A DNA stretch of 64,000 nucleotides from Clostridium sp. DL-VIII (GTDB lineage: Bacteria > Bacillota > Clostridia > Clostridiales > Clostridiaceae): assembly GCF_000230835.1 (NCBI RefSeq), contig NZ_CM001240.1:1744501-1808500 (forward strand), written 5' to 3'. Position numbers and translations under genes: made by a program. Below, in pieces: positions 1 through 64,000 of the stretch; the first letter of the stretch is position 1; each line of letters opens with the position of its first letter. The notes below the pieces were generated by a model. That model had not been told where the DNA came from. It did no database searches and saw only the letters and a list, made by a program, of their open reading frames with translations.

Positions 1-2
1 TT

Positions 3-36
3 AATCCGTCTCTTTGTTTAAAGAGACGGATTTTTT
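3..36 (+). terminator. Intrinsic terminator, possibly the end of a T-box leader for argS
   Basis: A 13-bp perfect stem (3-15 with 20-32) closes a GTTT loop and runs into six T residues. The stem core CGTCTCTTT/AAAGAGACG is typical of terminators that end T-box leaders of aminoacyl-tRNA synthetase genes, and argS starts 60 bases later. The part that would carry the T-box itself lies outside the window, so it could equally be the terminator of an upstream gene. Confidence 0.85.
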
Positions 37-95
37 GTTGTAATTTTATTGAAAAGTGTGATTCTATCTAAGATTAAAAAATGAGGAGGGTATTT

Positions 96-1787
96 ATGAA
101 TTATAAAAATAAGATTGCAGAATTAATAAAAACTCAGGTGGAATTAGAGATTGAAGACATCAAAAATTTAATTGAAATACCGCCAAAATCAGAAATGGGA
201 GATTATGCTTTCCCTTGTTTTCAGTTATCAAAAGTCATGAAGAAAGCTCCTAATGTTATAGCAAAAGAACTTAAAGATTTAATTTTGCCAGAAGGCTTTG
301 AAAAAATTGAAAACTTAGGACCATATCTTAACTTTTTTGTTAACAAGGGAATACTTGCAGAGAATATAATTAGCAAAGTCTTAAATGAAGGTGATGAGTT
401 TGGAGCCTCGGATGCTGGGAAAGGAAAGACGGTATGCGTTGAATATTCTTCTCCTAATATAGCTAAACCCTTTCATGTAGGACATTTATCTACTACAGTT
501 ATAGGTAATTCTTTATATAAGATGTTTAAGAAAGAAGGATACAATGTAGTTGGAATAAATCATTTAGGTGATTGGGGAACACAATTTGGAAAACAGATAT
601 CAGCTTATGATAGATGGGTAGATGAAGAGGCACTAAATAAGAATCCAATTGATGAACTTTTAAGAATATACGTTAAATTTCATGAAGAAGCTGAGAAAGA
701 TACAACTCTTGAAGAAGAGGCAAGAGCTAATTTTAAAGCTTTGGAAAATGGTGATGAAAAAGCAATAACTCTTTGGAATAAATTTAGAGAATTAAGCCTA
801 AAAGAATTTGAAAGAATATATGATATTTTAGGAATTAAATTTGATTCTCTAGCAGGTGAGGCATTTTACAATGATAAGATGGATATTCCAGTGAAGGAAT
901 TAAAGAAAAAAGGCCTTCTTGTAGAAAGTAATGGTGCTCAAGTTGTTATGTTAGAAGAATATAATATGCCTCCATGTATAGTGCTTAAAGGGGATGGTGC
1001 ATCAATATATGCAACAAGAGATTTGGCAGCAGCTATATATAGAAAGAAAACTTATGATTTTTACAAATGTATTTATGTAGTTGGAAATCCACAAGCTCTA
1101 CATTTTAAACAAGTATTTAAGGTGCTAGAGCTTGCAGGTCATGAATGGGCTAAAGACTGTGTGCATGTAGGATTTGGATTGGTTAAATTTGCAGATAGAA
1201 AACTTTCAACAAGGAATGGATCAGTTATCTTGCTTGATGATTTACTTCGTGAAGCTGTTACTAAGACAATAGAAATAATAAATGAAAAGAATCCAAATCT
1301 TAATAATAAAGAGGAGGCTGCAAAGAAAATAGGTGTTGGAGCAGTAAAGTTTATGTATCTTAAAAATTCAAGGGATAAAGATATAGTTTTTGATTGGAAA
1401 GAAATATTATCTTTCGATGGAGAAACTGGTCCGTATGTTCAATATTCATATGCTAGAGGGAATAGCATATTAAATAAAGGAAACAAATGTACTGAAACTC
1501 CAAGCTACAGTAAATTATGTTCAAAAGAAGAATTTGAATTGGTTAAGCTTATAGCAGGATTTAATGATGTGATAGTCTTAGCATTAGATAAATTGGAACC
1601 ATCAATATTAACAAGATATATAGTAGAAGTTTCAAAGACTTTTAACAAATTCTATAATGCTCATTCAGTACTGAATTTAGAAGATGAAAAGTTAAAAGCA
1701 GCGAGATTAAATTTAGTAAAAGCAACATTACAAGTTATAAAGAATGGTTTGGATTTGCTTGGGATTGATATAGTGGAAGAAATGTAA
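96..1787 (+). CDS. argS: Arginyl-tRNA synthetase
   Basis: Class I aminoacyl-tRNA synthetase that charges tRNA-Arg with arginine in the cytoplasm. The protein is 563 residues, a normal length for bacterial ArgRS. The HIGH-type motif appears as HVGH at residues 127-130 and the KMSKS-type loop as KLSTRNG at 369-375, matching the KxSTRxG form usual in ArgRS. The N-terminal tRNA-recognition domain covers about residues 1-90 and the C-terminal DALR anticodon-binding domain follows residue 440. An in-frame ATG lies 15 bases upstream, but GAGGAGGG at 83-90 is the ribosome binding site for the ATG at 96. It stands alone, with a nitroreductase gene about 110 bases downstream. Confidence 0.97.
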
Positions 1788-1895
1788 AAGCTATACTTTA
1801 TTTGTTTGAGGTGTATATAATTAGCTATAAAATTATATTTTCACCAAGTATAATAAATACTATAAGATAGTAAAAATATTAGTAGGAGAGTTTTT

Positions 1896-2432
1896 ATGGA
1901 AGAATTTTTTGAGTTGATTAATAAGCGGCAGAGCTGCAGAAAATATCTAGATAAATATGTTGAAAAAGAAAAATTAATTAAGTGTATTGAAGCAGCAAGA
2001 ATATCACCATCTGCATGCAATAGCCAGCCATGGCATTTTACAGTAGTAAATAACAAAGAGTTAGCTGCAAAAGTAGCTCTTTGCCTTCAGGATAAGATTA
2101 TGAATAAATTTACTAGTGAGTGTTCAGCATTTATTGTAGTTGTAGAGGAGAGCGGAAATTTAACTTCACGTGCAGGAGCTTTAATAAAGCAGCAGGATTA
2201 TAGATCTGTTGATATTGGAATAGCAACGGAACATATATGCCTTGCAGCAGCAGCACAGGAATTAGGGACCTGCATTTTAGGATGGTTTAATGAAAAAGAA
2301 TTAAAAAAACTTTTAAATATCAGCAAACTAAAAAGAATTAAATTAGTAATAGCTATAGGTTACCCAAAAGATGATAATATAAGGAATAAGGTAAGAAAAA
2401 ATATAAATGAAATTTCAACTTTTATAGAATAA
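1896..2432 (+). CDS. Nitroreductase family protein
   Basis: A 178-residue FMN-dependent nitroreductase-fold protein that would use NAD(P)H to reduce nitro, quinone or similar substrates in the cytoplasm. The N-terminus carries the family signature of a basic patch (RQSCRKY, residues 11-17) followed by ARISPSACNSQPW at about 34-46, which contacts the FMN phosphate and ring. A later stretch, DIGIATEHICLAAAAQELGT, is the typical helix of the family. The start follows AGGAGAG with good spacing. The natural substrate cannot be read from the sequence. A strong terminator follows, so it is probably monocistronic. Confidence 0.9.
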   Translation: MEEFFELINKRQSCRKYLDKYVEKEKLIKCIEAARISPSACNSQPWHFTVVNNKELAAKVALCLQDKIMNKFTSECSAFIVVVEESGNLTSRAGALIKQQDYRSVDIGIATEHICLAAAAQELGTCILGWFNEKELKKLLNISKLKRIKLVIAIGYPKDDNIRNKVRKNINEISTFIE

Positions 2433-2449
2433 GTACTAAGAATTTAAAA

Positions 2450-2486
2450 AACACTATCAATGAAGGTAAAATTGATAGTGTTTTAT
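2450..2486 (+). terminator. Intrinsic terminator after the nitroreductase gene
   Basis: A 12-bp perfect stem (AACACTATCAAT at 2450-2461 with ATTGATAGTGTT at 2471-2482) with a 9-base loop runs into a T-rich tract. Confidence 0.88.
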
Positions 2487-2569
2487 TAGCATTCAGTAAA
2501 ATATATAATTTTTACAGGTGAGAAAACTAATTTAGGCTAATTAACGATTAACAGTTAATAATTTAAATA

Positions 2570-2661
2570 AGAAAAGCTTATAGCTTTCTGAAAAATATAT
2601 ATGAGGTGCGATCTGTTTATTTTATACTGCATAAATATTTGCACCTTACTTAAGCTTTTCT
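2570..2661. repeat. Large intergenic inverted repeat between nitroreductase and HAD genes
   Basis: Outer arms AGAAAAGCTTA (2570-2580) and TAAGCTTTTCT (2651-2661) are perfectly complementary, and inner arms AGGTGC (2604-2609) and GCACCT (2641-2646) are nested inside. Just upstream is a TTAACGATTAACAGTTAA tract like the arms of the repeat family seen in the pur operon, and the AAGAAAAGCT...TAGCTTT block also occurs near 12671. It is probably a diverged member of that family. No T-tract follows, so it is not a terminator. Confidence 0.5.
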
Positions 2662-2712
2662 GAATTGAAAAAATAAAGTATAATGAAATAAGTAAAAAAA
2701 GGATGTGAGATA

Positions 2713-3441
2713 ATGTCAAATATAGGTGCTTTTTTTGATTTAGATGGTACTTTGTACAGAGAAGGTTTGATTACTGAAGTATTTAAAAAAATGGTCAAAT
2801 ATGAGATTATCGGATCCGAAAGATGGTATAATGATTTGAGGCCATATTTCATGAAATGGGACAAAAGGCAGGGAGATTATGATAATTATCTATTAAAGAT
2901 GATAGATATATATGTTGAGTCTATTAAGGGCTTAGAAAAGCATCAAATGGAGTATATAGCAAAAAAAGTTGTAGAACAAAAAGGTGATAGAGTATATACT
3001 TTTACGAGAGATAGAATAAAATGGCACCAGGTTAATAATCACACTTTAATAATAATATCAGGATCACCTTCAGAACTTGTAGGTGAAATGGCAAAAAAAT
3101 ATAAGTTTACAGATTACATAGGTGCAAAATATACTATAGATAAGGATAATATATATACAGGGGATGTTATTCCCATGTGGGATAGTAAAAGTAAAGAAAA
3201 AGCAATAAATGATTTTGTTAAAAGATATGATATAGATTTAAATGAAAGTTATGCATACGGAGATACAGCAGGAGATTATACCATGTTTAAGAGTGTAAAA
3301 CATCCCTATTGTATGAATCCAACCAAAGAACTATTGCAAAAAGTATTAAAAGACAGAGAACTTATAAAGAATGTAAATGTTGTGGTTGAAAGAAAGGATG
3401 TAATATATAACTTGGATATTGAAGATATACAATTCTTATAG
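2713..3441 (+). CDS. HAD-superfamily hydrolase, subfamily IB (SerB-like phosphatase)
   Basis: A 242-residue cytoplasmic phosphatase-type protein. Motif I is FFDLDGTLY with the nucleophile and acid/base aspartates at residues 9 and 11. Motif II is the Ser in ISGSPSE (about residue 115). Motif IV is GDTAGD at 183-188, where the Asp residues bind Mg2+. The helical cap between motifs I and II fits subfamily IB, which includes phosphoserine phosphatase and various lipid-head-group and unknown phosphatases. The substrate is not evident. The next gene starts 14 bases downstream with its own binding site, so the two are probably co-transcribed. Confidence 0.88.
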   Translation: MSNIGAFFDLDGTLYREGLITEVFKKMVKYEIIGSERWYNDLRPYFMKWDKRQGDYDNYLLKMIDIYVESIKGLEKHQMEYIAKKVVEQKGDRVYTFTRDRIKWHQVNNHTLIIISGSPSELVGEMAKKYKFTDYIGAKYTIDKDNIYTGDVIPMWDSKSKEKAINDFVKRYDIDLNESYAYGDTAGDYTMFKSVKHPYCMNPTKELLQKVLKDRELIKNVNVVVERKDVIYNLDIEDIQFL

Positions 3442-3455
3442 GAAAGAGTGATACT

Positions 3456-4217
3456 GTGATTATTCGTGAAAACAAGGTAAAAGTAGAGGAGTATATGGAC
3501 GAGTTTATGATGAAGTCTCAGGATAAGGAATATAATCCAGAAGAAATTATTTTCTTTGATCTTGAGCATTATGTTTATAAAAAGCCCAAATGCATTGGAG
3601 TATTTGGAGCGTGTGAATATGATAAGAAAAAAAACAATATCCTAGTTACTCAATATATGATTGAAGATAGAGATGAGGCAACGAATATACTATATCTTGC
3701 CAAAGACTATTTTATGAGAATGAAACAAAAAGGAAAAAAGGCAATAATCACTTTTTCAGGTAATAATGATTTCACAGTCATTAACTATTTATTCAAAGAA
3801 AATGGAATATATTATGATTTTGATGAGGAATTTGATTCGATTGATATTCAAAAAGAATATGAAAAAAATAAGAAATTATCAATAGGACTTAAGAAATTAG
3901 AAAAAGTTTTTGATATTGTAAGAGAAGGAGAAGTAATCAGCGGTTCTAATTTAGCAAAAACCTTTCATAAGGTTATGAAAGATAAAAATTACTTTAAAAG
4001 AATGCCAGAAGAAAAGATAGAAAAAATACTTCTTTATAATGAGCAGGATGTCATAAACTTATATTATATTTATGTTAATTGGAAAAAATATATGTTTGAA
4101 GAGAATATAGAGCCTGAAGAATTTGAGGAAGAGCTAGAGGAAGAATTAGAAGAAGAATTAGATGATTCAGAGGAATCTGTAGAAAAAGAAGATCAAATAG
4201 ATAATGATTTGAATTAA
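3456..4217 (+). CDS. RNase H-fold protein, YprB-like exonuclease domain
   Basis: A 253-residue protein that matches the YprB RNase H-like exonuclease family (inference from motifs). It shows the DEDD pattern: DLE with acidic residues 35 and 37 (ExoI), FSGNNDF near residue 105 (ExoII), and a Y-x3-D motif, YNEQD, near residue 201 (ExoIII of the DEDDy type). Such domains cut DNA or RNA 3'-5' with two metal ions. The last 40 residues are an acidic tail built from repeats of EEL. The start is GTG, preceded by GGAAAG. It follows the HAD phosphatase gene by 14 bases. The substrate is unknown, and activity is not guaranteed because motif II is only weakly conserved. Confidence 0.75.
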   Translation: MIIRENKVKVEEYMDEFMMKSQDKEYNPEEIIFFDLEHYVYKKPKCIGVFGACEYDKKKNNILVTQYMIEDRDEATNILYLAKDYFMRMKQKGKKAIITFSGNNDFTVINYLFKENGIYYDFDEEFDSIDIQKEYEKNKKLSIGLKKLEKVFDIVREGEVISGSNLAKTFHKVMKDKNYFKRMPEEKIEKILLYNEQDVINLYYIYVNWKKYMFEENIEPEEFEEELEEELEEELDDSEESVEKEDQIDNDLN

Positions 4218-4326
4218 GTATTAATTGTTTAGTAGAAAATAATGAGAAATTAATATAAAATAATGAATAAGTTAGAAGTTGTTAATGTTTTAGTGTGAGC
4301 TTTAAAAATTAATATGTTTATATGAC

Positions 4327-4366
4327 AAGGTTGGAGATCTAAATGAAGATTTCCAACCTTTATTTG
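4327..4366 (+). terminator. Probable terminator after the HAD/RNase H gene pair
   Basis: A 9-bp stem, AAGGTTGGA (4327-4335) with TCCAACCTT (4352-4360), is followed by TATTTG. It lies between convergent genes. The T-tract is short, so strength is uncertain. Confidence 0.6.
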
Positions 4367-4403
4367 ATTGCTGCTTAATATTATTTCAATGAATGAAATT
4401 CTT

Positions 4404-5294
4404 TTACTTTTTATTAGCTACTGTTATTTTAGAGCCATCGGAGGAAATTAACACGGTACCATCTGTATCAGTTCTATAAGTTTTTATATTATGTATACTC
4501 AGAAGTTTTAGAGTATCTTTATTTGGATGATTATAAATATTATCTTTACCTACAGAAATTACTGCAATCGATGGATTGACTTTGTTTAAAAAATCACTAC
4601 TGGTAGATGTCGATGAACCATGGTGGCCAACTTTGAGCACATCAGCACTAATATCACCATTATTATCTAAAATTTCTTTTTCTACATCTTTTTGAGCATC
4701 CCCTGTAAATAGAAAAGAGGTATTGCCATATTGGATCTTTATAACTGGTGAATAGTTGTTTAAATCTTCGTAGGAATCTCTGCAAGGAGAGAATACTGTA
4801 ACTTGTGTATTTGGACCCAGATCGATGGAGTCGGTATCCTTTTTTATTACATTTATTTTTAAATTTTTATCTTTTAAAGCTTCTACCATTTCTTCAAAGG
4901 TTTTTGTTGTAGATTGAACTTTAGGTGCATAAAATTTTAATATATCATAATTTTTTATTACATCAGTCATATTGCCGATATGATCTTCATGGGGATGAGT
5001 TGCTATTACGTAGTCTAATTTATCTAAATTTAAGGAAGATAAATATCTATTAAACTTCTTTTTATCGGATTTAGGTCCTGAGTCTATTAACAAATTTTTA
5101 TTGTTTATTTGAACAAGTATAGAATCTCCTTGACCAACGTCTATGAAATGTACCAGCATTGTTTTAGAATCTATTTTGTTATATTTATTGAAATTTCCTG
5201 CATGGAAATTATAACCTGCAATAATGCTAGAAAGCAGTAATATAGATAAAAAAATGAGCAATTTATTTTTCTTTATTTTAGTTTTTAGATTCAT
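4404..5294 (-). CDS. Exported metallo-beta-lactamase-fold hydrolase, ComEC C-terminal type
   Basis: A 296-residue protein with one N-terminal hydrophobic segment (about residues 12-28) that would anchor or export it. The rest is a metallo-beta-lactamase domain of the type found at the C-terminus of the competence protein ComEC: FIDVGQGDS at 50-58, the metal site HPHEDH at 100-105, TGDA near 198 and GHHGS near 223. No ComEC channel domain is present, so this is the stand-alone form common in clostridia, with probable nuclease or phosphodiesterase activity outside the membrane. The binding site AAGGAGA lies rather far from the ATG. It converges on the upstream RNase H-type gene. Confidence 0.85.
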   Translation of the reverse strand: MNLKTKIKKNKLLIFLSILLLSSIIAGYNFHAGNFNKYNKIDSKTMLVHFIDVGQGDSILVQINNKNLLIDSGPKSDKKKFNRYLSSLNLDKLDYVIATHPHEDHIGNMTDVIKNYDILKFYAPKVQSTTKTFEEMVEALKDKNLKINVIKKDTDSIDLGPNTQVTVFSPCRDSYEDLNNYSPVIKIQYGNTSFLFTGDAQKDVEKEILDNNGDISADVLKVGHHGSSTSTSSDFLNKVNPSIAVISVGKDNIYNHPNKDTLKLLSIHNIKTYRTDTDGTVLISSDGSKITVANKK

Positions 5295-5601
5295 AAAATT
5301 AAAAAGTTCTCCTTGAGTATATAATTTTTTATAATTATTGTATCATTTTAGGTATAATATGGAAATAAAAATAATTTATTTCTTAATATTTTTTATATTT
5401 AACAATAAATAGTATACATATTAAACACGAACAAAACGAAAAAAATAGACTAAAATATTCACTTATTGTTGCTTGAATACTTGTGTTTATATAATTTTGA
5501 AAATTTAAATATATATATTATTCAGGGAAAATAAATATAAAAATTTATATCAAATACATTTTTACTTGATGTATAAATTTTAAAAATGAAGAAAAGTAAG
5601 G

Positions 5602-5629
5602 TTGAATATTGCAAAAAGTGTGATATAAT
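5602..5629 (+). promoter_or_regulatory. Sigma-A promoter for the PEPCK/HPrK-like gene
   Basis: TTGAAT (5602-5607) and TATAAT (5624-5629) are 16 bases apart, with a TG just before the -10 box. Downstream, TGCAATATTT occurs twice (near 5640 and 5661) and a related AATATTGCA overlaps the spacer, which may be a repeated binding site. The rest of the roughly 400-base gap upstream is featureless AT-rich sequence. Confidence 0.7.
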
Positions 5630-5703
5630 TATTTCAATGTGCAATATTTAAAGAAAAATATGCAATATTTTAGTTTAGAAAAATTCATATGGGGGGCAAT
5701 GAT

Positions 5704-7455
5704 ATGAAAAAAGAATTTTCCATGAGCAATGATAAAGTTATGATTAACTTCACAGCAAAGTATTGTAATAATTTTGAAGCTATATTAGAAAGTGATGGAT
5801 TTAGACGAATTTTAGAGGTTTATTTACGAAGAGCTAAAAAGAAAAATTCTATAGCTTATAGATACTTAAATAATTCATTAGATACAGATAGCCTTATAGA
5901 TATTAGAAAAGATTTAACAGTAGTAATAAAATATTTAACAGTTATGAGTACTAAAGAAGTTATGGAAGTTAATGCAGCATACTCAAAATTATTGGAGGAT
6001 CCAGATAAATTCATTGTATTCATAGAAGATTTCTATTTATTCTGGAGAAGACTTGAAAGATATACTATAGTTCATAGATATAGGGTGCAGCAAGGTCTTG
6101 CAGCAGCAGGTTTCACAGAAGCAAATGCAAATTTTTCTACTCTTATATTGCAATTATATAGAAAGATTGAAGAAAATGTTGTAGGATATCAACCAAAGGT
6201 TTATAGACAAATACCAGCAGGCGGAAATGCTTGTATTATGATTCATGAGATGGAATGGGTAAGGCCGAATGGTTATGAAGCATTAGAAGAGATTCCATTT
6301 ATAGATCATATTCTTTTAGAAACACCATTTATAACTTATCCAAAGAAAAATACCAGAGATGGTATGTTTACTGAGATAAAGTATAATCCATTGAAATATG
6401 CTCAAATAAACAAAGAGCATTGGTTCTGTTATCCAGCTAAAATAGGAGGATTACTTACTTTTATTTATTTCCACAGAGATTTTATGGAACATGGTATAAC
6501 TTTATGTAATTTGTTTGAAATGGCAAGAAGTGAAGAAACAAGAGGAAGAAAACCAGATATTATCTATGTATATGGAGCTAAAGATGAAGATGATGAATTA
6601 AAGACAGTATTTTTTGATGATGTTAAAAATGATATAATGCTTGGATATGTAAGTCATTCAGAAAAAATTGATTATTTTGGATACCTTAAAAAGATGACAT
6701 TAACTTTATATAATTTAATCATGATTAAGAGAGAATTTCTTCCAATACATGGTTCTATGGTTAATATTGTGCTAAAGAGTGGAAACGAGGCTAATGTTGT
6801 TATTATGGGAGATAGCGGTGCAGGTAAATCAGAAAGTTTGGAGGCATTTAGGAGTTTAAGTGAAGATTATATTTCTGATATGACAATTATTTTTGATGAT
6901 ATGGGTACCTTTAAAATAGAAGATGGTATTATAAAAGGATATGGAACTGAAATTGGTGCTTTTGTCAGACTAGATGATTTAGATCAGGGATATGCATTTA
7001 AAGAAATGGATAGGAGCATATTTATGAATCCTGATAAAGTCAATGCAAGATTGGTTGTTCCAGTGGCATCATATAAGGAGATAACAAAAGGTTATCCAGT
7101 AGATTTCTTTTTCTATGCCAATAATTATGAGGGGGCAGGAGAAGGAGAGAAATACCTGAATTATTTTAAGACACCAGAGGAAGCAATAAAGGTGTTTAAA
7201 GCTGGAGCAAGAATGGCAAAAGGAACAACTACTGAAGAGGGACTTGTAGAATCATTTTTTGCAAATCCATTTGGACCGGCACAAAAGCAGGATGAGACTA
7301 ATATACTTATTGATAAGTATTTCGATATTATGTTTGAAACAGAGCAAGTTAAAGTTGGACAGATAAGAACCTGCTTAGGGGTAAAGGGCCAAGAAAAAGA
7401 AGGACCAAGAAATGCAGCAATAGAACTATTTGATGAAATAAAGAAACTAAAATAG
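5704..7455 (+). CDS. P-loop kinase-like protein related to HPr kinase and ATP-PEP carboxykinase
   Basis: A 583-residue cytoplasmic protein of unclear function. The first 330 residues match no family I recognise. From about residue 345 it looks like the HPr kinase / PEP carboxykinase superfamily. It has IHGSMV before the P-loop, as in HprK; Walker A GDSGAGKSES at 369-378, close to the GxSGxGKSE of HprK; and a DD metal pair at 398-399. The segment AKGTTTEEGLVESFFANPFGP (about 505-525) resembles the AGTERGVTEP...FGAPF segment of ATP-dependent PEP carboxykinase. The start is the ATG after GGGGGG (5691-5696), not the ATG that contains this box. It is monocistronic, with its own promoter and terminator. 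A nucleotide-dependent kinase or carboxykinase-like role is inference. Confidence 0.6.
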   Translation: MKKEFSMSNDKVMINFTAKYCNNFEAILESDGFRRILEVYLRRAKKKNSIAYRYLNNSLDTDSLIDIRKDLTVVIKYLTVMSTKEVMEVNAAYSKLLEDPDKFIVFIEDFYLFWRRLERYTIVHRYRVQQGLAAAGFTEANANFSTLILQLYRKIEENVVGYQPKVYRQIPAGGNACIMIHEMEWVRPNGYEALEEIPFIDHILLETPFITYPKKNTRDGMFTEIKYNPLKYAQINKEHWFCYPAKIGGLLTFIYFHRDFMEHGITLCNLFEMARSEETRGRKPDIIYVYGAKDEDDELKTVFFDDVKNDIMLGYVSHSEKIDYFGYLKKMTLTLYNLIMIKREFLPIHGSMVNIVLKSGNEANVVIMGDSGAGKSESLEAFRSLSEDYISDMTIIFDDMGTFKIEDGIIKGYGTEIGAFVRLDDLDQGYAFKEMDRSIFMNPDKVNARLVVPVASYKEITKGYPVDFFFYANNYEGAGEGEKYLNYFKTPEEAIKVFKAGARMAKGTTTEEGLVESFFANPFGPAQKQDETNILIDKYFDIMFETEQVKVGQIRTCLGVKGQEKEGPRNAAIELFDEIKKLK

Positions 7456-7475
7456 AATTTATATAATTGAATGAA

Positions 7476-7512
7476 AAAAAGGATTAAGATAATGGAAATC
7501 TTAATCCTTTTT
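7476..7512. terminator. Bidirectional terminator between convergent genes
   Basis: A perfect stem (about 7476-7490 with 7498-7512, core GGATTAAGAT/ATCTTAATCC) is flanked by A6 and T6, so it can act in both directions. It overlaps the last codons of the minus-strand gene. Confidence 0.85.
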
Positions 7513-8277
7513 TAATTTATCTTTCAAAGATTTTAATATACCAGTTAATTGCTTAGAAGAAAGATTTCTTCTTAAATACTTATTATTTATATTGAATTTA
7601 AATTTATTAAAAATAGATTCAAAGGTTCTCATTTTATCTATAGCTTTTTCTTTTGTGAAACTAAATAATATGCTGGGTTTGTCTAATAAAAAGTTAACCG
7701 GTGCAAATTGAAAACAATAGGATAATTTTTCGAATTCTATTAAAGAAGCCAATGTAAAACAAAGATCAATAATAAAATAAACTAAAATTATTGAAATCAG
7801 TATATCGCTAAATGCTATATGAATGTGATTAACAATCCTATTAACGACCGGATGTATTATTTTAATTATTACGACTTCTCCAATTCCCCAAAGTAAAGAA
7901 TATGGCACACAGACTCTTCCATGTAAATTTAGTGGATCCTCAGTATAATCCCACCATTTAGTTTTGAATGTTTTTTCTAACACATATCCCGTGATATACT
8001 CTAAAACTGATGTGAAAAAGGCAGCTAGGAAAAATAATGTAAATATATTATTTTTATAGCCATTAAGAAAAGTTATGAGAAATAAGACACCAAAACCATA
8101 TATTGGGCAAAATGGACCGTATAGAAATCCACGATTGACAAATCTATGTTCAATTTTAAAATAATATATAACTTCGAGACACCAGCCAGCAAAAGAATAA
8201 AATGTAAAGAAATATATTAAATTATAAAAATTAAAATTTAAATTAAAATTTAAATTATGCATCGTGCTCAAATACAT
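7501..8277 (-). CDS. Multi-pass membrane protein, putative ABC-transporter type IV (CmpB) family
   Basis: A 258-residue protein with about five hydrophobic segments. The block YSFAGWCLEVIYY...RGFLYGPFCPIYGFG near residues 28-65, and the later EYITGYVLEKTFKTKWWDYT and LHGRVC..YSLLWG, are the conserved signatures of the family annotated as putative ABC-transporter type IV. No partner ATPase is adjacent and no transport activity has been shown for the family to my knowledge. The C-terminal 50 residues are basic and soluble. The start has GGGAGG five bases upstream. Confidence 0.75.
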   Translation of the reverse strand: MYLSTMHNLNFNLNFNFYNLIYFFTFYSFAGWCLEVIYYFKIEHRFVNRGFLYGPFCPIYGFGVLFLITFLNGYKNNIFTLFFLAAFFTSVLEYITGYVLEKTFKTKWWDYTEDPLNLHGRVCVPYSLLWGIGEVVIIKIIHPVVNRIVNHIHIAFSDILISIILVYFIIDLCFTLASLIEFEKLSYCFQFAPVNFLLDKPSILFSFTKEKAIDKMRTFESIFNKFKFNINNKYLRRNLSSKQLTGILKSLKDKLKKD

Positions 8278-8363
8278 GCCTACCTCCCAGTAAAAAATAA
8301 TAAGTATTTATAGTTTATTATATTATATATCAAATTGTGCACAAAAAATATTAATTTAAAATT

Positions 8364-8430
8364 AAAAATTCCTTATAACATATTTAAGAAATCCTTAATG
8401 AAAGATTCTCTGTATGTTAAAGGAATTTTT
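8364..8430 (-). terminator. Terminator-like long hairpin after the DUF378 gene
   Basis: Arms at 8364-8382 and 8413-8430 pair over about 17 bp with one bulged base. Read on the minus strand the stem ends in TTTTTAATTTT, so it can terminate the DUF378 transcript. The 30-base loop contains an AAATCC...GGATTTC-like stem as seen in the dispersed repeats. Confidence 0.65.
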
Positions 8431-8471
8431 AATGTAAATAATATTTAGAATGTATTAAACATTATTAATAA

Positions 8472-8669
8472 CTAATGAGCCCTTTCTTTCATAAAGAAAG
8501 AAATAGAATATATACTGGCGATTCCAACTAAAGAATAAATTATTCTAGATAGTAGAGATAAGGTTCCAAAAATTGAATCTACTAAATTAAATTGGAAAAG
8601 TCCAACTAAACCCCAGTTTATACCACCTATAATTACTAATATAAGTACAATAGTATCTAAAAGTTTCAT
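8472..8669 (-). CDS. DUF378 family small membrane protein
   Basis: A 65-residue protein with two transmembrane helices. It carries the DUF378 signature GGINWGLVGLFQFNLVDSIFG near residues 16-36 and a second helix ending just before the basic C-terminus. The function of the family is unknown. The start is the ATG preceded by AAGGAGT; an upstream in-frame ATG has no binding site. It lies 80 bases after the Lrp-type regulator on the same strand and may share its transcript. Confidence 0.85.
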   Translation of the reverse strand: MKLLDTIVLILVIIGGINWGLVGLFQFNLVDSIFGTLSLLSRIIYSLVGIASIYSISFFMKERAH

Positions 8670-8749
8670 ATATGAACACTCCTTATTTATAATATATAGG
8701 TAGTATGTATACAAAAAGATATTTTTATTCTATAAATTCAATAAAATTT

Positions 8750-9217
8750 TTATAGTGTTATATTTCTATCTATAGGTTGAGATAAAGAAACAAAGGTATC
8801 TGTTCTTTGTATTCCAGCAATGTTATTTATCTTATTAAGCAGAACATCTTGCAAGTCTGAAATATTGCTGCAGACTACTTTAGCAAACATAGAATAATCA
8901 CCAGTAGTTAGATGTAATTCTACGACCTCTTTTATAGTTGCCATTTGATCAAAGACAGAATTGAAAGAAGAGGTTTGATCAACATATATTCCAACAAAAC
9001 AACAAACATCATAACCTAACTTAGGAAGATTTAAAATTATCCTTGAACCTTTTATTATACCTAAGTCTTCCATCTTTTTCATTCTTACGTGTATAGTACC
9101 GCCACTTACATGGCATATTCTTGCAATTTCTAAATATGGAGTTCTACAATCTTTTATTAATAAGTCTAGTATCTGTAAATCTAATTCATCTAAATGGTTG
9201 TTTGAGATTAAATTCAT
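8750..9217 (-). CDS. Lrp/AsnC family transcriptional regulator
   Basis: A 155-residue DNA-binding regulator. Residues 8-60 form the AsnC-type winged helix-turn-helix (LDELDLQILDLLIKDCRTPYLEIARICHVSGGTIHVRMKKMEDLGII is split by me as residues 8-55). The C-terminal half is the RAM ligand-binding ferredoxin-like domain, with the usual GDYSMFAKVVC strand near residue 107. Such proteins respond to amino acids and often regulate their own gene and amino-acid metabolism. The target is not evident here. The start follows GAGGTG with good spacing. Confidence 0.92.
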   Translation of the reverse strand: MNLISNNHLDELDLQILDLLIKDCRTPYLEIARICHVSGGTIHVRMKKMEDLGIIKGSRIILNLPKLGYDVCCFVGIYVDQTSSFNSVFDQMATIKEVVELHLTTGDYSMFAKVVCSNISDLQDVLLNKINNIAGIQRTDTFVSLSQPIDRNITL

Positions 9218-9358
9218 TATATCACCTCATAATATTCTTATAATGTACTTTTTTTATTTTATCAAATTTGAAGGAGAAATTAAAGATAAAACTATAAAAT
9301 TGTAAAAAAAAAAAATATAATATTGATATTTTAATAAAATTTATTGAATTTAAATACG

Positions 9359-9387
9359 GCTCTATACTAATATAATTATTATAGAGC
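9359..9387. other. Small hairpin in the divergent gap upstream of the Lrp gene
   Basis: GCTCTATA (9359-9366) pairs with TATAGAGC (9380-9387). There is no T-tract on either strand, so it may be an operator or a structural element rather than a terminator. Confidence 0.35.
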
Positions 9388-9466
9388 AAAATGAGTGCTT
9401 GATAATAGTTTACATATAAATTATTATTAACCATATAGACATTTTTATAGGAGGATATGTGGATAG

Positions 9467-9787
9467 ATGAATATTTTAACTACAGTTATTTTATTTGTAT
9501 TAATGCTTGCTGTTATATTGGGAGCTAATATAGTGTGCAGAAAATATATATTTAACAAAGTACGTATAAATAAGTGGATTCCTTTAGCAATAGCAGCAGC
9601 ATTTCTAATAATTCAAATACTTATAGGAACAACCAATATATATGTTTCAACTGGACTATCAATTTTAACAGTTTTATTTTTCTTATGGTACATGGATATA
9701 ATACAAACTGGCGGACCTAAGAAGAAGGGGAAACAAATAACAATTAAGCCAAAAGCTAAACCTAATAGAGTTAAGAAAAACAAATAA
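9467..9787 (+). CDS. Hypothetical two- to three-helix membrane protein with basic tail
   Basis: A 106-residue protein with three hydrophobic segments (about residues 3-23, 38-54 and 60-76) and a strongly basic C-terminal tail rich in Lys and Pro (residues 83-106). I do not recognise the family. GGAGG lies 12 bases before the ATG, slightly far. A strong terminator follows directly, so it is a single-gene unit. The basic tail may bind acidic lipids or nucleic acid, but that is only a guess. Confidence 0.7.
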   Translation: MNILTTVILFVLMLAVILGANIVCRKYIFNKVRINKWIPLAIAAAFLIIQILIGTTNIYVSTGLSILTVLFFLWYMDIIQTGGPKKKGKQITIKPKAKPNRVKKNK

Positions 9788-9805
9788 ATTAAACATATTG
9801 ATTTA

Positions 9806-9847
9806 AAATAACAAGTCAAATGAAAAATCTTTGACTTGTTATTTTTA
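9806..9847. terminator. Bidirectional terminator
   Basis: A 15-bp perfect stem (9806-9820 with 9830-9844) is flanked by A-rich and T-rich tracts, between two convergent genes. Confidence 0.88.
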
Positions 9848-9899
9848 TGAACGTAGAAGAGATTATAGGCGTAACTTATGTTACAGGATATAAAGACTT

Positions 9900-10904
9900 C
9901 TAGTTTCTAAAGATAGGGGAACTTATGGCAATTTTATTGTTATCTAATAGTATTTTAATTACATACCAAAGTTCAGTTCCAAGAGGCTCGTGATTATATA
10001 GATACTTTACTTTATTTAGGTTTAAATTAGATACTTTTTTTATTACTGTTCCTTGAGCAGAGATGATATGAATTTCTAATATTTTATGAGCTGTATCGCT
10101 TGCAAATATTGTGAATTGAAGAGTTTCATCTTCAAGTGGAATTATATCACCCATGAAGCTGTTATTTATTGTAAAGTACATAGTTAAAGTTTTCGATTCA
10201 GTTGAATACGTGTGACGATTCCTAAAAGCATTAATTAGAGAAGCTGTTGATAACTCTTCTGTGATTATACAGGTTAGGTTTTCATCATCACCAAAATTTA
10301 GCCTGTGATTATCTTGGCCATTTATTGCACCAAGCTTCCAATTGCTGTCAAGTAAATGATAATAATATTTTTCATATCTTAAGTATTTGTTTGGGTAGGA
10401 ACCATTTCCGACCTCTATTGAAGTTATTAGTTTGTTTAAGATAGGATTATGTTCTAAATATGCAATTGTTTTATGTGGATGGTTAATTGAAATGAATGCA
10501 TTAGGATTGTTAAGCATCCAAAGAATCAACAATTGCAGATTATTTACAGTTCCTGTGAAAAATCTATTTGAGTTTACGATATTAATATCTCCAAAGGGGC
10601 TAGTCTTACTCTCAAAACCTATTACAGCTAAAAAATTTTCATGTCTTTTATTATAACGTGCAGCTAAATATTTAGCTGTATCCCATTTACTTAACTCATT
10701 TCCTTTTAAACGTATATTCTTAGTTAGATAATTATTGTGATCTGTTAAGATTAAGAAATCAAGTCCATTATGCCTTGCATAATCAAAAGCTTCAATAGGA
10801 GTACCTTGTCCAGTAGAAAAACCACAATGAGCATGAGGAATGCCATAGTAAAAATTTAATTCATCAATGTCAAGCTTATCGTTAAGGGATTTTCTTTTAC
10901 CCAA
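9900..10904 (-). CDS. PHP-domain metal-dependent phosphoesterase
   Basis: A 334-residue cytoplasmic protein of the PHP (polymerase and histidinol phosphatase) superfamily. The metal ligands are visible: HAH at residues 24-26, LTDHNNY near 55-60, and a late GQDNHR that supplies the closing Asp and His. Residues 230 onward form a beta-rich C-terminal domain with no signature I recognise. Substrates of PHP proteins range from histidinol phosphate to nucleotides and sugars, so the reaction is open. The start is TTG, chosen because AGAGG lies just upstream and no nearer ATG keeps the PHP motif. It is divergent from the gamma-carbonic anhydrase homologue. Confidence 0.82.
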   Translation of the reverse strand: MGKRKSLNDKLDIDELNFYYGIPHAHCGFSTGQGTPIEAFDYARHNGLDFLILTDHNNYLTKNIRLKGNELSKWDTAKYLAARYNKRHENFLAVIGFESKTSPFGDINIVNSNRFFTGTVNNLQLLILWMLNNPNAFISINHPHKTIAYLEHNPILNKLITSIEVGNGSYPNKYLRYEKYYYHLLDSNWKLGAINGQDNHRLNFGDDENLTCIITEELSTASLINAFRNRHTYSTESKTLTMYFTINNSFMGDIIPLEDETLQFTIFASDTAHKILEIHIISAQGTVIKKVSNLNLNKVKYLYNHEPLGTELWYVIKILLDNNKIAISSPIFRN

Positions 10905-11079
10905 TAATAAAACCTCTAAAAATTATTATATTATATATTATTAGGTAAGAGGTTAAAATAATGACAACAACTCAATGTAATGTTAAAATAACTTTAGGAT
11001 TTATAGTACGATAAAAAATAATTGATCGGTGTAATATAATTATACATTATTTTTTCATGTATATAATGGAGTGGTAGCA

Positions 11080-11580
11080 ATGATAAAGAGATATAAAAAT
11101 AAAGAGCCAAATTTGGATAATAACTTGTACATATCAGAAACATCAGTGGTCATAGGAGATGTAACCATTAAAAAGAATGCAAGCATATGGTTTGGAGCTG
11201 TATTAAGAGGGGATGAGGCACCTATAGTAGTTGGTGAGAATACAAATATTCAAGATAATTGTGTGATACATGCTGATGAGGGGAATAATGTAATCATTGG
11301 AGATGGATGTACTATAGGACATGGCGCTATAATACATGGCTGTAATATTAAGAATAATGTGCTGGTTGGAATGGGAGCAATAATATTAAATGGTGCTAAA
11401 ATTGGTAATAATACAATTATAGGAGCGGGAAGCCTAGTAACTCAAAATAAAGAATTTGAAGACGGAGTGTTAATTTTTGGAAATCCTGCAAAAGTAGTAA
11501 GAAAATTAACGGAAGAAGAAATTGAAGAAAATAAAAAAGCATGTCTAATTTATTTAAAAGCAAGTAAAGAGTATAAATAG
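11080..11580 (+). CDS. Gamma-class carbonic anhydrase-like hexapeptide protein
   Basis: A 166-residue left-handed beta-helix protein of the gamma-carbonic anhydrase (YrdA/PaaY) family, which forms trimers with a metal between subunits. The three metal-binding histidines are visible at residues 64 (VIHADEG), 81 and 86 (GHGAIIHG). Hexapeptide repeats run from about residue 20 to 140. An in-frame GTG lies nine bases upstream but is part of the GGAGTGG ribosome binding site, so the ATG is preferred. Whether it hydrates CO2 or acts on an acyl substrate cannot be read from the sequence. Confidence 0.88.
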   Translation: MIKRYKNKEPNLDNNLYISETSVVIGDVTIKKNASIWFGAVLRGDEAPIVVGENTNIQDNCVIHADEGNNVIIGDGCTIGHGAIIHGCNIKNNVLVGMGAIILNGAKIGNNTIIGAGSLVTQNKEFEDGVLIFGNPAKVVRKLTEEEIEENKKACLIYLKASKEYK

Positions 11581-11731
11581 AACAAAACAAGTATATTTGC
11601 TTAAATAAGAAAATTAATATAAAATATTTTCTTTAAGGTTAAAAAGATAACAAACAAATATAATTTTAGATTAAAAGATAAAAACAAATATAATGCAGAC
11701 GAAAGTCATTTAGATTAATGGAGGAAATGAA

Positions 11732-12568
11732 ATGATAGCAGTAGGTCAATATGATACTTTAAAAGTAAGTAAGAAAGTAGAATTCGGATATTATCTTGAA
11801 GATAGGTTTGGAGATGAAGTACTACTTCCTAATAGTGCAGCAAAAGGACATGAAATAAAAGAAGGCGATAAATTAGAAGTATTTATATATAGAGATTCAA
11901 AGGATAGGTTGATTTCTACTTTAAAAAAACCATTATTGACAGTTGGGCAAATTGGTTACCTAGAAGTTGTAAGCCAAAATGATATTGGAGCTTTTGTAAA
12001 TTTTGGACTTGAAAGAGATTTATTTGTTCCTTTAAAAGAACAGAACTTTAAGCTTAAAGACGGGAAAAAATATTTGTTTTACATGTATGTAGATAAAACT
12101 GATAGATTAGCTGCAACAACAAGAATACATCCATATTTAGATATTGCAGAAGAAGGAAAATATAAGATTTCAGATGAGGTAAGTGCAATAGTATATGAAA
12201 CAAATGAAAATGGAACTTTAAATGTAGCTATAAATGGTGAGTATAGAGGACTAATATTAACTAATGAGCATTTTGATTATATATATCCAGGACAGGAAAT
12301 AAAGGCAAGAGTTAAGAGAATCTATGAAGATGGAACTATTGGAATAACAACTAGAAAGAAAAGATTAGAAGCGCGAAGTGAGTTAAGCGAAACAATACTT
12401 AAATTCTTAAGAGAAAATGGAGGATTTATGCCATTTAATGATAAGTCTTCACCTGAAGATATAAAGAATCAATTTAATACAAGTAAAAATTATTTTAAGA
12501 TGACGCTTGGCGGATTAATGAAAGAAAAATTAATAACACAAGATAAAGAAGGAACAAGACTTTTATAA
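11732..12568 (+). CDS. cvfB: S1-domain RNA-binding protein, CvfB/YitL family
   Basis: A 278-residue RNA-binding protein. It has tandem OB/S1-like domains: the first near residues 1-65, the second containing GQIGYLEVVSQNDIGAFVNFGLERDLFVP at about 70-100, and a third near 150-215. A C-terminal winged-helix segment (about 220-278, with MPFNDKSSPEDIKNQFNTSKNYFK) completes the CvfB architecture. In staphylococci CvfB binds RNA and affects virulence gene expression; a general role in RNA metabolism is likely here. The binding site is GGAGGAAA. A repeat element and a terminator follow. Confidence 0.88.
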   Translation: MIAVGQYDTLKVSKKVEFGYYLEDRFGDEVLLPNSAAKGHEIKEGDKLEVFIYRDSKDRLISTLKKPLLTVGQIGYLEVVSQNDIGAFVNFGLERDLFVPLKEQNFKLKDGKKYLFYMYVDKTDRLAATTRIHPYLDIAEEGKYKISDEVSAIVYETNENGTLNVAINGEYRGLILTNEHFDYIYPGQEIKARVKRIYEDGTIGITTRKKRLEARSELSETILKFLRENGGFMPFNDKSSPEDIKNQFNTSKNYFKMTLGGLMKEKLITQDKEGTRLL

Positions 12569-12631
12569 GTCACAAGAAGTTTACACCCTATGTATTGCAG
12601 ATGACAGGTTTTGTTAAGAAAGTTTTCAATT

Positions 12632-12765
12632 AGTTAAGAGTTAAAAATTATAAGTTAAGAGCTTGAATGAAGAAAAGCTGCTAGCTTTTCAAAAATGACA
12701 ATTTTTAGAAATCCCTATAAGGATTTCATCCTCAACTCATGACTCTTAATCTTTAACTCTTAACT
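12632..12765. repeat. Two-hairpin palindromic repeat, copy 1
   Basis: Outer arms AGTTAAGAGTTAAA (12632-12645) and its exact complement (12752-12765) enclose two hairpins: GAAAAGCT/AGCTTTTC (12672-12679 with 12683-12690) and GAAATCC/GGATTTC (12708-12714 with 12721-12727). The layout matches the copies within the purine operon (43790, 47089, 48729) and after fabD (56260). Confidence 0.8.
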
Positions 12766-12780
12766 GTTTTAATCCTTAAT

Positions 12781-12817
12781 AAAAAATATACTCACATATA
12801 GTAAGTATATTTTTTTA
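12781..12817. terminator. Bidirectional terminator between cvfB and the gerA-type gene
   Basis: AAAAAATATACT (12781-12792) pairs with AGTATATTTTTT (12804-12815) and ends in a T-tract on the plus strand and an A/T tract on the minus strand. It lies between convergent genes. Confidence 0.75.
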
Positions 12818-12820
12818 ATA

Positions 12821-14236
12821 TTATTGTACATCTTTTGATATTCTTGTTCTAAATAATAAGTTTTTCAGGCTCTTCCAGTTAAATGGTATTAGTGGGTAGA
12901 AATATTTATCTCCTGCTATTGTTTTGGTACTTGCCATGACTATTAGTATAAATATAATTCCACCTATAAATCCCCAGAATCCAAAAAAACCACAAAGTAT
13001 TAATAGAATCATCCTTGCAAATTTTAAAGCAAAATTCATTTCTATACTAGGCTGAGTGAAGTCTCCAAGAGTAACTATAGACATATATAATATAGATTGA
13101 GGAATAAACCAGCCTGTTTTTATTGCATATTCACCAAGGATTAAACCTCCAATTAATGACATTGCACTTCCAAGTGGACTTGGCGTGTTTAAGCCTGCTA
13201 GTTTTAATACATCCACAGCAAATTCTAAAAGAATAAATTGATATAGTATTGGAATAGCAAAGTAATCCTGCGGCTTTAAAAAATCAAAAAAAGCTGGAGC
13301 AAAGACATTACCATTTACAAAAAGTAAGTAAACTGGAGTTAGTAATATTGTTGCAAGCATTACTAAATTCCTGACTATCCTCAAATAGTTTCCTGTAAAT
13401 ATAGGAAAATAATAATCATTTATATCCTGCAAGAAATCAAAAACTCCAGTTGGAAGAATCATGATATTTGGAGAATTATCTACAATGACTGCTATTTTTC
13501 CTTCAACTATATGAGCAGCAGCTATATCAGGTCTTTCAGTATATCTTACTTTTGGTAAAGGATTAAGCCAGTTTTTCCTGCACATCACATCAATTAAGCT
13601 TTGATCACCAAGAGTTAAGGCTTTTATATCTATCTTTGATAAACTGTCAACTATTAGATCGTGAGCTTTAGTATCTGCCACTCCATCTATATATGCAAGG
13701 CAGACGTCTGTCTGTGATACGTCACCAATTTGATGTATTTCGCAAACTAATCTAGGATCACGTATTCTCCTTCGAAGAAAAGCAGTATTAAATACTAATT
13801 TTTCAATAAAACCATCTCTTCCGCCTCTTAAGGTTTTTTCTTTTTCTGGTTTTGATGAATCTGCACCTGGATAAGTACGTAAATCTAGGATTGCAAATGC
13901 AGGATATCCATCAACATATAGTATTGTTTGACCTGTTAATAGAGATAATATGACCTTATCAAGATCACTCTGACTTTCGACAGATACATGGTGAATTTCA
14001 TTATTCATAAAATCATCAAATGTTTTATATAAATTCATAGTTTCGGGAGATATCTTGAAAAAGGACTTTAATATATCTTCCATTATATTATCTTTTATAA
14101 ATCCATTTAAAAAATACAAAACGGAATTTCGTCCGGCTACTACAAATTTTCTTTCAACAATATCAAAACTTTTATCTATTGCTAAATGTGAATGAATTAA
14201 TTGAATAGTTTCGTTGAAATTAGATGAGACATTCAA
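12821..14236 (-). CDS. Spore germination protein, GerA family (receptor A subunit)
   Basis: A 471-residue A subunit of a Ger-type germinant receptor, found in the inner membrane of the dormant spore. The N-terminal 240 residues form the cytoplasmic domain, with the family segments ESQSDLDKVILSLLTGQTILYVDG and TLRGGRDGFIEKLVFNTAFLRRRIRDP. The region 285-440 holds about five transmembrane helices, including PSPLGSAMSLIGGLILGEYAI. Neither a B (permease-like) nor a C (lipoprotein) gene is next to it, although ABC operons are usual. It would be expected to be transcribed by sigma-G in the forespore; I could not find a convincing sigma-G box. The binding site is weak. Confidence 0.93.
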   Translation of the reverse strand: MNVSSNFNETIQLIHSHLAIDKSFDIVERKFVVAGRNSVLYFLNGFIKDNIMEDILKSFFKISPETMNLYKTFDDFMNNEIHHVSVESQSDLDKVILSLLTGQTILYVDGYPAFAILDLRTYPGADSSKPEKEKTLRGGRDGFIEKLVFNTAFLRRRIRDPRLVCEIHQIGDVSQTDVCLAYIDGVADTKAHDLIVDSLSKIDIKALTLGDQSLIDVMCRKNWLNPLPKVRYTERPDIAAAHIVEGKIAVIVDNSPNIMILPTGVFDFLQDINDYYFPIFTGNYLRIVRNLVMLATILLTPVYLLFVNGNVFAPAFFDFLKPQDYFAIPILYQFILLEFAVDVLKLAGLNTPSPLGSAMSLIGGLILGEYAIKTGWFIPQSILYMSIVTLGDFTQPSIEMNFALKFARMILLILCGFFGFWGFIGGIIFILIVMASTKTIAGDKYFYPLIPFNWKSLKNLLFRTRISKDVQ

Positions 14237-14302
14237 ATTATATAACCTTCTCTCTTTAATAAAATAATAATCTATATAAAAAATATTTATTCAAGCTATT
14301 TC

Positions 14303-14332
14303 AATATGCCTTATAGAGGTAGTATGGCATAT
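14303..14332. other. Palindrome in the gerA-asnB divergent region
   Basis: AATATGCC (14303-14310) and GGCATATT (14325-14332) form a perfect 8-bp stem. The remaining part of this roughly 300-base gap holds an AGGCACATGAAAG motif at 14381-14393, shared with the structured elements near 16376 and 18592, and no gene. Confidence 0.45.
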
Positions 14333-14532
14333 TAAAACGAATAGTATTCACAATTATTTTCTTTAATATAAAAGGAAATAAGGCACATGAAAGTTATTAA
14401 AATAAGAGATAGTTTGGCACAACATATAAATTAAGTCATATTTTAATAATATAGGACATATGATAATTCACTAATCCACGTGGGCTTGTTATTATTTGAA
14501 TATGTCTAGATACTAATTAGAAGGTGAAATAA

Positions 14533-16377
14533 ATGTGTGGTATTGCTGGACTTGTAAATTTCAAAGAAAATATAGTACAAGATAAAGGTATTTTGGAAAA
14601 AATGATAAAAACCTTGGAGAAAAGAGGACCAGACGCTAAAGGTTATTATATTTCTCCTAATGTTTTATTAGGACATAGAAGATTGATTGTAGTTGATCCA
14701 GAGGGTGGAATACAGCCAATGACTAAAACATTTCAAGGGAAGAAATATACATTAGTTTATAATGGTGAGCTATATAATACAGAGGATTTAAGAAAAGAAT
14801 TAAAAAAAGAGGGATTTGCTTTTGATTCTTATTCTGATACTGAAGTGTTACTTACATCATACATCTGCTGGGGAAAAGAATGTATTAATAAATTGATTGG
14901 TATTTTTGCCTTTGGTATATTTGATGAGGATAGAAAAGAAGTATTTTTAGCTAGAGATCAAATGGGTGTTAAGCCTCTATTTTATACTATAAATAATAAT
15001 ACTCTTGTTTTTGGGTCGGAAATAAAGACTATTTTAGCAGATCCAAGAATAAAAAGAGAAGTTGATATAGAGGGGTTAACTGAAATATTTGGACTTGGAC
15101 CAGCAACTATTCCGGGAAGCGGAGTATATAAGAATATTAAAGAAGTGGCACCTGCAAATTGTCTTTTGATTTCAGGTGATAATAGTGTAAAAAAATGGGA
15201 ATACTGGAGCGTTAAAGCAGAGGAATGCACAGAAACAGCAGAAGAGGCTATAGAGCATACAAGAGAATTATTAATAGATGCTATAAATAGACAATTAGTA
15301 GGAGATGTACCGCTTTGTACATTTTTATCTGGAGGCTTGGATTCATCTGCTATTTCAGCAATTGCAGGAAAAGAATTTAAGAGGCAAGGCAAAAAATTAG
15401 CAACTTACTCGATAGATTATGAAGATAATGATAAATATTTTAAGTCATCATTATTTCAACCTACTTCAGATGAAGTTTATGCAGAGATGATGGCTAAGTT
15501 TATTGGGAGTGATCATAGAAAAGTAGTTTTAAACCATTTAGATTTGGCACTAGCATTAAAAGAAGCAGTGATATCAAGGGACTTACCTGGAATGGCAGAT
15601 GTAGATTCCTCTTTATTGCTATTTTGCAAAGAGATACGCAAGGATTTTGTAGTCGGCCTTTCGGGTGAGTGTGCTGATGAAATCTTTGGCGGATATCCAT
15701 GGTTTACTAGAGATGAAATGTTTTATTTAGATACTTTCCCATGGGCAAGGTTTGTTAATGATAGAAAGGCTATAGTAAATAAAGATTTAAAGGGAATGAA
15801 ATTAGAAGAATTGGTTAGAACTCAATATGAAAAATCATTAAGTAAAGTGCCTCATCTTGATAATGAGAGTAAAAGAGATTATAGAATGAAAGAAATATCT
15901 TATTTAAATTTAAAATGGTTTATGGTAAATCTTCTTAATAGAAAAGATAGAGTCAGCATGAGAAATAGTTTAGAGGTAAGAGTTCCATTTGCAGATATAA
16001 GATTAGTTGAATATGCTTTTAATTTGCCAGCAGAGATAAAATTATATAAAGGTAGAGAAAAAGGCTTACTCAGAGCTGCACTTGAAGGAATACTTCCTGA
16101 AGAAATCGTATATAGAAAAAAGAGTCCATATCCGAAGACTCATAATCCAGTTTATACAGATATAGTATGTAAAATGATAGCAGATATTTTAGATAAAAAA
16201 TCTTCACCAATCCATGATATTATTGATGAAAAGGTAGTTAGAGAAATAATTGAAACTAGAGGGGATTCTTATAAGGTTCCATGGTATGGCCAACTAATGA
16301 CAGGGCCACAATTACTAGCATATTTAGTTCAGGTAAATATTTGGCTTGAAGAGTATAATGTAAATTTGTTAATTTAG
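14533..16377 (+). CDS. asnB: Asparagine synthetase, glutamine-hydrolysing
   Basis: Converts aspartate, glutamine and ATP to asparagine. The protein is 614 residues, the usual length for the AsnB type of Firmicutes. The N-terminal class II glutaminase starts MCGIAGLVNF, so Cys2 becomes the catalytic N-terminal nucleophile after removal of Met. The C-terminal ATP-pyrophosphatase domain carries the PP-loop SGGLDSS at residues 266-272. The start follows AGAAGGTG with normal spacing. A structured RNA-like element begins on its stop codon and may serve as its 3' end. The upstream gap shows no T-box. Confidence 0.95.
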   Translation: MCGIAGLVNFKENIVQDKGILEKMIKTLEKRGPDAKGYYISPNVLLGHRRLIVVDPEGGIQPMTKTFQGKKYTLVYNGELYNTEDLRKELKKEGFAFDSYSDTEVLLTSYICWGKECINKLIGIFAFGIFDEDRKEVFLARDQMGVKPLFYTINNNTLVFGSEIKTILADPRIKREVDIEGLTEIFGLGPATIPGSGVYKNIKEVAPANCLLISGDNSVKKWEYWSVKAEECTETAEEAIEHTRELLIDAINRQLVGDVPLCTFLSGGLDSSAISAIAGKEFKRQGKKLATYSIDYEDNDKYFKSSLFQPTSDEVYAEMMAKFIGSDHRKVVLNHLDLALALKEAVISRDLPGMADVDSSLLLFCKEIRKDFVVGLSGECADEIFGGYPWFTRDEMFYLDTFPWARFVNDRKAIVNKDLKGMKLEELVRTQYEKSLSKVPHLDNESKRDYRMKEISYLNLKWFMVNLLNRKDRVSMRNSLEVRVPFADIRLVEYAFNLPAEIKLYKGREKGLLRAALEGILPEEIVYRKKSPYPKTHNPVYTDIVCKMIADILDKKSSPIHDIIDEKVVREIIETRGDSYKVPWYGQLMTGPQLLAYLVQVNIWLEEYNVNLLI

Positions 16378-16525
16378 GCACATGAAAATAGATAACAAGT
16401 CCAAGACTGCCATGAATATTTTTCATCAGACAAGGAAGCAAAGTGCCATCATAGTGGGCTATTATGGAATTTTGCTGACATAGCATGATGGAAAATAGGC
16501 TGGTAGATGGACTTGTTATTTATTT
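16376..16525 (+). ncRNA. Candidate structured RNA or non-autonomous element, copy A
   Basis: About 150 bases that align, in opposite orientation, with 18433-18592. A 12-bp closing stem pairs 16392-16403 with 16508-16519 and runs into a T-rich tract. An inner hairpin pairs ATGAA (16412-16416) with TTCAT (16422-16426), and a second pairs CCATCAT (about 16446) with ATGATGG (about 16485). The unpaired blocks ACAAGGAAG, CATAGTGGG, TTTGCTGACA and AAAATAGGC are shared by both copies. Stem sequences differ between the copies but still pair. It starts with AGGCACATGAAA on the asnB stop codon. I do not recognise the class. Confidence 0.55.
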
Positions 16526-16579
16526 AATTTAATCATAGCATAAGCGTAAGTTTAAAATTGTTTATTTATAGCTACACTT

Positions 16580-16885
16580 CTAATTGTTGTAGTTGAATTT
16601 TATAGAAATTTCTTTGATTTCACCTTTGGAATTTTTTCGTATTGTAAATTGTTTAATATCCTTAAAATCATTCTCTAATTGATAAGTTAATTCTGTAATA
16701 GTAGCTTTAGCTTTTTTAGTTAAACCACCATCTTGCACAACCTCAAATCTTGTTTTTCTACAAGTTGTCTCATCATTTTTGTCATCAATAATTACATAAT
16801 ATTCTGGTGCTTCTTCAATAATTACATATTCTTTGTTTAGAGTTAAAGTTGAACAAAGGTTATTATCGATACATTTTACTATCAT
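16580..16885 (-). CDS. Hypothetical protein, about 100 residues
   Basis: A 101-residue protein with no signal peptide or membrane segment. It begins MIVKCIDNN and has a beta-rich N-terminal half with LTLNKEYVIIEE and YYVIIDDKND, a pattern like small SH3-like clostridial proteins of unknown function, then KTRFEVV and a charged C-terminal half. AGGAGG precedes the ATG with ideal spacing, which makes it a real gene. It converges on asnB, with the structured element between them. No function can be assigned. Confidence 0.65.
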   Translation of the reverse strand: MIVKCIDNNLCSTLTLNKEYVIIEEAPEYYVIIDDKNDETTCRKTRFEVVQDGGLTKKAKATITELTYQLENDFKDIKQFTIRKNSKGEIKEISIKFNYNN

Positions 16886-17161
16886 ATTTATTACCTCCTA
16901 AAATCCCATTTATAAGATAAATTTTAGTATATATAGTTATTTCTTTCAACAGTATTTGGAAAGATAAAAAAACTTTGGTAATATTCATAAAAAAGTATAC
17001 ATTAAATAGTTCAATATTATGATTAAATATTGGGTAGAGAAAAAAACGGTGTTTTGGTATAATTATATAAATGTATAAGATAATTGCTTAGAATGTTTCT
17101 ATACGTTACATTTCTTGTATAAATGTTAATATACATCAAATTAAGAAGGGATTGAATATGT

Positions 17162-17581
17162 ATGGAGATTGGTAGGGTAAGAAGAGGAGCTGTAACTTCT
17201 GAAAGAAAGGTTGTTTCGGAAAAGAAAGACTTCTCAAGAAGTTTTAATCAAGAAAGACATAGGCAGTCAGAAGAGCAGCTTAACAAGATGATAGGTGATA
17301 TCAAAAAAAGAGGAAATAAGCTCGTTGTAACTAAGACCTATGTAGATGTTATTATGTATAAGAAAATGATAAAAGAATATTTAGAATCTATACTAAAATT
17401 TATGTATGAAACAAAAAAAGATATAAGTTTTTGGCAGACTCAATATTTTATAACTGTTGACACTGTTGATGAAAAGTTAGAAGAATTAACTAATACTCTT
17501 CTTTCTGATGAAAAGGAAAATATAAATATTGCATCAACGATAGATGAGATTCAAGGAATGATTGTAGATATATATAGGTAG
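17162..17581 (+). CDS. YaaR family protein (DUF327)
   Basis: A 139-residue soluble, mostly helical protein of the YaaR family. The C-terminal half, with VDEKLEELTNTLLSDEKENINIAS and IDEIQGMIVDIYR, carries the family signature, and the first 45 residues are a basic, disordered tail. YaaR is conserved in Firmicutes, often near DNA replication and repair genes, but its role is not established. No such neighbours occur here. AAGAAGGG lies 11 bases before the ATG. No terminator is visible downstream. Confidence 0.8.
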   Translation: MEIGRVRRGAVTSERKVVSEKKDFSRSFNQERHRQSEEQLNKMIGDIKKRGNKLVVTKTYVDVIMYKKMIKEYLESILKFMYETKKDISFWQTQYFITVDTVDEKLEELTNTLLSDEKENINIASTIDEIQGMIVDIYR

Positions 17582-17735
17582 TATAAAGTAAAAGGTTCGT
17601 ACATATTTTATATAAAGTAATTTATTGGATGTGTCAAACATACCACTAGAAAATGCAAATCTAAAATAGAAGATTTTGATAAATAGTTTCTGGTAAGGAG
17701 TCAATTCCAAAATGGCGGGTATAAGGATTTAAGAG

Positions 17736-17812
17736 AAAAGAGATATTTCTATATCAGGAAAAGTTTTTATGTAAAATGCCATGTTAAAGGTAAAGGATGG
17801 GAAGTAGTCTAG
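17736..17812 (+). pseudogene. Possible remnant of a ChW-repeat or similar surface-protein gene
   Basis: Two frames give adjoining protein-like pieces: RDISISGKVF from about 17739 in one frame and FYVKCHVKGKGWEVV followed by a stop (17765-17812) in the next. Joined by one frameshift they resemble the start of a clostridial ChW-type repeat, which has a V..HV.G.GW core. There is no start codon or binding site. It is a weak call from a short match. Confidence 0.25.
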
Positions 17813-17823
17813 ATTTAGATTTA

Positions 17824-18258
17824 TTACGAAATTAACCTATTTATATAATCTAAATCTAAACTATTATCAATAATTTTGTATTCTTTATTGAAGTTGTCAT
17901 AGTTATTAATAATATTAATGTACTCTTTACCTTGTATAATAATCTCAGTAGTAACCTTGCTTTCATCATAAATGTAAATATGAATAGAACCTTTTGTTCT
18001 ATTTACAGTACTACCATAATACCGAACTAATTTTATGTTAGAAATATTATATAAAATTTCATTGATTTTGTCCTTATCTTTAATTGATCTATCTTGTCTA
18101 GAAGATGTACTTCTAATCTCAATTTTCTCAATATTCTCTTTCTGATAGTTACTAAATAAAAGTTTACCTATATCTTCATTCTTAGGATATAAATAATATC
18201 CTAAAATACATATTGATAAAATAGTAATTAAAAATATTACAAACCTTTTTTTCGTCAT
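17824..18258 (-). CDS. Hypothetical membrane-anchored or exported protein
   Basis: A 144-residue protein with an N-terminal KKR stretch and one hydrophobic helix (about residues 6-22) that acts as a membrane anchor or signal. The rest is outside the membrane and alternates charged and beta-strand-like segments (IEKIEIRSTSSRQD, GSIHIYIYDESKVTTEIIIQG, YKIIDNSLDLDYINRLI). This looks like the small exported clostridial proteins of the DUF5301 kind, but I am not certain of the family. AGGAGAA lies upstream of the ATG. No close neighbour suggests a function. Confidence 0.65.
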   Translation of the reverse strand: MTKKRFVIFLITILSICILGYYLYPKNEDIGKLLFSNYQKENIEKIEIRSTSSRQDRSIKDKDKINEILYNISNIKLVRYYGSTVNRTKGSIHIYIYDESKVTTEIIIQGKEYINIINNYDNFNKEYKIIDNSLDLDYINRLIS

Positions 18259-18432
18259 AATAAATAATTCTCCTACATAAATAATTTTAATTATAACATA
18301 AATTTTGTAAAATTCTAATTATAGAGAATAAGTCATAAATTTCATTATAATAATATATTACTATAAGGTGAATTTGGTATTTTTATTCTATTGTGATATT
18401 ATAATTGATAGTGAATATTAATTAATAGTATT

Positions 18433-18592
18433 AGGCACAATCAAAAAAATAACAGACCAGTATGCTTGCCTATTTTGTGTCATACTGTGTCAGCAAATTT
18501 TACTAATAGACCCACTATGAGCAGAATTTACTTCCTTGCCTGACGCAAAATATGCGTCGCATCTTTGGTCTATTATTTTCTTTCATGTGCCT
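18433..18592 (-). ncRNA. Candidate structured RNA or non-autonomous element, copy B
   Basis: The reverse-oriented partner of the element at 16376-16525. It is bounded by AGGCACA (18433-18439) and TGTGCCT (18586-18592), a 7-bp terminal inverted repeat. The closing stem pairs the complement of 18567-18577 with that of 18448-18458 over 11 positions including one G-T wobble. The inner hairpin is GACGCA/TGCGTC (18542-18547 with 18553-18558), a different sequence from copy A at the same position. On the minus strand the end runs into TTATTTTTTTG, which looks like a terminator. It lies upstream of the minus-strand hypothetical gene at 17824-18258. Confidence 0.55.
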
Positions 18593-18606
18593 TATTTTAA
18601 TAAAGT

Positions 18607-18704
18607 AATTTATATGAATTTTATTATCATATTGCTAATTCAGATTATAAGTCTTTAGTTATTTATTTAAATGTAATAGCAATTTATAATTGAAATTTAT
18701 ATAA
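18607..18704. repeat. 98-bp palindromic element, copy 1
   Basis: It matches 28789-28886 with about nine mismatches by eye and no gap. Both copies can fold into one long hairpin, because TATATnAATTT...TATTGCTA at one end is complementary to TAATAGCAAT...AAATTTATATAA at the other. There is no coding potential. It lies directly next to structured element copy B and upstream of the ABC importer operon. It looks like a MITE-type insertion. Confidence 0.75.
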
Positions 18705-18762
18705 CTACTTGTTAGTTATTATTAATTTAATTAATATTTTTTTGGAAAGGGGACTCTTAAAA

Positions 18763-19764
18763 ATGAAAAAGAAATTATCGTTATTTCTAGTGGGAATACT
18801 ATCAGTAGCAACACTTGTTGGATGTGGAAATAGTAATTCTACTCAAGGAGAATCAACAAAAAAGGTGGTAGAAACTAAGGATGTTAATTTCGTAACGCCA
18901 GATGGACTTACAGCTATGGCAGTAGCTAAGCTTGTAAAAGAAAAACCGGAAGTTAAAGCTGGATATAATATAAACTATACAATAGAACAAAATTCTGATA
19001 GTTTGGTTACAAGTGTTATGAAGAATGAGCCAGATGTAGCAATAGTTCCGTCTAATGTGGCAGCTACTGTATATAATAAAAATCAAGAATATAAGATAGC
19101 TGGAACAATAGGTTTTGGGTCGTTATATATAGGTACTACAAATGAGAATCAAAATATAAATGATTTAAAAGGGAAAGAAATTTATAACATAGGAAAGGGA
19201 TTAACTCCTGATATAATTGCAAGAACTGTTCTTAAGGACAAAGGAATTGATGCAGATAAAGATGTTAATTTTAGTTATGTAAATTCAGTAAATGAATTAG
19301 CTCCAATAATTTTGTCTGGAAAAACACAATATGCAGTGATACCAGAGCCAGCATTATCTACTGTGCAAAGCAAAAATGATAAGTTTAATATAATGCTGGA
19401 CTTAAATGAAGAGTGGAAAAAGATAAATAACTCTGAATATGGATATCCACAATCAACAATAATAGTTAAAAAGGAATTATATGATGAGGACAAAGAATTT
19501 GTAAATAATCTTTTAAATCAAGTTGAAGAATCAGAAAAATGGGCAAATAGTAATAAGGAAGCTCTAGGAGATTATTGTGAAGAAATCGGAGTATCAGCTC
19601 AAAAGCCAACAGTAATAAAAGCTGTTGATAGGGCAAATTTGAAATACGTTGATATTAAAGACAGCATCAAAGATTATAAAACATATTTTGAAAAGTTAAA
19701 TGCATTTGATCCAAAAACAATAGGAGGAAAAGTGCCAGATGATGAAATATTCATGGGAAAGTAA
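18763..19764 (+). CDS. ABC transporter substrate-binding lipoprotein, NitT/TauT (NMT1/SsuA-like) type
   Basis: A 333-residue extracytoplasmic binding protein. A lipoprotein signal peptide ends in LVGC with the lipidated Cys at residue 21. The mature part is a periplasmic-binding fold of the kind used for nitrate, sulfonates, taurine or the thiamin precursor HMP, with PDGLTAMAVAKL near the start, VAIVPSN near 90, and YAVIPEPALSTV near 190. The start follows GGAAAGGGG. It begins a three-gene importer operon with permease and ATPase. No riboswitch (for example TPP) was seen upstream, so the ligand remains open. Confidence 0.88.
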   Translation: MKKKLSLFLVGILSVATLVGCGNSNSTQGESTKKVVETKDVNFVTPDGLTAMAVAKLVKEKPEVKAGYNINYTIEQNSDSLVTSVMKNEPDVAIVPSNVAATVYNKNQEYKIAGTIGFGSLYIGTTNENQNINDLKGKEIYNIGKGLTPDIIARTVLKDKGIDADKDVNFSYVNSVNELAPIILSGKTQYAVIPEPALSTVQSKNDKFNIMLDLNEEWKKINNSEYGYPQSTIIVKKELYDEDKEFVNNLLNQVEESEKWANSNKEALGDYCEEIGVSAQKPTVIKAVDRANLKYVDIKDSIKDYKTYFEKLNAFDPKTIGGKVPDDEIFMGK

Positions 19765-20494
19765 AGCATATACTTTTTTATCATGCATATTCTTCATAGG
19801 AGTATGGCAGTTAATTGCCGTAGCAGTAAATAATGATATATATATACCAAGGTTAGAACAAGTATTTAAAGCTATTGTAGAAATTCTTAATAATAAAAAC
19901 TTTGGCAAAATTGTTTTAGAAAGTTTTTATAGAACCTTATTAAGTTATGGGGTAGCTTTGATTATCTCAATGATTTTAGGGATACTAGGTGTAGCGTATC
20001 CCTTTTTTAAGTATTTGCTGGAACCTATAAATTCCTTTGGAAAAACAATACCAACTATGGTGCTGGTTGTTCTTTCGCTAGTATGGTTTGATAAAGAGAA
20101 AACACCATTTGTAGTTGGATTTGCTGTTATTTTACCAATACTGTATGAAGGAATAAGAAATAATATCATGCAGATAGATAAAAAAATAATTGATATGACT
20201 AAAGTATATGAAATCAGTTTAATTGATAAAATTAGAAAAATATATTTTCCGGTTATGAAATTTTATTTTATGAGCATTTTTGTATCAACCTTTGCACTTA
20301 CCTTTAAAGTAGTTATTGCAGGAGAAGTATATGGCCAGCCGAAATTTGGAATAGGCTCTCAGATACAAATAGAAAAAGTGAATTTTAATGTACCTGGAAT
20401 TTTTGCGTGGATTGTTATTATAGTTATTATATCTTTGGTTTTAGAAGTAATAAATAAGCTATTGAAAAAAAGGGTATATGGGTGGGATAAATGA
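19739..20494 (+). CDS. ABC transporter permease, NitT/TauT type
   Basis: A 251-residue inner-membrane permease with about six hydrophobic helices. It carries the BPD-type signature near residue 100-180: the EAA-like loop DMTKVYEISLIDKIRKIYFPVM touches the ATPase. Its start overlaps the end of the binding-protein gene by about 26 bases, with AGGAGG at 19722-19727 inside that gene. A second ATG follows the first directly, so the start is uncertain by one codon. It forms the channel of the importer with the neighbouring genes. Confidence 0.88.
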   Translation: MMKYSWESKAYTFLSCIFFIGVWQLIAVAVNNDIYIPRLEQVFKAIVEILNNKNFGKIVLESFYRTLLSYGVALIISMILGILGVAYPFFKYLLEPINSFGKTIPTMVLVVLSLVWFDKEKTPFVVGFAVILPILYEGIRNNIMQIDKKIIDMTKVYEISLIDKIRKIYFPVMKFYFMSIFVSTFALTFKVVIAGEVYGQPKFGIGSQIQIEKVNFNVPGIFAWIVIIVIISLVLEVINKLLKKRVYGWDK

Positions 20495-21159
20495 ATATAA
20501 GGATTAGAAATTTAAGCAAATCTTATGGGAAAGAAGAGATTTTTAAAAATTTTAATATAGAATTTCAGGATTATAAAATAAATTGTATCATCGGAAGGTC
20601 AGGTTGTGGAAAGAGCACTTTATTAAATATTATAGCTAAACTTACAGAAGTGCAAAGTGGAGAAATAAGCGGAATATCATTAAAGGATATAAGCTATGTA
20701 TTTCAGGAAGATAGACTGATAGAATGGATTACAGTTAAGGAAAATTTAGAAATTGCCTTAAAAGGTTATTTTGACAAAACAACTATAAATGAAAAAGTTG
20801 ACGAGGTATTAAAATTAGTAGGTATCTATGATATTAAGAATAAGTATCCAAATGCATTAAGCGGTGGAATGAGACAAAGGGTTAATATAGCAAGAGCCTT
20901 TGGAAAACCATCGAAAGTAATTTTAATGGATGAGCCATTTAAATCATTGGATTACAAATTAAAATATACTATAATTGATGAATTTAAAAATTTGTTAGAA
21001 AAAGAGAAAAGAATGGTAATATTAGTAACCCATGATTTAGATGAAGCTATATATTTCCGGGGAAATGTATTTGTTTTAAAAAATAAACCTGCTGAAATAG
21101 CAGGAGTATTTAATGAAAATTTAGATAAATGTAAGGATAAAATCTTAGAAATAATGTAG
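20491..21159 (+). CDS. ABC transporter ATP-binding protein, NitT/TauT type
   Basis: A 222-residue ATPase that drives the importer. Walker A is GRSGCGKST at residues 35-43, the Q-loop VFQEDRL is near 70, the signature LSGGMRQR is near 127, Walker B is VILMDEP near 148, and the switch histidine is in VTHDLDEA near 182. The start codon overlaps the permease stop (ATGA), which indicates translational coupling. The FQED-R-L sequence after the Q is typical of the SsuB/TauB group. No terminator separates it from the convergent small membrane gene. Confidence 0.92.
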   Translation: MNIRIRNLSKSYGKEEIFKNFNIEFQDYKINCIIGRSGCGKSTLLNIIAKLTEVQSGEISGISLKDISYVFQEDRLIEWITVKENLEIALKGYFDKTTINEKVDEVLKLVGIYDIKNKYPNALSGGMRQRVNIARAFGKPSKVILMDEPFKSLDYKLKYTIIDEFKNLLEKEKRMVILVTHDLDEAIYFRGNVFVLKNKPAEIAGVFNENLDKCKDKILEIM

Positions 21160-21167
21160 ATCTTCAA

Positions 21168-21422
21168 CTAATTGTAAATACAAACTTTACTTCCAACTAA
21201 AATAAATAAAAAGCCTGCAAGTATAAAGCTGGAAAAACTTAAGACTTTTTTGTTTGAATTTAGTAAGTTTATTCCGAGTAATGTATCACAAAGTCCCAAA
21301 CAGATAAAAATAAAAGGAAAGAAATCATCTGGATCATATTTGCTTAATATTATATTTAATGAAAATAGAGGCAGTAGCAAAGCTAAAGTAAAGTTAATAA
21401 CATTAAAAAGCTTTCTTACCAT
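21168..21422 (-). CDS. Hypothetical small membrane protein, DUF3953-like
   Basis: An 84-residue protein with three hydrophobic segments (about residues 6-25, 34-52 and 58-80) and a conserved-looking GLCDTLLGINLLNSNKK loop. Similar small clostridial proteins are annotated DUF3953; that assignment is from memory of the pattern and is tentative. AGGTGG lies upstream of the ATG, which supports it as a gene. It converges on the ABC importer operon with an eight-base gap. Confidence 0.6.
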   Translation of the reverse strand: MVRKLFNVINFTLALLLPLFSLNIILSKYDPDDFFPFIFICLGLCDTLLGINLLNSNKKVLSFSSFILAGFLFILVGSKVCIYN

Positions 21423-21563
21423 ATTAATTCACCACCTAACATTTGGAAAATTATGTATTATACTAAATTATATACAAGCTATTAGGATTTTATTCACATA
21501 ATAATGATTTATTGTACAAGATATAAAAATGGAGCAGCTTTAAGAGAAGAAAGGAATGTTGAA

Positions 21564-23270
21564 ATGATTAGAAAATTTATTTCGTTTTATAAACCATACA
21601 AAAAACTATTTATAATGGATTTAATTGTTGCATTTATAGCAGCACTGTGTGATTTAGTCTATCCCATGATGACAAGAGACCTTGTCAATAATTCGATTCC
21701 TAGTAGAGATTTTAGGATTATTATTATTTTTGGTATTACATTGATAGTTATTTTTCTTATAAAAGCAGCATGTGGTTACTTTATGCAGTATTGGGGCCAC
21801 GTTGTTGGAGTGAGAATGCAGGGAGATATGAGAAAAAACATATTTACACATCTGCAAAGATTACCTAATAGTTTTTTTGATAATAACAAGACTGGGGATA
21901 TAATGTCGAGAATTATTAACGACTTAATGGATATTTCAGAGCTTGCGCATCATGGTCCAGAAGATTTATTCATTTCTATTGTCATGCTTATAGGATCATT
22001 TGTAATATTATGTACTATAAATATATCACTTACAGTATTAATTTTTGTATTTGTACCTGTGATAGTTTGGTTTACTTTATATGAAAGAAATAAAATGAAT
22101 AAAGCATTTTTTGATACAAAAGTAAAAACTGGAGCAGTAAATGCTAATTTAGAAAACAGTATTTCAGGAATAAAAATATCAAAGGCATTTGTAAGTCACA
22201 AAGCTGAAGAGGAGAAATTTGAAAAAGGTAACTCAAAATTTATTAAAGCAAGAGAAAAGTCATATAAAGTAATGGCTGAATATTCTTCAGGCGCTGGATT
22301 TGGAATGGATTTTTTAAATTATATTGGACTAATAGGTGGAGGGATATTTACATTTATCGGATTAATAAGCATTGGAGATTATATGGCTTATATGTTATTT
22401 ATAAACTCATTTATTACTCCTATAAAAAAGCTTATTGATTTTATGGAACAGTTCCAAAACGGAATAACAGGTTTTCAAAGATATATGGAAATTATGAATG
22501 CCAAGCAAGAAAAAGACAAAAAAGATGCAGTTCAATTAAAGAATGTAAATGGAGAAATTGAATTTAAAAATGTGGTATTCAGCTATGAAGGGAAAAAAGT
22601 ATTAGATGATATATCTATAAAAATAAAAAAAGGTCAAATGTTAGCTTTAGTTGGAGCATCAGGTGGAGGAAAAACAACCTTTTGCAATCTCATTCCAAGA
22701 TTTTATGAAGTGGAAAAAGGAGATATTTTAATAGATAATAAGAGTATTTATGATATTAAATTAGATTCGCTTAGAGAGAGCATTGGAATAGTTCAGCAAG
22801 AAGTATTCTTATTTACAGGGACAATAAGAGATAATATATTATTTGGAAAAACCGATGCAACTGAAGAAGAAGTGATAAGAGCAGCTAAAATGGCTAATAT
22901 TCATGAGTTTATAGAGGATTTACCAGAAGGTTATGACACATATATTGGGGAAAGAGGAGTAAAATTATCAGGTGGCCAAAAGCAGCGTATTTCAATTGCT
23001 AGAGTATTCCTAAAGAATCCTCCAATATTAATCTTAGATGAGGCAACATCAGCTTTAGATAATGCGACTGAACGTATAATTCAAGAATCATTAGAAAAAT
23101 TATGCGCAGGAAGAACAACTATAGTAGTAGCACATAGATTATCTACTATTAAAAATGCCGATGAAATAATAGTTCTTGGAAATACAGGAATAGTAGAAAA
23201 AGGAACTCATGAAGAGTTAATGGAGAAACAAGGAGAGTATAGCAAATTACATAAGCTGGCAGCAGTATAA
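21564..23270 (+). CDS. ABC exporter, fused permease and ATPase (MsbA/multidrug type)
   Basis: A 568-residue half-transporter that works as a homodimer or heterodimer. Residues 1-310 hold six transmembrane helices, with the intracellular helix motif FFDNNKTGDIMSRIINDLMDI near 83-103. The ATPase domain follows: Walker A GASGGGKTT near 367, the signature LSGGQKQR near 470, Walker B ILILDEATSALD near 490, and the H-loop AHRLST near 525. The substrate is unknown (lipid, drug or peptide). The start is the ATG preceded by GAAAGGA; an in-frame ATG 60 bases upstream has no binding site. It is followed by a strong terminator. Confidence 0.92.
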   Translation: MIRKFISFYKPYKKLFIMDLIVAFIAALCDLVYPMMTRDLVNNSIPSRDFRIIIIFGITLIVIFLIKAACGYFMQYWGHVVGVRMQGDMRKNIFTHLQRLPNSFFDNNKTGDIMSRIINDLMDISELAHHGPEDLFISIVMLIGSFVILCTINISLTVLIFVFVPVIVWFTLYERNKMNKAFFDTKVKTGAVNANLENSISGIKISKAFVSHKAEEEKFEKGNSKFIKAREKSYKVMAEYSSGAGFGMDFLNYIGLIGGGIFTFIGLISIGDYMAYMLFINSFITPIKKLIDFMEQFQNGITGFQRYMEIMNAKQEKDKKDAVQLKNVNGEIEFKNVVFSYEGKKVLDDISIKIKKGQMLALVGASGGGKTTFCNLIPRFYEVEKGDILIDNKSIYDIKLDSLRESIGIVQQEVFLFTGTIRDNILFGKTDATEEEVIRAAKMANIHEFIEDLPEGYDTYIGERGVKLSGGQKQRISIARVFLKNPPILILDEATSALDNATERIIQESLEKLCAGRTTIVVAHRLSTIKNADEIIVLGNTGIVEKGTHEELMEKQGEYSKLHKLAAV

Positions 23271-23290
23271 ATTTAATATTGATATAAAAT

Positions 23291-23332
23291 AGGTTGTCCA
23301 AAATATAAATAATTTTCGGACAACCTTATTTT
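23291..23332. terminator. Bidirectional terminator after the ABC exporter
   Basis: AGGTTGTCC (23291-23299) pairs with GGACAACCT (23318-23326), followed by TATTTTAAT. It lies between convergent genes. Confidence 0.8.
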
Positions 23333-23342
23333 AATAAGTCAA

Positions 23343-23753
23343 TTATTTTTTCAAAGAATTAAGCAATTGAATTTTTTTATAAATGGCAGAACTATCAATA
23401 GTCTTAGGCTGTAATTCATGTTCGTCATCAGCTTGAGGTGAATTGGCTGTAGTATCTGTGTTATTCTGAAAATTTGATTTTACAACTCTGGAATTCTCTT
23501 GGCTTTGTAATCTTACAGAATCATTTAGCTCATTATTAAGTAATTTGGAAAAATCTTCAGAATTATCATCAGAGCTGTTATGAGAAACAACAGAGTTTAA
23601 TGTATCTTTAAAGGAATTCGATCTATTTTGTTTTTTACTAGAAGAGAATGGGGTAGCTGCATAAGGTCTTTTTACTATTTTAGTATTTATATCAACATTG
23701 GTTACACTGCTTATGGTGTAATTGCTGCTAGAACTTAGCTTATCATCTGACAT
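23343..23753 (-). CDS. Hypothetical Ser/Asn-rich protein
   Basis: A 136-residue, low-complexity, hydrophilic protein with runs of Ser and Asn and no signal peptide or membrane helix. It ends with a short helical stretch, YKKIQLLNSLKK. I do not recognise the family; the composition suggests a disordered protein, perhaps spore- or surface-related. The start is the ATG preceded by AAAGGGGGAG, an excellent binding site, which is the main reason to accept the gene; a longer in-frame start upstream has none. Confidence 0.55.
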   Translation of the reverse strand: MSDDKLSSSSNYTISSVTNVDINTKIVKRPYAATPFSSSKKQNRSNSFKDTLNSVVSHNSSDDNSEDFSKLLNNELNDSVRLQSQENSRVVKSNFQNNTDTTANSPQADDEHELQPKTIDSSAIYKKIQLLNSLKK

Positions 23754-23811
23754 ATAAACTCCCCCTTTAGTATATAAATTAATATGGTATTTAATTCTAT
23801 TATCGTACATT

Positions 23812-23857
23812 AAAAAATAGAGTGAAGCATTAATTAAATAAACTTCACTCTATTTTT
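23812..23857 (-). terminator. Intrinsic terminator of ilvE
   Basis: AAAAATAGAGTGAAG (23813-23827) pairs with CTTCACTCTATTTTT (23843-23857). On the minus strand the stem ends in six T residues. Confidence 0.85.
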
Positions 23858-23892
23858 GAGTATTAAAATAATTTTATATATTTAGCATATGA

Positions 23893-24921
23893 TTATTTTA
23901 CTTCGTATATCCAGCCTTCTGGTGCTTCAACATCACCAAGTTGAATTCCGTAAAGTATATCATATAATTTCTTAATTGTAGGACCTACTTCAGTTTCACT
24001 ATGGAATACGTGTCTTTCACCTTTATAATCAATAGCGCCAATTGGTGTTATTACAGCGGCAGTACCGCAAGCACCGGCTTCTTTAAATTCATCTAAGTTA
24101 TCAACTAAAACATCTCTTTCATATACAGGCATTTTTAAATAATGTTCAGCTATATAAAGAAGCGAATATTTAGTTATACTTGGTAGTATTGAAGAAGACT
24201 TTGGTGTAATAAATTCATTATTTTTAGTTATTCCAATAAAGTTTGCAGCTCCAACTTCATCAATTTTTGTATGAGTAGCAGGATCTAGATAAATACAATC
24301 TGCATATCCAGCAGCTGCAGCTTTTGCATGTGCTTGTAACGATGCAGCGTAATTACCGCCAACTTTTTGTTTACCAGTTCCATGAGGTGCAGCTCTGTCA
24401 TATTCATCTTGAACAACGAAGTTACATGGCTTTAATCCGCCAGAGAAATACGGTCCAACTGGCATACAGAATACTGTAAATATATATTCTGGTGCAGGTT
24501 TAACTCCGATATTATGACCAACACCCATAATAATAGGTCTAATATATAAAGTTGCTCCAGTACCATATGGTGGAACATAATCTATATTAGCTTTTACAAC
24601 CTGCATAACAGCATCAATAAATTTTTCTTCAGGTACATGTGGCATTAAAAGTTTATCGCAGCTATCATTCATACGAGCAGCATTTCTGTCAGGTCTGAAT
24701 AATTGAACTTTTCCTTCTTTTGTTCTGTACGCTTTTAAACCTTCAAAACTACTTTGACCATAATGTAGAACGGTAGAAGCTTCACTCATACGAAGCATAT
24801 TATCTTCAGTAAGTTTTCCTTCATCCCATTTTCCATCTTTCCAGACTGAAACATAACGAAGATCTGTTTTTATATAATCAAATCCTAATTTGCTCCAATC
24901 TATATCTAATTTTTTCCCCAT
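23893..24921 (-). CDS. ilvE: Branched-chain amino acid aminotransferase
   Basis: A PLP enzyme of fold type IV that transfers amino groups between glutamate and the keto acids of leucine, isoleucine and valine. It is 342 residues. The pattern GKQKVGGNYAASL near residue 190 holds the PLP-binding lysine region, and family segments YGQSSFEGLKAYR, LYIRPIIMGVGHNIGV and GACGTAAVITPIG are clear. The start is the ATG preceded by GGAGGAATT; six residues upstream is another ATG without a site. It is alone in its transcript, with no T-box or leucine leader seen upstream. Confidence 0.95.
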   Translation of the reverse strand: MGKKLDIDWSKLGFDYIKTDLRYVSVWKDGKWDEGKLTEDNMLRMSEASTVLHYGQSSFEGLKAYRTKEGKVQLFRPDRNAARMNDSCDKLLMPHVPEEKFIDAVMQVVKANIDYVPPYGTGATLYIRPIIMGVGHNIGVKPAPEYIFTVFCMPVGPYFSGGLKPCNFVVQDEYDRAAPHGTGKQKVGGNYAASLQAHAKAAAAGYADCIYLDPATHTKIDEVGAANFIGITKNNEFITPKSSSILPSITKYSLLYIAEHYLKMPVYERDVLVDNLDEFKEAGACGTAAVITPIGAIDYKGERHVFHSETEVGPTIKKLYDILYGIQLGDVEAPEGWIYEVK

Positions 24922-25066
24922 TTTATAATTCCTCCACATCTTTAAGGCTTATTGCCATTGTATAGGCATATGTATAGAAAATAGTGAATCAAATATAGTA
25001 AAATACTGACCTATTGTTTTTGTAAATATGCCTTATTAATAACATCTATTTTAGCACTACTTTAAA

Positions 25067-25102
25067 AAAAATTCCACAATTGAGTTTAAAAAGTGGAATT
25101 TT
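25067..25102 (-). terminator. Intrinsic terminator of nadE
   Basis: AAAATTCCAC (25069-25078) pairs with GTGGAATTTT (25093-25102). On the minus strand a run of eight T residues follows the stem. Confidence 0.82.
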
Positions 25103-25179
25103 AGTAATAAATTATAATTTTTTTTGAAAAATAATGAATAACTCAGAATATAATTCTTAATTATTCATTATCAGCTCAT

Positions 25180-27078
25180 TTATTTCCAAGGAACAGCATC
25201 AGAAGGCATTCGCCAATCACCTCTTGGGCTTAAAGAAATGCTGCCGACTTTTGGACCATCAGGGAGAGCGCTTCTTTTAAATTGTTGAGTAAAGAATCTA
25301 AACATAAATTTATCCAGCCACTTTTGTATTTCCTGCTCAGAATAATTATCTTTAAATGCATTTTTAGCTAAGAAAAATATTCTTTCTTTTGTAGAACCAT
25401 GCTTTATGAAATGATATAGGAAGAAATCATGGAGCTCATAAGGGCCCACAATATCTTCTGTCTTTTGAGCAATCTCACCGTTTTTGTCTTTAGGCAATAA
25501 TTCAGGACTAACTGGTGTATCTAAAATATCCATAAGTATATCGCAGACAATATCAGTAGATTCATTTTGAGCAGCATATTGTACCAGGTATCTAACTAGT
25601 GTTTTAGGAATAGATGGATTTACAGAATACATTGACATATGATCACCATTATAAGTGCACCAGCCAAGAGCAAGCTCTGATAAATCACCAGTTCCAATCA
25701 AAAGGCCGCCTTCTTTATTTGCAAGGTCCATTAAAATTTGTGTTCTTTCCCTTGCTTGAACATTTTCATAGGTTACATCGTGTATATTTTTATCATGACC
25801 AATATCTTCAAAATGTTGAAGAGATGCTTTAACAATATTTATTTCTCTAAGTTCTGTACCTAATTCTCTGCATAGATTAACAGCATTATTATAAGTTCTA
25901 TCAGTTGTACCGAAACCAGGCATAGTAATAGTTACAATATTCTTTTTATCTAAATTTAAAAGTTCAAAGGTTTTAACTATTACAAGTAGTGCAAGTGTAG
26001 AATCTAAGCCTCCAGATATTCCAATAACTGCTTTTTGTGATCTTGTATGTTCCAATCTTTTAGCTAATCCAGCAGCCTGGATATTGAATATTTCTTTGCA
26101 TCTTATTTCTCTTTCTTTTTCATAAGAAGGTACAAAAGGATGTTTATCTATGAACCTATCAAAAGTTTGTATAGATGTATCATCAAATTCAAATTTAATG
26201 ATGTTAGGTTTTTTATTTATGAATCTAGATGAATCCCTAAAACTAAGATTTTTCATTCGTTCAGCTTTTAATTTAAATACATCAACGATAGAAGAGATTA
26301 CTTCATTTTCTCTTTGAAATCTATTATTTTCTTTTAATAAAGAACCATTTTCGCTTATTAATAAATGTCCGCTGAATAATACATCTGTAGTAGATTCGTG
26401 AATTCCAGCTGAAGAATATATGTAACTGCACATTGTCCTAGCACTTTGATTTGAAATTAGGCTTTTTCTATAATCCATTTTACTTACAAGTTCATTTGAA
26501 GCTGAAAGATTTCCGATTATATGAGCGCCCATAAGAGCAAGATAAGAACTAGGTGGTATCGCTACCCATAAATCTTCACAAATTTCAATTCCGAAGTTTG
26601 CAATGCTAGATGAGAAAATTAAATTTGTACCAAATGGAATATCCTTTTGGTAAGGTAGATCAACTATTTCATCCTCTACTGAAAGTCCTTCAGTAAACCA
26701 TCTCTTTTCATAGAATTCACTGTAATTTGGAAGATATGATTTTGGGACTATTCCTAAGATTTTTCCTTTAAACAATAGAAATGCACAATTATATAGGGCA
26801 CTGCCATAAAGTAGTGGAGCACCAACAGCTATTAAAATATCATTGTTTTTAGTATTTTCTAAAATCTCTTTAATACCATTTAAAGCTTTAGTAATTAAAT
26901 ATTCTTGTAAAAATAAATCTCCACAAGTATAAGAGGTAATGCAGAGTTCAGGAAATACTATGAATTTATTTCCACTTTTCTTTGCATCATCTATGCATGA
27001 TAATATATTTTCAATATTATAGTCAACATCACCAACTCTGGTTTTAGGGCAGGCTGCAGCAACTTTAATAAAATCCAT
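25180..27078 (-). CDS. nadE: NAD+ synthase, glutamine-hydrolysing
   Basis: The last step of NAD synthesis: nicotinate adenine dinucleotide, ATP and glutamine give NAD+. The 632-residue protein is the two-domain form. Residues 1-290 are a nitrilase-fold glutaminase, with the Glu-Lys-Cys triad (FPELCIT near 43, PKSYLPNY near 115 and EICEDLW near 168). Residues 330-632 are the NAD synthetase domain with the PP-loop SGGLDS near 355. The length matches the clostridial and mycobacterial type rather than the short ammonia-dependent enzyme. GGAGTG precedes the ATG. It is monocistronic. Confidence 0.95.
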   Translation of the reverse strand: MDFIKVAAACPKTRVGDVDYNIENILSCIDDAKKSGNKFIVFPELCITSYTCGDLFLQEYLITKALNGIKEILENTKNNDILIAVGAPLLYGSALYNCAFLLFKGKILGIVPKSYLPNYSEFYEKRWFTEGLSVEDEIVDLPYQKDIPFGTNLIFSSSIANFGIEICEDLWVAIPPSSYLALMGAHIIGNLSASNELVSKMDYRKSLISNQSARTMCSYIYSSAGIHESTTDVLFSGHLLISENGSLLKENNRFQRENEVISSIVDVFKLKAERMKNLSFRDSSRFINKKPNIIKFEFDDTSIQTFDRFIDKHPFVPSYEKEREIRCKEIFNIQAAGLAKRLEHTRSQKAVIGISGGLDSTLALLVIVKTFELLNLDKKNIVTITMPGFGTTDRTYNNAVNLCRELGTELREINIVKASLQHFEDIGHDKNIHDVTYENVQARERTQILMDLANKEGGLLIGTGDLSELALGWCTYNGDHMSMYSVNPSIPKTLVRYLVQYAAQNESTDIVCDILMDILDTPVSPELLPKDKNGEIAQKTEDIVGPYELHDFFLYHFIKHGSTKERIFFLAKNAFKDNYSEQEIQKWLDKFMFRFFTQQFKRSALPDGPKVGSISLSPRGDWRMPSDAVPWK

Positions 27079-27274
27079 CTAATCACTCCTTATAAAAATT
27101 GACTTTAATTGCTTATATTAAGGTATATGAAATAAAATACATAACTTGATTTGAACTATTATTTTCTTTCGTATGTCTTAATGATAATACATGATAGTAA
27201 TTATATAATAATATAGAAGTAAAATCAAAAGAAATAAGCAGTATTTAAAAACTTATTTAAGGATAATAAAAAAC

Positions 27275-27367
27275 TTGTGTTTTTCAAAAAATAGGTATAT
27301 AATAAAATTATTACATGTAATAATTTTAGATTAGAACTAGAAGATATATATTAGATAATATCTAATA
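27275..27367 (+). promoter_or_regulatory. Promoter and two palindromes upstream of the NfeD/SPFH operon
   Basis: TTGTGT (27275-27280) and TATAAT (27298-27303) are 17 bases apart. One base downstream begins a 24-bp perfect palindrome (27304-27327, centred on TTACATGTAA), and a second, TATTAGATA-A-TATCTAATA, lies at 27349-27367. The first covers the expected transcription start and suits a repressor operator. The rest of this roughly 315-base gap shows nothing. Confidence 0.6.
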
Positions 27368-27394
27368 CGTTATTATTGAGATAGGGGGAAGAAA

Positions 27395-27829
27395 ATGAGT
27401 GGAATAGTGATTTTTTGGTTAATTGTTATTATTTGCGCATTTGCAATAGATATTTTAACCAGTAATTTTTGCTTTATGCTATTATCAATAGGAGCTATTG
27501 CAGCTATAATATGTGAAGTACTGGGAATAACATTGGGAATTCAGGTTATAGTGTTTGCTATACTGAATATAATAGCATTTTTAGCAGGATATCCAATACT
27601 TAAGAAAAAATTTAAGGCAGAGCACAAAAGCATACCGCGTATGGAAGAAACATATATAGGTAAGGTTATGAAAAGTGACCAAGAGATTAGTAATAAAGCA
27701 CAAGTAAAGGTTAGTGGAGAATATTGGACTGTAATTAATGAAGGAGATACAATCAATCAAGGAGATAAATTTATTATTACAGGAATTGAAGGAATTAAAT
27801 TAAAAATTAAAAAGGTTCAGGAGGATTAA
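27395..27829 (+). CDS. NfeD-like membrane protein
   Basis: A 144-residue protein with an N-terminal hydrophobic region of two to three helices (residues 4-75) and a C-terminal OB-fold (NfeDb) domain from about 80 to 140, including YIGKVMKSDQEISNKAQVKVSGEYWTVINEGDTINQGDKFIITGIEG. These proteins pair with SPFH/stomatin partners in the membrane. The partner gene starts four bases downstream, so the two form a classic NfeD-stomatin operon. The binding site GGGGGAAG is strong. Confidence 0.88.
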   Translation: MSGIVIFWLIVIICAFAIDILTSNFCFMLLSIGAIAAIICEVLGITLGIQVIVFAILNIIAFLAGYPILKKKFKAEHKSIPRMEETYIGKVMKSDQEISNKAQVKVSGEYWTVINEGDTINQGDKFIITGIEGIKLKIKKVQED

Positions 27830-27833
27830 TGTT

Positions 27834-28775
27834 ATGGTAACAATTATAGTTTTAGGGGTTATATTATTATTAATATTTATAGTGGTATTATCATCAATTA
27901 AAGTTGTAAATACAGGTTATTTATATGTAGTAGAAAGATTTGGACAATTTCATAAAGTGTTAGAACCAGGATTGCATTTTATAATGCCATTTGTAGATTT
28001 TGTTAGAAGAAGAGTTTCTACTAAGCAGCAGATTTTAGATGTAGAGCCTCAATCAGTTATCACTAAGGATAATGTTAAGATATTAGTAGATAATGTTATA
28101 TTTTATAAGGTGCTAAATGCAAGAGATGCAGTATATAATATAGAAAGTTTCCAATCAGGTATAGTTTATTCAGCTACAACTAATATGAGAAATATATTAG
28201 GTAATATGACATTGGATGAGATTTTATCAGGAAGAGATTCAATAAATCAAGATCTTTTAAGTATTATTGATGAAGTTACAGATGCATATGGAATAAAGAT
28301 TCTTTCAGTAGAAATTAAAAATATAGTTCCACCAGCTGAAATTCAAGAAGCAATGGAAAAACAAATGAGAGCTGAAAGAGATAAGAGAGCTATGATTCTT
28401 CAAGCAGAAGGTTTAAGGCAGTCTCAAATAGAAAAGGCAGAAGGAGAAAAGCAGGCAAAAATATTATCAGCAGAAGCTGAAAAACAAGCTAATATAAGAA
28501 GAGCCGAAGGGTTAAAAGAATCACAATTATTAGAAGCAGAAGGTAAGGCAAAAGCTATAGAAGAGATAGCAGCTGCAGAAGCAGAGGCTATAAGAAAAGT
28601 AAATCAAGCTATTATAGATTCTGGAACTAATGAGACAGTTATAGCCTTAAAGCAGGTTGAAGCTCTTAAAGAAATGGCTAATAACCCAGCTAATAAGCTT
28701 ATATTACCAAATGAGACATTGTCATCTCTTGGAAGTATAGCGGCTATTGGAGAAATGCTTAAAGGAAATAAATAG
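27834..28775 (+). CDS. SPFH/Band 7 (stomatin-like) membrane protein, QmcA type
   Basis: A 313-residue protein with one N-terminal transmembrane helix (residues 3-22), the SPFH domain (about 25-190, with GLHFIMPFVDFVRRRVSTKQQ), then an Ala/Glu-rich coiled coil (about 190-265) and a short hydrophobic C-terminal part. It forms large ring or raft-like oligomers in the membrane and is linked to quality control and microdomains. GGAGG lies nine bases before the ATG. It is coupled with the NfeD-like gene upstream. Confidence 0.9.
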   Translation: MVTIIVLGVILLLIFIVVLSSIKVVNTGYLYVVERFGQFHKVLEPGLHFIMPFVDFVRRRVSTKQQILDVEPQSVITKDNVKILVDNVIFYKVLNARDAVYNIESFQSGIVYSATTNMRNILGNMTLDEILSGRDSINQDLLSIIDEVTDAYGIKILSVEIKNIVPPAEIQEAMEKQMRAERDKRAMILQAEGLRQSQIEKAEGEKQAKILSAEAEKQANIRRAEGLKESQLLEAEGKAKAIEEIAAAEAEAIRKVNQAIIDSGTNETVIALKQVEALKEMANNPANKLILPNETLSSLGSIAAIGEMLKGNK

Positions 28776-28788
28776 TGATCATAAAAAC

Positions 28789-28886
28789 AAATTATATAAA
28801 TTTTATTATCATATTGCTAATTTAAATTATAAGTCTCTAGCTATATATTTAGATGTAATAGCAATTTATCATTGAAATTTATATAA
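28789..28886. repeat. 98-bp palindromic element, copy 2
   Basis: The second copy of the element at 18607-18704, co-linear with no indel. It lies in the 3' region of the SPFH gene and folds into one long hairpin. Confidence 0.75.
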
Positions 28887-28970
28887 AAACTTAGTTTATC
28901 TCTTGTATTTTTAGCTTATCCACATAATTATCAGTTACGAATCATGAGTTAAAGATGAAGATTCAAGAAG

Positions 28971-29014
28971 AAAGTCCGAGAAACTAAATGCAAGATTTTG
29001 TTTCTCGGACTTTT
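28971..29014. terminator. Strong terminator between convergent genes
   Basis: AAAGTCCGAGAAAC (28971-28984) pairs perfectly with GTTTCTCGGACTTT (29000-29013) and runs into T residues. The loop AAATGCAAGATTT also occurs in related form near 42398 (AAATACAAGATTT), within the gap before purE, so it may be part of another repeat family. Confidence 0.85.
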
Positions 29015-29030
29015 TGATTTTTACTCCAGA

Positions 29031-29786
29031 TCATTTTATTTCATTTTGTGTCTTTAACTTGTACATTATATTATCAAATTGTGTTTTAATAATGCTAACT
29101 AAAGCAATTCTTTTTTGTATATTTGAATTATACAAAAATGAGATAATGAATCCAGCGATAAGAATTATCTCAACAGTCCATATAGATTTTTCGTGAAAGA
29201 CACCTGCTTCTAAAGCACTAATGACTGCCCCTATGAAAAAAGAAATTAAAATGCAGCTATACCTTAAAGCTTTTTTTAGACACGCCTTATCTTTTTTTAC
29301 TATACCTTTAAAATAATTGTCAGCGCATGAACGCATATTTCCAGTGCAGAATATACTAGCATAATTATCTCCTGAGCCAAGCTTTCGAAAGGCACAATAT
29401 TGCAATGAGGCGGCAAAGGATACAAGAGTGTTAGCAAATATGTCTGAATATGTGGATGTTATTAATCCAGCAATAAATAATACAACCATTGAGACTGTAA
29501 TGATTCCACGTTGCCAGAATAAAGATTTTTCTTTAAAAATAGAATAAAACATATACCATGATATAAAAATACCTATCCAAAAAGATATAATAGGTACAAG
29601 AGCATGAAATGCTTCTATATAATTTCTATCTGCCAAATTGAAAGCGACAAGTACAAAATTGCCTGTTTGACCTGTAGCAAAAACATGTCCATGAACACTA
29701 TAAGAATACATGTCCATAAAACCACCTGTGGAAGCCAGCAACATTCCAAAGCCTAGTGTTTCTGAATAATTTTTAGTATCTGCCAA
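29031..29786 (-). CDS. YoaK family membrane protein (DUF1275)
   Basis: A 251-residue membrane protein with about six helices. It has the DUF1275 signatures GFMDMYSYSVHGHVFATGQTGNFV near residues 20-43 and FRKLGSGDNYASIFCTGNMRS in the middle. The function is unknown; the family is sometimes linked to sulfur or amino-acid export. The start is the TTG preceded by AGGTGG with ideal spacing; longer in-frame starts have no binding site and add a basic, low-complexity extension. It is divergent from a LysR-type regulator, its probable controller. Confidence 0.82.
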   Translation of the reverse strand: MADTKNYSETLGFGMLLASTGGFMDMYSYSVHGHVFATGQTGNFVLVAFNLADRNYIEAFHALVPIISFWIGIFISWYMFYSIFKEKSLFWQRGIITVSMVVLFIAGLITSTYSDIFANTLVSFAASLQYCAFRKLGSGDNYASIFCTGNMRSCADNYFKGIVKKDKACLKKALRYSCILISFFIGAVISALEAGVFHEKSIWTVEIILIAGFIISFLYNSNIQKRIALVSIIKTQFDNIMYKLKTQNEIK

Positions 29787-29876
29787 TATAATCCACCTAA
29801 CTTTTTTATTTAATATTTTTCTTTTGAATAATACTATTATAACGTTGTTCTTTAATAAATAAAAATATATAATATT

Positions 29877-29891
29877 TATCAAATTGATAAG
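29877..29891. promoter_or_regulatory. Probable LysR-type operator
   Basis: TTATCAA-A-TTGATAA is a perfect 15-base inverted repeat in the 163-base divergent region between the YoaK and LysR genes. A second half-site, AATTGATAAAATT, lies near 29910. Both fit sites for a LysR protein that controls itself and the opposite gene. Confidence 0.6.
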
Positions 29892-29949
29892 TAATAACTT
29901 ATTAATAATTAATTGATAAAATTTTGATATATACTTTATGGAGGGAATT

Positions 29950-30828
29950 ATGGATATTCTTCAATTAAAATACTTTCTTATTGTAGCTGAATATGAACAT
30001 ATGACAAAGGCGGCGCATTCTTTACATATTGCACAGCCAGCTTTATCTCAGTCAATAAAACATTTGGAAGAAGAATTAGGAGTTACTCTTTTTGAAAGAA
30101 GGAATAGGAGTATATGCCTAAATGCATCAGGAAAATTATTGCAAGCTGAGTTGATTCCAATTATAAATGTTCTAGATTCACTTCCAGAACGTTTGAAAGA
30201 AGTAAATAATCAAGAATCCAGAACCATACAACTAAACATATTATCAGCATCTTTACTTGTTACTCAATCAATAATCTCCTTTAAAAAATTATATCCGGAA
30301 GTGAATTTCAGATTGTCCCAGGATGCTAATGAGACTGAGTTTGATGTGTGTATTTCCTGTGCTGCATCTGATATGGTTCCTAAAGATAGTATTCCATTAC
30401 TTGAGGAGAAGATATTATTGGCAGTTCCAAGTATAAGCAAATATGCTTCATTTAAATCTATTACTTTAAATGAGGTAGAAAAAGAGGGATTTATAAGTTT
30501 TTCGGGTAGAAGACCTTTCAGAATTATCTGTGATGATTATTGCAGTCAAATAGGATTTAAACCTAAGATTATATTTGAAAGTGATAATCAGGAATCTATA
30601 AGAAACTTGGTAGATTCAAATCTAGGTATTGCATTTTGGCCTGAGTATTCATGGGGACGGAGGAGCTCAAGAAATGCGATCATGCTTCCGATTAGTGAAC
30701 CGAAATGTAGTCGTACAATTTATGCACTTATAAATAAAAATTTAAGAAGAAGTAATTATGTTATAACTTTTATGGAACATTTAAGAAGATTTATACTTGA
30801 TATTAAAAATACAAATGGAAATTATTAA
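29950..30828 (+). CDS. LysR family transcriptional regulator
   Basis: A 292-residue regulator. Residues 1-60 form the winged helix-turn-helix (DILQLKYFLIVAEYEHMTKAAHSLHIAQPALSQSIKHLEEELG is the typical LysR N-terminus, positions 2-44). Residues 90-290 are the effector-binding domain. The ATG at 29950 is preceded by GGAGGGA; a start four codons earlier would place this binding site inside the gene. Its target is most likely the divergent YoaK gene. The effector is unknown. Confidence 0.92.
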   Translation: MDILQLKYFLIVAEYEHMTKAAHSLHIAQPALSQSIKHLEEELGVTLFERRNRSICLNASGKLLQAELIPIINVLDSLPERLKEVNNQESRTIQLNILSASLLVTQSIISFKKLYPEVNFRLSQDANETEFDVCISCAASDMVPKDSIPLLEEKILLAVPSISKYASFKSITLNEVEKEGFISFSGRRPFRIICDDYCSQIGFKPKIIFESDNQESIRNLVDSNLGIAFWPEYSWGRRSSRNAIMLPISEPKCSRTIYALINKNLRRSNYVITFMEHLRRFILDIKNTNGNY

Positions 30829-30922
30829 TAGTTTTTGTTAAGGAAGTGTTTGAAAAACAAATTGGATGAAGATAATATACTATATAATATGCACAAAACA
30901 AATTATTTAGTGGAGGAAGTAA

Positions 30923-31729
30923 ATGAATTATAGTGATATAAAAAAAGAACGGATTTTAAGAAATCAAAAGAAAAAATTATTAAAAAGAGAAGAGAAATTT
31001 TTAAATAAAAAAGAAAATGAATATATAAAAAATAAAATATCTCCAATAAAAGAAAAGTTAGAAGAAAAGATTCCACAGAAAATGATTGATACATTTCAAA
31101 AAGCCTTTGAAAAAGGATTTTATTATGTATTTGAAAATGGGACTATAATAATAGAAAAAAGCTATAATTCTGAAAGATTGAAAGATGAAGCAGATACAAA
31201 TGAATATATCTTGTCTAAAAAAATAAATAATAAAAATTTAAGTAGAATTGATAATAAGGTGAAAAAGGGTATTCTTATAAATAAAGGAATCACAACAGTA
31301 GAGGGCACTGTACTTGGAGTGTTCGGAATAGGACTTCCAGATATACCTGTTTTTATAGGAATGTTATTGAAAACTGTGTATGAAATATGTTTAAGCTATG
31401 GCTTTGATTATAATTCAAAGGAAGAAAAGGCATTCATTTTAAATATAATTTCCGCAAGTGCTGATAAGACAGAGAAAAGAATTGCATATTTTAATGAAGC
31501 TGATAGAATTGGCTACAGCATTGATAATAATCTTGATGCCAATATAGATATTAATGAAATGATAAAGGATGCTTCAAGAAATTTATCTGAAAATATAATT
31601 TTAGCTAAAGTGATTCAAGGAGTTCCGTTAATAGGGGCATATGGGGGAATATCGAATTATAAACTTATAAGAGATATAAGTGAGGCAGCAAGCATAAAGT
31701 ACAAAAAGAGATTACTATCAAAATTATAA
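30923..31729 (+). CDS. EcsC family protein
   Basis: A 268-residue protein matching the EcsC family. The first 55 residues are a highly charged, lysine-rich helix. The core has GITTVEGTVLGVFGIGLPDIPVFIGMLLKTVYEICLSYGFD near residues 120-165, a hydrophobic stretch typical of EcsC proteins, and ends with IPLIGAYGGISNYKLIRDIS. In Bacillus EcsC accompanies the Ecs ABC transporter; here no EcsA/EcsB genes are close, and the role is unknown. GGAGG precedes the ATG. Confidence 0.8.
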   Translation: MNYSDIKKERILRNQKKKLLKREEKFLNKKENEYIKNKISPIKEKLEEKIPQKMIDTFQKAFEKGFYYVFENGTIIIEKSYNSERLKDEADTNEYILSKKINNKNLSRIDNKVKKGILINKGITTVEGTVLGVFGIGLPDIPVFIGMLLKTVYEICLSYGFDYNSKEEKAFILNIISASADKTEKRIAYFNEADRIGYSIDNNLDANIDINEMIKDASRNLSENIILAKVIQGVPLIGAYGGISNYKLIRDISEAASIKYKKRLLSKL

Positions 31730-31845
31730 GATATTAATAAGATATAGAAAGCTATTGCATTACAATAATATGATTAAATTATTGTAAAACTAATGAGAAA
31801 AGATTAATATATACTATACAGTACAAAATTAGTTGAGGTGAAAGA

Positions 31846-32361
31846 ATGAAAAAGAAATCTGTGATGACTTTAGTTGTAGGAGTATTTTTAGCATTCTCCT
31901 TAATTGGATGTAATCTTAAAGATGATTATATACTTAAGACAAATGAAAATACTGATGAAAAACCAACAGCAGATAAAGTAAATGAGGTATTTGATTCAAA
32001 AAAAATGAAAGATTTAATGGAGAAATTAAAATCTAGACCTAAAGAGATTTCTGATAAAATAGATGACGTTGATAGTGATACAACAAGGACTATGAAAGAG
32101 CTGAATGAAGAGGCAGATGAGTTGACTGATGCTTTAAATAGTGCTGACATTGAAGGGAAAAGTGAAGATATCAAAGATAAGTTTGATGATATATCAGATA
32201 AATTAGATGAAGTTAAAAATCATGTAGATGATGCTAAGGATAGAGCGGACGCAGTTAAAGATCCTATTGATAAGACGAAAGTTACAGATACTATTGATGA
32301 ATTTTCGACTCACATGGATAATTTACAAAGAGCATTAGATAGATTTTCTTCAACAAGATAA
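31846..32361 (+). CDS. Hypothetical lipoprotein with helical/coiled-coil domain
   Basis: A 171-residue exported lipoprotein. The signal peptide ends in LIGC with the lipidated Cys at residue 22. The mature part is strongly charged and almost entirely helical, with repeated heptad-like segments rich in Asp, Lys and Leu (IDDVDSDTTRTMKELNEEADELTDAL and DKLDEVKNHVDDAKDRADAVKD). It looks like a surface coiled-coil protein. I do not recognise a family. GAGGTG precedes the ATG. No neighbour gives a function. Confidence 0.75.
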   Translation: MKKKSVMTLVVGVFLAFSLIGCNLKDDYILKTNENTDEKPTADKVNEVFDSKKMKDLMEKLKSRPKEISDKIDDVDSDTTRTMKELNEEADELTDALNSADIEGKSEDIKDKFDDISDKLDEVKNHVDDAKDRADAVKDPIDKTKVTDTIDEFSTHMDNLQRALDRFSSTR

Positions 32362-32550
32362 ATAAAGTATATAAATATGTTTTATATAGTGATAGAGAAT
32401 AATATTTAGGAAGAAAAGTATACAAGCACTCAGAATATTAATTTTATATCTTTATACAAAATATATTTATGTATTAAAAAAGACTTGAATGTTTTGCTTT
32501 AGTGTGATAAAGTGATAAATAAGAAAAAGCATTTAGGGAGGATAAAATTT

Positions 32551-33363
32551 ATGAAAATTAATAAGTTGATAAAAAAATTAACTATAGTTGCTGTTATAGC
32601 TGCATTAGGAGTAGGCTTAATTGGATGTAATAAATCATCAGGGGGTAAAAGTGCATTAGATAAGGACGAGCTAGTAATAGGATTAGATGATACTTTTGTT
32701 CCAATGGGCTTTAAAGATGAAAGTGGAAAAATAGTTGGCTTTGATGTTGATTTAGCAAATGCAGTTGCTAAGAAATTAAACAAAACAGTAAAGTTTCAAC
32801 CAATTGATTGGAGTATGAAAGAAACTGAACTTAATAATGGGAATATTGATTTAATATGGAATGGATATTCAATTACAGATGAAAGAAAAGAAAAAGTAGA
32901 TTTTTCTAAGCCATATTTAAAGAATACTCAAGTTATAGTAACTTTAGCAGATTCTAATATAAATTCAAAAAGTGATTTAGCAGGAAAGAAAGTAGGAGCT
33001 CAAACTGGATCTACAGCAGTTGATGCAGTAGAAGCTGACGGTGATATAGAGAAAAGTCTTGATGGTGGAAAGCTTATTACTTTTGAAGATAATAACGCTG
33101 CATTAATGGATTTGGAAGCAAAGAGATTAGATGCAATAGTTGTAGATGAAATTTTGGCGAGATATTATATGAAGGCAAGAGGAGAGGAAAAATATAAAAT
33201 TCTAACTGACAATTTTGGAGATGAAGAATATGGAGTTGGAATCAAAAAAGGTGATACTAAATTTTTAGATGCATTTAATAAAGCTTTTGATGAGGTTAAG
33301 GCTGATGGAACTGCAGCAGATATATCTAAAAAGTGGTTCGGACAAGATATAGTTCTTAAATAA
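32551..33363 (+). CDS. Polar amino-acid ABC transporter, substrate-binding lipoprotein
   Basis: A 270-residue extracellular binding protein of the family 3 (cystine/glutamine/polar amino acid) type. The lipoprotein signal ends in LIGC with Cys26. The mature domain shows DELVIGLDDTFVPMGFKDESGKIVGFDVDLANAV, the classical family 3 motif, then SITDERKEKVDFSKPY near residue 100 and GKKVGAQTGST near 140. The start is the ATG after AGGGAGG; an upstream in-frame ATG adds a basic stretch without a site. It begins a three-gene importer with permease and ATPase. The specificity is probably cystine or glutamine, but this is not certain. Confidence 0.92.
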   Translation: MKINKLIKKLTIVAVIAALGVGLIGCNKSSGGKSALDKDELVIGLDDTFVPMGFKDESGKIVGFDVDLANAVAKKLNKTVKFQPIDWSMKETELNNGNIDLIWNGYSITDERKEKVDFSKPYLKNTQVIVTLADSNINSKSDLAGKKVGAQTGSTAVDAVEADGDIEKSLDGGKLITFEDNNAALMDLEAKRLDAIVVDEILARYYMKARGEEKYKILTDNFGDEEYGVGIKKGDTKFLDAFNKAFDEVKADGTAADISKKWFGQDIVLK

Positions 33364-33431
33364 TATTATTAAATTTAAAAAGATTTTTATGTAATTAGCT
33401 AAATGGAAACAATTAAGAGGAGGAAATAACT

Positions 33432-34073
33432 TTGAGTTATATTTTAGAGATAATGCCTCAGGTATTAGAGGGACTTATTATTACTTTGGAGATTTTTGGG
33501 TGCACTTTGCTCCTATCTATTCCACTTGGGATAGTAGTAGCATTAATGAGAATATCAAAATCCATAATACTTAAGGAGATAAGCGGGGCATATATTCTTA
33601 TAATGAGAGGTACTCCTCTATTATTACAAATCATCGTGATCTTTTTTGGACTACCTTTAGTAGGAATTGATTTTGAGAGATTTCCAGCTGCAATTTTAGC
33701 TTTTACTTTAAATTATGCAGCCTATTTTGGGGAGATTTTTAGAGCAGGAATAGTGTCTATAGATAATGGACAAGTTGAAGGTGCTCAAGTTTTGGGGCTT
33801 AGTCAAAAAGATATATTTTTCAGAATTATACTTCCTCAAGCATTTAAAAGAGTTATTCCACCTGTTGCAAATGAAATAACAACTTTGGTTAAAGATACAT
33901 CTTTAGTATATGTAGTAGGTATGGATGAATTATTGAAGATAGGTAAAACAGCTGCTAATAGAGATGTTTCACTAGCACCACTTTTAATAGTTGGAGTTGT
34001 TTATTTAATAGTAATAGCTATTTTTAGTCAATTGCTAAAGAAAATTGAAACGAAATATGACTATTATAAGTAA
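33432..34073 (+). CDS. Polar amino-acid ABC transporter, permease
   Basis: A 213-residue permease with about five transmembrane helices and the HEQRTA-type signature of the family. The EAA loop is GAQVLGLSQKDIFFRIILPQAFKRVIPP near residues 117-145. The start is TTG, preceded by AGAGGAGG with normal spacing. The ATPase gene starts 16 bases after its stop. Together with the neighbouring genes it forms an importer. Confidence 0.92.
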   Translation: MSYILEIMPQVLEGLIITLEIFGCTLLLSIPLGIVVALMRISKSIILKEISGAYILIMRGTPLLLQIIVIFFGLPLVGIDFERFPAAILAFTLNYAAYFGEIFRAGIVSIDNGQVEGAQVLGLSQKDIFFRIILPQAFKRVIPPVANEITTLVKDTSLVYVVGMDELLKIGKTAANRDVSLAPLLIVGVVYLIVIAIFSQLLKKIETKYDYYK

Positions 34074-34089
34074 TGTGGAGGAAAAAAAT

Positions 34090-34776
34090 ATGCTTAAAAT
34101 TAGTAAATTGAAAAAGAAATTTGGAAGTACAGAAGTTTTAAAAGGAGTTAATCTTGAAATAGCAGAGGGAGAAATATTAGTTGTTGTAGGTAATTCAGGT
34201 GGTGGAAAAACTACATTGCTTAGATGTGTGAACGCATTGGAATACTGTGATGAAGGCGATATAGAAATAAATGGGAAGATGCTTTGTAAAGATGGAAAGT
34301 ATGTAGATAAGAAAGAGCTTAAAGAAATAAGAAAAGATATAGGATTGGTATTTCAAAGTTTTAATTTATTTCCTCATATGACGGTCTTAGAAAATTTAAT
34401 AGAAGCCCCTCAAAGAGTATTAGGGTGGACAAAAGAAGATGCAATTAAGAAGGCAGAAGAAACCCTTGGCTTTTTAAACCTATTAGAAAAGAAGGATAAT
34501 TATCCTTTTGAATTATCAGGAGGACAAAAGCAGAGAGTAGCTATAGGAAGAGCATTAGTGTTAGAACCTAAAATTATGTGTTTCGATGAGCCGACTTCAG
34601 CTTTGGACCCTGGTCTTACTGGAGAAGTTGCAAATTTAATAAAGAGTTTGAGTACAAAAGGTATGAGCATGATGATTATAACACATGATATGGAATTTGC
34701 TAAAAATGTGGCTGATAGAATAGTTTCAATGGAGGCTGGAAAATTACAAGAAGGATTAATATTTGAGAATAATTAA
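34090..34776 (+). CDS. Polar amino-acid ABC transporter, ATP-binding protein
   Basis: A 228-residue ATPase. Walker A is GNSGGGKTT near residue 35, the Q-loop LVFQSFNLFPHMTVLENL near 83, the signature LSGGQKQR near 140 and Walker B IMCFDEPTSALDP near 160, with the switch histidine in ITHDM. The FNLFPHMT sequence is typical of GlnQ/TcyC-type ATPases. The ATG preceded by GTGGAGG is chosen; a longer start 45 bases upstream overlaps the permease and lacks a site. It ends the importer operon; no clear terminator was seen. Confidence 0.93.
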   Translation: MLKISKLKKKFGSTEVLKGVNLEIAEGEILVVVGNSGGGKTTLLRCVNALEYCDEGDIEINGKMLCKDGKYVDKKELKEIRKDIGLVFQSFNLFPHMTVLENLIEAPQRVLGWTKEDAIKKAEETLGFLNLLEKKDNYPFELSGGQKQRVAIGRALVLEPKIMCFDEPTSALDPGLTGEVANLIKSLSTKGMSMMIITHDMEFAKNVADRIVSMEAGKLQEGLIFENN

Positions 34777-35044
34777 TTTTGTGGAACCCTATAATACTGC
34801 GTATAATTTAAGAGGACTTGATTAATTAATATAGATATCATTACAGACATAAAAGATTATTAATTGAGAAGGTTTAAATTTAATAAATTAATTATTATAA
34901 TTTGTATTGAATTATAATATAAAGTGTGCTATTCTAAGAGTGTAAGATAATTCAAGATTTAATCAATACTGTACATTCGCCTCTGTTTCAGAGATTGGGT
35001 CAAGTATCAGGTTATAATCTTTGGAAAAAGGGAGGATTTTTATA

Positions 35045-35212
35045 ATGGAAGATAGAACTTTAGTATGTAAAGATTGTGGAAAGGAATTTATTTTCACAGT
35101 TGGAGAACAAGAATTCTACAAAGAAAAAGGATTTGATAACGATCCAGTTAGATGTCCAGAATGTAGAAAAGCTAGAAAACAACAAAGAAACAATAGAAAC
35201 TTCGACAGATAG
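35045..35212 (+). CDS. Small zinc-ribbon protein
   Basis: A 55-residue protein with two CxxC pairs (CKDCGKEF near the start and CPECRKAR near residue 40) that would bind one zinc ion. The spacer contains FTVGEQEFYKEKGF, a pattern of the probable zinc-ribbon family found across Firmicutes. The C-terminus is basic (RKQQRNNRNF), consistent with nucleic acid or ribosome binding, which is inference. GGGAGGA precedes the ATG. In a roughly 270-base upstream gap a CTCTG/CAGAG hairpin at 34981-34993 is the only feature seen. Confidence 0.85.
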   Translation: MEDRTLVCKDCGKEFIFTVGEQEFYKEKGFDNDPVRCPECRKARKQQRNNRNFDR

Positions 35213-35221
35213 TATGCTATT

Positions 35222-35256
35222 GGGCCATAAGAGTAATCTTATGGCTCTTTCTTTTT
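35222..35256 (+). terminator. Terminator of the zinc-ribbon gene
   Basis: GCCATAAGA (about 35224-35232) pairs with TCTTATGGC (35237-35245) around GTAA, followed by TCTTTCTTTTT. Confidence 0.85.
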
Positions 35257-35397
35257 GCTAAAATATAAATAAGTTAGATAAACAACTTTTAACTTAAACT
35301 TAAGTGGCAACTTACCGAAATCATAAATTACCTGTCCTTTTAGTTAGTTATTACATGAGTTTATATCTAAAGTTGAATATCGTTATGTTGGTTGTTA

Positions 35398-36816
35398 CTA
35401 TGTTTTAAACCAGCAGTTACTTAAAATTTTTACTGCATAGGGTATATCCTCTATTTTTATTCCCGCAAAACCAATAAAAATAACAGGAAAAGAGTTAGCT
35501 TGTGGATTCATCCAATTGACAGATGTGGAATCTACTTTAATTCCAGCCTTTAAAGCTATTTCAATCAATTCCTGTTCGTCCATCTTTGTATGAATTTGCA
35601 ACAATATATGGAGACCGGAATCCGCACCTATAATCGTTATATTTTCCTTAAAATATTCTGCTAAGGAATTTAATAATAATTCCTGTTTTTTCTTATATAA
35701 TATTTTTGCTTTTCTTAAATGTTTTTCCCAGTAACCTTCTTTAATGAAAATTTCAAGAGATTTTTGTAGTAATCTTGATACAGGCTGCTCATAAATCTTA
35801 TAATTCTTTTCATAAATATTTAAAAACGATTTTGGAAGCACTAAGTAGCTTATTCTCATTGAAGGCATTAATGATTTAGAAAAGCTTCCTAAATATATAA
35901 CTCTATTTGAGTTATCAAGTCCTTGAAGTGAAGGGATTGGTTTCCCTTTGAATCTAAATTCACCATCATAATCATCTTCTATTATAATTCCATTATTTTC
36001 ATCAGCCCACTTGAGCAGACGTAATCTTTTAGATATTGACATGACCATCCCGTAAGGGTACTGGTGCGATGGAGTAACATATACTATTTTTGCTAAGCAT
36101 TTATACAATGCTTCAATATTTATGCCATCCATGTCTAACTTTATTGGAGAAATATCAAAATTAAAATGCTTAAACACAGCTTTGGCACCTAAATAACTTG
36201 GTTCTTCGAAGGCAGCATTTTTGTGATTATGTAAAAGCATGTGACATAATAAAGTTAAAGATTGCTGGGTGCCAGAAGATATTACGATTTGTTCAGGAGA
36301 GCATACAACGCCTCTAGAGTGATGAATGTATTTAGCAATTTCATGTCTTAGCCCATAATCTCCCTGATGATCTCCATAAAGTAAAAGTTCACTAGAAAAT
36401 TCATCAATTGAACGCCCTACTATTTTTCTAAATTGAGAATATGGAAAAGTAGTTAAATCAATTTGCCCACTGCTAAAATCATATCTGACTTTTATATTGC
36501 AATCAGTTGGTTTTTCCATAGAAATAGAACTTGACTGTAAATTCTCGTTTATATTTTTAAATCCACTCTCTATCCTCGTAACATACAAACCTGATCGATT
36601 TTTAGACTTTACATATCCTTCAGCAAGCAACTGTTCATAGGCTGCCTCAATGGTATTCTTGCTAAGCATTAAATCCTTAGCAAAACTTCGAATTGATGGA
36701 AGTTTACTATTATGCGGGATATTGCCAGATAGAATTTCATTCTTGATATAATTATAGATTTGTATGTATAAAGGAATTTTTGAATCGGAATTAAAATTTG
36801 GAAGCAATTCTAACAT
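35398..36816 (-). CDS. MocR/GabR-type PLP-dependent transcriptional regulator
   Basis: A 472-residue fusion of a GntR-type winged helix-turn-helix (residues 15-85, with IPLYIQIYNYIKNEI and SKLPSIRSFAKDLMLSKNTIEAAYEQL) and an aminotransferase fold-I domain (residues 120-470). The PLP lysine lies in GSFSKSL near residue 322, and EDDYDGEFR near 275 is the conserved aspartate region. Such proteins sense PLP or an amino acid and often control PLP or amino-acid genes. The start is the ATG after GAGGTG; an in-frame ATG 18 bases upstream contains this site downstream of itself. It is divergent from the lysA-like gene. Confidence 0.92.
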   Translation of the reverse strand: MLELLPNFNSDSKIPLYIQIYNYIKNEILSGNIPHNSKLPSIRSFAKDLMLSKNTIEAAYEQLLAEGYVKSKNRSGLYVTRIESGFKNINENLQSSSISMEKPTDCNIKVRYDFSSGQIDLTTFPYSQFRKIVGRSIDEFSSELLLYGDHQGDYGLRHEIAKYIHHSRGVVCSPEQIVISSGTQQSLTLLCHMLLHNHKNAAFEEPSYLGAKAVFKHFNFDISPIKLDMDGINIEALYKCLAKIVYVTPSHQYPYGMVMSISKRLRLLKWADENNGIIIEDDYDGEFRFKGKPIPSLQGLDNSNRVIYLGSFSKSLMPSMRISYLVLPKSFLNIYEKNYKIYEQPVSRLLQKSLEIFIKEGYWEKHLRKAKILYKKKQELLLNSLAEYFKENITIIGADSGLHILLQIHTKMDEQELIEIALKAGIKVDSTSVNWMNPQANSFPVIFIGFAGIKIEDIPYAVKILSNCWFKT

Positions 36817-36879
36817 TTGTTTCACCTCAAGCATATGGAATTATTGATGGTACAATTTAAATTTAGAATTTTAATAATC

Positions 36880-36923
36880 TGTCATTGTTAAAATAAGTAT
36901 AACTGTCACTGTATACAATGACA
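36880..36923. promoter_or_regulatory. MocR operator between the regulator and the lysA-like gene
   Basis: Three copies of TGTCA(C/T)TGT occur in 44 bases: TGTCATTGT at 36880-36888, and TGTCACTGT followed by its inverted copy ACAATGACA, which make the near-perfect 20-base palindrome TGTCACTGTATACAATGACA at 36904-36923. The mix of a direct and an inverted copy is the layout known for MocR sites. The palindrome covers a TATACA-type -10 region, 50 bases before the lysA-like gene. Confidence 0.7.
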
Positions 36924-36971
36924 ATATATTTCTATAATGATTATAAAATACAATTAATGGGGGAGAAAATT

Positions 36972-38228
36972 ATGTGTAATAAATATTTTAATGTAACTGA
37001 AAAGATAAATTTCTATATGAAAAGAGATCCATATGAACTTATTCAAGAGTATGGAAGTCCTCTATATGTTTATAATGAAAGTATTCTTAGAGAAAAATGC
37101 AAGGATATGAGGAATTTTTTAAGATATAAAAATTTTTCAGTAAGTTTTTCAGCAAAAGCAAATAGCAATTTACATTTACTAAAGATAGTAAGAGAAGAAG
37201 GACTAGACGTAGATGCCATGTCTATGGGAGAAATATATGTTCAACTTAAGGCAGGATTTAAACCAGAACAAATCTTTTTTGTAAGCAATAATGTAAGTGC
37301 AGAGGAATTGGAATATGCTATAAAAAATAAGGTTAATATTAGTGTAGATTCTCTTTCGCAGCTAGAACTTTTTGGAAGGATAAATAGAGGTGGCTCAGTA
37401 GCTGTTAGATTTAATCCAGGAATAGGAGTTGGACATAACGAAAAAGTCGTTACCGCAGGAAAGAAAGCAAAGTTTGGAGTGGATCCTAAATATATTGACA
37501 AGGTTAAAGAAACGATTAATAAGTATGAATTAAAGCTTATAGGAATAAATCAACATATAGGATCTTTATTCATGGAAGGGAGTGCCTATATAGAAAGTGT
37601 TAAAACGCTACTAACTATTGCTGAAAACTTTGAAGATCTCGAATTTGTTGACATAGGAGGAGGTTTTGGCGTTCCATATAGGAAACAAGAAGGTGAGCAG
37701 GCAATAGATTTAAAAACACTAGGAAAAGAAATTGATTTAATAATAGAAAGGTGGGTTAAGAAATACGGAAAGGAAATCAAAGTTAAAATAGAACCAGGAA
37801 GGTATATACCAGCAGAATGTTGCGTGCTTTTAGGGACAGTACATGCTGTTAAATTAAATTATGGAAGAAAATATATAGGTACAGATATTGGCTTTAACGT
37901 CCTTATGAGACCAGTATTATATAATTCAAATCATGATATAGAAATATATAAAAGAGATAACAACGATGTTACAAGTCCTAAAGAAGAGGTAACCGTAGTG
38001 GGAAATATATGTGAGAATGGAGATATATTAGCTGAAAATGTAATGCTGCCACAAATCCAGGAAGGAGATATTGTGGGAATATTAGATGCAGGCGCTTATG
38101 GATATGTAATGAGTTCTAATTATAATAATAGACTTAGACCAGCTGAAGTTCTTATAAGAGAAAATGGTAAAACAGATATTATTAGAAAAAGAGATACATT
38201 AGAAGATCTTATGAGAAAGTATTTTTAA
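36972..38228 (+). CDS. lysA: Diaminopimelate decarboxylase (LysA-like PLP enzyme)
   Basis: Makes lysine by decarboxylating meso-diaminopimelate. It is a 418-residue fold type III PLP enzyme (TIM barrel plus C-terminal beta domain). The PLP lysine is in FSAKANSN near residue 60; the phosphate site GGGFGVPY is near 235 and EPGRYI near 280. The C-terminal catalytic region reads ICENGDILAE and GAYGYVMSSNYNNRLRPAEVL, which matches LysA. The start is the ATG preceded by GGGGGAG. It lies divergent from a MocR-type regulator across a palindromic operator, so it is probably under its control. Related arginine or ornithine decarboxylases are possible but less likely. Confidence 0.85.
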   Translation: MCNKYFNVTEKINFYMKRDPYELIQEYGSPLYVYNESILREKCKDMRNFLRYKNFSVSFSAKANSNLHLLKIVREEGLDVDAMSMGEIYVQLKAGFKPEQIFFVSNNVSAEELEYAIKNKVNISVDSLSQLELFGRINRGGSVAVRFNPGIGVGHNEKVVTAGKKAKFGVDPKYIDKVKETINKYELKLIGINQHIGSLFMEGSAYIESVKTLLTIAENFEDLEFVDIGGGFGVPYRKQEGEQAIDLKTLGKEIDLIIERWVKKYGKEIKVKIEPGRYIPAECCVLLGTVHAVKLNYGRKYIGTDIGFNVLMRPVLYNSNHDIEIYKRDNNDVTSPKEEVTVVGNICENGDILAENVMLPQIQEGDIVGILDAGAYGYVMSSNYNNRLRPAEVLIRENGKTDIIRKRDTLEDLMRKYF

Positions 38229-38366
38229 GGGAATATAAAATCCTTATACCACACAAAATATATTGATATTTTAGAGGAAATTTAAAATAGTACGAACTAT
38301 TAAATGAATAATACAAATGATAATTCGGTAAAATGCAAATAAAATGAAATTTTAACATAATATGCG

Positions 38367-38395
38367 TTGACATCATACGTGTTAGATGTTAATCT
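38367..38395 (+). promoter_or_regulatory. Probable promoter of the purine genes
   Basis: TTGACA (38367-38372) and TAATCT (38390-38395) are 17 bases apart, 104 bases before purL. A hairpin (TTAAAAGCA at 38430-38438 with TGCTTTAA at 38460-38467) lies between it and the start codon. No purine riboswitch core was found in this roughly 270-base gap. An AATTCGG near 38335 resembles half a PurR box but is not paired. Confidence 0.55.
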
Positions 38396-38498
38396 TAAAA
38401 TATCGATACGAAGGTTAGTGAGTTGTTTTTTAAAAGCATTCGCCATTACAAAGATGTAGTGCTTTAACTAAATCTTACAATATTTTGGAGGAATTAAG

Positions 38499-41400
38499 AT
38501 GTTAGATATTAGAAGCGTATTCGTTGAAAAGAAAAAAGGATTTAATGTAGAAGCCCAAAGTTTATTAAATGATTTTAAGGAAAACTTAGGGATAGCTGAG
38601 TTGGAGGATGTGAGGCTTGTTAATAAATATATTGTTTCAGATATATCTGAAGAATATTATAAAAAAGCATTGCATACTATTTTCTCTGAAGCAACAGTAG
38701 ACGTAGTTTACGAATCAGAGTTACCAATAAGCAAAGATGAAGTAGCATTTGGTATAGAATATTTACCAGGTCAATATGATCAAAGAGCAGATTCAGCTTC
38801 TGAATGTTTATCTCTTTTAACAGCGGAAGATAAGGTGGAAATTAAATGTGCTAGAATAGTAGTATTAAAAGGAAATCTATCACGAAATGATATTAATAAG
38901 ATTAAAAAATATTATATCAATCCAGTCGATTCAAGAGAAGTAGATATAAATAGTAAAGAATTATCATCTCCTTCAAACATGCCTAAAGATGTCCAAATCT
39001 TAGAAGGATTCATTAATAAAACATTGAACCAATTGAAAGAATTTCATAGTGAACAAGGATTAGCAATGAGTCTTGACGACCTCCTTATGATTCAAGATTA
39101 TTTTAAAGGAGAAGGAAGAGAACCAAGTATAACTGAAATTAAGGTTATAGACACATATTGGTCAGATCACTGCAGACATACAACTTTCTCAACAATATTA
39201 GAAGATATACAAATTGAAGATAACAAATATACAGCACCAATAAAAATGAGCTATGAAAAATATCTAAAATCAAGAGACTATGTTTATGGGGATAAGGAAA
39301 AAAGTAAGACTCTTATGGATATAGCCGTAATTGCTATGAAGGAACTTAGAAAGAACGGCAAGCTTGAAGATCTAGACATATCTGAAGAAATAAATGCATG
39401 TTCAATTAATGTAAAAATTGAAACTGATAAAGGTATGGAAGATTATTTAGTCATGTTTAAAAATGAAACACATAATCATCCAACAGAAATTGAACCTTTT
39501 GGTGGAGCAGCAACCTGTCTTGGTGGAGCTATAAGAGATCCATTATCAGGAAGAACTTATGTATATCAAGCAATGAGAGTTACAGGAGCAGCAGATCCAA
39601 CAGTACCAGTTGAAGAAACATTAGAAGGAAAGCTTCCTCAAAGAAAAATAACTCTAGGAGCAGCACATGGATATAGCTCATATGGAAATCAAATTGGTCT
39701 TGCAACAGGTCAAGTTCAAGAAGTCTATCATCCAAACTATGTTGCAAAGAGGATGGAAGTTGGAGCAGTAATTGCTGCAGCACCTAAGGAAAATGTAGTG
39801 AGAGAAGAGCCAGCTTTAGGCGATGTAATTATTCTTTTAGGTGGAAGAACAGGAAGAGACGGCGTTGGTGGAGCTACTGGATCATCAAAGGAACATACAG
39901 TTGATTCAATAAATGAATGTGGAGCAGAAGTTCAAAAAGGAAATGCTCCGACAGAAAGAAAACTTCAAAGATTATTTAGAAATTCAAAAGCAGCGAAGAT
40001 GATTAAGAGATGTAATGACTTTGGAGCAGGAGGAGTTTCTGTTGCAATTGGAGAACTTTGCAGAGGATTAGATATAGATTTAGATAAAGTTCCAAAGAAA
40101 TATGAAGGTTTAGATGGAACAGAACTTGCAGTTTCAGAATCACAAGAAAGAATGGCGGTTGTTGTAACTAAAGAAGATGCGGATGAATTTATCAGGCTTT
40201 CAAATGAAGAAAATTTAGAAGCCACTTTAGTAGCACATGTTACTGATACAGATAGACTTAGATTGTTCTGGAGAGGTAAACAAATAGTTGACTTAAAGAG
40301 AACATTTTTAGATACAAATGGGGCAACTCAAAAAACTAAAGTAACAGTTAAAGCACCAAGTGCTTATCCATATGAAGTTAATGATATTAATGTTAAAGAA
40401 GAATGGATAAACAACTTAAGAAAATTAAATGTTTCATCTCAGCAAGGATTGTCAGAAAGATTTGATGCAACAATAGGTCATGGAACAGTACTTATGCCAT
40501 TTGGTGGTAAATATTCAAAGACTCCGGCAGAAGGAATGGCAGCTAAGATACCAGTTCTCCATGGAGAAAGTGAAGATGCCACATTAATGACTTTTGGCTT
40601 TAATCCTGAACTTGGTACTTGGAGTCCATATCACATGGCATATTACTCAGTTGTTGAGAGTATATGTAAGCTTGCAGCTATGGGTGGAGATTACAGAAAA
40701 GCAAGACTTACATTCCAAGAGTATTTTGAAAAACTAGGTAATGAAAGTTCTAGATGGGGCAAACCATTTGCAGCATTACTTGGTGCTTATGAAGCTCAAA
40801 TGGCATTTGAAACTGCAGCAATTGGCGGTAAGGATTCTATGTCAGGAAGTTTTGGTGATTTAGATGTACCTCCAACTTTAGTGTCATTTGCAGTAGGAGT
40901 TGAAAAAGCTAAAAATATAATATCGCCTGAATTTAAAGAGTCAGGTTCAAGCTTAGTTTTACTTCAAACTGAAAAGTTAGACGACGGAACAATAAATACC
41001 GATAAACTTAAGAAAAATTTAGAAGTCTTATATAACTTAATTCAAGATGAAAAGGTAATTTCAGCATCTGCAATTAAATATGGCGGAGTTTCAGAAGCTA
41101 TTACTAAAATGGCACTTGGAAATGGAATTGGTGCAGAAATTGAGAATTTGACAAGGGATGAATTATTTGCTTTCAACTATGGAACTATAATATTAGAAGT
41201 TAAAAATGGTATTGATGTAAGAGAAGAATTAAAAGATTGCTTATATAAAGTAGTTGGTAAGACAATAGATGCATCAGCAATAATTTCTAAAGAATATGAC
41301 TTGAACTTTAATGTTGAAGCGTTAGAAAAAGTTTATGAAGAAAAACTAAATTCAGTATTTCCAATAAAGACTAAAGATGTAGATAAAAAAGTAGAAACAG

Positions 41401-42245
41401 TTTTATATGATAAAAAATCTACACTTTCTCCAAAAGTTAAAATATCTAAACCAAAGGTTGTAATTCCGGTATTTCCAGGAAACAACTGCGAATATGATTG
41501 CGCAAGAGCTTTTGAAAAAGAAGGTGCAGAAGTAACTCAGGTTGTATTTAGAAATATTACAAAAGAAGCACTTAATGAATCAATCGACAGATTAGCAAAA
41601 GAAATAGCTAATTCTCAGATTCTTATGATTCCAGGTGGTTTTTCAGCAGGTGATGAGCCAGACGGATCTGGTAAATTCATAGCTAATGCACTTAGAAATG
41701 AAAAGATAAGTAATAGCGTAATGGAATTACTTAAAAATAGAGATGGATTAGCTATTGGTATTTGTAATGGCTTCCAAGCATTAATTAAATTAGGTTTAGT
41801 GCCATATGGAGAAATAGTAGATATAAAAGAAGATATGGCAACATTAACTTACAATAATATAGATAGACATATGTCTTCAATTATAAGGACAAAGGTAGTT
41901 TCTAATAAATCACCTTGGTTTAGTGAAATTAATTTAGGAGATATACATTCAGTTGCAATTTCACATGGTGAAGGAAGATTTGTAGCACCTGAAAGTCTTA
42001 TTAAAGAGTTAATAGCTAATGGCCAGGTGGCAACACAATATGTTGATTTTGATGGAAGTGTATCTTTAAATATGCCGTTTAACCCTAATGGTTCTATGTA
42101 TGGAATTGAAGGTATAACAAGTCCAGATGGAAGAGTTTTAGGTAAGATGGCTCATAGTGAAAGAATAGGAAATGACCTTTATAGAAATATTCCTGGAGAC
42201 TTTGATCAAAAGATATTTAAAGCAGGAGTAAAATACTTTAAATAG
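38499..42245 (+). CDS. purL: Phosphoribosylformylglycinamidine synthase, single-chain type
   Basis: Step 4 of purine synthesis: FGAR, glutamine and ATP give FGAM. At 1248 residues it is the large single-chain form that fuses PurS-like, PurL and PurQ functions. The N-terminal domain (1-200), linker and two ATP-binding AIRS-like halves (about 210-960, with HNHPTEIEPFGGAATCLGG and KDSMSGSFGD) are followed by the class I glutaminase (about 990-1248) with the nucleophile Cys1089 in GICNGFQALIKLG and the His in SHGEGRF. The start follows TTGGAGG. It is separated from purE by a roughly 360-base gap. Confidence 0.97.
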   Translation: MLDIRSVFVEKKKGFNVEAQSLLNDFKENLGIAELEDVRLVNKYIVSDISEEYYKKALHTIFSEATVDVVYESELPISKDEVAFGIEYLPGQYDQRADSASECLSLLTAEDKVEIKCARIVVLKGNLSRNDINKIKKYYINPVDSREVDINSKELSSPSNMPKDVQILEGFINKTLNQLKEFHSEQGLAMSLDDLLMIQDYFKGEGREPSITEIKVIDTYWSDHCRHTTFSTILEDIQIEDNKYTAPIKMSYEKYLKSRDYVYGDKEKSKTLMDIAVIAMKELRKNGKLEDLDISEEINACSINVKIETDKGMEDYLVMFKNETHNHPTEIEPFGGAATCLGGAIRDPLSGRTYVYQAMRVTGAADPTVPVEETLEGKLPQRKITLGAAHGYSSYGNQIGLATGQVQEVYHPNYVAKRMEVGAVIAAAPKENVVREEPALGDVIILLGGRTGRDGVGGATGSSKEHTVDSINECGAEVQKGNAPTERKLQRLFRNSKAAKMIKRCNDFGAGGVSVAIGELCRGLDIDLDKVPKKYEGLDGTELAVSESQERMAVVVTKEDADEFIRLSNEENLEATLVAHVTDTDRLRLFWRGKQIVDLKRTFLDTNGATQKTKVTVKAPSAYPYEVNDINVKEEWINNLRKLNVSSQQGLSERFDATIGHGTVLMPFGGKYSKTPAEGMAAKIPVLHGESEDATLMTFGFNPELGTWSPYHMAYYSVVESICKLAAMGGDYRKARLTFQEYFEKLGNESSRWGKPFAALLGAYEAQMAFETAAIGGKDSMSGSFGDLDVPPTLVSFAVGVEKAKNIISPEFKESGSSLVLLQTEKLDDGTINTDKLKKNLEVLYNLIQDEKVISASAIKYGGVSEAITKMALGNGIGAEIENLTRDELFAFNYGTIILEVKNGIDVREELKDCLYKVVGKTIDASAIISKEYDLNFNVEALEKVYEEKLNSVFPIKTKDVDKKVETVLYDKKSTLSPKVKISKPKVVIPVFPGNNCEYDCARAFEKEGAEVTQVVFRNITKEALNESIDRLAKEIANSQILMIPGGFSAGDEPDGSGKFIANALRNEKISNSVMELLKNRDGLAIGICNGFQALIKLGLVPYGEIVDIKEDMATLTYNNIDRHMSSIIRTKVVSNKSPWFSEINLGDIHSVAISHGEGRFVAPESLIKELIANGQVATQYVDFDGSVSLNMPFNPNGSMYGIEGITSPDGRVLGKMAHSERIGNDLYRNIPGDFDQKIFKAGVKYFK

Positions 42246-42422
42246 TGACAAATGATAAGTTTTTGTTGAAATCTCTTTTGGAGATTTCAATCTTAACTTA
42301 AATTAGTGTTGCATACTAATTTTAAATAGGATAAAATGCCCAGAATATAAAAAGGAAACCCGACTCACATGCGTTCGCTGGGTAAGTTCGAGGAACCAAA
42401 TACAAGATTTGGACTCTCACTT

Positions 42423-42470
42423 AAGAATATAAGAATATAAGAATATAAGAATATAAGAATATAAGAATAT
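42423..42470. repeat. Six perfect copies of an 8-bp tandem repeat
   Basis: AAGAATAT is repeated six times without error, between purL and purE. It is not coding. Elsewhere in this roughly 360-base gap are a GAAATCTC/GAGATTTC hairpin near 42269, TTAAC-type repeat arms near 42540-42583, and the palindrome at 42474. Confidence 0.95.
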
Positions 42471-42473
42471 AAC

Positions 42474-42499
42474 TTCTGAAGAATATATATTCTTCAGAA
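42474..42499. repeat. 26-bp perfect palindrome
   Basis: TTCTGAAGAATAT (42474-42486) is followed directly by its exact reverse complement (42487-42499). It lies four bases after the tandem repeat and shares its GAATAT unit. With no loop and no T-tract it is not a terminator. Confidence 0.9.
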
Positions 42500-42602
42500 C
42501 ATGCTGGAAAAATGCATATTTAAAATAAATTATTTTAAGTGGTTAACAATGAACAATTACAGTAACTGTGAACTGTTAACTGAATAAATGGGAGGATTAG
42601 AG

Positions 42603-43082
42603 ATGCAGGTTGCAATATTTTTTGGAAGTAAATCTGATACTGAAGTTATGAGAGGAGCTGCAAATGCTTTAAAAGAATTTGGAATAGAATATAAAGCTTT
42701 TGTACTTTCAGCTCATAGGGTACCAGAAAAATTAGAAGAAACATTGAAAGAAATTGAAGAACAAGGATGTAAGGTAGTGATTGCTGGAGCTGGGCTTGCA
42801 GCACATTTGCCAGGAGTTATTGCGTCAAAAACAATACTTCCTGTTATAGGAGTACCAGTTAAAGCTGCTATTGAAGGTTTAGATGCATTATATTCAATAG
42901 TACAGATGCCAAAGTCAATTCCAGTTGCAACTGTTGGAATAAACAACAGTTATAATGCAGGAATGTTAGCAGTTCAAATGTTATCAGTTAATAATGATGA
43001 ATTAAAAAATAAATTAAAAGAATTCAGATTAAATATGAAAAAGAAATTTATAGAGGAAAATGCGGAAGGGGTAGAACTATAA
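42603..43082 (+). CDS. purE: N5-carboxyaminoimidazole ribonucleotide mutase
   Basis: Moves the carboxyl group of N5-CAIR to give CAIR, or carboxylates AIR directly in some class members. It is 159 residues, with the active-site segments [11 protein letters not shown] near residues 6-16 and LSAHRVPE near 39-46, and AGAAHLPG-like [10 protein letters not shown] near 68-77. The start is the ATG after GGGAGGATT. A purK gene is not seen in this window, which raises the possibility of a class II-like enzyme, although the length fits class I. Its stop overlaps the purC start by one base. Confidence 0.93.
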
Positions 43083-43789
43083 TGGAAAAATTAGAAATGA
43101 TGTATGAAGGAAAAGCAAAGAAGATTTACGCTACAGATAAGGCAGACGAAGTAATTATATATTACAAAGATGATGCAACAGCATTTAATGGAGAAAAGAA
43201 AGGACAAATTGAAGATAAAGGTGTTATGAACAATGAGATAACAGCAATTCTTTTTGAACTTTTAGAGAAAAGAGGAGTAAAAACTCATTTTATTAAGAAA
43301 CTAAATGATAGAGAACAATTATGTAAAAAGGTTGAAATAGTACCACTTGAAGTAATAGTAAGAAATGTAGCAGCAGGAAGTATGGCTAAAAGATTAGGTC
43401 TTGAAGAAGGATATAAACTTAAGACTACAGTATTTGAGTTCTCTTATAAGGATGATGAATTAGGAGATCCACTTATAAATAGTTACCATGCAGTAGCAAT
43501 TGGAGCAGCAACTTTTGAAGAAATAGATGTAATTTTAAAAATGACAGCTACAATAAATGATGTATTAAAAGAAGTATTCGCAGCACAAAATATTAATTTA
43601 ATTGATTTTAAAATTGAATTTGGTAGATGCAGCGATGGTACAATAGTTTTAGCAGATGAAATTTCACCAGATACTTGCAGATTCTGGGATGCTACAACAG
43701 GAGAAAAATTAGATAAGGATAGATTTAGAAGAGACTTAGGTAATGTTAAAGATGCTTATATTGAAATCTTAAAGAGAATTTCAAAATAA
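43082..43789 (+). CDS. purC: SAICAR synthetase
   Basis: Joins CAIR with aspartate using ATP to give SAICAR. The 235-residue protein has the family start [10 protein letters not shown] near residues 7-16, the ATP-site sequence KDDATAFNG, and [13 protein letters not shown] near 96-108. The ATG lies inside the purE stop (TAATG), so translation is coupled. A two-hairpin repeat begins right after its stop codon, between purC and purF. Confidence 0.96.
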
Positions 43790-43920
43790 TTGACAATTGA
43801 TAATTAACAATGAACAATTAAGGAACAAAATCCTAAATAGATTTTGAAAATATATGTATTTTAGAAATCCCTTTGGGATTTCATCTTTAATTGTCAATTA
43901 TCAATTTTTCATTGTCAATT
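43790..43920. repeat. Two-hairpin palindromic repeat, copy 2 (purC-purF)
   Basis: Arms TTGACAATTGATAATTAACA... and its near-complement ending ...ATTGTCAATT enclose two hairpins. The first has AAAATC/GATTTT near 43826-43842. The second has AAATCCC (43864-43870) with GGGATTT (43874-43880). It fills the whole purC-purF gap apart from the purF binding site. Confidence 0.85.
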
Positions 43921-43946
43921 AAAAAAGTTATGAAAGGATTGTATGA

Positions 43947-45362
43947 ATGAGTAATCCAGATTTTGAATTAATAATAGATCCAAGTAATGATAAATTTAAG
44001 GATGAGTGCGGTGTTTTTGGTGTTTTTGCTAATAAACCCATAGATGTTGCATCAATGACTTATTATGGACTCTATGCTCTTCAACATAGAGGTCAAGAAA
44101 GTGCAGGAATAGCAGTAGCAGATGGGGAAAAGATTGATATCCATAAAGGTTTAGGGCTTATAACAGAAGCATTTAAGCAGGAAGATTTAGAAAAATTAAA
44201 AGGGAATATAGCTATAGGTCATGTAAGATATTCAACTGCTGGAGGTCAAGGTATTGAAAATGCTCAGCCAATAGTAACTACATCTAAGATTGGTTCAATA
44301 GCTATGGCTCACAATGGAAATTTAGTTAATGATGATGTTCTAAGAGAATTACTTGAAGATACAGGAGTAGTTTTCCATACTTCAAGTGATTCAGAAGTAA
44401 TTGCCTGCCTTATAGCAAGAAGTGCTAAAAAAGGTCTTGAAAAGGCAGTAGTTGATGCGATGGCTGCTATTAGAGGGTCATTTGCATTAGTTATCATGTC
44501 AAAAGATAAATTAATTGGGGCTAGAGATCCACATGGAATAAGACCGCTTTCAATTGGGAAAATTGAAGAGGGATATATACTAACTTCTGAAAGTTGTGCT
44601 TTAGACGCAATAGGCGCTGAGTTTGTAAGAGATGTAGAACCAGGGGAAATAGTAATAATAAATGGGCAAGAAATACAATCATATAGATATTCTGAAAATA
44701 CTAAATGCCAGACATGTGCTTTTGAATATATATATTTTGCAAGACCTGATTCAAGAATTGATGGGCTTGAAGTTCATACGACAAGGGTAAAGGCAGGAGA
44801 ACAATTATTTAGAGAGCATCCGTTAGAGGCAGATGTGGTTATTGCAGTTCCGGATTCTGGAATACCAGCAGCAATAGGATATGCAAAAGCTTCAGGGATA
44901 CATTATGACACTGGATTTATAAAAAATAGATATGTTGGAAGAACATTTATATCACCATCTCAAGAAATAAGAGAAAGAGCAGTTGCAGTAAAATTAAATC
45001 CATTAAAATCAAATTTAGAAGGCAAAAGAGTTATACTCATTGATGATTCAATAGTAAGAGGAACTACTTCAAAGCATTTAATTGAATCACTTCGACGTGC
45101 TGGAGTAAAAGAAGTTAATTTCTTAATTGCTTCTCCAAGTGTAAAATATCCATGTTATTTTGGAATAAATACACCTTATAGAAGTGAACTTATTGCTGCC
45201 AATCATAGTGTAGAGGAAATCAGAGATATGATAGGAGCAGACTATTTAGGATATTTAAGCGAAGAAGGCGTTTATAGAAGCTTTGATGATAGAGAAGGAT
45301 TCTGCATGGGATGCTTCAATGGCATTTATCCAGTAGCAGCACCAGTAGAAAAAGAGATTTAG
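43947..45362 (+). CDS. purF: Amidophosphoribosyltransferase
   Basis: The first committed step of purine synthesis: PRPP and glutamine give phosphoribosylamine. The 471-residue protein is the iron-sulphur type known from Bacillus. A 20-residue propeptide precedes Cys21, which becomes the glutaminase nucleophile after cleavage (DE/CGVFGVF). The four Fe-S cysteines are recognisable in CQTCAFEYI, KYPCYFG and FCMGCF. The PRPP site is VILIDDSIVRGTTS near residue 362. The start follows AAAGGA with good spacing. It is the usual point of feedback inhibition by purine nucleotides. Confidence 0.97.
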   Translation: MSNPDFELIIDPSNDKFKDECGVFGVFANKPIDVASMTYYGLYALQHRGQESAGIAVADGEKIDIHKGLGLITEAFKQEDLEKLKGNIAIGHVRYSTAGGQGIENAQPIVTTSKIGSIAMAHNGNLVNDDVLRELLEDTGVVFHTSSDSEVIACLIARSAKKGLEKAVVDAMAAIRGSFALVIMSKDKLIGARDPHGIRPLSIGKIEEGYILTSESCALDAIGAEFVRDVEPGEIVIINGQEIQSYRYSENTKCQTCAFEYIYFARPDSRIDGLEVHTTRVKAGEQLFREHPLEADVVIAVPDSGIPAAIGYAKASGIHYDTGFIKNRYVGRTFISPSQEIRERAVAVKLNPLKSNLEGKRVILIDDSIVRGTTSKHLIESLRRAGVKEVNFLIASPSVKYPCYFGINTPYRSELIAANHSVEEIRDMIGADYLGYLSEEGVYRSFDDREGFCMGCFNGIYPVAAPVEKEI

Positions 45363-45435
45363 ATATCTACTAGGGCATATCATTAACTATTTTTTTGAAT
45401 ATGTCTAATAGCATTTTGAAAGGCGGAGTTAATAA

Positions 45436-46437
45436 ATGATTACTTACAAAGAAGCTGGAGTTAATATAGAAGAAGGATATAGATCGGTTAAATTGATTAA
45501 AGAATATGCTGCCAGAACTATGAGTCAATATGTTTTAAATGGACTTGGCAGTTTTGCAGGAATGGTTGAATTACCATCAGGATATGAAAAGCCAGTATTA
45601 GTTTCTGGAACTGATGGGGTAGGAACAAAACTTGAAATTGCATTTAAAAATAAGAAATACGATACAGTTGGAATAGACTGTGTTGCTATGTGCGTAAATG
45701 ATATTTTATGTCATGGAGCAAAACCACTATTCTTCTTAGACTATATTGCTTGTGGAAAACTTGAAGCAGAAGTTGCGTCAGATTTAGTTAAAGGTATATC
45801 AGACGGATGTGTTGATTCTGATTGCGCTTTAATAGGAGGAGAAACAGCTGAAATGCCAGGTTTTTATTCAGAAGGCGAATATGATATGGCAGGTTTTGCT
45901 GTAGGTATAGCTGACAAGGATAAGATCATCAATGGAAGTAATATTAAAGAAGGAGATAAATTAATAGGAATTGCATCTTCAGGAGTTCATTCTAATGGAT
46001 ATTCATTAATTAGAAAAGTATTTCCAGACCTAAATGAAGAATTTAATGGTGAAGAAGTGTGGAAAACATTAATTACTCCAACTAAGATTTATGTGAAACC
46101 TGTACTTAAGCTATTAGAAAGTTATGAAATAAAAGGAATGGCACATGTTACTGGTGGTGGTTTTATTGAAAATGTTCCAAGAATGTTCAATGGCAGAGAA
46201 TTTACAGCTGTAATAAAGAAAGATTCATATCCACTTCCAGCTATATTTGAAAGAATTATCGAAAAAGGTGTAGATAAAGAACATATGTACAACACATTTA
46301 ACATGGGTATAGGCTTTGTGCTTGCTGTTAATGAAAAAGATGTGGCATCTATTATAAAAGCTTTAGTAGAAATGGGAGAAAAAGCTTATGAAATAGGTTA
46401 TGTAACATCTGGAGGTGAAGGTATTTGTTTAAAATAG
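45436..46437 (+). CDS. purM: Phosphoribosylformylglycinamidine cyclo-ligase (AIR synthetase)
   Basis: Closes FGAM to AIR with ATP. It is 333 residues, with the conserved VSGTDGVGTKLEIAF near residue 56, CVNDILCHGAKPLFFLDY near 92-109 and GGETAEMPGFY near 136. A GGCGGAG site precedes the ATG. The purN start lies inside its last codons. The short gap upstream (about 75 bases) contains GGGCATAT...ATATGTC, weakly palindromic and similar to a motif near 14452, but no full repeat. Confidence 0.97.
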   Translation: MITYKEAGVNIEEGYRSVKLIKEYAARTMSQYVLNGLGSFAGMVELPSGYEKPVLVSGTDGVGTKLEIAFKNKKYDTVGIDCVAMCVNDILCHGAKPLFFLDYIACGKLEAEVASDLVKGISDGCVDSDCALIGGETAEMPGFYSEGEYDMAGFAVGIADKDKIINGSNIKEGDKLIGIASSGVHSNGYSLIRKVFPDLNEEFNGEEVWKTLITPTKIYVKPVLKLLESYEIKGMAHVTGGGFIENVPRMFNGREFTAVIKKDSYPLPAIFERIIEKGVDKEHMYNTFNMGIGFVLAVNEKDVASIIKALVEMGEKAYEIGYVTSGGEGICLK

Positions 46438-47033
46438 CGGTCTTAGTTTCTGGGGGAGGAACAGATCTTCAATCTATAATTGATGCAGTAGAAAATAAAG
46501 AGCTCAATGTTAAAATAGAAATGGTTATAGGCAGCCGCGATAATATTTATGCGTTAGAGAGGGCTAAAAAACATAATATACAAACTTTTGTTGTTTCTAG
46601 GCGTGAATATGGAGAAGAAGCTTCAGATAAGATATTAGAATTAACAAAGGGAAAAGTTGATTTAATAGTTCTTGCAGGATTTTTAGCAATTTTAGATGGA
46701 GAAATACTAAAAGAATTTGATAATAAGATAATAAATATTCATCCATCTTTAATTCCAGCTTTCTGCGGGCCAGGGATGTACGGAATAAAGGTTCATGAAG
46801 CCGCAATTAAAAGTGGGGTAAGATTTTCAGGGTGCACAGTTCATTTTGTGAATAGTGAAGTTGATGGGGGAGCAATACTTCTTCAAGAGGTAGTGCCAGT
46901 TTGCTTTGAGGACGATGCGGAAACACTCCAAAAGAGGATTTTGGAAAAAGAACATATACTATTGCCACAGGCAATCAAATTAATCAGTGAAGGTAAAGTT
47001 GAATTTGTTAATGGCAAAGCGAGAATCAGTTAG
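46425..47033 (+). CDS. purN: Phosphoribosylglycinamide formyltransferase
   Basis: Formylates GAR with 10-formyl-THF. The 202-residue protein has the family features VSGGGTDLQSII near the start, NIHPSLIPAF with the catalytic Asn and His near residue 106, and the Asp in EVDGGAILLQEVVPV near 145. The start is TTG, overlapping the purM coding region by 13 bases, with GGAGGTG at 46411-46417 as the site. The TTG start and overlap suggest coupled, moderate translation. Confidence 0.95.
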   Translation: MFKIAVLVSGGGTDLQSIIDAVENKELNVKIEMVIGSRDNIYALERAKKHNIQTFVVSRREYGEEASDKILELTKGKVDLIVLAGFLAILDGEILKEFDNKIINIHPSLIPAFCGPGMYGIKVHEAAIKSGVRFSGCTVHFVNSEVDGGAILLQEVVPVCFEDDAETLQKRILEKEHILLPQAIKLISEGKVEFVNGKARIS

Positions 47034-47088
47034 CTTTTGATTCTCATTTTTTACTACGTAATTTCTAAATTATTTTATAAAAAACTTA

Positions 47089-47196
47089 GTTAAAGTTTAT
47101 AGTTAAGGGTTGCAGTTGAAAAAAACCATAATTTAAGGAAACTCCGTCAGGAGTTTTATCTACAACTGTTAACTGTTAACTGTTAATTGTTAACTG
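47089..47196. repeat. Two-hairpin palindromic repeat, copy 3 (purN-purH), shortened
   Basis: The 5' arm AGTTAAAGTTTATAGTTAAG and the 3' arm, built from four copies of GTTAA(C/T)TGTTAAC-type units, surround a single hairpin AAACTCC (47139-47145) with GGAGTTT (47150-47156). The second hairpin is missing. The stem sequence differs from copy 2 but pairs perfectly. Confidence 0.82.
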
Positions 47197-47212
47197 AAGA
47201 AAGCGGTGTTTT

Positions 47213-48721
47213 ATGAAAAAAAGAGCTTTAATAAGTGTATTTGATAAAGATGGAGTTTTAGAGTTTGCTAAATTTTTAGCAGCAAAAGATGTTGAAATTG
47301 TATCAACAGGTGGGACTTATAAATATCTTAAGGAAAATGGTTTGGATGTAATTGAAATTAATGAAGTTACTAATTTCCCAGAGATGCTAGATGGAAGAGT
47401 AAAAACTCTTCATCCATTAGTTCATGCTGGAATTTTAGCTATAAGAGATAATGAAAAACATATGGATACTTTAAAGGAAAGAAATATTCATACAATAGAT
47501 TATGTAGTTGTAAATCTTTATCCATTCTTTGAAAAAGTTAAAGAAGACTTGGAGTTTGAAGAGAAGGTTGAATTTATAGATATTGGAGGTCCTACAATGC
47601 TTAGAGCAGCTGCTAAGAACTTCCAAGATGTTGTAGTAATCTCAGATAAAAACGACTATAAAGTTGTAATGGAAGAAATTGAAGCAAGCGGAGAAGCATC
47701 TTTAAAGACAAAGAAAAAGTTAGCAGGTAAAGTATTTAATCTTATGAGTGCTTATGATGGTGCTATTTCAAACTTCTTATTAGCTGATGATGAGGAAGAA
47801 TATCCAGAATATCTTTCGGTTTCATATAAGAAGATGCAAGGACTTAGATACGGAGAAAATTCACATCAGACTGCAGCAGTTTATTCATCAACAATGCTTG
47901 ATGGGGCTATGAATACATTTGAAACATTAAATGGTAAAGAATTATCTTACAATAACTTTAAAGACTGTGATATTGCTTGGAAATGTGCTAATGAATTTGA
48001 TGAACCAGCATGCTGCGCATTAAAACATAATACGCCTTGTGGAGTTGCAGTTGGAGACGACGCATATGAAGCTTACATGAAAGCTTATGAAGTGGACCCA
48101 ACTTCTATATTTGGGGGAATCGTTGCATTTAATAGGAAAGTAGATAAGAAGACTGCTGAAGAAATGGTTAAGATCTTCTTAGAGGTTATAGCAGCACCAG
48201 AATATGATGAAGATGCTTTGGAAGTATTAAAGACTAAAAAGAATTTAAGAGTTCTTAAATTTCATAATAAGCCAAAAGCAGATAGATATATGGTTACAGT
48301 TGATGGAGCAATGCTTGTTCAAGAAGAGGATAATAAATTAATTGAAGAGATCAAAGTTGTAACTGAAAAGAAACCAACTGATGAGGAAATGAAAGATTTA
48401 TTATTTGGAATGAAAGTAGTTAAATATGTTAAATCAAATGCTATTGTTGTTGCTCATAATGGAATAGCTTTAGGAATTGGTGGAGGTCAAGTTAATAGAA
48501 TTTGGCCAACAGAAGATGCGTTAAAGAGAGGCAAAGGAGCTACAATTCTTGCATCGGATGCGTTCTTCCCATTTAGAGATGTTGTGGATCAAGCAGCTAA
48601 AAACGGAATTAAAGCTATAATTCAGCCAGGTGGATCCATGAGAGATCAAGAATCAATAGATGCATGTAATGAACATGGAATAGCAATGGTATTCACAGGA
48701 TATAGACACTTTAAACACTAA
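47213..48721 (+). CDS. purH: Bifunctional AICAR transformylase / IMP cyclohydrolase
   Basis: The last two steps to IMP. In the 502-residue protein, residues 1-150 are the IMP cyclohydrolase (MGS-like) domain, with [13 protein letters not shown] and STGGTYKYL; the rest is the AICAR formyltransferase domain, with [14 protein letters not shown] near 217, [12 protein letters not shown] near 260 and SDAFFPFRD near 440. The start has only a weak site (AAAGCGG), consistent with control by the repeat just upstream. It is followed by another repeat and purD. Confidence 0.96.
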
Positions 48722-48728
48722 TTCAATC

Positions 48729-48863
48729 AGTTAACAGTTTACAGTGCACAGTTAGCAGTTAAGGAACAAACGCCAAAGGCGTTTGGAAATTAAATAATAT
48801 TTTAAAAGATTCTGTAGGAATCTTATCCTCAACTGTTAATTGTTAACTGCTAACTATTAACTG
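48729..48863. repeat. Two-hairpin palindromic repeat, copy 4 (purH-purD)
   Basis: Arms of CAGTTAACAG-type units surround two hairpins: AAACGCC (48768-48774) with GGCGTTT (48778-48784), and AAGATTC (48806-48812) with GAATCTT (48818-48824). The final segment TTATCCTCAACTGTTAA is almost identical to that in copies 1 and 3. Confidence 0.85.
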
Positions 48864-48883
48864 AATAAATTTGGAGGTATTGT

Positions 48884-50134
48884 ATGAAACTTCTTTTAAT
48901 TGGTTCAGGTGGTAGAGAACATGCTTTAGCTTGGAAATTAGCTAAAAGTCCAAAGGTAGAAAAGATATTTGTTGCGCCAGGAAATGGTGGAACTGCAATT
49001 GAACATAAATGCGAAAATATTAATATAACCGATTTAGATGAATTGGTTAAGTTTGCAAAGAAGGAAATTATTGATTTAACAATAGTTGGACCAGAAGATC
49101 CATTGACAAAAGGTATTGTAAACAAATTCAAAAGAGAAGGACTTAAAATATTTGGACCGGCTGAAAGTGCTGCAAGACTTGAAGGCAGTAAAAGCTTCTC
49201 GAAAGAATTCATGAAAAAATATGGAGTTAAAACTGCAGAATATGAAACTTTCACGAGTGCAGATGAAGCACTTAAATACTTAGAAACCTGTTCATATCCA
49301 ACAGTTGTAAAGGCAGACGGGCTTGCTGCTGGAAAAGGTGTTGCTATATGTGCGAATAAAGATGAAGCAGCTCAGGCTGTAAAAGATTATATGGTTGAGG
49401 ATATCTTTAATGGAGCAGGGCAAAAAATAGTAATAGAAGAATTCCTTGAAGGTATTGAAGCTTCAATTTTATCAATTACAGATGGTAAGACAGTTATACC
49501 ATTTGTATCAGGAAAAGATCATAAGCAGATATTTGATAATGGCAAAGGACCTAATACAGGGGGCATGGGAGTGCTCGCTCCAAATCCTTATGTTACAGAA
49601 GATGTAATGAAGGACTTTGAAGAAAATATTATGGCTAAGACTTTAAATGGAATTAAAGAAGAAGGCTTTGATTATAAAGGGATTATCTTCTTTGGTATTA
49701 TGATTACTAATAAGGGGACTTACCTTCTAGAATATAACGTAAGAATGGGAGATCCAGAAACTCAATCAGTTCTTTATTTAATGGAAAGTGATTTGGTAGA
49801 AGTTATTGAAGCAGCACTAAGAGAAGAACTATATAAGACCACAATTGAGTGGAATGACGGAGTTTGTATTAATGTTGTTTTAGCATCAAAAGGATATCCT
49901 GGAAAGTTCACTAAGGGGTATGAAATAAAAATAGATGAAAAGGTAAAAGATAAGGTGTTCTTAGCTGGAGCTAAAGCTGAAGATGGAGTCTTAAAGACAA
50001 ATGGCGGCAGGGTATTGTCTGTTATAGGGCTTGGAAAAACTTTAGAAGAAGCTAGAAGTGATGCTTATGAAAATATTAAGTATGTTACTTTTGAAGGTGC
50101 ATATTGTAGAAGTGATATAGGAACATATAAATAA
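48884..50134 (+). CDS. purD: Phosphoribosylamine-glycine ligase (GAR synthetase)
   Basis: Joins phosphoribosylamine with glycine using ATP. The 416-residue ATP-grasp protein begins MKLLLIGSGGREHALAWKL, with KADGLAAGKGV near 146, GPNTGGMG near 225 and NVRMGDPETQSVL near 289. GGAGG precedes the ATG. It ends the purine gene group; a strong terminator follows about 100 bases downstream. Confidence 0.97.
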   Translation: MKLLLIGSGGREHALAWKLAKSPKVEKIFVAPGNGGTAIEHKCENINITDLDELVKFAKKEIIDLTIVGPEDPLTKGIVNKFKREGLKIFGPAESAARLEGSKSFSKEFMKKYGVKTAEYETFTSADEALKYLETCSYPTVVKADGLAAGKGVAICANKDEAAQAVKDYMVEDIFNGAGQKIVIEEFLEGIEASILSITDGKTVIPFVSGKDHKQIFDNGKGPNTGGMGVLAPNPYVTEDVMKDFEENIMAKTLNGIKEEGFDYKGIIFFGIMITNKGTYLLEYNVRMGDPETQSVLYLMESDLVEVIEAALREELYKTTIEWNDGVCINVVLASKGYPGKFTKGYEIKIDEKVKDKVFLAGAKAEDGVLKTNGGRVLSVIGLGKTLEEARSDAYENIKYVTFEGAYCRSDIGTYK

Positions 50135-50232
50135 TATACATTACAATTGAAAAGTTACAATGTATAGTTGATAATTATGGTTGAATGTACATTGTGTATT
50201 GCAATGCATATAGTTTAAAATAATTTATTTAG

Positions 50233-50281
50233 GTAATCATCTGTTAAAATTAGGTTAATTTTAACAGATGATTACTTTAAT
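50233..50281 (+). terminator. Terminator of the purine operon
   Basis: A stem of about 19 bp (from 50233 GTAATCATCTGTTAAAAT, with its complement ending at 50275) with a short loop is followed by TTTAATTTTT. The region between purD and this terminator carries several ATTACAATTG/TACATTGT-type repeats. Confidence 0.88.
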
Positions 50282-50544
50282 TTTTACATAAATTTATTGA
50301 ATTATGTGTAAATAAACTGTGAATAAATTGTAAAAAATATTTAGCCATAGTATAAAACATATAAAATGAGGAATGAAAGAAATTTGGAATATAATTTATC
50401 TTTAATTATTAATATTATGCGTTTTATACAGTTAATAATGAATTTTAACATTTCATATAATAATGAAGAAATATGAAAAATTGTATTCTCAAGTAGCTGT
50501 ATAATTAGCTATAATCTCACAATTAAGCGCTTTTACCCTATTGG

Positions 50545-50553
50545 TGATATAAT
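50545..50553 (+). promoter_or_regulatory. Extended -10 promoter for the TPR gene
   Basis: TGATATAAT (50545-50553) is an extended -10 element 55 bases before the start codon. The -35 region is weak, as is usual with an extended -10. The rest of this roughly 470-base gap holds the pur terminator and AT-rich sequence. Confidence 0.55.
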
Positions 50554-50608
50554 GATAAAATAAGCATATTAAGAAAATTAAAAAATATAACAAGGATGAA
50601 GATTAAAT

Positions 50609-51538
50609 ATGGAAAGCAAAAATTATTTGTATAATAATTATTTAAATATGGCAAGAAACTTGAGATCGGAAAAGAATTTATTAAAGGCTCTTAAATTCTA
50701 TAAAAAAGCATATTCTTTTAATATCGGAAAAGAAGATATAGAATTATTAATAGATATGGCATTGATATATCATGAGATAGGTTTAATACCAGAAGCGGAG
50801 CAGAAGTATTTTGAAGTGTTAAAGAAAGATACGGAAGAGGCCAGAGCATATTACGGCTTGGCGATAATTTATGATGATAATGATGAACTTGGAAAAGCAA
50901 AGAAATACTATGAAAAAGCTATAGAAAAGAACCCTAATTATGATAAAGCTTACTTCTTTTTAGCTAATATATATGATGAATTTGATGAGAAAGATGAAGC
51001 TATTAATTATTATAAAAAAGCTATAGAAATAAACCCGAAAGAAGTCTGGGCATATGCAAACATAGCCTGTATATTAGAAGAATTAAATAGAAATGCAGAA
51101 GCCTTGGAGTATATAAATATGGCCTTAGAAATCGATGATAAAAACTATAAGATTTTATTCAATAAAGGGGTAATATTAAATAAGCTTAGGCAAATAGAGG
51201 AAAGTAAAGAATATTATAATAAGTCCATTGAAGAAAATCCTAAGTATCCCTATAGTTTTTTAAATCTATCCATTATATATAAAGAACATGGAGATTTTAG
51301 AAAGGCTATAGAAATCATAAGTGAAGGAATAAAAGAAAATGAAGAAGAAAGCTTTCTATATTATAATAGGGCTTGTTTTTATGTAAACATAAAAGAAAAT
51401 CTAAAGGCATTGAAAGATGTAGAAAAGAGCATAGAATTAAATAACTTCTTTATAGATTATATGAAGAAAGATAAAGAATTAGATCCAATAAGAGAACTTA
51501 AGGAGTATAAGCAAATAGAACACATATTTGAGCTATGA
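50609..51538 (+). CDS. Tetratricopeptide repeat protein
   Basis: A 309-residue cytoplasmic protein made of about eight TPR units (helix-turn-helix repeats of 34 residues). Clear examples are ARAYYGLAIIYDDNDELGKAKKYYEKAIEKNP (about 76-107) and the next unit DKAYFFLANIYDEFDEKDEAINYYKKAIEINP. Such domains bind other proteins. There is no enzyme domain, signal peptide or membrane helix. The start follows AAGGATG. The partner is unknown, and the flanking genes give no hint. Confidence 0.88.
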   Translation: MESKNYLYNNYLNMARNLRSEKNLLKALKFYKKAYSFNIGKEDIELLIDMALIYHEIGLIPEAEQKYFEVLKKDTEEARAYYGLAIIYDDNDELGKAKKYYEKAIEKNPNYDKAYFFLANIYDEFDEKDEAINYYKKAIEINPKEVWAYANIACILEELNRNAEALEYINMALEIDDKNYKILFNKGVILNKLRQIEESKEYYNKSIEENPKYPYSFLNLSIIYKEHGDFRKAIEIISEGIKENEEESFLYYNRACFYVNIKENLKALKDVEKSIELNNFFIDYMKKDKELDPIRELKEYKQIEHIFEL

Positions 51539-51562
51539 ATTATATAAGTTACGAATAAAAGA

Positions 51563-51586
51563 AGAAATCCCCTAAAGGGGATTTCT
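51563..51586. terminator. Hairpin between convergent genes, possible terminator
   Basis: AGAAATCCCC (51563-51572) pairs with GGGGATTTCT (51577-51586). It resembles the second hairpin of the dispersed repeats and is followed on the plus strand by AAAATATGTTTTTTG. It may serve both convergent genes as a weak terminator. Confidence 0.5.
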
Positions 51587-51657
51587 AAAATATGTTTTTT
51601 GAAAAGCCTGTGGAATAAAAATGTATGTGATTTCGTAAGTTACCACATTGCCTAATC

Positions 51658-52272
51658 TTAATTTCTATATTGAATATCAGATAAATCTGATGCATGCTCA
51701 TACTCTATTTTTTCATTATTATATAGGAATTTTACTCCGTCAATCCATTCACCTTTGGATTTGTTGCTTGACTGAAGAAAATTTTCAATTAAAGTATTGG
51801 TTGTAACTGCGCCACCAGTAGAACCTTGGAATTTTTGTGACCACTTTTTATTGTTAGCATCAGTTAAGTTAATTGTAGCAACTTTTTTGCCATTAACAGT
51901 ATCTATTGATTTAACTTCAAGTGACAAGTTATCAAATTTCTTTTCTGACAATGTTGTGCATAATTGTTTTAATTTATCCTCTAAACTTAAATTCTCATTT
52001 ACTTCAATAGTACTTGATTCGTTAGGTTCTAAAGAATTTTCATCTATACTGTATATAGAAAGCTTTATCTTATTTACCTTTGCATCTTCACTAGGTTTAT
52101 TATTCTCTGTTTCAGAAGAGCTGCTGCTGTCTTTGTTTTGTTCTACAGTAGGGGTATCAGAAGTAGTATCGGGATTATTGTTGGAGCTCACAGCATCTTT
52201 AGGTTTTGTGCTGCATGAAACCATTACGATACTTAATGCTATAACTGCAGCTAAAATTAGTTTTCTAGTCAT
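51658..52272 (-). CDS. GerMN-domain lipoprotein
   Basis: A 204-residue exported lipoprotein. The signal peptide ends in MVSC with Cys20. A Ser/Asn/Thr-rich linker (residues 25-70) leads to a GerMN domain (about 72-185) with the family pattern of VNENLSLEDKLKQLCTTLSE, then NKKWSQKFQGSTGGAVTTNTLIENFLQ. In Bacillus GerM is needed for sporulation and germination; here an envelope role is likely. The start is the ATG 12 bases inside a GTG start, because AGGAGG overlaps the latter. Confidence 0.85.
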   Translation of the reverse strand: MTRKLILAAVIALSIVMVSCSTKPKDAVSSNNNPDTTSDTPTVEQNKDSSSSSETENNKPSEDAKVNKIKLSIYSIDENSLEPNESSTIEVNENLSLEDKLKQLCTTLSEKKFDNLSLEVKSIDTVNGKKVATINLTDANNKKWSQKFQGSTGGAVTTNTLIENFLQSSNKSKGEWIDGVKFLYNNEKIEYEHASDLSDIQYRN

Positions 52273-52386
52273 GATGTTATACACCTCCTATGTTAAAAAT
52301 TAATATTTAGATATAATTAATTAATTATATCATATAAAATGTTAAAATTAAAGCATCTACATAATGTGGAAAAAAATGAGAATTAT

Positions 52387-52427
52387 TTGACAATGAATTT
52401 TTAGTATAGTATATTTTGATTATCAAA
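52387..52427 (+). promoter_or_regulatory. Promoter with FabT-type operator upstream of the fab cluster
   Basis: TTGACA (52387-52392) and TATATT (52410-52415) are 17 bases apart. The palindrome TTTGATTATCAAA (52415-52427) overlaps the -10 box and matches the published FabT core of streptococci and lactococci. A weaker copy, TTTGAATTATCAGA, lies at 52447-52460. A MarR-type gene of the FabT kind starts 240 bases downstream. Binding there would block the promoter. Confidence 0.78.
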
Positions 52428-52608
52428 CTATTTGATGCCGAAAGTTTTTGAATTATCAGACTTTTGAAGAATAAATAGCCACATTATTTTGTTTATAGAA
52501 TACTAAAACATATTAAAAAATATTTATTGATGCTATGCATTTTGTATAGCCTTTTAATAAGGTTTTAAATGGGTAAAAATTAACAATTTTTTCATTTTTA
52601 TAGATGTA

Positions 52609-52617
52609 TGATATAAT
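52609..52617 (+). promoter_or_regulatory. Second, extended -10 promoter for the marR/fab genes
   Basis: TGATATAAT (52609-52617) lies 50 bases before the MarR start codon. The -35 region is poor. Together with the promoter at 52387 it would give two starts, only one of which carries the FabT-type palindrome. Confidence 0.5.
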
Positions 52618-52667
52618 TTTCAATTTTAAAATGATTCTTAAGATACCAAAGTGGAGAGTGTAAGTGA

Positions 52668-53117
52668 ATGAACAAATCAACTACAATGATCAATGAGATT
52701 TTGGTGCAGTTATTTAATGATGTCTTACAAATTGAAGAACAAAGCTTAAAAAATGGTATACTTTCAGATATTTCAATAACAGAAGTTCATACAATGGAGG
52801 TTATTGGGATGTATAACGAAAGCACAATGTCAGAGGTAGCTCAAAAGTTAAAAATTACTGTAAGTACCTTAACAACTGCTATAAATAAATTAATTAAAAA
52901 AGGCTATGTTGAAAGGAAAAGAATAGAAGAAGACAAAAGAGTTGTCTTAGTTAAATTAACTGAGAAAGGTATAATGGCTTATAAACTTCATCAGAGATTT
53001 CACAAAAAAATGATAAATAATGCAATAGAAGGCTTAAGCTTAGAGGAGGAAAAAATCTTAATTTCTTCTTTAAATAAATTAAATGACTTTTTTAAAGAAA
53101 AATATAAACTGGAATAA
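52668..53117 (+). CDS. fabT: MarR family regulator, FabT-like
   Basis: A 149-residue winged helix-turn-helix repressor. Residues 45-105 form the DNA-binding part (MSEVAQKLKITVSTLTTAINKLIKKGYVERKRIEEDKRVVLVKLTEKG), and the N- and C-terminal helices form the dimer. It is the first gene of the fatty-acid cluster, as FabT is in streptococci, and a FabT-type palindrome overlaps a promoter upstream. FabT binds DNA with acyl-ACP as corepressor and lowers fab expression. The name rests on position and operator; the protein itself is a generic MarR. Confidence 0.8.
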   Translation: MNKSTTMINEILVQLFNDVLQIEEQSLKNGILSDISITEVHTMEVIGMYNESTMSEVAQKLKITVSTLTTAINKLIKKGYVERKRIEEDKRVVLVKLTEKGIMAYKLHQRFHKKMINNAIEGLSLEEEKILISSLNKLNDFFKEKYKLE

Positions 53118-53131
53118 TAAAGGAGAGCAAT

Positions 53132-54109
53132 ATGAGTAATATTAAAATCGCAGGAATTGGCGCATATTTACCATCTCTAGTAGTTACAAATGATAAAATA
53201 AGTGAGTTTGTTGAAACAAATAATGAATGGATAATTGAAAGAACGGGAATCAGGGAGAGAAGAATATCAGAGGGGGAAGACACATCAGATATTGCCTTTG
53301 AATCGTCAAAAATAGCTCTTGAAAGAGCTGGTTTAAAAGCTGAAGACATAGACCTTATAATAGTAGCGACAGTTTCACCGGATGCATTCATACCGTCTGT
53401 TGCATGTATAATTCAAAGTAAATTAAAAGCAGATAGAGCAGCTTGTTTTGATATAAATGTTGCTTGTTCTGGCTTTTTGTATGGGCTTGAAATAGCAAAA
53501 TCCATGATGAAATCTATGAATTATAAAAATGCACTTGTAGTTGGAGCAGAAGTTCTTTCAAAGGTAATGGATTGGTCAGATAGGGGTACATGTATTCTTT
53601 TTGGTGATGGTGGCGGTGCTGCTGTACTTAAGCAGGAAGAAGATGGAACACAAGGAATTATAAAATCATATTTAAGAGCTAATGGAGCAAAGGGAGAATC
53701 ATTAACTATAGGTGGAGCTGATTTTAATACGCCTTTTACTAAGGAAGGAAAAATAAAAGAAAGAATAATTAAAATGAATGGAAGGGAAGTATTTAAGTTT
53801 GCAACTACAGTAATAGTAGAAGCAGTTAATGAAATATTAAAAGATACAGATTTTTCATTAGATGAAATTAAATATATAGTACCACATCAAGCTAATTATA
53901 GAATTATAAAATCAGCAGCTGGGAAATTAGGCCTAGAGGAAGAAAAGTTTTATTTAAATCTAGATAGAGTCGGGAATACTTCAGCAGGATCAGTACCTAT
54001 TGTATTAAATGAAATGTATGAAAAGAATTTGATTAATAAAGGCGATAAAATTATTTTAGTTGCATTTGGCGGAGGATTAACATATGCTTCCACTTTAATT
54101 GAGTGGTAA
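53132..54109 (+). CDS. fabH: Beta-ketoacyl-ACP synthase III
   Basis: Starts fatty-acid synthesis by condensing acetyl-CoA (or a branched-chain acyl-CoA) with malonyl-ACP. The 325-residue enzyme has its catalytic triad at Cys112 (VACSGF), His252 (VPHQAN) and Asn282 (GNTSAG). The binding site is AAAGGAGAG, 15 bases after the MarR stop. The 295-base gap after its stop is where acpP lies in related clusters, but no ACP gene is there. Confidence 0.96.
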   Translation: MSNIKIAGIGAYLPSLVVTNDKISEFVETNNEWIIERTGIRERRISEGEDTSDIAFESSKIALERAGLKAEDIDLIIVATVSPDAFIPSVACIIQSKLKADRAACFDINVACSGFLYGLEIAKSMMKSMNYKNALVVGAEVLSKVMDWSDRGTCILFGDGGGAAVLKQEEDGTQGIIKSYLRANGAKGESLTIGGADFNTPFTKEGKIKERIIKMNGREVFKFATTVIVEAVNEILKDTDFSLDEIKYIVPHQANYRIIKSAAGKLGLEEEKFYLNLDRVGNTSAGSVPIVLNEMYEKNLINKGDKIILVAFGGGLTYASTLIEW

Positions 54110-54403
54110 GAACTTGTTTGATTTGATGGGAAGACAAAAATTTCAGGATTGAAGTTTATAGTAATACATAGATAAATATTATAGCAAAGAAGTAAAGCAA
54201 AGTAATTTATAGATGTGAACTTATTTTTAATTTTTTTTGATGTAATTGATAATTATATGATATATGTAGTAAAATTATTTATCTAGGCTATTTTGTTTAT
54301 AATGTATTTAAAGTTAATGCAAATAAAGAAATTATCCCATTTATTATATTAAGAGGCATAATAAAAAATAATTTTGAGCTGATAATGGCAGGAGGAATTT
54401 ATT
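54110..54403 (+). other. Gap between fabH and fabK without acpP
   Basis: About 295 bases of AT-rich sequence with stops in all frames. No reading frame with the ACP motif DSLD was found. A TTTGATTTGATG at about 54117 is half of a FabT-like site. A GAGGCATAATAAAAAATAATTT stretch near 54352 is followed by the fabK binding site. Confidence 0.6.
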
Positions 54404-55342
54404 GTGGAAAAAAATAGAGTGTGTGAACTGTTAAAGATAAAATATCCAATATTTCAAGGAGCTATGGCAAGAATTGCAGATGCTTCTTTGGCTTCAGCAG
54501 TAAGTGAGGCAGGCGGCCTTGGAATAATAACAGGAGCAGCACCAACTGAGTGGGTAAGAGAGCAAATACAAAAAACTAAAAAGATGACGGATAAACCATT
54601 TGGAGTAAATATAATGCTAATGTCAGAAAATGCTGAAGAAATAGCAGACCTTGTATGTGAAGAAGGCGTACCAGTTGTTACAACAGGTGCAGGCAGTCCA
54701 GGAAAGTATATGGAAAAGTGGAAATCTCATGGCATAAAAGTTATACCAGTAGTTGCTTCAGTTGCTTTAGCTAAGAGAATGGAAAAAGCAGGCGCAGATG
54801 CAATTATAGCAGAAGGAACTGAATCAGGCGGACATGTAGGAGAAGTGACTACAATGGCATTAGTTCCACAAGTAGTTGATGCAGTTGAAATACCAGTGAT
54901 AGCTGCAGGCGGAATTGGTGATGGAAGAGGAGTTGCAGCGTCATTCATGCTAGGAGCTGAAGGTATTCAGATTGGAACAAGATTCTTAGTTGCTAAAGAA
55001 TGTACAATACATCAAAACTATAAAGATAAAGTATTAGCAGCAAAAGACAGAGATACAGAAGTGACAGGAAGAGGCACAGGCCATCCAGTTAGAGTACTTA
55101 GAAATAAGCTTGCAAGAACTTATTTACAATTAGAAAAAGATGGAGCACCAATTGAAGAAATAGAAAAAATCGGTGTAGGTGCATTAAGAAAAGCAGTTGA
55201 AGGTGATGTGGATAATGGATCACTTATGTCAGGACAAATTGCAGGACTTATTTGTAAAGAGCAAACATGTAAAGAAATAATTGAAGAACTATTTAGTGAA
55301 GCAGAAGGATTATTTGGAAAATTTGGAGGGAAACATGAATAG
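54404..55342 (+). CDS. fabK: Enoyl-ACP reductase II (FMN type)
   Basis: Carries out the last reduction of each elongation cycle with NAD(P)H and FMN. The 312-residue TIM-barrel protein belongs to the 2-nitropropane dioxygenase-like group, with [12 protein letters not shown] near the start, [13 protein letters not shown] [11 protein letters not shown] near residue 90, [11 protein letters not shown] near 140, and [13 protein letters not shown] near 167. Start GTG after GGAGGA. It is the only enoyl reductase gene in this cluster, so the cluster would be expected to resist FabI inhibitors such as triclosan. Its stop overlaps fabD. Confidence 0.95.
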
Positions 55343-56273
55343 TAAGAAAACCGCATTTCTTTTTCCAGGCCAAGGAGCTCAAACTATTGGAATGGCAAAA
55401 GAACTTTGTGAAAATATACCAGAATGTAACGAGCTTTTAGAGCGCAGTGAAGAAATATTAAAAATGCCTATCAAAAAAATGATGTTTGAGGGGCCAGAGG
55501 AACTGTTAACAGCAACTGAAAATGCGCAGCCAACTATTCTTGTAGCATCTCTTATTGCATTAAAAGCCTTAGAGATAAATGGAATCGAAGCAGATTATAC
55601 TGCAGGTCTTAGCTTAGGAGAATATGGATCGCTAATTTATGGAGGAGCTCTTTCATTAGAAGAAGGATTATTACTTATAAAAGAAAGAGGAAGAATCATG
55701 GGCAGCGCTTTACCAGAGGGACTAGGTAAAATGGCAGCTATATTAAAATTAGATGATGAAAAGTTAAAGGAACTATTAGATAGAGCCAGTGCTTTTGGCG
55801 TAGTAGAAGGTGCTAATTATAATTGCCCAGGGCAAGTAGTTATTTCAGGTGAAAATAATGCAATAGATGAAGCAGTTAAAATTGCAAAAGAATTAGGAGG
55901 CCTTGGAAAAGCACTTAAAGTCAGCGGTCCATTCCACAGTTCACTTCTTGAATCTGCAAGTGAAGAATTTTATAATACTATAAAGACAGTTGACATTAAG
56001 AAGTTTAATAAGGTAGTATATTCAAATGTTAAGGGATTACCTTATGAAGAAGGCGACGATATTAAGGAATTATTAAAGAGACATATAAGAACGTCTGTAC
56101 TTTTTGAAAAGACTATAAGAGACATGATAGATAAAGGCGTAGATACATTTATTGAAGTAGGTCCAGGAAAAGCACTTAGAGGCTTCGTTAAGAAAATAGA
56201 TAAGGATGCAGCACTTTTAAATGTAGAAGATATGGAATCATTAAAAAACACAATTAATTCAGTTAACAGTTAA
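55335..56273 (+). CDS. fabD: Malonyl-CoA:ACP transacylase
   Basis: Transfers malonyl from CoA to ACP. The 312-residue protein has the nucleophile Ser93 in GLSLGEY and the catalytic His in GPFHSS near 203, with FLFPGQGAQ near the start. The ATG overlaps the fabK stop by eight bases, with GGAGGG upstream. Its last codons lie within a two-hairpin repeat, so the C-terminal NSVNS residues are encoded by repeat sequence. Confidence 0.95.
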
Positions 56274-56384
56274 CTATTTACAGTTGAAGGAAGAACACAG
56301 TGTCGGAGTTCTAAAATACATTTTTCAAATTCCTTTGGTATTTGTTCCGAAACTGTGAACTAATCATTGTAAACTGTAAACTGT
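56260..56384. repeat. Two-hairpin palindromic repeat, copy 5 (fabD-fabG)
   Basis: The 5' arm CAGTTAACAGTTAAC overlaps the last four codons and stop of fabD. The 3' arm is CTGTGAACTAATCATTGTAAACTG. Inside are a GAAC/GTTC hairpin (near 56293) and an AAATTCC/TGGTATTT hairpin (near 56327). It leaves only a short space before the fabG binding site. Confidence 0.75.
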
Positions 56385-56399
56385 CGAAAGGGGATTTTT

Positions 56400-57140
56400 A
56401 TGTTAAAAGGAAAATGTGCTATTATCACAGGTGCATCAAGAGGAATAGGAAGAGCAATAGCTTTAAAACTTGCTTCTCTTGGAGCTAATATCGTTATAAA
56501 TTATAGAAGTAATGAAAAAGAAGCATTAGACGTTGAAAATGAAATAAAAGGCATGGGCGTTGAAACCTTATGTATAAAAGGAGATATTTCTAAATCAGAA
56601 GAAGTAGAAAACATTGTAGCGTCTGCTAAAGAAAAATTTGGAACAATAGATATCATGGTAAATAATGCAGGAATCACAAAAGATGGATTACTACTTAGAA
56701 TGAAGGAAGAAGATTTCGATAGCGTTATTGATGTAAATTTAAAAGGTGTATTTAATTGTTTAAAGGCAATAACTCCAGTCATGATAAAACAAAAACAAGG
56801 AAAGATAATAAATCTTTCTTCAGTAGTTGGAATTACAGGTAATGCAGGGCAAGTTAATTATGCTGCATCAAAAGCAGGAGTAATCGGAATGACTAAATCT
56901 CTTGCAAAAGAAGTTGGTTCTAGAGGGATTACTGTAAATGCAGTTGCGCCAGGATATATTGAAACAGATATGACAGAATCCTTAGGAGAAAAATATAAAG
57001 AAGAAATGAAGAAAAACATACCACTTAAAAGACTTGGAACAGCAAATGATGTAGCTGAAGCTGTAGCATTTTTAGCTAGCGAAGGTGCAAATTATGTTAC
57101 AGGCCAAGTGATTCAAGTTGATGGCGGAATGTTAATGTAA
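56400..57140 (+). CDS. fabG: 3-oxoacyl-ACP reductase
   Basis: NADPH-dependent reduction of 3-oxoacyl-ACP. The 246-residue short-chain dehydrogenase has the TGASRGIGRA cofactor motif at residues 10-19, NNAG near 86, the catalytic Ser near 138 and YAASKAG near 151. The binding site GAAAGGGG precedes the ATG. fabF follows with an 18-base gap. Confidence 0.96.
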   Translation: MLKGKCAIITGASRGIGRAIALKLASLGANIVINYRSNEKEALDVENEIKGMGVETLCIKGDISKSEEVENIVASAKEKFGTIDIMVNNAGITKDGLLLRMKEEDFDSVIDVNLKGVFNCLKAITPVMIKQKQGKIINLSSVVGITGNAGQVNYAASKAGVIGMTKSLAKEVGSRGITVNAVAPGYIETDMTESLGEKYKEEMKKNIPLKRLGTANDVAEAVAFLASEGANYVTGQVIQVDGGMLM

Positions 57141-57158
57141 CGGAGGAAGAATTAATTT

Positions 57159-58394
57159 ATGGAAAGAAGAGTTGTTATAACGGGTATGGGAGCTTTAACT
57201 CCTATAGGAAATGATGTTAATTCATTTTGGAATAATGCAAGAAATGGAAAATCAGGAATAGATTTTATAACTTTAATAGATCAAGACTTAGTAGATGTGA
57301 AAATTGCTGCAGAAGTAAAGGGGTTTGATCCGGAGACTTTAATAGGTAAAAAAGAGTCAAAGAGATTAGATAGATTTGCACAATTTGCATTAGTAGCATC
57401 AGATGAGGCAATAAAAGATTCAGGAATAGATTTAGAAAAAGAAAATCTAGATAGATTTGGTGTAATGTTAGGATCAGGAATCGGTGGGTTCCAGACAATA
57501 GAAGATGAATGCAGCAAACTTGCAACTGGAAAGTCAAGGAGAGTATCTCCATTTTTTGTTCCAATGGCAATAGTAAACCTAGGAGCAGGAAATGTTGCGA
57601 TTAAATACGGACTTAAAGGGCCATGTACATCAGCAGTAACTGCATGTGCAACAGGAACAAACAATATTGGTGATGCATTTAGAACTATAAAACATGGTTA
57701 TGCGGATGTAATGCTTGCAGGTGGAGCAGAAGCCCCTATAACTAGACTTGGCGTTACAGGCTTTAACAGCATGAAAGCTTTAAATACTAGTAATGATCCG
57801 TCAAAGGCTTCCACACCTTTTGATAAAAACAGAGGAGGCTTTGTCATTGCAGAAGGTGCAGGTGTTGTAATACTTGAATCTTTAGAACATGCAGAGGCAA
57901 GAGGCGCAAATATAATAGCAGAAGTTGTTGGTTATGGTTCAACTTGTGATGCATATCACATTACTTCACCAGATCCAGAAGGAGAAGGTGCTGCAAGAGC
58001 TATGAAGGATGCTATAGAAGAAGCAGGAATTAAACCTTCAGATGTTTCATATATTAATGCTCATGGAACTTCAACAGAATTAAATGATAAGTTTGAAACT
58101 TTTGCAATTAAGAAAGTTTTTAAAGAAGAGGCTTATAATGTCCCTATATCATCAACAAAATCTATGACAGGACATTTACTTGGAGCTGCTGGAGCAATTG
58201 AAGCAATAGCATGTGCTAAGGCTCTTCAGGAAGGATTTATTCCGCCTACAATTGGGTATAAAACAAAAGATGAAGAATTAGATTTAGACTATGTTCCTAA
58301 TGTTGGAAGAAAGCAGGAGTTAGAATATACACTTTCTAATTCATTAGGGTTTGGCGGACATAATGCAACATTACTTTTAAAGAAGTGGAAATAG
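57159..58394 (+). CDS. fabF: Beta-ketoacyl-ACP synthase II
   Basis: Chain elongation by condensation of acyl-ACP with malonyl-ACP. The 411-residue protein has the nucleophile Cys163 in TACATGTNN, and the two histidines in NAHGTST near 302 and GHLLGAAG near 338. The start follows GGAGGAAG. It is the last fab condensing enzyme before the biotin carboxylase genes; a structured gap separates it from accB. Confidence 0.96.
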   Translation: MERRVVITGMGALTPIGNDVNSFWNNARNGKSGIDFITLIDQDLVDVKIAAEVKGFDPETLIGKKESKRLDRFAQFALVASDEAIKDSGIDLEKENLDRFGVMLGSGIGGFQTIEDECSKLATGKSRRVSPFFVPMAIVNLGAGNVAIKYGLKGPCTSAVTACATGTNNIGDAFRTIKHGYADVMLAGGAEAPITRLGVTGFNSMKALNTSNDPSKASTPFDKNRGGFVIAEGAGVVILESLEHAEARGANIIAEVVGYGSTCDAYHITSPDPEGEGAARAMKDAIEEAGIKPSDVSYINAHGTSTELNDKFETFAIKKVFKEEAYNVPISSTKSMTGHLLGAAGAIEAIACAKALQEGFIPPTIGYKTKDEELDLDYVPNVGRKQELEYTLSNSLGFGGHNATLLLKKWK

Positions 58395-58546
58395 TTTATT
58401 TAGTTAACAAATTATAGTTAACAGTTTATAATAAGTTAATGGGGAAATTTCAAGGAGAAAATTTTAAGGACGAAATGTAAAATTTGAAATTTTCTTTTAG
58501 AAATTATAAAATTAATAATTATTACTTATTAAAATGTTACATAAAT

Positions 58547-58604
58547 TTTATGCCAGAAAGGAGATAGTATTTATTTATGAAATATTATCTCCATAGTATG
58601 GCAT
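58547..58604 (+). other. Extended hairpin in the fabF-accB gap
   Basis: GGAGATAgTATTT (58560-58572) pairs with AAATAtTATCTCC (58580-58592) and an outer ATGCC (58550-58554) pairs with GGCAT (58600-58604). It lies 56 bases before the accB start, with no T-tract, so it could mark processing, stability or attenuation within the operon. TTAAC-type repeat arms occur near 58400-58435. Confidence 0.6.
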
Positions 58605-58659
58605 GAAATTATTTGGCATACTTATTGCTTTAGGTAATTATTTAGAGGAGGATATTTTT

Positions 58660-59151
58660 ATGGAATTTGAAAAGATTAAAGAGCTTATTAAATTGGTGGA
58701 TTCGTCAAGCTTAGCATTTTTTGAGCTTCAAAGTGGTAATGATCATATTAAGATGGATAAATCATTAGTAAGAGGAGTGGCTGATAATACAAGTAATTTA
58801 GTAAGTACATCAAGCAGTCCTGTTATTTCAAAAGAAAAAGTAGAAAATGCAGTTGTAGAAAAAGAAGAAATCGTGGTTACTGAAAAAGAGACAGTTATAG
58901 ATGATAAAGATATAAGCGTTATAACTGCTCCTATGGTAGGAACATTTTATTCTTCAGCTTCACCAGAAAGCAAACCTTTCGTAGAAATTGGAGGTACAGT
59001 TTCTAAGGGAAAGGTTATTTGTATTATTGAAGCAATGAAACTTATGAATGAAATAGAAAGCGAATTTAACGGAACAATTGTTGAGCGTTTAGTTAATGAC
59101 GGGGATATGGTAGAATATGGTCAGCCATTATTCAAGATTAAGGAGGTATAG
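58660..59151 (+). CDS. accB: Biotin carboxyl carrier protein of acetyl-CoA carboxylase
   Basis: Carries biotin between the carboxylase and transferase of acetyl-CoA carboxylase. The 163-residue protein has a C-terminal biotinyl domain (about 88-163) with Lys127 in IIEAMKLMNE as the biotin site, a linker rich in Val and Glu, and the N-terminal helices that contact AccC. The start is the ATG preceded by AGAGGAGG; an in-frame ATG 57 bases upstream overlaps the hairpin and has no site. Confidence 0.95.
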   Translation: MEFEKIKELIKLVDSSSLAFFELQSGNDHIKMDKSLVRGVADNTSNLVSTSSSPVISKEKVENAVVEKEEIVVTEKETVIDDKDISVITAPMVGTFYSSASPESKPFVEIGGTVSKGKVICIIEAMKLMNEIESEFNGTIVERLVNDGDMVEYGQPLFKIKEV

Positions 59152-59154
59152 GAA

Positions 59155-59583
59155 GTGCTTGATATAAATGAGATAAAAAAAATTATACCTCATAGATATC
59201 CTATGTTATTAATAGACAGAGTAACAGAAATGGATGTAAATGAAAAGAAATTTGTAAGAGGATACAAAAATGTATCTGCTAATGAAGCGTTCTTTCAAGG
59301 TCATTATCCTGAAGAACCAATTATGCCGGGAGTACTTCAAGTTGAAGCATTAGCTCAAGCTGGTGCAGTTGCACTTCTTTCTATGGAACAATTTAAAGGT
59401 AAGACTCCATTATTTGCAGGAACCAATAAAGTAAGATTTAAGAATAAGGTAGTACCAGGAGATAAGCTGGATTTATACTGCGAAATTATAAAGATTAAAG
59501 GTTCTATAGGAATAGGTCAGGGAGTAGCATCAGTTGATGGGAAGACAGTTTGCGAAGCAGAAATACTTTTCGCTATAGGGTAG
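59155..59583 (+). CDS. fabZ: 3-hydroxyacyl-ACP dehydratase
   Basis: Dehydrates 3-hydroxyacyl-ACP to trans-2-enoyl-ACP. The 142-residue hot-dog-fold protein has the catalytic His50 in FQGHYP and Glu64 in LQVEAL, separated by 14 residues as in E. coli FabZ. The start is GTG with AGGAGG about eight bases upstream, inside the 3' end of the accB region. It sits between accB and accC as in other Firmicute clusters. Confidence 0.95.
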
Positions 59584-59592
59584 GTGATAGGA

Positions 59593-60948
59593 ATGTTAAA
59601 GAAAGTGCTAATTGCTAATAGAGGCGAAATCGCAGTTAGAATAATAAGAGCATGTAGAGAAATGGGGATAAGCACAGTTGCTGTTTATTCTGAAATAGAT
59701 AAAGAAGCGCTTCATACTCAGCTTGCAGATGAAGCTGTATGTATTGGGTCTGCAATGCCAAAAGATAGTTATTTAAACATAACAAACATTTTAAGCGCAT
59801 GTGTTTTAACCGGTGCTGATGCCATACATCCTGGTTTTGGTTTTTTATCAGAAAATCCAAAGTTTGCAAAGATGTGTAAGCAATGCAACATTAAATTTAT
59901 AGGACCTGACTATGAAACAATTGAGCTTATGGGAAATAAGGCTAAAGCAAGAGAGATTATGAAAGCTTCAGGAGTACCAGTAGTTCCTGGTTACGAAGGT
60001 GAAATAAGAAATGAGGACCATGCTTTAGAAATTGCTAAAGGGATTGGTTATCCAATAATGATAAAAGCATCAGCAGGGGGCGGTGGAAAGGGAATAAGAA
60101 TCGCAACCAATGATGAAGAATTTTTAATGGGCTTCAAGACTGCTAAAGCAGAAGCAAGAGCCTGCTTTGGAGATGATTCTTTATATATAGAGAAATTCGT
60201 TCAAAAGCCAAAGCATATTGAATTCCAAATATTAGCTGATGAACACGGAAATGTGGTACATTTATGTGAGAGAGAATGCTCAATGCAGAGAAAGAACCAA
60301 AAGGTTTTAGAGGAAGCACCATCAAATGTATTAACAGAAGAGTTAAGAGCTAAGATGGGTGAGATTGCAAAGAAAGCAGCTAGTGCAGTAAATTACAAAA
60401 ATGCCGGAACTATAGAATTTCTATTTGATAGAGATAATAACTTCTATTTTATGGAGATGAATACAAGAATTCAAGTAGAACATCCAATTACTGAAATGAT
60501 TACAGGAATAGATTTAGTAAAAGAACAATTAAAAATAGCATCAGGAGAAAAGTTGAATTTTACTCAAGAAGATATAAAAATTAAAGGTCATGCAATAGAA
60601 TGTAGAGTTAATGCAGAAGATCCAGAACACGATTTTAGACCATGTCCAGGAGTAATAAATGAACTTTGTGTTCCAGGTGGTATGGGAGTAAGAATTGATT
60701 CGGCAATATTCTGCGGATATAAAATTCCACATTGTTATGATTCGATGATAGCTAAATTAATAACTTTTGGCAATAATAGAGATGAAGCAATAGTTAAAAT
60801 GAATAGAGCATTATCAGAATTTGCAGTAGGTGGAGTAAAGACTAATATTAATTTTGAATTATCAATACTTGAAACTAAAGAATTCTTAGAAGGTGATTAT
60901 GATACCTCATTTTTAGCGGAAAAGATGGTGAAGAAGGATGTCTCTTAA
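59593..60948 (+). CDS. accC: Biotin carboxylase subunit of acetyl-CoA carboxylase
   Basis: ATP-dependent carboxylation of the biotin on AccB. The 451-residue ATP-grasp protein starts [18 protein letters not shown], with [12 protein letters not shown] near 155-166 and [14 protein letters not shown] near 285. The ATG is preferred to an in-frame GTG nine bases upstream, because AGGTGAT lies between the two. Its stop overlaps the accD start by 11 bases. Confidence 0.96.
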
Positions 60949-61813
60949 AGATTTATTTATAAAAAAACCACAATATGCAACCATCAAAAGTTCAGTTATT
61001 AGGAATGATAAACCACAAGAAAAACCTAATATACCATCAGGAATGTGGATAAAATGTGAGAAATGTAATACTATGATTTATGCTGAGGATTTAGAAAATT
61101 CTAAGCATGTTTGCACTAATTGTGGCCATCATTTTAGAATAAATGCAAAAGAAAGAATAAAGGTATTCTTTGATAAGGATACTTTTAAGGAATTTTTGAA
61201 AGATTTAAAAACCACTAATCCATTGGAATTCAAAGGTTATGAAGAAAAATTAAAAAGCACTAAGACAGACAGTACAGAAGCAGTTGTTACTGGAGTTGGA
61301 AAAGTAAATGGAATAGAAGTTGCATGTGCAATTATGGATAGTTTCTTTATGATGGGAAGCATGGGTACTGTAGTTGGAGAAAAAATTACAAGACTTGTAG
61401 AATATGCTACAGAAAATAAACTTCCAGTTATAATTTTTACAACCTCAGGCGGTGCCAGAATGCAGGAAGGGATTTTTTCACTTATGCAGATGGCTAAAAT
61501 AAGTGCAGCTCTTGCAAAACATGATGAAGCAGGTCTTTTATATATTTCTGTATTAACAGACCCTACGACTGGCGGTGTAACAGCAAGTTTTGCAATGGAA
61601 GGCGATATTATTTTAAGTGAACCAAATGCCTTGGTTGGATTTGCAGGAAGAAGAGTAATTGAAAATACAATTAAAGAAAGCCTGCCAGATAATTTTCAAA
61701 CTGCTGAATTTTTACTTGAAAAAGGTTTTGTAGATAGCATTGTTGAAAGAAAAAATATGAGAGCATGCATATATAAAATTCTTATTTTACATGGAGTGAG
61801 AAGTTATGGATAA
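60938..61813 (+). CDS. accD: Acetyl-CoA carboxylase, carboxyltransferase beta subunit
   Basis: Transfers carboxyl from biotin to acetyl-CoA, with AccA. The 291-residue protein has the N-terminal four-cysteine zinc ribbon (two CxxC pairs near residues 36-58, CEKC and CTNC) and the crotonase-fold domain with [12 protein letters not shown] near 165 and [13 protein letters not shown] near 207. The ATG overlaps the end of accC, and its own stop overlaps accA, which points to coupled translation of the complex. Confidence 0.96.
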
Positions 61814-62624
61814 AGAATTTATAAAAATAAGTGTAACACCATGGGAAAGTGTTGAAATAGCAAGACACAAAGACAGACCAACAGGAAAATTCTACATTGA
61901 AACTATTTTCAAGGATTTTATTGAATTTCATGGCGATAGAAGCTTTGGAGATGATAAAGCTGTAATTGGCGGAATTGCATCATTTAATGATATAAGTGTT
62001 ACAGTTATAGCAATTACAAAAGGAAACAACACAGCTGAAAATATAGAGAGAAACTTTGGAATGCCAAATCCGGAAGGATATAGAAAAGCATTAAGACTTA
62101 TGAAGCAGGCTGAAAAATTTAAGAGACCTGTCATCTGTTTTGTAGATACGCCAGGTGCATTTCCTGGGCTTGGAGCAGAAGAAAGAGGGCAAGGTCAAGC
62201 TATAGCAAATAATCTTTTTGAATTAAGCAGATTAAAGACTCCAATAATATCTATTTTAGCAGGTGAAGGCGGAAGTGGCGGAGCACTCGCTTTAGCAGTT
62301 GCTGATAAAGTGTTTATGTTGGAACACTCAATATATTCAATTTTATCACCAGAAGGATTTGCATCTATTTTATGGAAGGATGCAAGCCGTGCAAAAGAAG
62401 CAGCATCAGTTATGAAAATTACAGCTAAAGATTTAAAAGATTTTGGAATAATAGATGATATAATAAAAGAACCTAGAGGCGGCGCTCATAAAAATCAGAT
62501 TAAAACAGCAGAAGCAATTAAGAAGACAATTGCAAGTGCGCTTCAGGAATTAAGAGAAAAAGATTTAAACACTTTAATTGAAGATAGATATGATAAATTT
62601 AGAAAAATGGGAAACTTTTATTAA
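61806..62624 (+). CDS. accA: Acetyl-CoA carboxylase, carboxyltransferase alpha subunit
   Basis: The partner of AccD in the carboxyltransferase. The 272-residue protein is of the short clostridial type, with [20 protein letters not shown] near 40-60, [19 protein letters not shown] near 113-131 and the oxyanion [10 protein letters not shown] near 153-162. The start overlaps the accD stop by eight bases. It ends the fatty-acid cluster, with a probable terminator directly downstream. Confidence 0.96.
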
Positions 62625-62647
62625 TAAGAACTAATATGTTATATATG

Positions 62648-62685
62648 AAGGTATGCACTAATTATGTGTGTGCCTTATTTTTATT
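62648..62685 (+). terminator. Probable terminator of the fab/acc operon
   Basis: AAGGTATGC (62648-62656) pairs with GTGTGCCTT (62668-62676) over nine positions, three of them G-T, and is followed by ATTTTTATTTT. Directly downstream, the inverse of the AGGCACATGAAA motif appears (62685-62696). Confidence 0.6.
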
Positions 62686-62797
62686 TTCATGTGCCTAAAT
62701 TTTATTTTATATATACAATTAGAAGCATATAATATTGATTAATAAAGAGAGAACTTATGTGTTATACTTAAATAATAAAGTGAGGTGCTTAAAGCTT

Positions 62798-63211
62798 ATG
62801 GAAAGTAATAGTACAAAGGTTGCAAAAATTGCTACTAGAATGGCTATATGCGATAGACATGAAGAAGAACATTTAAAAAAATTTTATAGTGAAAAAGGAA
62901 TAAAGGTAACAGCCGTAAATATAGGTGGGAATATTAATTCATCAGTATCAAAAATTCTTGAAAGTGCATTAGTTGCAGCAAAAAGAAATGAGCTCATAAG
63001 AGAAGAACATCTGCATGAAGGAGCTGTCATTGGTGCAACCAGAGATGCAATAATTCAAATTTCAGAGCGAGCTAATGGCTTGAATGTTGGAGGCAAAATT
63101 GGAATAGCAAGAGGCGGAGAGCATATATCGGTATGTATATTTTTAAATATTGGATTATTACATCTAGATGAAATAGTTATAGGAATAGGGCATAGAGCAT
63201 TACCATTATGA
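62798..63211 (+). CDS. HutP family RNA-binding protein
   Basis: A 137-residue protein of the HutP family. In Bacillus HutP binds the hut mRNA with histidine and Mg2+ and prevents termination. The signatures KVAKIATRMAICDRHEEE near the start, GAVIGATRDAIIQISERANGLNVGGKIGIARGGEHISVC near 75-115 and GLLHLDEIVIGIGHRA at the end are clear, including the Mg and histidine-binding residues. The start is the ATG after GTGAGGTG. No hut genes are near, so the RNA target here is unknown. Confidence 0.88.
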   Translation: MESNSTKVAKIATRMAICDRHEEEHLKKFYSEKGIKVTAVNIGGNINSSVSKILESALVAAKRNELIREEHLHEGAVIGATRDAIIQISERANGLNVGGKIGIARGGEHISVCIFLNIGLLHLDEIVIGIGHRALPL

Positions 63212-63323
63212 GTCTAAGTATATTTTCCTTTTTAAATTGTAGAAAAAATGGTAGAGAAATATTGAATCATAGAACACTATTTGGATAAAATTTGAAAATA
63301 TTATTAATAAATTAAAATGAAAT

Positions 63324-63366
63324 AAAAATTCAGCAGTGAGAAACAATCTTGTTGCTGAATTTTTTG
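63324..63366 (+). terminator. Terminator after the HutP gene
   Basis: AAAAATTCAGCA (63324-63335) pairs with TGCTGAATTTTT (63353-63364), ending in a run of T. Confidence 0.85.
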
Positions 63367-63486
63367 ATTGCACTTATTATATAAAATGTGGGGTAAAGAT
63401 AGGGAATCATTGAAAAATCAGAAATATAATACTATTTAAATGGTGGAAATTAATTGTAGAAAAAGTTTATTAAAATTCAAGAGTTT

Positions 63487-63517
63487 TTGTCAAAAGATAA
63501 ATGTTTTATGATATAAT
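63487..63517 (+). promoter_or_regulatory. Promoter of the polysaccharide genes
   Basis: TGATATAAT (63509-63517) is an extended -10 element, with TTGTCA at 63487-63492, 19 bases upstream. It precedes the 12-codon ORF by about 50 bases and the wzz-type gene by about 165 bases. The remainder of this roughly 470-base gap holds the HutP terminator. Confidence 0.6.
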
Positions 63518-63566
63518 GTTAATTGGTAAAAAAATAGACAAGTTATTAAAAATTAGGGGGATAAGT

Positions 63567-63605
63567 ATGAGGAAGGAAATTAATTTAGAAGTATATATCA
63601 GCTAA
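63567..63605 (+). CDS. 12-codon ORF, possible leader peptide
   Basis: A short ORF encoding MRKEINLEVYIS has an excellent binding site, AGGGGG six bases before its ATG, and lies between the promoter and the Wzz-type gene. It could be a regulatory leader or a small peptide. No terminator or attenuator hairpin was found after it, so its role is unclear. Confidence 0.4.
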   Translation: MRKEINLEVYIS

Positions 63606-63681
63606 TCATATTATTGTAAATAATATTTAATGAAGGCAAATGTGAATCTAAAATATAATAAATATGGAGAGAGTTTGACGA

Positions 63682-64000
63682 ATGAATAGCGAAGAGATTA
63701 TAAAAAATGAAGAAAGTATTAGAATTGAAGAAATAATAGATATACTAATGAAAAGATGGAAGATGATAGTATCTATAACACTTACAGCAACTATCTTAGC
63801 TGGACTTGTAAGCTTTTTTGTAATTGCGCCAAAATATGAATCAAATACAAAAGTTTTTATAGGAAAAGAAAATACAAATTCTAAAGACCAAAGCTATAAC
63901 AGCAGTGATGTTCAAATGTATCAACAATTGCTAAAGACTTATGCAGAGGTTGTAAAAACAAATGATTTAGTTGAAAAAGCAATAGAAAAAACAGGAGCGG
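63682..64000 (+). CDS. Wzz/CpsC-type polysaccharide chain-length or tyrosine-kinase modulator, partial
   Basis: The visible 106 residues are the N-terminus of a capsular or exopolysaccharide co-polymerase. After a short cytoplasmic stretch (EESIRIEEIIDILMKRWKMIV) there is a transmembrane helix (about 29-50), then KYESNTKVFIGKENT with the usual beta-strand and helical start of the extracytoplasmic domain. Such proteins regulate chain length and activate a BY-kinase, often encoded next. The gene runs off the window. The binding site is TGGAGAGAG. Confidence 0.88.
   Translation, partial: MNSEEIIKNEESIRIEEIIDILMKRWKMIVSITLTATILAGLVSFFVIAPKYESNTKVFIGKENTNSKDQSYNSSDVQMYQQLLKTYAEVVKTNDLVEKAIEKTGA

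Follow-up and report, generated by a model that had tools for sequence, protein, structure and literature searches.

Two inverted, look-alike segments, one beside an asparagine synthase gene and the other ahead of an ABC transporter operon, raise the question of whether a structured RNA or a mobile DNA element has been copied into this part of the Clostridium sp. DL-VIII genome. A sequence-only reading of the window (the whole 64,000-nucleotide stretch that was analyzed) had described two inverted copies with common blocks and with stems that stay paired while their bases change, all of which are present in the sequence, and had proposed a new small RNA, a 3'-end element, or a non-autonomous mobile element. 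We conclude that the segments, copies A and B, very probably belong to a single family of non-autonomous DNA transposons (MITEs) in the Clostridiaceae.

Two copies of one element in the window

The features of the locus, including the terminal inverted repeats (TIRs) of both copies, are as follows.

14533..16377, plus strand: asnB-like asparagine synthase (PF00733, E value of 1.8e-86)
16374..16376: target-site triplet TTA left of copy A
16377..16534, plus strand: 158-bp element copy A, with asnB on one side and a small convergent gene on the other; left TIR intact, right TIR decayed
16377..16402, plus strand: left TIR of copy A (GGCACATGAAAATAGATAACAAGTCC)
16509..16534, minus strand: right TIR of copy A, outer end decayed
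18431..18433: left-hand TTA of the target-site duplication at copy B, read directly
18434..18591, minus strand: 158-bp element copy B, of a second subfamily, flanked by two divergent genes and ahead of the ABC transporter operon
18434..18458, plus strand: 3' TIR of copy B (GGCACAATCAAAAAAATAACAGACC on the plus strand)
18567..18591, minus strand: 5' TIR of copy B in element orientation (GGCACATGAAAGAAAATAATAGACC)
18592..18594: right-hand TTA of the target-site duplication at copy B, read directly
18763..19764, plus strand: substrate-binding protein of an ABC transporter (PF12974, PF09084); copy B lies between this gene and its divergent neighbor

The copies lie where they had been placed (16376-16525 and 18433-18592), with boundaries now refined to 16377-16534 on the plus strand and 18434-18591 on the minus strand. 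T-rich tracts had been noticed at the ends of both copies; they are real, and they are the TIR itself, which reads AAATAAATAACAAG on the opposite strand. A repeat finder links A and B through two inverted matches (72% over 74 nt and 74% over 61 nt), and a covariance model scores them at 152.3 bits (copy A, positions 1760877-1761034 of its own genome, G000) and 162.2 bits (copy B, 1762934-1763091, minus strand). The first base of copy A is also the last base of the asnB TAG stop codon, and its right-hand triplet, at 16535-16537, has decayed to ATA. A second repeat family adjoins copy B, and a terminator scan of 16300-18800 gave a single match, a local stem within copy B.

A large family with common ends and duplicated TWA triplets

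Within its own genome, copy A has 58 matches at an E value of <=0.001, a count far beyond chance even though some of the matches are fragments or the opposite strand of a palindrome already counted, and the TIR pattern allowing up to 3 mismatches is matched 160 times, compared with 0 for the reversed pattern. The covariance-model search that the sequence-only reading had proposed yields 115 matches at 86 distinct places in the same genome, amounting to 12.7 kb, a lower bound, because scoring covered 150 of the 7200 first-look candidates. Full copies are imperfect palindromes of 157 to 160 bp that end in GGCACA-NNN-AAATAAATAACAAGTC, with TIRs of about 25 bp, and this standard unit is too short to hold a transposase gene.

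The flanks of 212 unique paired elements, collected in a scan that placed no requirement on the flanking bases, show TTA on both sides in 95 cases, TAA on both sides in 67, unlike TWA triplets in 14, and other sequences in 36. The same TTA or TAA thus stands on both sides of 162 of the 212, and where both flanks are TWA, 162 of 176 agree (p = 2e-33 against an even split). Lengths of 145 to 165 bp account for 112 of the 212 elements, while mini forms (about 51 to 93 bp) and enlarged forms (about 187 to 391 bp), many of the latter with extra hairpin arms, have the same ends as the standard unit (the table of enlarged copies has 33 rows, in which L100 and L011 are each two neighboring elements taken as one). 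Full-length copies are intergenic in 110 of 112 cases, the other 2 falling inside an open reading frame called by a simple ORF caller.

A single-strand hairpin and intergenic placement would also suit an IS200/IS605-type element (single-stranded DNA, subterminal hairpins) or a REP/RAYT-type palindrome, but the true TIRs and the duplicated target triplet make this highly improbable; IS200/IS605 and REP elements are not known to produce a target duplication.

Distribution and element-free sites

The terminal repeat, at <=1 mismatch, is carried by 21 of the 68 genomes of the genus, at 1 to 195 matches per carrier; G012, G022, G056, and G065 are rich in copies, at 118 to 195 matches. Across the order, an exact match occurs in 37 of 225 genomes and 9 of 56 genera, and none was found in the 19 genomes outside the family. 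A blastn search of plasmids and phages with one full copy gave no match; the terminal pattern occurs in two viral contigs, with both ends in each.

At site A, the close relative G013 matches at the asnB end and at the convergent neighbor but lacks element A, and none of the 10 relatives read there has an element at this position. G066 carries a lone family end about 95 to 119 bp beyond the asnB end, which indicates that the asnB neighborhood has been hit more than once. At site B, G013 aligns with the 62 bases left of the element through the TTA and then continues without it (left-flank score of 87, compared with 51 for the best of 200 shuffles); the joined flanks score 132, compared with 108 for the best of 50 shuffles, an alignment that does not place the insertion site. 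The right-hand junction of B cannot be aligned with G013 because of the second repeat family beside it.

TIRs, a target duplication of fixed length, and many short, dispersed, intergenic copies without a transposase gene are thus joined by sites that are empty in a relative (of two sites examined, A is empty in G013, and B is absent from G013 where the left flank matches). The mobile element, one option among several in the sequence-only reading, is well supported by copy number, TWA duplications, TIRs, intergenic placement, and the element-free relative.

A hairpin spanning the whole element

The main fold is one long hairpin that spans the whole element. Pair counts were made on an alignment (A1) of copy A with 60 of 79 unique full-length copies, the other 19 having been removed by hand beforehand to thin out similar or short ones; the scan that gave the 79 required matching triplets and missed copy A because its right triplet has decayed. 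Over 48 pairs, 94.9% of cells are paired and 27 of the 48 pairs show two-sided changes; 0 of 500 shuffles are as high on all five measures, and slid versions of the fold are far lower. The closing stem recognized earlier (CAAGTCC/GGACTTG in copy A) proves to belong to this hairpin, with 94.4% of cells paired and two-sided changes in 5 of 7 pairs. The proposed inner hairpin (ATGAA/TTCAT in A, GACGCA/TGCGTC in B) may form as a local alternative, for which shuffling gives mixed support: 90.1% of its cells are paired, and on three of five measures it exceeds all 500 shuffles, but on two it falls within them (pairs with two-sided changes, 153 of 500; pair types, 210 of 500), and one of its five pairs is gapped in 12 of 61 alignment rows. 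The long hairpin with its conserved internal loop is therefore preserved across subfamilies, both halves changing together.

Such covariation is what would be expected of a structured noncoding RNA (a small RNA or a cis-acting 3' or 5' element) whose fold is selected at host loci, the copies being paralogs of its gene. One orientation gives the better fold in 107 of 112 copies (99 of 112 with DNA parameters), and on a tree of 113 copies, changes from Watson-Crick pairs lead to G-U more often than to A-C on internal branches (35 versus 14, p = 0.004) and on terminal branches (102 versus 75, p = 0.05), with the greatest excess in the apical helix (18 versus 5 internal, 42 versus 19 terminal). 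Cell counts for the forward fold run the same way (G-U 221 versus A-C 47; 119 versus 43 over the 44 pairs that are >=70% Watson-Crick). Pairs chosen by folding one strand, however, favor G-U on that strand, and the 22 pairs common to the folds of both strands show no bias (G-U 19 versus A-C 20); over the 35 pairs that are >=80% Watson-Crick, internal branches give 16 versus 7 (p = 0.09) and terminal branches 60 versus 55. Both strands fold strongly (mean z scores of -8.4 and -7.0 in a sample of 40 of the 112 copies) because the element is a DNA palindrome, and of the difference of -11.4 kcal/mol in folding energy between strands, about -5.8 is also seen in shuffled sequences.

Gene context argues in the same direction. 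Relative to co-directional flanking genes, elements in the own genome run with them 11 times and against them 4 times (27 copies), compared with 11 and 30 times at other loci (85 copies), a disagreement that led us to set orientation aside as an indicator of RNA function. That no known RNA class had been recognized agrees with Rfam, in which neither element scores above a curated cutoff or matches at permissive thresholds; the single below-cutoff match, a CRISPR repeat at 18110-18146, lies outside the elements. With site A empty in a relative and target duplications present, RNA genes seem an improbable source of the copies, and the case for one strand, as RNA, being the selected form is only suggestive. 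The earlier claim of structural selection holds insofar as pairing is kept through base changes over the whole-element hairpin; its further wording, RNA and "not simple repeat homology," was too strong.

The paired changes might instead come from arm-to-arm copying within a DNA palindrome, through hairpin-templated repair or replication, and not from selection on the fold. Copying of this kind explains the covariation and is compatible with a MITE. Compared with its own reverse strand, the imperfect palindrome matches at about 72%. A module of 41 to 43 bp is confined to the left arm in L101 and to the right arm in L062, L131, L262, L278, and L288, and L093 and L109 have it in both, a distribution expected from inter-arm copying or from loss in one arm. 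Two-sided changes on the same branch are not, however, significantly clustered in neighboring pairs, which copied tracts would produce (4 adjacent versus 2.5 expected among 51 changes, p = 0.21, at low power, as 9 branches have two or more), and the conserved unpaired loop and the G-U pairs persist uncorrected. We regard arm copying as a possible but less likely origin of the paired changes.

The search for a helper transposase

No pair of matching ends surrounds the transposase gene in any of the 50 stretches around the 70 DDE_Tnp_1 (PF01609) matches; L171 has one loose TWA+GGCA pair, with unlike ends. Two further families were each searched in eight genomes, of which PF13586 matched in one and PF13359 in none. 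Neither the 40 terminal-repeat places viewed in the own genome nor the other loci, apart from the far pairs in L095 and L110, showed a transposase within a long paired element. Several candidates were considered and rejected. L157 and L168 each have a single, unpartnered end beside a transposase; in L168, an IS begins inside a copy of the element, and the same IS occurs in L162, L174, and L179. Terminal-repeat pairs 1340 bp (L143) and 1940 bp (L115) apart enclose ORFs that, judged by eye, are not transposases, and their ends are parts of distinct short elements; the far pairs of L199 and L033, considered as a composite or autonomous element, had the same outcome by eye. In the part searched, then, no autonomous IS with the same ends was found. 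MITE families without a known autonomous partner occur, so the missing partner limits what can be said of the origin of this family, not of its kind.

For a MITE of this kind, a DDE transposase encoded elsewhere would bind the terminal repeats and, acting in trans by a cut-and-paste mechanism, carry the unit to TWA sites. The hairpin or palindrome may be retained because the mobile lineage needs it, either for recognition or because a self-contained RNA hairpin would be harmless in transcripts, and copies would decay after insertion, as copy A appears to have begun to do. In a more speculative and rather unlikely variant, the single-stranded fold, a 160-nt hairpin with a nearly invariant internal loop (CAGGCAAGGAG/GACGCAG) and interchangeable side arms, would itself be kept by selection for spread, for example as RNA or single-stranded DNA recognized at mobilization, and the element would be moved by machinery unlike the IS5/Harbinger transposases, the customary makers of TWA duplications.

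Significance and comparison with known elements

We searched the literature on Clostridium repeats and MITEs, bacterial MITEs, small RNAs, and the terminal sequence without finding a description of the family, an earlier account of which may exist elsewhere; Clostridium is not named in the main text of two reviews (PMC2229807, PMC10969869). The kind of element, a MITE, is already known, and what is added is a large palindromic family in Clostridia for which we found no description. The family can alter gene ends, as here, where the final base of the asnB stop codon comes from copy A, and may alter operon leaders. Its copies, subfamilies, and size variants form a natural data set on why bacterial MITEs are palindromes and on how paired changes arise, by selection on the fold or by arm copying. 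They also carry a caution for searches for RNA motifs, in that covariation together with dispersed copies may mean a DNA element. Known elements compare as follows.

(i) Tourist/PIF-Harbinger MITEs and their bacterial counterpart, IS5 (the IS1031 and IS427 groups), have a 3-bp TWA target duplication and a TIR that begins with G. The present family shares both the 3-bp TWA duplication and the initial G, but no IS5/Harbinger-type transposase gene with the same ends was found in 50 PF01609 stretches or in the eight genomes used for each family search.

(ii) RUP of Streptococcus pneumoniae is tied to an IS630-type transposase. Compared by description, it is likewise a small dispersed Firmicute repeat, with a 9-bp TIR and a target duplication (PMC2229807).

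(iii) Correia/NEMIS of Neisseria is a MITE with a 24-bp TIR, and it resembles the present family in its target duplication, strong RNA stem-loop, and size variants (PMC2229807); the host differs, and the likeness is one of description.

(iv) YPAL/RU-2 of Yersinia is likewise a palindromic intergenic element, of about 168 bp, but its inverted repeats are internal and its duplications span 3 to 26 bp (PMC2229807), whereas the present family has terminal repeats and a TWA duplication.

(v) ERIC (IRU/RU-1) is an element of 127 bp in enterobacteria and Vibrionaceae, with a 7-bp TIR and TA at its termini (PMC2229807, PMC10969869). The present family is set apart by description, with its 157 to 160 bp, its TIR of about 25 bp beginning at GGCACA, its TWA triplet, and its place in the Clostridiaceae. 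ERIC, whose transcripts form long stem-loops, is like it a small intergenic mobile repeat with TIRs, a target duplication, and tens to hundreds of copies (PMC2229807, PMC10969869).

Two copies of a palindromic transposable element

The window, which sits in a single-contig genome of 6.48 Mb whose relatives are Clostridium, contains two inverted copies of a palindromic MITE family with a unit of about 160 bp and terminal inverted repeats starting GGCACA. This family is a transposable element. Its window features are as follows.

16377-16534, plus strand: element copy A (covariance model, 152 bits)
18434-18591, minus strand: element copy B (covariance model, 162 bits)
18431-18433 and 18592-18594: TTA triplets bordering copy B on both sides

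Copy A has TTA at its left and a decayed right end, and its first base is the final base of the TAG stop of an asparagine synthase gene; copy B is placed between two divergent genes, 5' of an ABC transporter operon. The blocks listed in the sequence-only reading, together with stems whose bases are altered but still paired, are found in both copies. A second small dispersed repeat (about 95 bp, AT-rich, with inverted ends TTTATATAAATTT/AAATTTATATAAA) directly adjoins copy B at 18602-18710, recurs at 28784-28892, and has 18 matches in the genome at 83-100% identity, some of them partial. A third AT-rich repeat set, of the TTAACTGTTAATTGTTAACTG type, occurs in direct and inverted orientation at 12611-12786, 43787-43927, 47149-47211, 48713-48869, and 56322-56389.

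Copy number and host range

Used as a query, copy A has 58 matches in its own genome, and a search there for its terminal repeat, tolerating at most 3 mismatches, gives 160 hits, versus 0 for the reversed pattern. The covariance-model search proposed in the sequence-only reading, with a model built from 61 copies, yielded at least 115 matches at 86 or more distinct places, covering at least 12.7 kb (lower bounds, since scoring was limited to 150 of the 7200 first-look candidates). Within the genus, the terminal pattern (at most 1 mismatch) occurs in 21 of 68 genomes, with 1 to 195 hits each; across the order, an exact match to the pattern turns up in 37 of 225 genomes, representing 9 of 56 genera, and in none of the 19 genomes outside the family. 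Carriers among the matches listed include C. beijerinckii HUN142, C. uliginosum, C. chromiireducens, C. tagluense, C. neonatale, and Oceanirhabdus seepicola.

A blastn search of one full copy against plasmid and phage collections returned no match. Two IMG/VR viral contigs (L150 and L151, possibly identical or related sequences) have both element ends, 159-160 bp apart, and given these contigs, phages may carry the element from host to host. Six fetched contigs of Clostridium sp. LS (L035, L043, L052, L073, L082, and L091) terminate within the element, making it a probable cause of breaks when genomes like these are assembled from short reads.

Target duplication and empty sites

A scan over all collected loci, with no condition on flanks, recovered 212 unique elements with both ends, flanked by TTA/TTA (95), TAA/TAA (67), differing TWA (TTA or TAA) triplets (14), or other sequence (36). 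Where TWA is present at both borders (176 elements), the two triplets are identical in 162 cases (P = 2e-33 for departure from an even split), which marks a target duplication of 3 bp. A standard element is 157-160 bp long, and 112 of the 212 fall within 145-165 bp; its ends recur in mini forms of some 51-93 bp and in large forms reaching 391 bp. By a simple ORF caller, 2 of the 112 full copies lie within an ORF.

In one compared genome, G013, whose asnB end is 82% identical, this gene end and its convergent neighbor are both present but copy A is absent. Ten relatives were read at this site, and all lack an element at the corresponding place, though in G066 a lone family end lies about 95-119 bp beyond its gene end. 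At site B, G013 matches the 62-base left flank ending in TTA with a score of 87 (200 shuffles reach 51 at best), and no element follows the matched flank there. The right flank of B does not align to G013 because the second repeat adjoins B in its own genome, and the joined flanks score 132 (best of 50 shuffles, 108) in an alignment not placed at the site. Matched TWA triplets, shared ends, and the empty site A in G013 bear out a mobile element, one of the options raised from sequence alone.

Search for the mobilizing enzyme

TWA duplication is a mark of IS5/Harbinger types, and in combination with the G-initial inverted repeats it suggests that a DDE transposase would move the element in trans. 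No helper with the element's ends was found in 50 stretches around 70 PF01609 matches of eight genomes, around 40 own-genome terminal-repeat places, or in the other scanned loci. In family searches of eight genomes each, PF13359 matched in none and PF13586 in one. Orphan MITEs are common in bacteria. An insertion sequence with a PF01609 transposase in G022 (locus L168, 997-2584) was rejected as helper, being inserted inside an element copy; it starts about 60 bp from that copy's left end and recurs in L162, L174, and L179.

Hairpin structure and the basis of covariation

The whole unit folds into one long hairpin, to which the closing stem described previously belongs; the inner hairpin described with it is a possible local alternative fold, with mixed support. 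Across 61 aligned copies and 48 pairs, 94.9% of cells are paired (87.4% in shuffles) and 27 pairs show two-sided changes (17.6 in shuffles), and 0 of 500 shuffles reach the observed value on any of five measures. When partners are slid 1-3 columns as a control, paired cells fall to 37-48%. The internal loop formed by CAGGCAAGGAG and, on the facing side, GACGCAG varies hardly at all between subfamilies. In enlarged copies, the largest insertion falls at the 3' side of this loop (consensus 102-110) in 17 of 33 rows, and near the loop it is often a hairpin arm.

One or more extra arms (e.g., CCAAATCTATGATTTGG), in some cases several in tandem, lie 3' of the conserved loop in L022, L068, L084, L094, L126, L183, L216, L217, L261, and L285. 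A module of 41-43 bp, several instances of which have the core GCAGCATAGCTGC, occurs at mirror positions in the left arm, right arm, or both arms of enlarged copies L093, L101, L109, L062, L131, L262, L278, and L288.

The sequence-only reading attributed the covariation to selection on RNA structure. Pairing is indeed kept, as the 27 two-sided pairs attest, but in a DNA palindrome such as this element, covariation alone does not prove RNA function. Strand asymmetry is suggestive of selection on the fold of a single strand, RNA or ssDNA: in 107 of 112 copies the A orientation gives the stronger fold, although about half of the strand energy difference recurs in shuffles. In the forward fold, G-U cells outnumber A-C cells 221 to 47, and 119 to 43 in the 44 pairs that are at least 70% Watson-Crick; however, pairs picked by folding one strand favor G-U on that strand, and the counts are 19 and 20 in the 22 pairs that the folds of the two strands share. 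On the tree, Watson-Crick pairs change to G-U more often than to A-C on internal (35 versus 14; P = 0.004) and terminal (102 versus 75; P = 0.05) branches, the G-U excess lying mostly in the apical helix, but in the 35 pairs at least 80% Watson-Crick the differences shrink to 16 versus 7 (P = 0.09) and 60 versus 55, respectively. Copy orientation relative to flanking genes is inconsistent, which also counts against a single selected strand. Arm-to-arm copying within the palindrome is a live alternative source of the paired changes, favored by the occurrence of the 41-43 bp module in either arm alone or in both, although clustering of two-sided substitutions is not significant. We read these patterns as a hairpin preserved in the moving lineage, with copies decaying once inserted and with DNA, ssDNA, and RNA each a possible selected form.

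Relationship to known repeat families

The literature searched yielded no description of this Clostridium family. ERIC, Correia/NEMIS, RUP, RPE, and YPAL are described as short mobile repeats (about 100-200 bp) that lie between genes and give transcripts with long stem-loops (PMC2229807, PMC10969869). Compared by these descriptions, the Clostridium element is another repeat of this kind, distinct in its ends, target, and hosts; ERIC and YPAL are each set apart from it by listed size, end, or host features, as those descriptions give them, that the Clostridium element does not share.
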